DNA of 23,704 nucleotides from a virus (IMGVR_UViG_3300017917_001634:1-23704); one strand, 5' to 3'; counted from the first letter of the stretch, positions 1-23,704 are shown. Program-made: numbers and translations. Notes: a model not told the origin generated them from the sequence alone.

Positions 1-809
1 ACACCTTCCGCTTCAAAATCTCTACTGGTTAAACTTAACGCATATTTGATATATTTTTCGTTAAACTTTAGAATACTCTTTAAATGTTCAAGACCATCCG
101 GAGTAAATGTCTGTGCCTTGTGATCCCACATGCCATATTCATCACTCAACCTACTAACAATGTTTTGTATCTTACCTTTGATTTTATCATCAATACCAAA
201 GAAGCCTTCCGCCACACCTTGCTGACCCAATATTTTTTTAGCTTGTTCTAAATCTCTTAGTTGGGCTGCAATTTGACCTGCTCGTTGTTTAGCTGCAGAG
301 TAAGTATTGCTGGCGCCGTATTGATAGTCTAAGGTAGCAGATTTTAATTCTTTTTGCAGCCTTGCAATTTCTGTATCAATATCTACACCTGCGTATTTTT
401 CAGCATACTTAGCCGGTAAAGCAGCTTTGTATTCTGCGTCAGCTTGGGCTTTTGCTTTTTCACTACGAGCATCTAATCGGGCAAGACCTGCTTCACGACG
501 GCGAACTGTTTCGGCTCCTTTGGCCTGTGCTTCTGGACTACGACCAAACTTAGTGTCTATAGCACCTAAACCCTTAGACAGCATTGCTTTTTTACGATAG
601 TCGCCCATGCTAACTTCATTAACATCAACAGATTCTAACAGCGCACCGCTTATGCCCAACAATGCCAATGCTTTGTCGTCTGCTTCAATTACTACACCGT
701 CGTTCATGAACCCAACAACACGGCTTTCGATAACTGTGTTGCCTAGTTCAATATCAAAATTGTCGCCTAATTTAATGGATTCATTAACAACGATTTGTGT
801 AATTTTCAT
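1..809 (-). CDS. Hypothetical phage protein, C-terminus cut by window edge
   Basis: The frame opens at an ATG and stays open to the window edge, giving about 269 residues without the C-terminus. The first ~70 residues look like a small beta-rich domain (start MKITQIVVNE). Residues ~70-195 are rich in A, K, E, R and Q and should form a long helix or coiled coil. Near residue 200 is a QGVAEG motif, followed by a helical segment. The start overlaps the stop of the upstream 672-aa gene by 4 nt (ATGA), so the two are probably translationally coupled. AAGG lies about 9 nt before the ATG. I do not recognise a function. Neighbours suggest a head or scaffold-associated protein, and VAE|G resembles the T4 gp21 prohead-protease cleavage pattern, but that is inference. 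Confidence 0.8.
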   Translation of the reverse strand, partial: MKITQIVVNESIKLGDNFDIELGNTVIESRVVGFMNDGVVIEADDKALALLGISGALLESVDVNEVSMGDYRKKAMLSKGLGAIDTKFGRSPEAQAKGAETVRRREAGLARLDARSEKAKAQADAEYKAALPAKYAEKYAGVDIDTEIARLQKELKSATLDYQYGASNTYSAAKQRAGQIAAQLRDLEQAKKILGQQGVAEGFFGIDDKIKGKIQNIVSRLSDEYGMWDHKAQTFTPDGLEHLKSILKFNEKYIKYALSLTSRDFEAEG

Positions 810-2824
810 TTTCTTACCTTAATGCTTTCATAGTCGCGGGCTACAGTTTCTTTCATAGCAAGTGGGTTGTCGCCGAACTGATAACCATGCTTTCTCATTT
901 TCTTTTCTTGGCCTGCAACATCGCCGTTACCGCCTTTTAGCTGAACATCTGTACCAAATACTTCTACATCAGGAGTTGTGCTAGCGTGATATCTTTCGTC
1001 TTTTTCTTCTTCGATTTCTTCTTCGTCGCCTACTACAACTTCAACAGGTTGATATACAGCTTCTGCAGAACCTGAACCTAAACCAGCTAGTTTTAACAAC
1101 TGTGCTAGTTTCGCAGCGTCTTCACCGTCTGCACTAACTGTAACACTTTGATAACCGTCACTGTCAACATTCATGCTGACATTCATATGGCCTTCTTCTT
1201 GTTCAGGCATACCACTGTCACAACCACATTCTGTCATGGTGTAACCACACTCATTGCAAGTTTCAGTGCCTTCATCTACTTCGTCTGTGCTGAACTCTTG
1301 TCCAAATGCATTGAAAGTGTCTTTGCCAGCTTTTTCTGCTGCAGCATCTTGTTGCTTTAGATATTCGCCTTTGCTAACTTCTTTAAGACCTGCCAGACGC
1401 ATCATTTCATTCATTTCTTCCTCTGTTTCATCTACAGGTACTGGAAGTGCGACCCCTTTTTCTCCGGGCTTAGGAGCATCTGCGGACCATACGCCATTTT
1501 TAATCGTACCCATTGCTTGTGGCTTGCCAGCTGGAGGTGCAAGTGGTTTTTCTGGTGAGCCGGGATCAGCTAAGGGTTCAGGCTTTGCACTAGAACCTTT
1601 AGGTAAAGTTTGAATAAACTTGCCTAGTGGATCTGCATCTTCTAACATGCTTTGATACTTGTCTGCGTATTCTTCAAATGCAGACTTCTTAGGACGGCCA
1701 CGGCCGCGCTTAACTGCTGTAACATTTTCTGTATCATCAGTTTCACCCGACTTAGGGTTGTACTTGCGTGTGTAAATTGTACCACCGGTGGTAGGATCTT
1801 TTTTCTTATCAAACTTACCAGTGCCTTTTTCTTCACGACTCTTAGTTGCAACAGCCTTCATCATGTCTTCCCAGCCTTCAGAAATCTGTTGCGCGGTCAT
1901 GCCACTGCGACTCAGGATGCTAAGTGCGGCCACTGCTTCTTCAACTTTACCAGCTTTGTGTGCTTTCCAGGCTGTGGCATAAGCAATGCCTTTTTCCCTA
2001 TCAGTTAGTTTGCCGTCTTTGGCATAACCCTTCTTAATATGCTTAACCATTCTTTCAGCCTTTGCTCCTGGAGGTGCTACTTCTGCCACATTTTGCTCGT
2101 CGTCATTGTTTTCGTCGTCACTCCAGTAGTCTTCGGGATTGGCAAAACCATTGATTATATCGGCCGCATATTCAACAGGCACACCGGCTTTATTGGCAAT
2201 GACTTTGTGATACCCAGGTACATTGAGTTCTTCCATACTTAGTCGAGGATAATACAACCTCAGAGCAGTCAACACTCGGCTGTATTCTCCTTGCTGTTGT
2301 CCTTCTGCCATTTCTTCTTCGCGAGTTGCAGCGCCTTCGCCTTTTTTCCAACCGCCTTTGCTTCTTAATGCAAAATTAATTTGGTGCATTTTCTTTTCTG
2401 CGGCACTGCCACGCTCATGCGGGCCGCTCTTGTGTAGTTTTGCTAACATGCTTTTTAGTTCAGCAGTAGTTTTGCCAGCATATTCGCCTGTACGTTCTAC
2501 TTCCGCATCACCTGCCCATTTTTCGTTTACTTGCTCTTCACCTAGCTTTTTGCCTGCGGCGGCCGCTTGTTGGAACTTTTCTTTTCCGTATTTTTTACGG
2601 CCAATTGCTGCTGCAACTGCTTCGGGATTTTCGGCGCTGCCACCTTTTTTAACTGCGGCAACAGTTTTCTTAAAGCCCATATATTTTTCATTTAACTGCC
2701 CTTCCACAGTTTCCATGTTTTCTGCCAGTTTAGTTTTGGCTTTAGGTTGCTGTTGAACTGGTTCATGACCTTTTTCTTCAACTGCATTAAATTTGTTTAA
2801 AATGTCGTAAATGTTATTACTCAT
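806..2824 (-). CDS. Modular 672-aa phage protein with AT-hook and Cys cluster, possible prohead core
   Basis: A long, charged protein that looks assembled from short modules. Residues ~48-96 are a K/A-rich segment (AAAIGRKKYGKEKFQ). Residues ~110-162 form another basic module. Residues ~249-296 contain a KAERMVKHIKKGY / AYATAWKAHKAGK module that I recall from many aquatic phage proteins. KRGRGRPKK at ~372-380 is a textbook AT-hook. Residues ~395-460 are proline-rich linker. CNECGYTMTECGC at 523-535 could bind zinc. The C-terminus (~608-672) is a separate conserved-looking tail. The start has AGGA 8 nt upstream and follows the 198-aa gene by 12 nt. ISE|G, MAE|G and VDE|G fit or nearly fit the T4 gp21 pattern. 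I infer a scaffold or DNA-associated internal head protein, not proven. Confidence 0.8.
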   Translation of the reverse strand: MSNNIYDILNKFNAVEEKGHEPVQQQPKAKTKLAENMETVEGQLNEKYMGFKKTVAAVKKGGSAENPEAVAAAIGRKKYGKEKFQQAAAAGKKLGEEQVNEKWAGDAEVERTGEYAGKTTAELKSMLAKLHKSGPHERGSAAEKKMHQINFALRSKGGWKKGEGAATREEEMAEGQQQGEYSRVLTALRLYYPRLSMEELNVPGYHKVIANKAGVPVEYAADIINGFANPEDYWSDDENNDDEQNVAEVAPPGAKAERMVKHIKKGYAKDGKLTDREKGIAYATAWKAHKAGKVEEAVAALSILSRSGMTAQQISEGWEDMMKAVATKSREEKGTGKFDKKKDPTTGGTIYTRKYNPKSGETDDTENVTAVKRGRGRPKKSAFEEYADKYQSMLEDADPLGKFIQTLPKGSSAKPEPLADPGSPEKPLAPPAGKPQAMGTIKNGVWSADAPKPGEKGVALPVPVDETEEEMNEMMRLAGLKEVSKGEYLKQQDAAAEKAGKDTFNAFGQEFSTDEVDEGTETCNECGYTMTECGCDSGMPEQEEGHMNVSMNVDSDGYQSVTVSADGEDAAKLAQLLKLAGLGSGSAEAVYQPVEVVVGDEEEIEEEKDERYHASTTPDVEVFGTDVQLKGGNGDVAGQEKKMRKHGYQFGDNPLAMKETVARDYESIKVRK

Positions 2825-2836
2825 GATCTGTTCCTA

Positions 2837-3433
2837 TTATTTCTTTACTGGCGAAGGTATTTTATTCTGTTTGCTGCCTACAGGACTTGTAGTGCCTTGA
2901 GGAAATTCGTTACTGGTTTGACCTTTTGCTGTGGTGCCGCCTGCAGCATCAGGGTATTGATACTTGCGTGTTTCTTCAAGTTCTTTAATCAAGCTAGGGA
3001 TTCTTGCGTCACCAACTAAATCTGCTGCTGGGCCTTCAGTTTTCATCTCAGGCTCGCTGAGTACAGTCTTGCCATCAGGATTACTCATTTCTTTGCCGTC
3101 TAGTATAGCTTCAAATGGACTGTCTGTGGGTGTTACACGAATATTAGCTGCCGGACAGCATCCGCATTCTGCAATAGCATTACGAACTAGGTCGTCGTTG
3201 GCAGGATAGCAAATACTGACATCAAAAATATTAATTTCTACAGGACCCATGTTAGGAAACAAAGGACTTTCGTGTATGGGTAAACGCTTGGGTTTGGAGA
3301 TACTTTCGACTTTATACTGTTCCAAGGCTTGTTTTACTTTGGCTTCAATTTCGCTGGTCATTTCGCAGGCCATGCGGATTCTAAAATCGTAAGTCTTGTG
3401 GCTTTCTGTTAAGTAGGCTTTAAATGACTTCAT
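2837..3433 (-). CDS. Hypothetical head-associated protein with capsid-targeting-like N-terminus
   Basis: 198 residues starting MKSFKAYLTES. This has the same pattern as the T4 capsid-targeting sequence of internal proteins IPI-III (MKTYQEFIAE, cut after E), although P1' is Ser instead of Ala or Gly. Residues ~10-95 look like a compact alpha/beta domain (repeated beta strands, a CGCC cluster near 90). Residues ~130-198 are a low-complexity tail rich in P, G, T and K. AGGA lies about 9 nt before the ATG and an AATAAATA late-promoter-like box lies 20 nt before it, so it may head a late transcript with the 672-aa gene. The function is unknown; an internal or core head protein is the best guess from the N-terminus and neighbours. 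Confidence 0.8.
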   Translation of the reverse strand: MKSFKAYLTESHKTYDFRIRMACEMTSEIEAKVKQALEQYKVESISKPKRLPIHESPLFPNMGPVEINIFDVSICYPANDDLVRNAIAECGCCPAANIRVTPTDSPFEAILDGKEMSNPDGKTVLSEPEMKTEGPAADLVGDARIPSLIKELEETRKYQYPDAAGGTTAKGQTSNEFPQGTTSPVGSKQNKIPSPVKK

Positions 3434-3453
3434 TGGGAATTCCTATTATAAGA

Positions 3454-3461
3454 TATTTATT
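3454..3461 (-). promoter_or_regulatory. Late-promoter-like box AATAAATA
   Basis: AATAAATA on the minus strand matches 7 of 8 bases of the T4 late promoter TATAAATA. It sits 20 nt before the ATG of the 198-aa gene, in the short gap after the gp16-like gene, with AGGA between box and start. The spacing agrees with similar boxes before gp18, gp14 and the homing endonuclease. Confidence 0.5.
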
Positions 3462-3470
3462 CAAATTCTG

Positions 3471-3962
3471 TTATTTTTTCTGTTGTTTCAGTATTTCAGC
3501 TAACAAACTGTTGCGATCTATTACCGTTCCTTCGCCTTCTATAGGACTTGCAGGTCCGTTACCGTTGGCATTCGCAGCTTGATCTAAACGCATTTTCTTA
3601 AGTTGTAGATCAACCATGCGTAGTTTTTTATCTAGTTTAGCTTGTTTGGCTGTAATAGCATGTCCCAGCAGTGTGCCAGCGGTTTGAAATACTGTGCCAC
3701 TGAATCTTGCTTCCATGGCCATGCCTAAATCCATTAAATCGTTGAACTTTTCTTTGGCTAAGTCAGCAAGCTCGTCTAGTTCAGCATCGCTGGCTTCTAG
3801 TCCTCGAACTCCAGGAAGTGCTGAATCTATTTTGTCTATGGCAGAATCTATTTCTGCAAAAGTTGATTGATGTTGTTGCAACTGCTGTGTTGCTTGTTCA
3901 GGGCTAACATCTTCGGGCAGTGCTTCTGGTAAATTGAATAATTCACTGAGTTTTTTGGTCAT
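3471..3962 (-). CDS. 16: Terminase small subunit, gp16-like
   Basis: 163 residues, essentially the length of T4 gp16 (164 aa). gp16 forms oligomeric rings that regulate the gp17 packaging motor. Layout fits: an acidic flexible N-terminus, a central pair of long helices (~residues 66-130) with the family-like run of A, M, L, K and Q, and a short polar tail ending near an LLAEILKQ helix. An MEARFSGTVFQTAGTLL stretch at ~83-100 resembles the conserved central helix where T4 gp16 has RHMEVFATLMGQM. It lies 7 nt after the gp4-like gene. No gp17-like large subunit follows in the window, unlike T4. Spacing to the upstream gene is short and no clear Shine-Dalgarno is seen. The assignment rests on pattern and length without alignment. 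Confidence 0.7.
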   Translation of the reverse strand: MTKKLSELFNLPEALPEDVSPEQATQQLQQHQSTFAEIDSAIDKIDSALPGVRGLEASDAELDELADLAKEKFNDLMDLGMAMEARFSGTVFQTAGTLLGHAITAKQAKLDKKLRMVDLQLKKMRLDQAANANGNGPASPIEGEGTVIDRNSLLAEILKQQKK

Positions 3963-3969
3963 ACCATAT

Positions 3970-4404
3970 TTATGGTTTGGTGCCGTGGAAAATTTGATTT
4001 TCGTTGACTACTCTAAACTTAAGTCCGTTTTGTTGACAAAATGCCGCGGCTGCTTGCCATTTGCAATGATTTAATGCTACCGCAGCTTTATCCCTGGCAG
4101 ACTTGGCAGCTTCCATTGTAGTTTCTTTACTTGGTTTAATCTCTACTACTTCGCCGTGTCGGTTACCATCTCTATCTTGGTATATGATTAAGAAATCGGG
4201 CACATAAATTGTTTTTTTGCGAGTAAAGGGATTTACATAGTTAACATGAATCGCTTCGCTGGCCCATTGTAGTATGGCAGGGTTTTCGTCACAGAACTGC
4301 ATAAATTTGAATTCCCAACTACTGCGATAAGTTGGTTGCTTTTTACCTATGTATTTTTCTGGGTTTTTGATTGTATACTTACCCTGACTGAACTTACTGG
4401 CCAT
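3970..4404 (-). CDS. 4: Head completion protein, gp4-like nuclease fold
   Basis: 144 residues, close to T4 gp4 (150 aa), which acts after DNA packaging to make the head ready for tail joining. Clear family features are seen: GKYTIKNPEKYIG at ~8-20, TYRSSWEFKFM at 25-35, then NP..LQW.SE, VPDFLI at 68-73 and EVVEIKPSKE at 85-94. E31, D70, E88 and K90 form an E-D-ExK arrangement typical of PD-(D/E)xK-type (TnsA/Vsr-like) endonucleases, so a nuclease role at the portal is plausible. The ATG begins 1 nt after the stop of the 125-aa gene, and the gp16-like gene follows after 7 nt, so they are probably one transcript. Confident at family level. Confidence 0.9.
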   Translation of the reverse strand: MASKFSQGKYTIKNPEKYIGKKQPTYRSSWEFKFMQFCDENPAILQWASEAIHVNYVNPFTRKKTIYVPDFLIIYQDRDGNRHGEVVEIKPSKETTMEAAKSARDKAAVALNHCKWQAAAAFCQQNGLKFRVVNENQIFHGTKP

Positions 4405-4405
4405 T

Positions 4406-4783
4406 TTACCAAAGCACGGTCCTGGTTACGCGATTATTTGCTACAACTGTGTTAACTGTACCTAACAAACTTGTACTAACTCTACTGCTGTTTAAGTACA
4501 ATGCTAATAAGTTGTTAAGTTCACCTGCTGACATTTTCATAAATTGATCTAGTACCTGCATAGGATCTTCATTATTTAATTGTGCGGTATTGATTACAGT
4601 TTGCGCTAATAATTCTGCACTTTCACGGTCACCGGTTACTTGCTGAAACCAACTTAATATAGCGTCATTGGTTCCTATGCTGACAGTATAATCAGGTATA
4701 AAATAATTGCTAAAAAATTTATTTGTTTGATTAATTCCAGAACTAGGTAAGTTACTGGGTTTAGTTGGATCGTATTGTGGCAT
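4406..4783 (-). CDS. Conserved hypothetical, probably structural
   Basis: 125 residues. A disordered, proline- and asparagine-containing N-terminus (~1-25) leads to a helical core (~40-100: AILSWFQQVTG, ESAELLAQTVINTAQ, PMQVLDQFMKM, LLALYLNSSR) and a short C-terminal strand ending RTVLW. No signal peptide, membrane segment or catalytic motif is visible. It lies between the gp54-like protein (13 nt after its stop) and gp4 (1 nt before its start). I associate similar small proteins with aquatic T4-like phages, but no function is known to me. Position suggests a minor virion protein of the tail or head-tail junction. Confidence 0.75.
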   Translation of the reverse strand: MPQYDPTKPSNLPSSGINQTNKFFSNYFIPDYTVSIGTNDAILSWFQQVTGDRESAELLAQTVINTAQLNNEDPMQVLDQFMKMSAGELNNLLALYLNSSRVSTSLLGTVNTVVANNRVTRTVLW

Positions 4784-4796
4784 TTATTTGTTTTCT

Positions 4797-7214
4797 TTAA
4801 TAGTCATAAGTCCAATCACCGGTGCCAATTGGATCTCCTGCGTATGCTTCATATAAACCTTGTTCAGCTTCTGCAGCATTTAAATTCCATTCTTCGGCTG
4901 TAATATTTATAGGAGCGGTTCCACTTTCTGTTCCAAATGCTGTATTAACATACTGTCCAGTGCCTGTTAATATAGGATTACCTGAACCGTCGGTCCAAAT
5001 TGTTGCTTGTTCAAAACCTGCACTGGGATTACCTGCAACTGCATCGCTGGCTGATTTACTGCCACCAAATAAATTACTTAGCCAATTACCTGTACCTGCA
5101 GCAGGCGCTTGAACTTGTGTATAAGTTCCGCTGCTGTCTCTAAACCATTGGCTGCCATCTTTATAGGTAAATGTACCAGTTCCGTCGTTTTCTAAAACTG
5201 CGTTTACTACATTTTTATTTGGGCTATCTTTACTAAAGCCACCGGTGCCAAAAATATCACTGAAAGTATTTTTTATTGTGCCGCCGACATTATCAAACAC
5301 TTGGTTTACACCACCGGCAACTCCATTTAAAATTGGTTGTAATGCATTGTTTACTAACCTACCAGTAACTAAACCAGCTGCACCACTAACACCTGCTGCT
5401 ACAGTTTGGCCCAATACACTCTGACCTAAAAATCCTTTAGTTAAACCAGAATAAAGGGTTTGTGTTGTATATCCGCCTGCAATTAGGCCGCCAGCGCCGC
5501 TCAGTGAATTTACGATCTGTGCAGAAGTTCCACCAATTGTATATGTAACCCCAGTTTGTGGATTTGTGTAGTATCGTACCCCGGCTGGATTTAGTGTTTG
5601 TCCTTGTTGCACTAATGCACTGCTGTTTTCAGGCACAGCAACAGGCTCTGGATTTCCGGTATAATTACTGCCTGGTACTAGCTTTTGTTGAATACCGTTT
5701 TCGTCAATAGTAACTTGGGTACCGTCTCTATATGTGTATACCGTCATGACTTGACCATTACTGTCTGTAATTCTTTGTTTAGATTCTTGATTGGTTTCAA
5801 AGTCGCCTGGATTATATGTACCGCTGGTAGTGCTTAAAACTTGTTTGCCACCAATTGGATTTCCGTCTTCATCTAAAGTCAATGAAGTTTGCTGGTTAGT
5901 TACAGGCTGGCCGTACTGATTTACTAAAATATTATTGCCTTGGTTTGTAGTAACTTGAAATAACTTTGCACTGCCTTGTTGTAGACTATTTGTAATAACA
6001 CCGTTAACATAGTTATTTGCAATAGTTGTCCCAACTGATATTACTCCGGACTGCAAATTATAACCAGTTGGAGTTCCGGCTATGGTAACACCGTTGCCTT
6101 GCGGTAAAGAACTATAAGGATTAGACAGCACATTTGACTGACTATAAACCAATCCACTGCCTAAACTGGCAGTAGGTACTGTAATGCTATTGCCTATAGC
6201 AGCATTTACTGCTTGATTAATGGCAGTAATACCTATACTAGTAAGACTTTGCCGTGCAAGGTTTGTCCAGTTTACATTTTTTAGATTTTTAGCAAGATTA
6301 TAAGCATTTAGTAAAGAGTTGAATATGTTGGCTCCTGAACCTTGGCCGTCTGGTCTTGCCAGATCCTTAGTTCCATTGGCCAGTGCTCCTACTAAACCAT
6401 TATCATCATAGATATTAGTTGTACTGGTACTAATTGGGCTTTGGAAATTATCGTAGTGTATAGTAGCAAACCCGTTTACATCAATTGGATTAATATATCC
6501 TGTTTTATATTTGACAGTTTCAAACACAACAGACATTTGATTTTCCATAATACCAGTGCCCTGTTCACTGTTGTGTTCGCCATGGCGCCAATCACTGATA
6601 TAAGGATTAATTAATTCGTATTCTGTGAATCTTTTATTGTGTAAACTAAAAAGTTGTATGCTGGTTAAAAAAGGAACAACACTGGCATTTCGTGGAGTAA
6701 AGCCCCAACTGTCTGTTAGTCTTGGTTGGTATTTGTGTGGTGTAGAGTAATAAGCTTTAGTGTAGTCACTGTCTCTATAGTAATAGGTATAATAATCGTT
6801 CCAAAATTTAGTTACAACATCTGCTGCATCGTCATGGAATGTTATTGTGATAGGATCATAACTAATTCCAGTTTGAATAATGTTTTTTCTATTGTAAGCA
6901 TTTTTAGTTTGTGTTGCAATCCTGAAGTTAGGTAATCCTACTCTTTTAGCTAACAGCCCAACTTCATATTGTTCTTGTACAGTTTGACTACTGATTTGTG
7001 ATGTAAAAATTTGTTGGCTAAAAAGTGCTGTTACTTGAGACAATAAATCATTACCTAGATTGTTGTTTACATTTATAACAACATAATATAAAAAACTTTG
7101 TTTAGGGGCAAGCCTATAATTATCAGCCAAAAATAACTTAGTAGCATGATCATAAGAATGCGTATAAGTGCCGGGAGTTAAAGGCTTTAGGTCTGCGTTG
7201 TACAAGGTGGCCAT
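4797..7214 (-). CDS. Large virion protein with N-terminal tail-tube-like domain (gp54-like)
   Basis: 805 residues from the chosen ATG. An earlier in-frame ATG (7247) would begin inside the terminator and is unlikely. Residues ~40-240 resemble the T4 gp54/gp19 tube fold: RVGLPNFRIATQTKNAYN, then SYDPITITFHDD, VTKFWNDYY and a closing strand MENQMSVVFETVKYKTGY, which parallels T4 gp54 (ELDPLVISFRMDSE ... FDVTFAYRVM). gp54 starts tube assembly at the baseplate. T4 gp54 is only 320 aa. Here ~550 more residues follow: a helical stretch, then S/T/G/N/Q-rich sequence with several D-x-D/N-G beta-hairpin units (DEDGNPIGG, DSNGQVMT, RDGTQVTIDENG, KDGSQWFRD) and a glycine/alanine-rich segment ~560-640. 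It lies directly after gp19 behind a terminator. The extension may decorate the baseplate; the gp54 call is moderate. Confidence 0.6.
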   Translation of the reverse strand: MATLYNADLKPLTPGTYTHSYDHATKLFLADNYRLAPKQSFLYYVVINVNNNLGNDLLSQVTALFSQQIFTSQISSQTVQEQYEVGLLAKRVGLPNFRIATQTKNAYNRKNIIQTGISYDPITITFHDDAADVVTKFWNDYYTYYYRDSDYTKAYYSTPHKYQPRLTDSWGFTPRNASVVPFLTSIQLFSLHNKRFTEYELINPYISDWRHGEHNSEQGTGIMENQMSVVFETVKYKTGYINPIDVNGFATIHYDNFQSPISTSTTNIYDDNGLVGALANGTKDLARPDGQGSGANIFNSLLNAYNLAKNLKNVNWTNLARQSLTSIGITAINQAVNAAIGNSITVPTASLGSGLVYSQSNVLSNPYSSLPQGNGVTIAGTPTGYNLQSGVISVGTTIANNYVNGVITNSLQQGSAKLFQVTTNQGNNILVNQYGQPVTNQQTSLTLDEDGNPIGGKQVLSTTSGTYNPGDFETNQESKQRITDSNGQVMTVYTYRDGTQVTIDENGIQQKLVPGSNYTGNPEPVAVPENSSALVQQGQTLNPAGVRYYTNPQTGVTYTIGGTSAQIVNSLSGAGGLIAGGYTTQTLYSGLTKGFLGQSVLGQTVAAGVSGAAGLVTGRLVNNALQPILNGVAGGVNQVFDNVGGTIKNTFSDIFGTGGFSKDSPNKNVVNAVLENDGTGTFTYKDGSQWFRDSSGTYTQVQAPAAGTGNWLSNLFGGSKSASDAVAGNPSAGFEQATIWTDGSGNPILTGTGQYVNTAFGTESGTAPINITAEEWNLNAAEAEQGLYEAYAGDPIGTGDWTYDY

Positions 7215-7229
7215 GCTAATATTTATTCC

Positions 7230-7258
7230 AAAAAGAAACCCACTCAAAAGTGGGTTTC
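7230..7258 (-). terminator. Rho-independent terminator after gp19
   Basis: On the minus strand a perfect 10-bp stem (GAAACCCACT / AGTGGGTTTC) with a 4-nt loop (TTTG) is followed directly by TTTTT. It lies 22 nt beyond the gp19 stop and before the start of the gp54-like gene, so it should cut abundant gp18-gp19 transcripts from the downstream minor structural genes. Confidence 0.88.
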
Positions 7259-7280
7259 ACTATGGTTATTGTTTTTACTA

Positions 7281-7895
7281 TTAACCAGTAATTACAGTAC
7301 CTGTGCCACGAGGTACACTAGTACCAACTCCACCACCGGTAGTTTGTAAGGCGTTATCCATACGAATAGCCATTGTAATTGTCATTGGTTCATTGTTGCT
7401 GTAATTAGCTTCATTATAATTTACATCACTTAAGAAGCAACCGTACAGTTCCCAAGTTTCTAACACTACAGGTTCAATTGCACCATTGCCGCCGTCAAGA
7501 ATTTCAAGTCTTGTGGTAAACTTATAGTCAATACCAGCACTTGAACTAGCTTGCTCCAAAAAGTCAAACTGTTTCTGTAGTTGTTCACCAACTAATCTAC
7601 TGACATTGCCACCTGCATCATCACGCAATACAACAGAAGTTTGGCTCCATGTTGGGCGACCAGCAATATAAGCCATACTGTTGTAAACTGGAATTGTAAT
7701 TGGCTCCATGGTCACTTGCGGACGGGCAAAACTTACAATTTGTTTAGTTAGTTCTGTAGTAGGTGTACTAACACCAAAGTTATCAAAACTAGCTCTAAAA
7801 CGAAACTGTAGTTTTGGCATCAACAGACCCTGTGTGGAAGCACTTTGATTTCCACTTAAGGGTACTGTGAATTTTGTTAATGATGAAACTGCCAT
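7281..7895 (-). CDS. 19: Tail tube protein, gp19-like
   Basis: 204 residues versus 163 in T4 gp19, which polymerises as stacked hexamers to form the inner tube through which DNA passes. Family features: an FRFRASFDNFG strand at ~30-42, a conserved QIVSFARPQVTMEPI segment at ~67-82, an AYIAGRPTWSQTSVVLRDD segment at ~89-108, then WELYGCFLSDVNYNEANYSNNEP and TITMAIRMDNA near the C-terminus. The last ~20 residues are G/T-rich and extra. The ATG lies 1 nt after the gp18 stop; AGGAGC, formed by the end of gp18, is its ribosome-binding site. It follows gp18 exactly as in T4 and is followed by a strong terminator, consistent with high expression. Confidence 0.92.
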   Translation of the reverse strand: MAVSSLTKFTVPLSGNQSASTQGLLMPKLQFRFRASFDNFGVSTPTTELTKQIVSFARPQVTMEPITIPVYNSMAYIAGRPTWSQTSVVLRDDAGGNVSRLVGEQLQKQFDFLEQASSSAGIDYKFTTRLEILDGGNGAIEPVVLETWELYGCFLSDVNYNEANYSNNEPMTITMAIRMDNALQTTGGGVGTSVPRGTGTVITG

Positions 7896-7896
7896 T

Positions 7897-10800
7897 TTAA
7901 TTTGCTCCTGTGCCTACTGGTTCAGCTGGTGCAACATTGTTACTGTTTAACTGTCCAGCTGCTACCAATCTAATTGGGATGTAGATAAACTCAACATCTT
8001 TAGTTGGCTGTATTGCAACATCTACCCACAGTTCGTTTCTGTTGATACGATCTGGTGTGTTGTTAGATGAATCGCAAACTACCAAATAATCTGCTACACC
8101 GCGTTTAGCTACTAAGTCATTTAACAGACTGTTAACTACCGCAGTCATACTATTTCTAGTAATTGTGTCATTGGGTTCAAACAAGAATGGTTTACTCAAC
8201 ACATTCAATTGTTTTCTAATGTAATTAATCAATCTACTTACATTAATTCTATCTAGTGCGCTTGGTAAGCTGGCCAAAGTCTTTTGTCCGTAGACTACCA
8301 ATCCAACACCGGGTAAACTTGTAATTGGGTTAATTGCATTTGTATATAATATATCGCGCAGGCCTTGGTTAATACCAACACTAACAAATGCGCCTGTCGA
8401 TGCATTTACATAACCAATGGCGTTTAAATTGTCAATTAAACCGCGTCGTGTACCAGCTGGTGCAATCCATGGATAACTTGCATTATCGCTGTTTAGAATG
8501 CTGCGTAAAACTGCATGGCTTGGAGGTACAACTACTGTTGCACCGCTTAAGTCGGTTGTTTGTCCACTTGGATAGTACAAACCAACATAAGGATCTGTAG
8601 TATTCAATCCATCTTCTCCTGTAGCACTAGCATCTGCGCTGTTAGTTGCCCAAGCCTGAACTGCGGTACCTGTAGCAGGTAGTCTAAATGGTGTGTCACC
8701 GATAATAAACGCTGTATCATCACGGTCATTGTTTAGTGCTACCATGTTAGGAATTAGCTCGGGATAACCAGGACATGCAATCAAGTTGAATTGATTTGCA
8801 TCTTCGCGCAATACTGTACTGCTGTCAATAGCACTCTTAAGAGCCGCTACAACAACACCGCGCTGAGCTTTTCTTCCAAAGTTCGGAAGATTCTGTGCAT
8901 CGTACCCGCTAGCAGATAACCAAGTTGCTGTTTCACTAGGAATTGTTTCTCCAGGATAAGCTGCTTGTGTAAAGTAGCTGCTCTTGTATTGTTTTACATT
9001 GTAACCACTGGCTCTTGTATTAAACAATAAAATACCTTTTGGATACAGTGCGGGATCTGGGGCATCCAAATCTAAGTAATTGCTTTCGGACAAATCTGCA
9101 ATCGAAGGAATAGTTCCAGTTGCTACATCTGTAGTACCATCTGTGTCCCAACGAGCATCGGCAAAAATAATACCGTTTTGTCCTGTGCTGTCTGTTAAAT
9201 CAATTGCTACCCATTGATCAATACTGCTTACGCTTTGCCATCTGTATAAGGAAGGATAGTTTTCTAAATCACTAGTATCTAACCATAAATCACCGTATAC
9301 TAATGCTGTTCCATCATCTTGTGTAGTAGGTTCACTGGCACTGATGATTGGACCTGTGCTGTTTGTATTAGCTAAGTTATAACCCCTAATATCAACGGTA
9401 GAAGTACTGCGATAACCTAACCAAGCTGTGCCATTACTGTACATAATATCGATACGACTTGGTGTGTTATAGTACCAGTAAGTGTTATTTGCTGGTGCTA
9501 CATATGGCTGTGTTGAGGTATAGTAGTAATCATCTGTGCTTAATGGCGCCCAGTTACTTGCAAGAATAATACTTGCATTAGCATCATCTGTGTATAAATT
9601 AGTACCGTTAGTAGCAATACCAACGTTGGCAAGTGCTGTGCCGCTGATATCACTTAACTGTAAATCTCCGCCTTGGCTGTGTGTAATACTTACTGCGCCG
9701 CTTGTAGTCACATTAGCAGTAACATAAGGAATGTCAGCTGCAACAATTGCGGAAACAAATCCAGCTGGGGTAGCTGTACTGATAGTAACATTATAGGTAT
9801 CAACATTAGCAAGAGTTAAATTAGCCCTTGTTTGAATACGAATTTGGTTTCCTACACTAGGATTACCAATGTTTGCTGTAACTTTAGCACCCACAGCAGT
9901 CATTGCGCCAGAATTTTTTCTATACCAAAGTCTGGTTCCTAAAATTGGAGTTGTATTACTAGCTGTTACATAATCTAAATAATCAACAAAAACAGTATCT
10001 ACAGCAATGTTAATACCACCACCTGTAGGATCAAGTCCAAATGAAGCATTAGCTAATGTATCGTATGAAGTAACTGTTTTTGCATCCCAAGTTAATGTTG
10101 TGCTGTTGTACTGACTTACACTTAAATTTAAACCAGAACCTAATGCACTAGACTTGTGCCATACGCTACCACTTGGGTAACCTTCGTTGCCTGCCACATT
10201 ACCTGCCCAACTTGGGTTAGCATTGTATGGACCAACTGTTACAGCAGCTGCTTTGTATGTTCCTGGGGTAATACCTAATTGTGTAAGTGTTGTTCCGCTA
10301 GTATCTGACAGAATTGCTGTACCATTACTACGACTGTTTGCTAAGACAGCAATAGCCAATTGTCCTGAGCTTGTAACCCAGCTACGAACATTACCTGTAA
10401 TGTTTGCATCAATGTTTGCGCTAATGTTAGCAATAGTGTCGCCGGATGCTACAGTAATTGTTACACCGTTAATGGCCATTGTGCCCGCTGCATTGGCAGC
10501 AAATGTGCTGTTAATTGCACTGCTGATAATTGCCGCAGTATTTTGTTGCCAACCAACATTACCAACTTGGTTCCATTTGTTAGTACGGTCTTTCTTAAAG
10601 ATTGGCTGTTGTGGGTCAAATACATTAACTGCATATGAACCTACTGCACCAATGTTAGTTGTTGGTACAGTGTTGCTGGCTGTTAAGTATGTAGTATCAC
10701 TTACAACTAATACTGTTTGATTAGTAAATGTGTCAGTTACTGCATCCCATTCATAAACACCCCATGAACTTGTGCCGGTATCTAACCAAAATGTGCCGTT

Positions 10801-11193
10801 GTTTGGATTCTTAAGTGGTCTTGTGGTTGTGCCTTCTAATGCACCCAAATCAACATCTGCTCGCTGTACATACATGTTATTGCTAACACCCAATGCACTA
10901 TAAGCTGCCAACAAACCATATTCGTTTAATTCGTCGCCATTCAACGGTGCACCAGCTGCAGTGGTGCTGAACAATGGTGTACCAAATGTGGTAACCAAAT
11001 CACGCTGACTGGTGATATTGTAAATTTCACCTGCATTTTCAGCAAGTGTACCTGCTGCATAAGCAGTACCACCTGGGGCTACTTTGTCTTGTGCAGTGGC
11101 TAATAAAATGTACGCTGTACTTCCTGTTGTAGCTGGAGTATAATTGCTTTGATCTACTACAGTTACTTGTACGCCTGGAGAAACTAATGCCAT
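7897..11193 (-). CDS. 18: Tail sheath protein, gp18-like, greatly enlarged
   Basis: 1098 residues versus 659 in T4 gp18, the contractile sheath subunit. The N-terminus (MALVSPGVQVTVVDQSNY) and C-terminus (NRNELWVDVAIQPTKDVEFIYIPIRL) are classic for sheaths, as are the late segments KRGVADYLVVCD and GLRDILYTNAINPI. The core is interrupted by added domains: residues ~236-313 and ~446-531 are two related beta modules resembling the flagellar hook IN motif (INGVTITVASGDTIANI...SGTTLTQLGITPGT), and several short W-rich hairpins occur (GTFWLDTG, SVWHKS, NTYWYYNT, GDLWLDTS). These insertions probably form surface domains on the tail. AGAGGAT lies upstream of the ATG, with a GATAAATA late-promoter-like box 27 nt before it. 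Very confident as sheath. Confidence 0.95.
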   Translation of the reverse strand: MALVSPGVQVTVVDQSNYTPATTGSTAYILLATAQDKVAPGGTAYAAGTLAENAGEIYNITSQRDLVTTFGTPLFSTTAAGAPLNGDELNEYGLLAAYSALGVSNNMYVQRADVDLGALEGTTTRPLKNPNNGTFWLDTGTSSWGVYEWDAVTDTFTNQTVLVVSDTTYLTASNTVPTTNIGAVGSYAVNVFDPQQPIFKKDRTNKWNQVGNVGWQQNTAAIISSAINSTFAANAAGTMAINGVTITVASGDTIANISANIDANITGNVRSWVTSSGQLAIAVLANSRSNGTAILSDTSGTTLTQLGITPGTYKAAAVTVGPYNANPSWAGNVAGNEGYPSGSVWHKSSALGSGLNLSVSQYNSTTLTWDAKTVTSYDTLANASFGLDPTGGGINIAVDTVFVDYLDYVTASNTTPILGTRLWYRKNSGAMTAVGAKVTANIGNPSVGNQIRIQTRANLTLANVDTYNVTISTATPAGFVSAIVAADIPYVTANVTTSGAVSITHSQGGDLQLSDISGTALANVGIATNGTNLYTDDANASIILASNWAPLSTDDYYYTSTQPYVAPANNTYWYYNTPSRIDIMYSNGTAWLGYRSTSTVDIRGYNLANTNSTGPIISASEPTTQDDGTALVYGDLWLDTSDLENYPSLYRWQSVSSIDQWVAIDLTDSTGQNGIIFADARWDTDGTTDVATGTIPSIADLSESNYLDLDAPDPALYPKGILLFNTRASGYNVKQYKSSYFTQAAYPGETIPSETATWLSASGYDAQNLPNFGRKAQRGVVVAALKSAIDSSTVLREDANQFNLIACPGYPELIPNMVALNNDRDDTAFIIGDTPFRLPATGTAVQAWATNSADASATGEDGLNTTDPYVGLYYPSGQTTDLSGATVVVPPSHAVLRSILNSDNASYPWIAPAGTRRGLIDNLNAIGYVNASTGAFVSVGINQGLRDILYTNAINPITSLPGVGLVVYGQKTLASLPSALDRINVSRLINYIRKQLNVLSKPFLFEPNDTITRNSMTAVVNSLLNDLVAKRGVADYLVVCDSSNNTPDRINRNELWVDVAIQPTKDVEFIYIPIRLVAAGQLNSNNVAPAEPVGTGAN

Positions 11194-11220
11194 GTTTCAC
11201 ATCCTCTTAAACTTATCAAA

Positions 11221-11228
11221 TATTTATC
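11221..11228 (-). promoter_or_regulatory. Late-promoter-like box GATAAATA before gp18
   Basis: GATAAATA on the minus strand matches 7 of 8 bases of the T4 late promoter. It lies 27 nt before the gp18 ATG, with AGAGGAT as ribosome-binding site in between. Placement before the most abundant tail operon and before a terminator after gp19 makes a late promoter sensible. Confidence 0.6.
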
Positions 11229-11274
11229 GAAGTTAAGGAAAAACAACTGTTTGTCGTGCCTTTCGAAAAACCTT

Positions 11275-11282
11275 TATAAATA
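11275..11282 (+). promoter_or_regulatory. Late-promoter box TATAAATA before homing endonuclease
   Basis: An exact match to the T4 late promoter TATAAATA, 22 nt before the ATG of the GIY-YIG gene, with AAGGG as ribosome-binding site between. It is divergent from the gp18 promoter about 45 nt away. T4 homing endonuclease genes can also carry late promoters, so the arrangement is plausible. Confidence 0.65.
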
Positions 11283-11304
11283 TTTTAATAAAAAAGGGCA
11301 TAAT

Positions 11305-11730
11305 ATGAAAAACTATGTTGGATTTATATACGAAACTACAAATAACATTACAGGTAAAAAATATATCGGTAGTCATATAGGTACCGAAGCTGACATCTAT
11401 TTTGGTAGTGGTGTTGAATTACAAAAAGATATTAAAAAATATGGGACTAATAATTTTTCTAGAACTATTTTAGAAAAAGTAAACTCAATCAATCAATTAG
11501 TAGATACCGAGACTAAATGGCTTCAATCTGTAGATGCAAAAAATAATTCTCTTTACTACAATAAAACTAATGTAGCAGGAATAACATATAAAAAACCAAT
11601 TTTGCAACCGGATCGCGTAATATGCCCGGTTTGTCATTTAAATCCAGTGGCTATAAACTATAAAACAGACGATAAAATTAGGTATAGAAAATTATGTAAC
11701 ACTTGTATAAAACAAAATAAAAAAAATTAA
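11305..11730 (+). CDS. GIY-YIG homing endonuclease, N-terminal part of a frameshifted gene
   Basis: 141 residues. The GIY-YIG core is plain: GFIYE at 6-10, KKYIGSH at 18-24 (YIG of the family), the metal-ligand Glu at E69 (TETKWLQ) and N86 in YYNKT. A linker leads to CPVC (C107, C110) and CNTC (C131, C134), half of a zinc-binding region. The frame then hits a stop just after an A8 tract. Removing one A continues into a second CxxC pair, so the intact protein would be ~217 aa. The ATG is chosen because of AAGGG before it and a TATAAATA box; an upstream ATG (11251) precedes the box. It sits on the strand opposite its neighbours between gp18 and dNMP kinase, typical of a free-standing mobile endonuclease such as the T4 seg genes. 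Confidence 0.85.
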   Translation: MKNYVGFIYETTNNITGKKYIGSHIGTEADIYFGSGVELQKDIKKYGTNNFSRTILEKVNSINQLVDTETKWLQSVDAKNNSLYYNKTNVAGITYKKPILQPDRVICPVCHLNPVAINYKTDDKIRYRKLCNTCIKQNKKN

Positions 11731-11959
11731 GCCTAGTGTACCAACTTGGTTTAAAGCAGGGTATAGGAAAAAACCAAAATGTGAAAAATGCGGATTTTTA
11801 TCAAAATTAGTTGATAAACAAATATCAGTACATTATATAGACGGTGATTTAAAAAATAATTTGTCTCAAAATTTGATATCTGTATGCTTGAATTGCAAAG
11901 TTGAAATTGCAGATTCTAAGATTAAATGGAAGCCTGCGCCAATTATACCAGATTTTTAA
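11711..11959 (+). pseudogene. Out-of-frame zinc-finger C-terminus of the GIY-YIG protein
   Basis: Reading in the frame reached by deleting one A from the A8 run at 11719-11726, the sequence stays open for 78 codons beyond the run, to a TAA at 11957. It encodes KIKPSVPTWFKAGYRKKP, then CEKCG, a VHYIDGDLKNN segment, CLNC and a final IKWKPAPIIPDF. With the upstream CPVC and CNTC pairs this gives four CxxC knuckles, an arrangement I recall from intact phage GIY-YIG and HNH-associated proteins. There is no start codon of its own. Its end overlaps the dNMP kinase 3' end by 17 nt on the opposite strand. It is either a real inactivating frameshift, a slippage site or a one-base assembly error. Confidence 0.8.
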
Positions 11960-12539
11960 GTTCTCTGTATAAGTCTTCAATTGAACCGTCGTTGTCAATT
12001 GTAATATCAAAGTCTGTAGCAGCCCAACTGTATTCGCTGGCATGAATATTAGGATACATTTTCTTCATTTCAAGAGGCGCAATTCTTGCTAATTGAAACC
12101 ACTCAGGATCTAAGCCTCGAGCTATTCTAACTACTCGACCGCCTGCGTTTCGTATACTGGCGATTTCGTTGGGAAATCTACAGTCTGTAATTACAATATT
12201 ATCTTTGGTCTGTCGTAGTTTATTTTCTACGCTGGCGATCCAAATATCGTCGTGAAACGATTTACGACAAACTTCAGTGCCCCATAGTTGTAGCACTAAC
12301 CTAGGAGTAAGATCAGGCATGTTTAGTCGCTGACTCCACCACGGGTCTATTTGTTCGCGCCATTCTCTGGCAGCTTTAGTTCTGCCCTCTAGTAATTCAC
12401 GGTCCCAGCTAAACACTGATGCCACAGCATCTTTAAGAGTGTTAGCAAAGCTTTCTCTCTTAAAGCCGTGAAAATTAACAAGATAATCAGCAGCTGTGTC
12501 TTTGCCACTGCCAATTAAACCACAAAATCCAATAATCAT
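11943..12539 (-). CDS. 1: Deoxynucleoside monophosphate kinase, T4 gp1-like
   Basis: 198 residues from the chosen ATG. It should phosphorylate dNMPs to dNDPs with ATP, feeding phage DNA synthesis. The Walker A loop is GLIGSGKDT at 7-15, with Asp in place of the usual Ser/Thr after Lys, as in T4 gp1 (RSGKDT). LQLWGTEVCR at ~83-92 and VITDCRFPNEI at ~113-123 match the family's LMQALGTDL and IVPDTRQDHE regions; DFDITIDNDGSIEDLY near the C-terminus parallels T4's DLVITNDGSLEELF. An earlier ATG (12569) lies inside the -35 element of the promoter and is rejected. The gene follows gp13 by 14 nt but has its own consensus sigma70 promoter whose -10 lies 6 nt before the ATG. Confidence 0.92.
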   Translation of the reverse strand: MIIGFCGLIGSGKDTAADYLVNFHGFKRESFANTLKDAVASVFSWDRELLEGRTKAAREWREQIDPWWSQRLNMPDLTPRLVLQLWGTEVCRKSFHDDIWIASVENKLRQTKDNIVITDCRFPNEIASIRNAGGRVVRIARGLDPEWFQLARIAPLEMKKMYPNIHASEYSWAATDFDITIDNDGSIEDLYRELKNLV

Positions 12540-12545
12540 GCAGTA

Positions 12546-12574
12546 ATTATATATTATCCCGTAACCCATGTCAA
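12546..12574 (-). promoter_or_regulatory. Consensus sigma70 promoter for dNMP kinase
   Basis: On the minus strand TTGACA (12574-12569), a 17-bp spacer and TATAAT (12551-12546) are a perfect match to the bacterial housekeeping promoter. The ATG follows only 6 nt after the -10, so transcription should begin at or next to the start codon. The -35 lies inside the last codons of gp13. Confidence 0.8.
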
Positions 12575-13732
12575 TGGGGTAGAACCATCAACATACCGTT
12601 TTAGATCTTCTTCCAATTGTGCCATTTCAGCTTGGGCTTCAGACAACAGTGCAGTTCCATTCAAAACTGTACCACCCTGTGGGCCAGCTAGTTGGCTGAA
12701 TTTACCGCGGGCCTGTCCTAAAATACTTTTGGCAAATGCCAGTGCATATTCTTGTAACCAAGGATAAACTTGTGGGTCACTTAATAGCATACTGTCTGGC
12801 TTGTAGTTATAAACCCAAAGTAAAACTGGTTCAAGCTCGTTTTCACCGTAATATGGATTAGGGATCCAAAATTCGCTTTTGGTCAAATCTGTGCCAGTAA
12901 CTGTGTTTGCAGACAATGTTTGATTTGATGCTACTGTAATAGAAGTAGCAGTGCCGTTTACGCTAACAATCCTATACTGACTATTATACCCGCGCACAGG
13001 ACAATGTTGAATATAAATGCTGTCGCCAACTGCTAAGTTACTTTGATAACTTGTTGTGCTTGTGGGCAAAGTGATAGTAATGGTGCTGTTAGCAGCTAAG
13101 GCGCTAGAAGTAATTGCTGTAGGCTTGACAATAGTGCCGCCATCGTAAGGGATTTTTCTCACAAGTGTGAGTTTTTTAGTAACACGATTCCAAGTGTAGT
13201 TGATGTAACCACCAAACATGGTCATGGCCAGTTCTTGGTAAGCAGTGAATAATTCGTAGTTTGTAAGACCACCAACACGGCCTGCTACCAACATGTAAGT
13301 GTTCAAATAACCAGAAGCAAAGGGTTCAAACTGGCTAGCTGTAGTACCACTAGTTGAACCAATGCCTCTACGGAATATTTGTCTTACTTCTTGAATGTAG
13401 TTAGGTAAAATATATTCTTGTACATCAGGTAATAAGTCTAAAAATATATAACTTTCTTCTGTGCTGTTTTGTGCTTTTTGACGATATTTTGTAAGTGCTT
13501 GTTTGATAGCCAAATCATAATGTTCTTTGTCCAATTCAACATCAACGATTTGATCGCCCAAACGCAAACGAATGTAGTCAATCATATCGTTGCGTAATTG
13601 ACTTAGTGTTTGTATTTGTTCGTTGGCGGCTATAGCACTGGCTTGGCTAATAAAGCCAGGGCCGCCCAGGTTTTGAGTTCTTACACTGTAATCTGATTTT
13701 AGATCTGGTACAACTACTGTATTGTCTGACAT
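12554..13732 (-). CDS. 13: Neck protein gp13-like, with inserted beta domain
   Basis: 392 residues versus 309 in T4 gp13, which with gp14 closes the packaged head and forms the neck that accepts the tail. Family features: RNDMIDYIRLRLGD at ~47-60, HYDLAIKQALTKYRQKAQNSTEE at ~71-93, YILPNYIQEVRQIFRRG at ~107-123 and a C-terminal PWLQEYALAFAKSILG ... RGKFSQL helix region with AQLEEDLKRYV. Residues ~201-286 (ITSSALAANSTITITLP ... AVGDSIYIQH ... ITVASNQTLSANTVTGT) are a beta-rich insertion absent from T4. AGGA lies 8 nt before the ATG but is inside the 3' arm of a hairpin. It is on the strand opposite gp14/gp15, unlike T4. Confidence 0.9.
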   Translation of the reverse strand: MSDNTVVVPDLKSDYSVRTQNLGGPGFISQASAIAANEQIQTLSQLRNDMIDYIRLRLGDQIVDVELDKEHYDLAIKQALTKYRQKAQNSTEESYIFLDLLPDVQEYILPNYIQEVRQIFRRGIGSTSGTTASQFEPFASGYLNTYMLVAGRVGGLTNYELFTAYQELAMTMFGGYINYTWNRVTKKLTLVRKIPYDGGTIVKPTAITSSALAANSTITITLPTSTTSYQSNLAVGDSIYIQHCPVRGYNSQYRIVSVNGTATSITVASNQTLSANTVTGTDLTKSEFWIPNPYYGENELEPVLLWVYNYKPDSMLLSDPQVYPWLQEYALAFAKSILGQARGKFSQLAGPQGGTVLNGTALLSEAQAEMAQLEEDLKRYVDGSTPLTWVTG

Positions 13733-13737
13733 AAATG

Positions 13738-13769
13738 AGTCCTATTAGCCTTATTTAGCTAACAGGACT
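13738..13769 (-). promoter_or_regulatory. Hairpin covering the gp13 ribosome-binding site, with late-box-like loop
   Basis: The minus-strand RNA can form a 12-bp stem (AGUCCUGUUAGC with GCUAAUAGGACU, one G-U pair) with an 8-nt loop (UAAAUAAG). The 3' arm contains the AGGA of gp13, 5 nt from its ATG. No U-run follows, so it is not a terminator. GCTAAATA (13759-13752), 19 nt before the ATG, resembles the late promoter boxes of this phage. A transcript started there would lack the 5' arm and leave the site open. Confidence 0.6.
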
Positions 13770-13775
13770 GGATAA

Positions 13776-14927
13776 TCATTGACATTTCAACAGTAGGATA
13801 TCTGCGTTAATGCGCCCGTTTAACTTAGTATCTGTGGCACGGATGTCTTCAAGGAATTTACGCAACTGTACTTTGCCAGCTTTGGCAAACTCCCGCAACT
13901 GTTCTTCGGGTTTACGCAGAGTTTTGCAAGTGCTTTTGTCTGTGTCAAAGTTTACAATTGAAGTGCCCTTGATGTTCAGTGTTTGATAGCTTGCAGCCAC
14001 ATACTTGCCCAGTTTGCGGGTTTTGCTGTTGTAGACCCAAAGCTCTTGAGCTCCAATGATTTCAGCAGGGTTAATGCTGACAATCTTAAGCTCTTTGTTT
14101 TCTTTGGCGTATTTCAGTTTGGCCACAACTTTTTCTTTGCTGGGTGCTTTCTTGACCCTGGCTTTTTTCACCGCCTTTTTAACTGAACGGTACTGTTCTA
14201 CAGCTTCAAGCAATTGGTCAATCCAAGCGATACGGCGTTTAAAATCCTGGCTTTTGTAGTGACTGTAAGCTTCTTTTAACTGTGCATCAGCCTTGCTTTG
14301 CGCTTGCTCTAGCTCGGTTTTCCTACGGGTATATAAATCCACATATTTGTTTAGCTGGCTTTGTACCACATTGTTGCTGACAAACCAGTCGTAGACTTTG
14401 AAAGTTTCTTGATCATCGTACTTGCCCTCAAGTTCTCCGATAAGTTCCGAGGTCTTTTCTGCCAGGCGGTCTTGAATAGTGGGCTTGTATGCCGCTTGCT
14501 CAGGGCTATTGATAACTTCAATGGGCTCAGGCTCGGCGCTGGCAATAGCTGTTTGGATGCTGTCGTCCAGGAACTGGATGTGACGCTGATTCAACGGCAT
14601 ACCTTTTCGGTGTGCCATAACTAGCCCGCAGGCAGTCATATTAATTGCTTTATCACTGCTGCGAATAAATGCTTTAATTTCTGCTTTATCAAACTCTTTT
14701 GTATTTTGCATCCACTCCACAACATACTTCTTACAGTCCTTTTGACTGTAATGGTAATTGTAGTAGTTAAAACTTTGGCGAAGTTTATGGTCAAACTTTT
14801 CAGCAGGCCAATCTTTTGACTCTTCAGTCCATTCGGGCTCAGGGCCTGTATATTTTTCGTCAGCAAAAGCAATCCTGCGCTCTTTGGGTGCTTTTGTTTT
14901 AATTTTGATGCCAGCAACTGTTGCCAT
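13776..14927 (-). CDS. Conserved hypothetical phage protein, basic and helical
   Basis: 383 residues from the ATG preceded by GGAG 7 nt upstream; a TTG 12 nt earlier is part of that ribosome site. The N-terminus (MATVAGIKIKTKAPKERRIAFADEKYTGPEPEW) and the NYYNYHYSQKDCKKYVVEWM segment at ~54-73 are ones I recall from T4-like marine phages. A helical middle follows, with a strongly basic patch near 228-248 (VKKAVKKARVKKAP) and a long charged coil ~160-225. The last ~120 residues look like a mixed alpha/beta domain (ELWVYNSKTRKLGKY). It follows the 78-aa gene by 1 nt and should be read from the sigma70 promoter before it, so it is probably early. The basic patch suggests nucleic-acid contact. 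Function unknown. Confidence 0.85.
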   Translation of the reverse strand: MATVAGIKIKTKAPKERRIAFADEKYTGPEPEWTEESKDWPAEKFDHKLRQSFNYYNYHYSQKDCKKYVVEWMQNTKEFDKAEIKAFIRSSDKAINMTACGLVMAHRKGMPLNQRHIQFLDDSIQTAIASAEPEPIEVINSPEQAAYKPTIQDRLAEKTSELIGELEGKYDDQETFKVYDWFVSNNVVQSQLNKYVDLYTRRKTELEQAQSKADAQLKEAYSHYKSQDFKRRIAWIDQLLEAVEQYRSVKKAVKKARVKKAPSKEKVVAKLKYAKENKELKIVSINPAEIIGAQELWVYNSKTRKLGKYVAASYQTLNIKGTSIVNFDTDKSTCKTLRKPEEQLREFAKAGKVQLRKFLEDIRATDTKLNGRINADILLLKCQ

Positions 14928-14928
14928 A

Positions 14929-15165
14929 TTAAACTCCAAATTCTCGTTTCACACGCCCGATGCGATTGTTTTTGTTCCAATCGTATCGAACACCGTCGGG
15001 ACAGACACCGTCTCGGATGCTGTCAACACCAAACACTCCACACACTTCAAAGTCAGGCCCTTTGATTGTAACAAAACAGCCCTGAGCTTTGGCCACTAGC
15101 ATGGCAGAATCCAAAGTTTCAAAGCCGCCTAGCTTGTTACCGTTTTTGCTAAAAAGTGTGTACAT
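14929..15165 (-). CDS. Small conserved hypothetical, probable early gene
   Basis: 78 residues, beginning MYTLFSKNGNKLGGF and containing FVTIKGPDFEVCGVFGVDSI and CPDGVRYDWNKNNRIGRVKRE. It looks like a compact beta-rich domain with a basic C-terminus. A near-consensus promoter lies so close that its -10 ends 6 nt before the ATG, so it may be translated from a leaderless mRNA. No Shine-Dalgarno is visible and no later Met has one either. Its stop overlaps the ribosome site of the following 383-aa gene, so the two form one unit. I do not recognise the function. Confidence 0.75.
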   Translation of the reverse strand: MYTLFSKNGNKLGGFETLDSAMLVAKAQGCFVTIKGPDFEVCGVFGVDSIRDGVCPDGVRYDWNKNNRIGRVKREFGV

Positions 15166-15171
15166 AGATTA

Positions 15172-15200
15172 ATTATAACACCAAATCTAAATTTGGTCAA
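15172..15200 (-). promoter_or_regulatory. Sigma70 promoter with extended -10
   Basis: On the minus strand TTGACC (15200-15195), a 17-bp spacer and TATAAT (15177-15172), preceded by TGT, an extended -10. The expected transcription start falls on or next to the ATG of the 78-aa gene. The -35 overlaps the TGA stop of the 88-aa gene. Confidence 0.75.
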
Positions 15201-15463
15201 GTATGCATTAAAGCGGACATTGTAATCCACTGTTCAAAAATGCTTAGGTGCTCTTCAAAAAGGCGTTCTAAATCTGCATACTTTGGTGTTACAGTGTTCC
15301 TACGCCTACAATTTACCATTTCCTTGTCCAATTCTGTCCAAATGGTGCGGGCAGTATGGTAAAACTTCCACAATGTGCTTCTAGCTCGAATATCTTCAGT
15401 ATGCTGCAATGCCATAAATGCATCTTGCAGGCGTGTGTGGAGAGCTTGGTGTCTTTCTTGCAT
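15197..15463 (-). CDS. Small helical hypothetical, probable early gene
   Basis: 88 residues, almost entirely helical and charged (MQERHQALHTRLQDAFMALQ, STLWKFYHTARTIWTELDKEM, CRRR, LERLFEEHLSIFEQWITM). No catalytic motif or membrane segment. A perfect consensus sigma70 promoter lies just before it, with the -10 9 nt from the ATG and no Shine-Dalgarno. It reads away from gp14 and ends at the -35 element of the next promoter. Small helical proteins expressed early by T4-like phages often act on host factors, but nothing here shows that. Real gene judged likely from promoter and context, function unknown. Confidence 0.7.
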   Translation of the reverse strand: MQERHQALHTRLQDAFMALQHTEDIRARSTLWKFYHTARTIWTELDKEMVNCRRRNTVTPKYADLERLFEEHLSIFEQWITMSALMHT

Positions 15464-15472
15464 ATAGTTGTA

Positions 15473-15501
15473 ATTATAATGCCTTTGATATTTACTGTCA
15501 A
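15473..15501 (-). promoter_or_regulatory. Perfect consensus sigma70 promoter
   Basis: TTGACA (15501-15496), a 17-bp spacer and TATAAT (15478-15473) on the minus strand. The ATG of the 88-aa gene lies 9 nt beyond the -10, predicting a leader of about 0-3 nt. A plus-strand late box for gp14 lies immediately upstream of this promoter, making a divergent early/late control region. Confidence 0.82.
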
Positions 15502-15507
15502 AAATTC

Positions 15508-15515
15508 AATAAATA
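15508..15515 (+). promoter_or_regulatory. Late-promoter-like box AATAAATA before gp14
   Basis: AATAAATA matches 7 of 8 bases of the T4 late promoter and lies 21 nt before the gp14 ATG, the first gene of the plus-strand neck operon. It is back to back with the sigma70 promoter at 15473-15501. Confidence 0.55.
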
Positions 15516-15536
15516 CATTATATTTGGGACCCAATA

Positions 15537-16916
15537 ATGCCAAGATTATCGATGTGGCGCGATAACCACACAAATGATTACAAATTTTTTGATAAAAGAA
15601 TCAGTGAAGAATTTACCATTGGCGGTACGGGCATTTTATTGCACAAATATCTTGGTCCCCAAGCAAACGGTCAAGCCACAGCCTATACATTAACTGCTAA
15701 TGCAGCTTCCGGCACTAGAACTTTAACTTTTGCCAATGTTGCTGTATTAGAAGTTGGGCAAACTGTACAGGGCATTAATATTGCAGCTAACACTATCATT
15801 ACTGCAATTAATACCACAGCCAATACTACTACCATTAGTTCTAATACCACAGCCAGTATTACCAGTGGCACACCTATTAATGTTTATTGGCGTGATTATA
15901 CACAGCCAAATTATACAAATGAAAGTGTTTTAAATATTCAAGACTTGTTGTTTTTAGAAAACAGGGATAGAAAGTACGATACTTCAGTTTATGTCATGCG
16001 AGGTATTTACACTGTCAGCGACAACGACTGGGACTTAACACAGTTTGGTTTGATGTTAAGTACAGATACTATTGTTATGACTTTTCATCTAAACGATACT
16101 GTGGCAATGATAGGTCGTAAATTAATGAGTGGCGATGTAATTGAACTGCAACACAAGAAAGATTATTATCCCTTAAACGCAGACTTGCCGGCTGCACTAA
16201 AAAGATTTTATGTAATTCAAGATGTGACTTTTGCTATGGAAGGCTTTAGCCAAACTTGGTGGCCGCACTTGATTCGTATCAAAGCCAAGCCAATGGTCAA
16301 CTCACAAGAATACAAAGATATTTTGAATAATATTGCAGCCAGCGACAATGTAGATACACCAATTGGTACAGTTATGACAAACCTTGCTAAACTAGGCGAA
16401 ATCAATGATGCTATTTTAGCTCAAGCACAAGTTGATGTACCATTAAGTGGTACTGACATTGATCCTTTATATAACTTGCCGTTGAATCCTGATGGTAGTC
16501 CCGGTGACCCAACCGGACAATATGCGGACAGCACAGAACTTTATGTTGACAGTACTGTTGACTACGGTACACAACCCACTACACCCGACAGTAATATTCC
16601 CGCTTACTTGCCCGGTGATGGTATTGCACCCGATGGTTGGCCTGTTACTGCTGGTACCAGTTTCCCAACCAACCCTAACATAGGTGACTATGCACTGCGT
16701 ACAGATTATATACCAAACAGACTGTTTAGATTTGACGGTGCAAGATGGATCAAGATTGAAGATAAGAATCGTACAGACATTACACCAGGATCTACCAACA
16801 ATACACAACATGGTCGTTTCTACAACAACACCACAACATTTACTGACACCGAAGGACAAGTACAAAACACTCGTCAAAGTCTCAGTAAAGCACTTACTCC
16901 ACGGGCTGACAACTAA
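15537..16916 (+). CDS. 14: Neck protein gp14-like, with inserted beta domain
   Basis: 459 residues versus 256 in T4 gp14, which with gp13 forms the head-tail neck. Recognisable parts: MWRDNHTNDYKFFDKRISEEFTIGGTGILLHKYLG at the N-terminus, IQDLLFLENRDRKYD and YVMRGIYTVSDNDWDL near 130-165, and FHLNDTVAMIGRKLMSGDVIEL at ~180-201, corresponding to the T4 GED/GDLI regions. Residues ~43-115 are an inserted beta module (SGTRTLTFANVAVLEVGQ ... NTIITAINTTANTTTI). The last ~150 residues are low-complexity D/P/T-rich with a W-containing hairpin (RLFRFDGARWIKIED). It overlaps the gp15 start (TAATG), so the two are coupled. A late box lies upstream; the Shine-Dalgarno is weak (GGGA). Confidence is high for the core, low for the role of the additions. 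Confidence 0.85.
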   Translation: MPRLSMWRDNHTNDYKFFDKRISEEFTIGGTGILLHKYLGPQANGQATAYTLTANAASGTRTLTFANVAVLEVGQTVQGINIAANTIITAINTTANTTTISSNTTASITSGTPINVYWRDYTQPNYTNESVLNIQDLLFLENRDRKYDTSVYVMRGIYTVSDNDWDLTQFGLMLSTDTIVMTFHLNDTVAMIGRKLMSGDVIELQHKKDYYPLNADLPAALKRFYVIQDVTFAMEGFSQTWWPHLIRIKAKPMVNSQEYKDILNNIAASDNVDTPIGTVMTNLAKLGEINDAILAQAQVDVPLSGTDIDPLYNLPLNPDGSPGDPTGQYADSTELYVDSTVDYGTQPTTPDSNIPAYLPGDGIAPDGWPVTAGTSFPTNPNIGDYALRTDYIPNRLFRFDGARWIKIEDKNRTDITPGSTNNTQHGRFYNNTTTFTDTEGQVQNTRQSLSKALTPRADN

Positions 16917-18736
16917 TGGCTTATCAAACTTTTTTTTACGATAATCAAATACGCAGATATATCATTCAATTTATAAGAATGTTGAGCAATCTGCAGGTAG
17001 AATTCGGCAAAGACCGCAATGGTGTAACTGCCCTACAGCGTGTGCCTGTTATCTACGGCGACAGCAGTCGTCAAGTCGCTTATGTCATACAACAAGGCAG
17101 TGAAAACTATATGCAGAGCGTACCTTGTATGGCTGTGTATATTAGTGGATTAGACTATGACCGAGCTCGTGTTCAAAATCCAACTTATGTTGATAAATTA
17201 AATCTCCGTGAGCGTTATTACGATACTGCTACAGGTGAATATGCCACAGTGCAGGGCGACACTTATACCGTAGAAAGACTAATGCCAGTTCCATATAAGT
17301 TAACATTAAAAGTTGAAATTTGGACCAGCAACACTGAACAAAAACTACAAATTCTAGAACAACTTTGCACACTGTTTAACCCTGCATTGGAAATTCAAAG
17401 CACTGACAACTATGTAGACTGGACCAGCATTACTTATGTGCTGTTAACAGGCGTAAATTGGAGCAGCAAGACTATTCCCACAGGAACAGAAACTCCGCAA
17501 ATTGAAACTGCCACTTTAACTTTTGAACTACCTATCTTCTTAAGTGCTCCTGCGCTAGTCAAGAAGCTGGGTGTTATTCAGAAAATTATTGCTAACTTGT
17601 ATGACGCTAATGGTAATATCAGTGAAGCAATTTATGACGATGCTAACTTAATGAGTCGTCAGTATTTTACAGTATTGAACTATGGTATTATTTTATTAGA
17701 AAACGAAGTAAGATTAGTCAAGTACAATGAACACGCAGTTGAAGAATTTGGCGAGCAAATAGTAGGTAATTTAATCAGCAACATCATGGCTGGCAGTACC
17801 ACTGTAAACTTAGACATCAATGCTAGCAGCATTACTCCAGGTATGAAAGTAAGTGGGCTAGCTATAACTGGTTTAGGTAATATTACTGCCAATACCAGCA
17901 GTACTTTGGTAAATGGCACTGGCACTAACTTCTTACAAACAGTTGAACCCGGAGATATTTTATTATACCTAAATAATACCTTAGGTGTAGTAGATGCTAT
18001 TATCAGCAATACTCAGTTGACTTTGGCTGAAAACAGTTTAAGTAATGTCACAGCCAATGCTTACAGCTATTTGACTTACAACAATTATGGTAATACTGTT
18101 GTGGTCAGCACAGCAGGCAACACTGTAACAACCAGTAACTTAGTCTACGCCAATGTAGGCGACAGAATTGTGTTTACTGCTGTAGACAGCAAATACGGTA
18201 CAGATGAACCATGGCGTGATATTATTAACATTTACGGCAATTTGGTCAACGGTACTAGCCAGATTAGCGTAGAACTAGACAGCGGTTTAGAAGTTGTAGG
18301 CACAGTGGCTTACAATCCAAACGATGACACTGTACTGTTATGGAATCCAGATGTAGATACCATTCCTACAAATACCATAGCACCAATCAATGCTATTATC
18401 GATCCCTTAAGCAGTAGACCTAATAGAGATTTGCAGTATTTGGCCAATGGTACAAGATACTTGCTGGTCAATGATTATAACAGTCAAGAAACTGGTGCCA
18501 ATGCCAGTGTGTATAATTGGTTAGGCATAGACAACACACCTCTTGTGGCCTATGCCAATGATATTATACAATACAATGGTAGCCACTGGGCGGTTGCTTT
18601 CCAAAGTAACACTGCTATTCCTACACAGTATGTTACTAACATGACTACTAACACACAATATAAGTGGGATGGCACACAGTGGACTAAGAGCTACGAAGGT
18701 TACTATCCTGCAGGAAAATGGCAACTAATAATTTAA
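16916..18736 (+). CDS. 15: Tail completion and sheath stabiliser, gp15-like, enlarged
   Basis: 606 residues versus 272 in T4 gp15, which caps the finished tail and binds the neck. The first ~225 residues match the family: FFYDNQIRRYIIQFIRMLSNLQVEFG, RVPVIYGDSSRQ, PCMAVYISGLDYDRARV, a TVERLMPVPYKLTLKVEIWTSN strand pair, LEQLCTLFNPALEIQ and ETATLTFELPIFL. After it come repeated beta modules: ~285-325 (AGSTTVNLDINASSITPGM), ~328-386 (LVNGTGTNFLQTVEPGDIL ... TQLTLAENSLSNV) and ~395-460, then W-hairpins (YNGSHWAVAF, YKWDGTQWTKSY) at the end. The start overlaps the gp14 stop by 1 nt; the end overlaps the Nudix gene by 19 nt. All are read from one plus-strand transcript. Confidence 0.9.
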   Translation: MAYQTFFYDNQIRRYIIQFIRMLSNLQVEFGKDRNGVTALQRVPVIYGDSSRQVAYVIQQGSENYMQSVPCMAVYISGLDYDRARVQNPTYVDKLNLRERYYDTATGEYATVQGDTYTVERLMPVPYKLTLKVEIWTSNTEQKLQILEQLCTLFNPALEIQSTDNYVDWTSITYVLLTGVNWSSKTIPTGTETPQIETATLTFELPIFLSAPALVKKLGVIQKIIANLYDANGNISEAIYDDANLMSRQYFTVLNYGIILLENEVRLVKYNEHAVEEFGEQIVGNLISNIMAGSTTVNLDINASSITPGMKVSGLAITGLGNITANTSSTLVNGTGTNFLQTVEPGDILLYLNNTLGVVDAIISNTQLTLAENSLSNVTANAYSYLTYNNYGNTVVVSTAGNTVTTSNLVYANVGDRIVFTAVDSKYGTDEPWRDIINIYGNLVNGTSQISVELDSGLEVVGTVAYNPNDDTVLLWNPDVDTIPTNTIAPINAIIDPLSSRPNRDLQYLANGTRYLLVNDYNSQETGANASVYNWLGIDNTPLVAYANDIIQYNGSHWAVAFQSNTAIPTQYVTNMTTNTQYKWDGTQWTKSYEGYYPAGKWQLII

Positions 18737-19149
18737 ATCAAAGTTGTGGCAGTCTAATTTACTGTACTGCTACGCATCGATATCTTTTTTTACTACGCAA
18801 CAATGGCAAGTTTCCAGACTCATGGGGACTTGTGGGCGGCAAAATTGAACAGGGTGAATCAATCTTACAAGGACTAGAAAGAGAAATTCGCGAAGAACTG
18901 GGTGGAGAAATTCGCGATGCTAAAATTATTCCTATTGAACAATATACTAGTGATAACAAAAAGTTCACTTATCATACTTTTTTAATTAAAGTGGAACAAG
19001 AATTTATACCCGAACTAAACGAAGAACATAAAGGTTATTGTTGGGTTCCACTGGAAGCTTATCCCAAGCCTTTGCACCCAGGTGTGTATAGATCAATTCG
19101 TGCTGAAAAAACACGAATGAAAATTAAAACACAAGAACAATTAAATTAA
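18718..19149 (+). CDS. Nudix hydrolase
   Basis: 143 residues, the usual size for a single-domain Nudix enzyme. The Nudix box GX5EX7REUXEEXG is complete: G41, E47, R55, E56, I57, E59, E60, G62 (GGKIEQGESILQGLEREI, then REELGG), placing Mg-binding glutamates correctly. WGLVGGKIE before it and HTFLIKVEQEF / YCWVPLEAYPKP after it are typical strands. Such enzymes cleave nucleoside diphosphate-X compounds; T4 NudE acts on ADP-ribose, Ap3A and FAD. The exact substrate here cannot be read from sequence. The start overlaps the end of gp15 by 19 nt, so it is late-expressed with the neck genes. It runs into the convergent fibre gene; the two stops overlap by 4 nt. Confidence 0.9.
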   Translation: MATNNLNQSCGSLIYCTATHRYLFLLRNNGKFPDSWGLVGGKIEQGESILQGLEREIREELGGEIRDAKIIPIEQYTSDNKKFTYHTFLIKVEQEFIPELNEEHKGYCWVPLEAYPKPLHPGVYRSIRAEKTRMKIKTQEQLN

Positions 19150-19829
19150 TTGCGGCCTACGGAAATTTCAATAGTTTGAACGCTGTCGTCAGTGATCGCC
19201 TGCATAGCTTTACCAATAACAGAACCCATTTGTGCTTTACTATAATCAATAGCTTGGGCAGTGCCTGGAATATGGCTGCTAACTAGTACTGTGCCTTTAC
19301 TTACTGGTCCCTTAACTTGGCAGGGTACTCGGCCTGCTAACGCAACACTAACACTGTTAGCTGTAAGTAAAGAACCGTTCATTAAGTATGCCGGATCTGT
19401 AGACACAACCCCTGCAATAGCAGTATCGTGATCCTTAATGCTTTGCGTTACTTCTTGATCACCACCAAATACCAGAACAGTGCCTGCGCTGTAATTTGAA
19501 TCTGCTTGATATCGTTCTGCTAAGTCAGCATACTGTGCAGAAGTGGCTTTAGCAAATACTGTGTTAAATTGTAATGTTGTACTACCAATATTGGCATTGG
19601 CATTGCCGGTTGGTAGAATATTACCTGCAAAACTGGTATTGCCACTAAATGTTTTATTTGTTAAAGTTTGTGTTGCAGTAGCACCAACGAGAGCATAACC
19701 GCCTACTAGTACACCGTCGTGTACACGCAAAATTTCTAAATCGGTATCCACAACAACTTCACCTACTGCACCTGTAAAAGCATTATTCTGAGCTGTTGTT
19801 CCTCGTCTAAATTGTACTTGTACTGCCAT
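19146..19829 (-). CDS. Tail fibre protein with tropism-determinant-like N-terminus and G2-peptidase-like C-terminus
   Basis: 227 residues. The first ~48 (VQFRRGTTAQNNAFTGAVGE, VVVDTDLEILRVHDGVLVGG) are the common phage fibre module related to the Mtd N-terminal domain. A short T/N-rich repeat region (~50-88) precedes TVFAKATSAQYADLAERYQAD, after which ~107-225 resemble the intramolecular autoproteolytic G2 domain of fibre and spike proteins (GTVLVFGGDQEVTQS, AIAGVVSTDPAYLMN, VSVALAGRVPCQVKGPVSKG). I cannot name catalytic residues from this alone. ACTAAATA, resembling the late promoter boxes, lies 19 nt before the ATG, overlapping the stop of the 62-aa gene. It is the distal gene of the adhesin cassette and converges with Nudix. 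Confidence 0.8.
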   Translation of the reverse strand: MAVQVQFRRGTTAQNNAFTGAVGEVVVDTDLEILRVHDGVLVGGYALVGATATQTLTNKTFSGNTSFAGNILPTGNANANIGSTTLQFNTVFAKATSAQYADLAERYQADSNYSAGTVLVFGGDQEVTQSIKDHDTAIAGVVSTDPAYLMNGSLLTANSVSVALAGRVPCQVKGPVSKGTVLVSSHIPGTAQAIDYSKAQMGSVIGKAMQAITDDSVQTIEISVGRN

Positions 19830-19848
19830 ATTTTTAAACCATTTCTTA

Positions 19849-19856
19849 TATTTAGT
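19849..19856 (-). promoter_or_regulatory. Late-box-like ACTAAATA before fibre gene
   Basis: ACTAAATA on the minus strand matches 6 of 8 bases of TATAAATA and lies 19 nt before the fibre ATG, overlapping the stop of the preceding gene. Spacing equals that of the GCTAAATA box before gp13. Weak alone; supported by the shared spacing. Confidence 0.35.
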
Positions 19857-20044
19857 TAGGGCACAGTTCCAAAATCATAAGAATTAGTAATACTGGTGTC
19901 TGTCACTGACCCAAAATCTACACTGCCTTGTACTCCGGGAAGTTGTGTAACACGACGCCAACTGCGAGTTGTGCTGTTATAGCTATAAACTATACCATTA
20001 ACTGTAGCTTGCTGACCGTTTGTTGGACTTGAGGGAAATGCCAT
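19856..20044 (-). CDS. Small fibre-associated protein
   Basis: 62 residues: MAFPSSPTNGQQATVNGIVYSYN at the start, TTRSWRRV, then a C-terminus with DFGSV and YDFGTVP repeats. The first ~32 residues are closely related to the start of the 235-aa protein at 21815-22522 (MAFPxSPxNGQQATxNGIxYxY...SWxRV), so the two are paralogues sharing an N-terminal module. AAAGG lies about 9 nt before the ATG. It is a complete short gene, not a fragment, since the D-F-G tail motif is common at the ends of phage fibre proteins. Likely a minor tail-fibre or whisker component. Confidence 0.7.
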   Translation of the reverse strand: MAFPSSPTNGQQATVNGIVYSYNSTTRSWRRVTQLPGVQGSVDFGSVTDTSITNSYDFGTVP

Positions 20045-20075
20045 TTACTTTGTGCCTTTATTATACTTATCTTTG

Positions 20076-20300
20076 TTAGTCAGGTGAAGTGCTGTCCTCT
20101 AGTGTCCAAGCAGTACCTGTCCATAATAAAACTTTACCGTTGGGAATTTCTGGAGGTTCTGAGACTTCTATATAACCTGCATCAGCAATTTCTTCAGCAG
20201 TAAATGTAGTAGGATCAGTTCTCGTCATACCGTTGCCAAATCTAATCCTAAAAGGAAGTTCTTTTGGATAACCGCTATTTTTTGAATATAGTTTAGCCAT
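20076..20300 (-). CDS. Small conserved tail-cassette protein
   Basis: 74 residues with ELPFRIRFGNGMTRTDPTTFTAEEIADAGYIEV and a C-terminal KVLLWTGTAWTLED. This RTDPxTFT-EEIxxAGY pattern, followed by a W-containing hairpin, is one I recall from small proteins beside phage tail fibres, where some act as fibre-assembly or attachment factors. It starts 8 nt after the propeller gene stop; no good Shine-Dalgarno is visible (AAAATAATATATG), so coupling to the upstream gene is likely. Function inferred only from company. Confidence 0.65.
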   Translation of the reverse strand: MAKLYSKNSGYPKELPFRIRFGNGMTRTDPTTFTAEEIADAGYIEVSEPPEIPNGKVLLWTGTAWTLEDSTSPD

Positions 20301-20308
20301 ATATTATT

Positions 20309-21457
20309 TTAAAATTTATTATTAGCAGGAAACCAACTTAATCCATATGCGCCATATCTATTTGTATTGCTTGTTGGAGCAACGATTCCTAGATCAATGG
20401 TTTGATTAAATGTTGTAGTATTTCCGCTTATACTATAAGTTCTTAATGTAAATGCTGTGGTATTTTGAGAACCAATATAAACTGTATTCCTTAAAGGATC
20501 CCACATTACAGATACTGCTGTTGTAGCTGGAAGAGTTGCGGGATTAGAATTTTTTGTTCCGAATCCAGCACTCCACGGATAAACTGCCATATATGGAGTA
20601 GTGGTGTGTGCCACAGCCAACCATGTTCCGTCTGCGCTCCATCTAACATCATTTCCTACACCAGCTGGCAAAGATGCCGGGTCAGTTACTTTTGTTAAAG
20701 TATCTGTTCCGTTGAAACTGTAGACACTTATAAACGGTGAAACTTGATGTGACACAGCAACATAAGCATTATCAGGGCTCCATGCGGTTCCGAGACCAAT
20801 ACCAGTTGGTAATGTTACTGGGTTATTGACTTTAGTAAATGTGTCTCCACTTCTGGTGTAAACTGTCATAAATGGCGATGTGTTATGTGCAACACATAGA
20901 TAATTACCATTTGGACTCCACGACACACCGTTACAAGTGTTTGTGGGTAAAGTTCCAGGATTTGTCAATTTAGTAAAAGTGTCTCCACTTCTTTTGTATA
21001 TTGTGACATATGGCGATGTGTTATGTGCTACAGCCAAATAAGTGCTGTCTGGACTCCACGCACAATCGTTTCCAGTGCTGGTGGGAAGTGTAGTGGGATT
21101 ACTTAATTTTGTTAAATTCTGTCCATTTCGTTTGTAGATAGTTATAAAAGGAGTTGTGCTATGTGCAACTGCCAAATAATCCCCATTTGGACTAAATGCA
21201 ATACCGTTGCCGCTGCCTGTAGGTAAAGTATCCACTGTCCCAGATGCATTAGCAAATGTATTGGCTGTATAAGAATTTTCTTGTAAAACTAAAAAGTAAG
21301 GAGAATCTGATGCTGTAGCTACTGCAAATCCTTGAAAATGTCTAGGCCAAGCATTGCTTGTTAATTGTTCAGTAACAGTATTTAAAGAAACCATTCCAGT
21401 TTGTGCAGAATTATTACCAAGATTATTAAAATATCCTATAATTCTTTTTTGTGCCAT
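20309..21457 (-). CDS. Beta-propeller (WD40-like) tail protein, probable adhesin
   Basis: 382 residues. After an ~80-residue lead, units of 46 residues repeat with a W/F-S-P-x-G start and a YLAVAHxTSPxxTIYKRSGDTFTKL core: aromatic positions 88, 134, 180, 226, 273 and 319, then a final W375 that could close the ring. With the N-terminal strand (GFAVATASDSPYFLVLQ) this gives about seven blades. The ATG overlaps the stop of the preceding gene (TAATG), with GAGGAG upstream. Such propellers are common in phage tail-tip cassettes and are thought to bind surface molecules. No enzymatic residues are recognised. DNA of neighbouring repeats is similar, so repeat number may change by recombination. Confidence 0.8.
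   Translation of the reverse strand: MAQKRIIGYFNNLGNNSAQTGMVSLNTVTEQLTSNAWPRHFQGFAVATASDSPYFLVLQENSYTANTFANASGTVDTLPTGSGNGIAFSPNGDYLAVAHSTTPFITIYKRNGQNLTKLSNPTTLPTSTGNDCAWSPDSTYLAVAHNTSPYVTIYKRSGDTFTKLTNPGTLPTNTCNGVSWSPNGNYLCVAHNTSPFMTVYTRSGDTFTKVNNPVTLPTGIGLGTAWSPDNAYVAVSHQVSPFISVYSFNGTDTLTKVTDPASLPAGVGNDVRWSADGTWLAVAHTTTPYMAVYPWSAGFGTKNSNPATLPATTAVSVMWDPLRNTVYIGSQNTTAFTLRTYSISGNTTTFNQTIDLGIVAPTSNTNRYGAYGLSWFPANNKF
20820..21100 (-). repeat. 138-bp tandem coding repeats of the propeller gene
   Basis: The 46-residue blades correspond to a 138-bp DNA period. The most similar copies are around 20830-20890 and 20968-21028, which share gtgtctccacttct and ggcgatgtgttatgtgc at the same spacing. Identity falls in outer blades. 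This suggests expansion by duplication. Confidence 0.7.
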
Positions 21458-21810
21458 TAACTAATCTCCTCATAGCTGCATACTGCTTCTATATAACTGT
21501 CGGCACTAGCCGTACATCTAAGACTGTCACCTTCTTCTAAATAAATTGATTTACTAATTAAATCTAATGTTGTATCTGCTGGAACTGTAATAGTATTAGC
21601 AATTCTATAAGCTGTACTAGAACGATATACATCTACCGTAACATCTGCAGGATTAGTTCCGTTTACATTTGAAATGTATAGGGCATTTATTTTTAAAACT
21701 TTTCCGCTGGCTGCAGAATTAGTAACAATAGCAGCGGCAGAAGTTGTTACTGCTTGAACTGCTGTTTTGCCATAAATTGATGTTACATTAACTATATTTG
21801 GCGCTGCCAT
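21457..21810 (-). CDS. Conserved small structural protein of the fibre cassette
   Basis: 117 residues from the ATG preceded by GGAGGAT, 8 nt upstream; a TTG 15 nt earlier is part of that ribosome site. MAAPNIVNVTSIYGKT, a VLKINALYISNVNG segment, then VTVDVYRSSTAYRIA, NTITVPADTTLDLISKSI and YLEEGDSLRC, ending SYEEIS. The whole is a beta-sandwich-like small protein of a kind I recall beside fibres in many aquatic phages. It overlaps the propeller start by 1 nt and follows the 235-aa gene by 4 nt, so the three are coupled. Probably a structural or decoration protein, exact role unknown. Confidence 0.75.
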   Translation of the reverse strand: MAAPNIVNVTSIYGKTAVQAVTTSAAAIVTNSAASGKVLKINALYISNVNGTNPADVTVDVYRSSTAYRIANTITVPADTTLDLISKSIYLEEGDSLRCTASADSYIEAVCSYEEIS

Positions 21811-21814
21811 AAAA

Positions 21815-22522
21815 TTATCCTCCAAATACTATTGCCATTGCAATAGCCTTTCCTGTTGAAACGGCAGGAGCTGCTGTTGCAGCAGCGTTTGCAATCGCGC
21901 TGTTACTAATTGTTCCGCCGGTTGTTGTTGCTGTACTTATACCGCCTGTATTGCTAATGATTAAAGCGGTTGGATTAGGTGCACCTGCTGTAACTATTGG
22001 CACAAAAGCAAATGCACCAGAAGTGGGGTCAGTTTTAATGCTAGCACCGCCTAAATTAATAGTGTTACTGCTAAGATATAAATCTCTAAATCTATAATTA
22101 GGACTACCTAAATCATAAGCTACATTGGCATTGGGAATAAGATTTCCGTATATTGTTGTATTGCCTACTACAGGCGCACCTGTAGTAGTTGACGGTGCTC
22201 CAGTAATGTCTACCCAGTAGTAAGTTGTGCCGTCAAGCATCCATTCATAAAGCACATCATTGGCTGTATCGTACCATTGGTCACCGCTGACATTACCAGT
22301 GGTCGGTGGAGCAATGTTTGCAGTATAGTTTACAAAATAAGTATTATAAGATGTGCCGTTACTGTAAAATATGCCGCCACCCGAAATAACATAATTATTG
22401 GCTGTAATATTTCCTGCTATACCTTGTACACGAGTCCAGGACTTAGTTCCGCTGTCGTAGGTATATAGTATACCATTTAATGTAGCTTGTTGACCGTTTA
22501 CTGGACTGACTGGAAATGCCAT
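21815..22522 (-). CDS. Tail fibre-like protein
   Basis: 235 residues. The N-terminus (MAFPVSPVNGQQATLNGILYTYD, then SWTRVQG) is shared with the 62-aa protein downstream. A GDQWYDTANDVLYEWMLDG segment (~81-99) is a W-hairpin of the kind seen in the sheath and neck proteins. Residues ~120-165 contain GNLIPNANVAYDLGSPNYRFRDLYLSSNTINLG, the typical fibre segment that often precedes an intramolecular chaperone or tip domain. The C-terminus is A/T-rich and ends IVFGG, with no chaperone. GGAG lies about 8 nt before the ATG. Read as part of a fibre or short whisker. Confidence 0.8.
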   Translation of the reverse strand: MAFPVSPVNGQQATLNGILYTYDSGTKSWTRVQGIAGNITANNYVISGGGIFYSNGTSYNTYFVNYTANIAPPTTGNVSGDQWYDTANDVLYEWMLDGTTYYWVDITGAPSTTTGAPVVGNTTIYGNLIPNANVAYDLGSPNYRFRDLYLSSNTINLGGASIKTDPTSGAFAFVPIVTAGAPNPTALIISNTGGISTATTTGGTISNSAIANAAATAAPAVSTGKAIAMAIVFGG

Positions 22523-22543
22523 TTAATACTCCATTTTATATAC

Positions 22544-22897
22544 TTATGCTGTATCTTCTACCCAAATTTGGTCAGTTTCGTTCCAAAAATAACGCTTACC
22601 GTCATCAGGCATAGGTATAGGAGCTTGCCAAATACAAGTGTCTTCGTCTAAGACCCAACTATCAAAAGGTTTAGGTGTCATAAATGCATCCCTGGTGAGG
22701 TCGTATATGTATCCTACCCCTGCGTAGTTTTTTCTAAGCGGTGTTCCACCCAGTATATGAACCCCACCACGAGTATTATAACTAGTTTGAATCCATGTTG
22801 CGGGATCTCCAAATGCGCCTGTGTTTATAGTTTCTTGATCTATAACAAGCACTCTAGTAACAATATTATTTTCATCTATTTGTGCAAAATGTGTCAT
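22544..22897 (-). CDS. Conserved tail-cassette protein
   Basis: 117 residues. MTHFAQIDENNIVTRVLVIDQE, LRKNYAGVGYIYDLTRDAFM, PKPFDSWVLDEDTCIWQAP and a final W-containing hairpin (YFWNETDQIWVED) form a pattern I know from many T4-like cyanophages and other marine phages, always small and next to tail-fibre genes. It starts 6 nt after the stop of the glycine-rich gene with little Shine-Dalgarno. No function is established that I can name. A structural role at the tail tip is inferred. Confidence 0.75.
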   Translation of the reverse strand: MTHFAQIDENNIVTRVLVIDQETINTGAFGDPATWIQTSYNTRGGVHILGGTPLRKNYAGVGYIYDLTRDAFMTPKPFDSWVLDEDTCIWQAPIPMPDDGKRYFWNETDQIWVEDTA

Positions 22898-22903
22898 ATT
22901 ATT

Positions 22904-23704
22904 TTACCATCTAATAGTCCCAGACTGGGTAAACTTGTAGATAAAATATCCACCGACGGTTGTAATTGTAGGAGATCCAGTGGTTGTTGCTGGGCCAGCA
23001 TCGACGGACACTTTTATAATCACAACACCACTACCGCCTGCACCACCGGAGCTGCCTCCCTCAAAAGCGGATGCGCCGCCGCCACCGCCTGTATTAACAG
23101 TTGCATCCCCTCCATTACCAGACGCTTTGCCAGCACCGCCGCCGCCGTTGCCGCCAGCGCCACCAGTAGTAATTGTATATCCGCCGCCACCACCGCCACC
23201 TGCATAATAAGTGTTTGTGCCAGTTATATTTGACTGTAGACCTATACCGCCTGCACCAGCTACAGTACTGCTTACTCTATCAGCACCTTTGGCGCCGGCG
23301 CCACCACCACCAGCACTGGCGTCATTATTTGGGCTAGCCACATTACCACCAGCAAAACCTTGTCCTACCGTGGCATTACCACCAGTATAAGGGCCCGCTC
23401 TGGCAGCACCGCCGCCTGAACCACCTGACAGGTTTGTGGCAGTAACTGCCGGGCCAGCACCTGGACCACCACGCACCGCAGTAACTGTAGTAAAGCCGCT
23501 ACCACTCAATGATGAATTAGTACCAATATTGCCTGGCTGGTTAGTTCCTGTACCGCCTGTTCCACCAGCACCAACTGTTACAGTATAAGTAACACCTGAT
23601 GTCAGTGAAACGGTATTTGCTTGGATTAGGCCACCGGCGCCACCACCACCTCCTCCGCCAACAGAGCCGCCGCCGCCGCCTGCTACAATTAAATAATTTG
23701 CCAC
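22904..23704 (-). CDS. Glycine-rich adhesin, 5' end cut by window edge
   Basis: At least 267 codons; the frame is open to the window edge and the first codon there is GTG, so the true start may lie outside. The chain begins ANYLIVAGGGGGS and consists of alternating Gly-run loops and short strands (GVTYTVTVGAGG, YYAGGGGGGGYTITTGGAGG), ending GGSGVVIIKV and a separate ~35-residue tail (GSPTITTVGGYFIYKFTQSGTIRW). The pattern is that of glycine-rich phage adhesins whose Gly runs can pack as polyglycine-II helices, as in the phage S16 gp38 tip. It probably sits at the fibre end and binds host receptor. Gly codons make this stretch much more GC-rich than its surroundings. Confidence 0.75.
   Translation of the reverse strand: MANYLIVAGGGGGSVGGGGGGGAGGLIQANTVSLTSGVTYTVTVGAGGTGGTGTNQPGNIGTNSSLSGSGFTTVTAVRGGPGAGPAVTATNLSGGSGGGAARAGPYTGGNATVGQGFAGGNVASPNNDASAGGGGAGAKGADRVSSTVAGAGGIGLQSNITGTNTYYAGGGGGGGYTITTGGAGGNGGGGAGKASGNGGDATVNTGGGGGASAFEGGSSGGAGGSGVVIIKVSVDAGPATTTGSPTITTVGGYFIYKFTQSGTIRW

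Follow-up and report, generated by a model that had tools for sequence, protein, structure and literature searches.

The three strict sigma70-type promoters of the window, by which we mean the whole 23.7-kb IMG/VR virus fragment (23,704 nt) analyzed here, are in all likelihood promoters of the host type that yield leaderless mRNAs, and they appear to be part of a wider habit of giant T4-type phages which, judged from sequence, includes late promoters as well. A gene is regarded as leaderless here if its mRNA starts at the start codon or no more than about 5 nt from it. The host sigma70-type RNA polymerase would use all three promoters, and transcription is predicted to begin 7 nt past the -10 element, that is, on the A of the AUG in the genes for a deoxynucleoside monophosphate (dNMP) kinase and a 78-aa protein, and 2-3 nt earlier in that for an 88-aa protein. 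Such mRNAs, which carry no Shine-Dalgarno (SD) sequence, would be bound by the ribosome via the 5'-terminal AUG. Across a large and mostly uncultured group of giant T4-type phages, some of the sigma70 and late promoters would be leaderless in the same manner, while the remainder would be followed by short leaders with an SD.

All three promoters are located on the minus strand. That of the 88-aa gene (15197..15463; family not recognized) has the form TTGACA-N17-TATAAT (TTGACAGTAAATATCAAAGGCATTATAAT, 15501-15473) and is followed after 9 nt by the ATG at 15463, leaving a predicted leader of 2-3 nt. The 78-aa gene (14929..15165; family likewise not recognized) is preceded by TTGACC-N17-TATAAT (TTGACCAAATTTAGATTTGGTGTTATAAT, 15200-15172) with the ATG 6 nt further on at 15165, so that the A of the ATG is the predicted +1. 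The promoter of the 198-aa dNMP kinase (11943..12539), TTGACA-N17-TATAAT (TTGACATGGGTTACGGGATAATATATAAT, 12574-12546), is similarly followed by 6 nt and the ATG at 12539, and overlaps the 3' end and the stop codon of the upstream neck or head-tail adaptor gene (PHROG 211; 12554..13732, minus strand). The initial annotation had described precisely this arrangement, with spacers of 17 bp, distances of 6, 6 and 9 nt and no SD, and each of these features was recovered: the spacer is 17 bp in all three cases, a host-type consensus promoter lies immediately 5' of each gene, and an SD is found upstream of none of the three starts. The pattern TTGACN-N16-18-TATAAT occurs nowhere else in the window, while shuffled sequences are expected to contain 0.10 such sites and none of 100 shuffles reached three. 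The further claim that a threefold occurrence argues against chance thus holds, the more so as the layout is conserved in relatives; its absence from close relatives had been named as evidence against the leaderless reading, and the pattern is present there. Consensus matches by themselves are no proof of promoter use, and the mRNA 5' ends given here are predicted positions.

The window encodes head closure and neck proteins as well as a tail tube and a sheath, all of the T4 type, and is assigned to a giant phage of that type. Its nearest cultured relatives are the giant T4-type phages Phosso, Atu_ph07, CBB, PBECO4, GAP32 and RaK2, the last four of which belong to the genera Mimasvirus, Asteriusvirus and Alcyoneusvirus. 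The dNMP kinase of the window is 40-50% identical to those of cultured giant T4-type phages, in which, as far as inspected, this gene likewise lies close to the tail sheath gene and, in CBB, PBECO4 and Hallingskeid, also close to the neck gene. A late sigma factor of the gp55 type (phrog_234) was identified in six of the 12 uncultured contigs tested, several of which are fragments, but not within the window itself; both this sigma factor and late promoters of the ATAAATA type occur among the relatives.

To place the three sites in context, strict consensus sigma70 promoters were collected from the window and twelve other contigs, comprising about 1.1 Mb and 128 promoters. An ATG follows at exactly 6 nt (N6) in 35 of the 128, compared to about 2 at each neighboring short distance, and the frame is open for at least 43 codons in 30 of these 35. 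An SD-like motif precedes only one of the 35 starts, as opposed to 55 of 62 at promoters with leaders of 18-45 nt. A second, broad peak of ATG codons, mostly led by an SD, is observed at 26-33 nt. When TATAAT without a -35 element was scanned as a control, no spike at N6 appeared. Leadered promoters show, downstream of TATAAT, a pyrimidine followed by A or T at the seventh and T at the eighth position, which matches the A and T of the leaderless ATG, suggesting that one and the same start point would suit both classes. Recurrent leaderless orthologs include a family of 108-112-aa proteins in G001, G003, G007 and G010. In relatives outside this first set, N6 was found at 52 of 112 promoters, a set which is partly selected since many loci were retrieved via the 78-aa gene. 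Among the matches listed for IMG/VR samples, frames were open in 55 of 84 cases of TATAAT-N6-ATG versus 34 of 79 for N8, a difference that is suggestive rather than decisive; given that the N8 control itself reaches this level, open frames alone constitute weak evidence outside the phage group studied.

The gene families of the window show the same layout gene by gene. Homologs of the 78-aa gene were found in 57 relatives in IMG/VR, while searches of cultured phages and of the genome collection scanned for a host gave no match to the protein. The 31 distinct upstream regions of this family fall into 25 with a promoter and 6 without. The former have the ATG at N6 in 20 cases (including two whose start had been placed late) and at N7 in five, and none of the 25 has an SD; an SD is present in five of the six regions lacking a promoter. 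In the window, the 78-aa gene is followed in its operon by a 383-aa gene (PHROG 11903; 13776..14927, minus strand) with the SD GGAG at 14937-14934, so that an SD-less and an SD-led start are found side by side in one operon. In seven relatives (L004, L005, L006, L007, L019, L038 and L054), no 78-aa gene follows the second promoter, and this same promoter instead drives a gene of the 383-aa family with a leader of 23-30 nt. Whether a leader is present is thus a property of the gene and not of the promoter. Members of the 88-aa family have the ATG 5-7 nt from the promoter in about 16 relatives, the protein being approximately 37% identical in those found first, and the distance of 9 nt in the window is an outlier in this respect. 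Taken together, the spike at N6, the conservation gene by gene, the restriction of the SD to operon-internal copies and the shared initiator position strongly favor the predicted leaderless start.

The layout is not confined to sigma70 promoters. Two late-type ATAAATA elements on the minus strand of the window are arranged correspondingly: that of an 805-aa tail-tube-like gene (7220..7226) is followed after 5 nt by the ATG at 7214, and that of a 163-aa gene (3967..3973) after 4 nt by the ATG at 3962, and orthologs of both genes keep this arrangement. Among 201 ATAAATA sites, an open ATG, defined here by a frame of at least 60 codons, occurs at 4-7 nt in 55 cases, never at 0-3 nt and rarely at 8-14 nt, with a second peak at 17-22 nt. 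One of these 55 starts has an SD, and for none of them does a competing ATG with an SD lie within 60 nt. Other AT-rich motifs of like composition gave no comparable spike, and in relatives outside the first set the ATG lies at N4-5 in 55 of 235 distinct sites. The suggestion of the initial annotation that leaderless starts mark an early gene class could accordingly not be upheld: in these phages, roughly every second consensus sigma70 promoter is followed by 18-45 nt and then an SD-led ATG, and the ATAAATA promoters comprise an equally sharp leaderless class.

The dNMP kinase gene suggests how such a start may be used. Its start codon as originally assigned is sound: the product matches Pfam DNMK and PHROG 139, the P-loop starts at residue 7, and the sole in-frame ATG further upstream lies inside the -35 element and is separated from the gene by a TAG in the relative L005. 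In L004, L005 and L007, whose dNMP kinases are 83-90% identical at the protein level, TATAAT-N6-ATG is kept even though the six nucleotides themselves vary (TACTGC in the window; CAGTAC, TACTAG and CAGCAC in the three relatives), and the more diverged L034, L037, L046 and L059 have the ATG at N5-6. Most relatives have a dNMP kinase promoter with a leader, the distance from the -10 element to the ATG being 20-28 nt, and this leader is predicted to form a hairpin which encloses the SD, often with a run of T immediately 5' of the ATG. The 5' arm of the hairpin overlaps the -10 element and the predicted start point. For 34 distinct leadered upstream regions, the mean folding z-score was -3.3, and 83% of the predicted pairs would be absent from an RNA begun at +1; in two regions scoring zero, the hairpin extends further upstream and is visible in a longer fold. 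These predicted folds suggest that in the leadered relatives the dNMP kinase is translated only from the RNA of its own promoter.

Since the dNMP kinase gene sits among late structural genes, a likely use of both arrangements would be to restrict its translation to transcripts of its own promoter, while RNA reading through from upstream is terminated or stays silent. In the leadered relatives, this outcome would be reached by a hairpin that forms exclusively in read-through RNA. In the window, the leaderless start would do the hairpin's job, because an internal AUG without an SD should be poorly used. Insulation from read-through was also considered as the cause of every leaderless gene and was dropped, since the gene upstream of the 88-aa gene is divergently oriented, so that no read-through is to be expected there. 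Hairpins with a T-run directly 5' of an ATG were few in all contigs scanned, apart from those of the dNMP kinase and neck genes, and the device is thus not a general one. In the window, a 13-bp hairpin lies just 5' of the neck gene start (13738..13769, minus strand); its loop contains CTAAATA (13758-13752), which resembles a late promoter, and its 3' arm contains AGGA.

The ATGs might be true start codons, but on mRNAs whose 5' ends are located further upstream, ribosomes initiating without an SD on an unstructured leader, for example with the aid of ribosomal protein S1. The dNMP kinase ATG, being located downstream of the neck gene, could indeed be present on a longer RNA, and phage mRNAs without an SD do exist, huge phages with S1 rarely having one (PMC7162821). 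We nevertheless consider an upstream start improbable, as it leaves unexplained both the spike at a single nucleotide position with conserved -35 and -10 elements abutting the ATG and the fact that the same gene acquires an SD in the absence of a promoter; moreover, it is in just such read-through RNA that the hairpin of leadered relatives is predicted to hide the dNMP kinase start. It might further be argued that an A-T-rich initiator at +1 and +2 produces an ATG at N6 by composition while the true starts lie downstream. Leadered promoters do have A or T and then T at these positions, and in three of the 35 N6 cases an SD-led ATG follows further on. Yet G occupies the third position in only 6% of leadered promoters, which would predict about 3 ATGs among the 128 promoters and not 35. 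With 30 of the 35 frames open, with the 78-aa, 88-aa, dNMP kinase and 108-aa families all starting at the ATG of this class, and with the SD-led alternative missing from all 55 late cases, a compositional origin is very unlikely. Least probable of all, to the point of being negligible, are fortuitous promoter-like sequences in a genome rich in A and T: looser matches are in fact common in the window (52 versus 37 expected between positions 10000 and 23704), but the count of three strict sites against an expectation of 0.1 and the position-by-position conservation in relatives refute this possibility. Leaderless transcription from host-type promoters remains the reading that we clearly favor.

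The cultured relatives behave differently from the uncultured group. CBB, PBECO4, GAP32, RaK2, Phosso and Atu_ph07 have few leaderless layouts: among about 130 sigma70 promoters in six cultured genomes, the ATG lies at N5-7 in just six, the late N4-7 layout does not exceed the control in the cultured relatives examined, and thus neither version is clearly enriched there. Support for the leaderless layout predicted here thus does not extend to laboratory phages of the group. Initiation factor IF3 acts against leaderless initiation. Searches with PF00707 and PF01165 identified an IF3 gene in 10 of 12 cultured giant-phage records (the exceptions being PA5oct and SCTP-2) but in 0 of 24 uncultured ones, and bS21 in 5 of 12 cultured records and 11 of 21 uncultured ones, most of the large uncultured records being among these 11. 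We regard the absence of IF3 and the frequency of bS21 in the leaderless group as a lead only, since common ancestry and the incompleteness of contigs could fully account for it.

Leaderless mRNAs, and even leaderless classes of phage genes, are already known. In Mycobacterium, Corynebacterium and Deinococcus, leaderless genes have the -10 element about 6-7 nt from the ATG, and the lambda cI mRNA from PRM is leaderless. The sites described here share with these the succession of a -10 element, about 6 nt and an ATG without an SD, but whereas those are genes of bacterial hosts or, in lambda, one gene of a phage, the layout described here recurs throughout the phage genomes, includes a complete -35 element and also exists in a late-promoter version. 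The Thermus phage phiYS40 has leaderless middle and late mRNAs, and in its host IF2 is raised and IF3 lowered (PMC3594737). Like phiYS40, the present group would represent large phages with a whole class of leaderless mRNAs, here predicted from sequence; unlike that phage of a thermophilic host, it is an unrelated T4-type group with consensus sigma70 -35 and -10 elements and T4-late-type promoters. The T4 genes e, soc, 49 and I-TevI have a promoter within the 5' arm of a hairpin hiding the ribosome-binding site (PMC3014915), and similarly the hairpin at the dNMP kinase gene of the relatives is predicted to be complete in read-through RNA alone and disrupted in transcripts that start at the gene's own promoter. 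In T4, late promoters of this kind silence early read-through, whereas in the dNMP kinase relatives a sigma70-type promoter lies in the arm, often with a terminator-like T-run, and the copy in the window departs from the T4 device altogether in being leaderless. The literature searched yielded no description of such genes for giant or T4-type phages, nor of leaderless mRNAs arising from sigma70 and late promoters together, an absence that is no proof of novelty.

More tentatively, it might be speculated that in a broadly distributed giant T4-type lineage leaderless initiation is standard for early and late genes alike, that translation of genes such as that of the dNMP kinase is tied to the own promoter with read-through RNA kept silent, and that host ribosomes are tuned accordingly (bS21 in most of the larger contigs, IF3 absent), while their cultured sister phages, equipped with IF3, avoid leaderless genes; we consider this full scenario possible but rather unlikely. 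If transcription starts agree with the predicted positions, leaderless translation would be a position-exact strategy, kept by selection, of abundant environmental giant phages, and thus more than an oddity confined to Thermus phages or to a handful of phage genes. In such phage genomes, starts may be misassigned by gene-calling programs that presuppose a leader. The group would further offer a natural system to study how ribosomes choose leaderless mRNAs during infection, and would provide a testable rationale for the presence in phages of IF3, bS21 and other such initiation factors or ribosomal proteins.

In the relatives, a hairpin is predicted upstream of the dNMP kinase gene (loci L008, L010, L033, L044, L047, L053, L072 and others), the 5' arm of which overlaps the -10 element and which frequently carries a T-run abutting the ATG. 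Such a structure should act as a terminator or as a mask of the ribosome-binding site, from which the gene's own transcripts would be expected to escape. A predicted hairpin of 12-13 bp is located directly upstream of the neck gene (PHROG 211) in the window (13738-13769, minus strand) and in the uncultured relatives' contigs G012 (10537) and G014 (13278). In all three the loop holds a late-promoter-like CTAAATA, so that the arrangement resembles the promoter-in-hairpin idea for dNMP kinase, but with a late promoter.

The 17-bp spacer of the sigma70 promoters often shares a motif in uncultured relatives (G001, G002, G004, G007, G010), approximately TTGACC-NNAAATGGNTTT-NNTGNTATAAT, to which a regulator encoded by the phage may bind. 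Phage IF3 is present in 10 of the 12 cultured giant relatives (W01-W12) and was not found in 24 uncultured records from G001-G032; in the same comparison, bS21 is frequent among the large uncultured records.

A family of 108-112 aa proteins (RKRRQDTKHAVY.. / RKRRTDRNQV..) has leaderless-type starts in four diverged contigs (G001 133750; G003 116244; G007 7287; G010 17353). On the minus strand of the window, the late-type motif ATAAATA is followed by an ATG 4 nt on (3960-3973) or 5 nt on (7212-7226), both layouts being conserved in relatives. Thus, as predicted from sequence, the leaderless layout extends to late structural genes and is kept in relatives.
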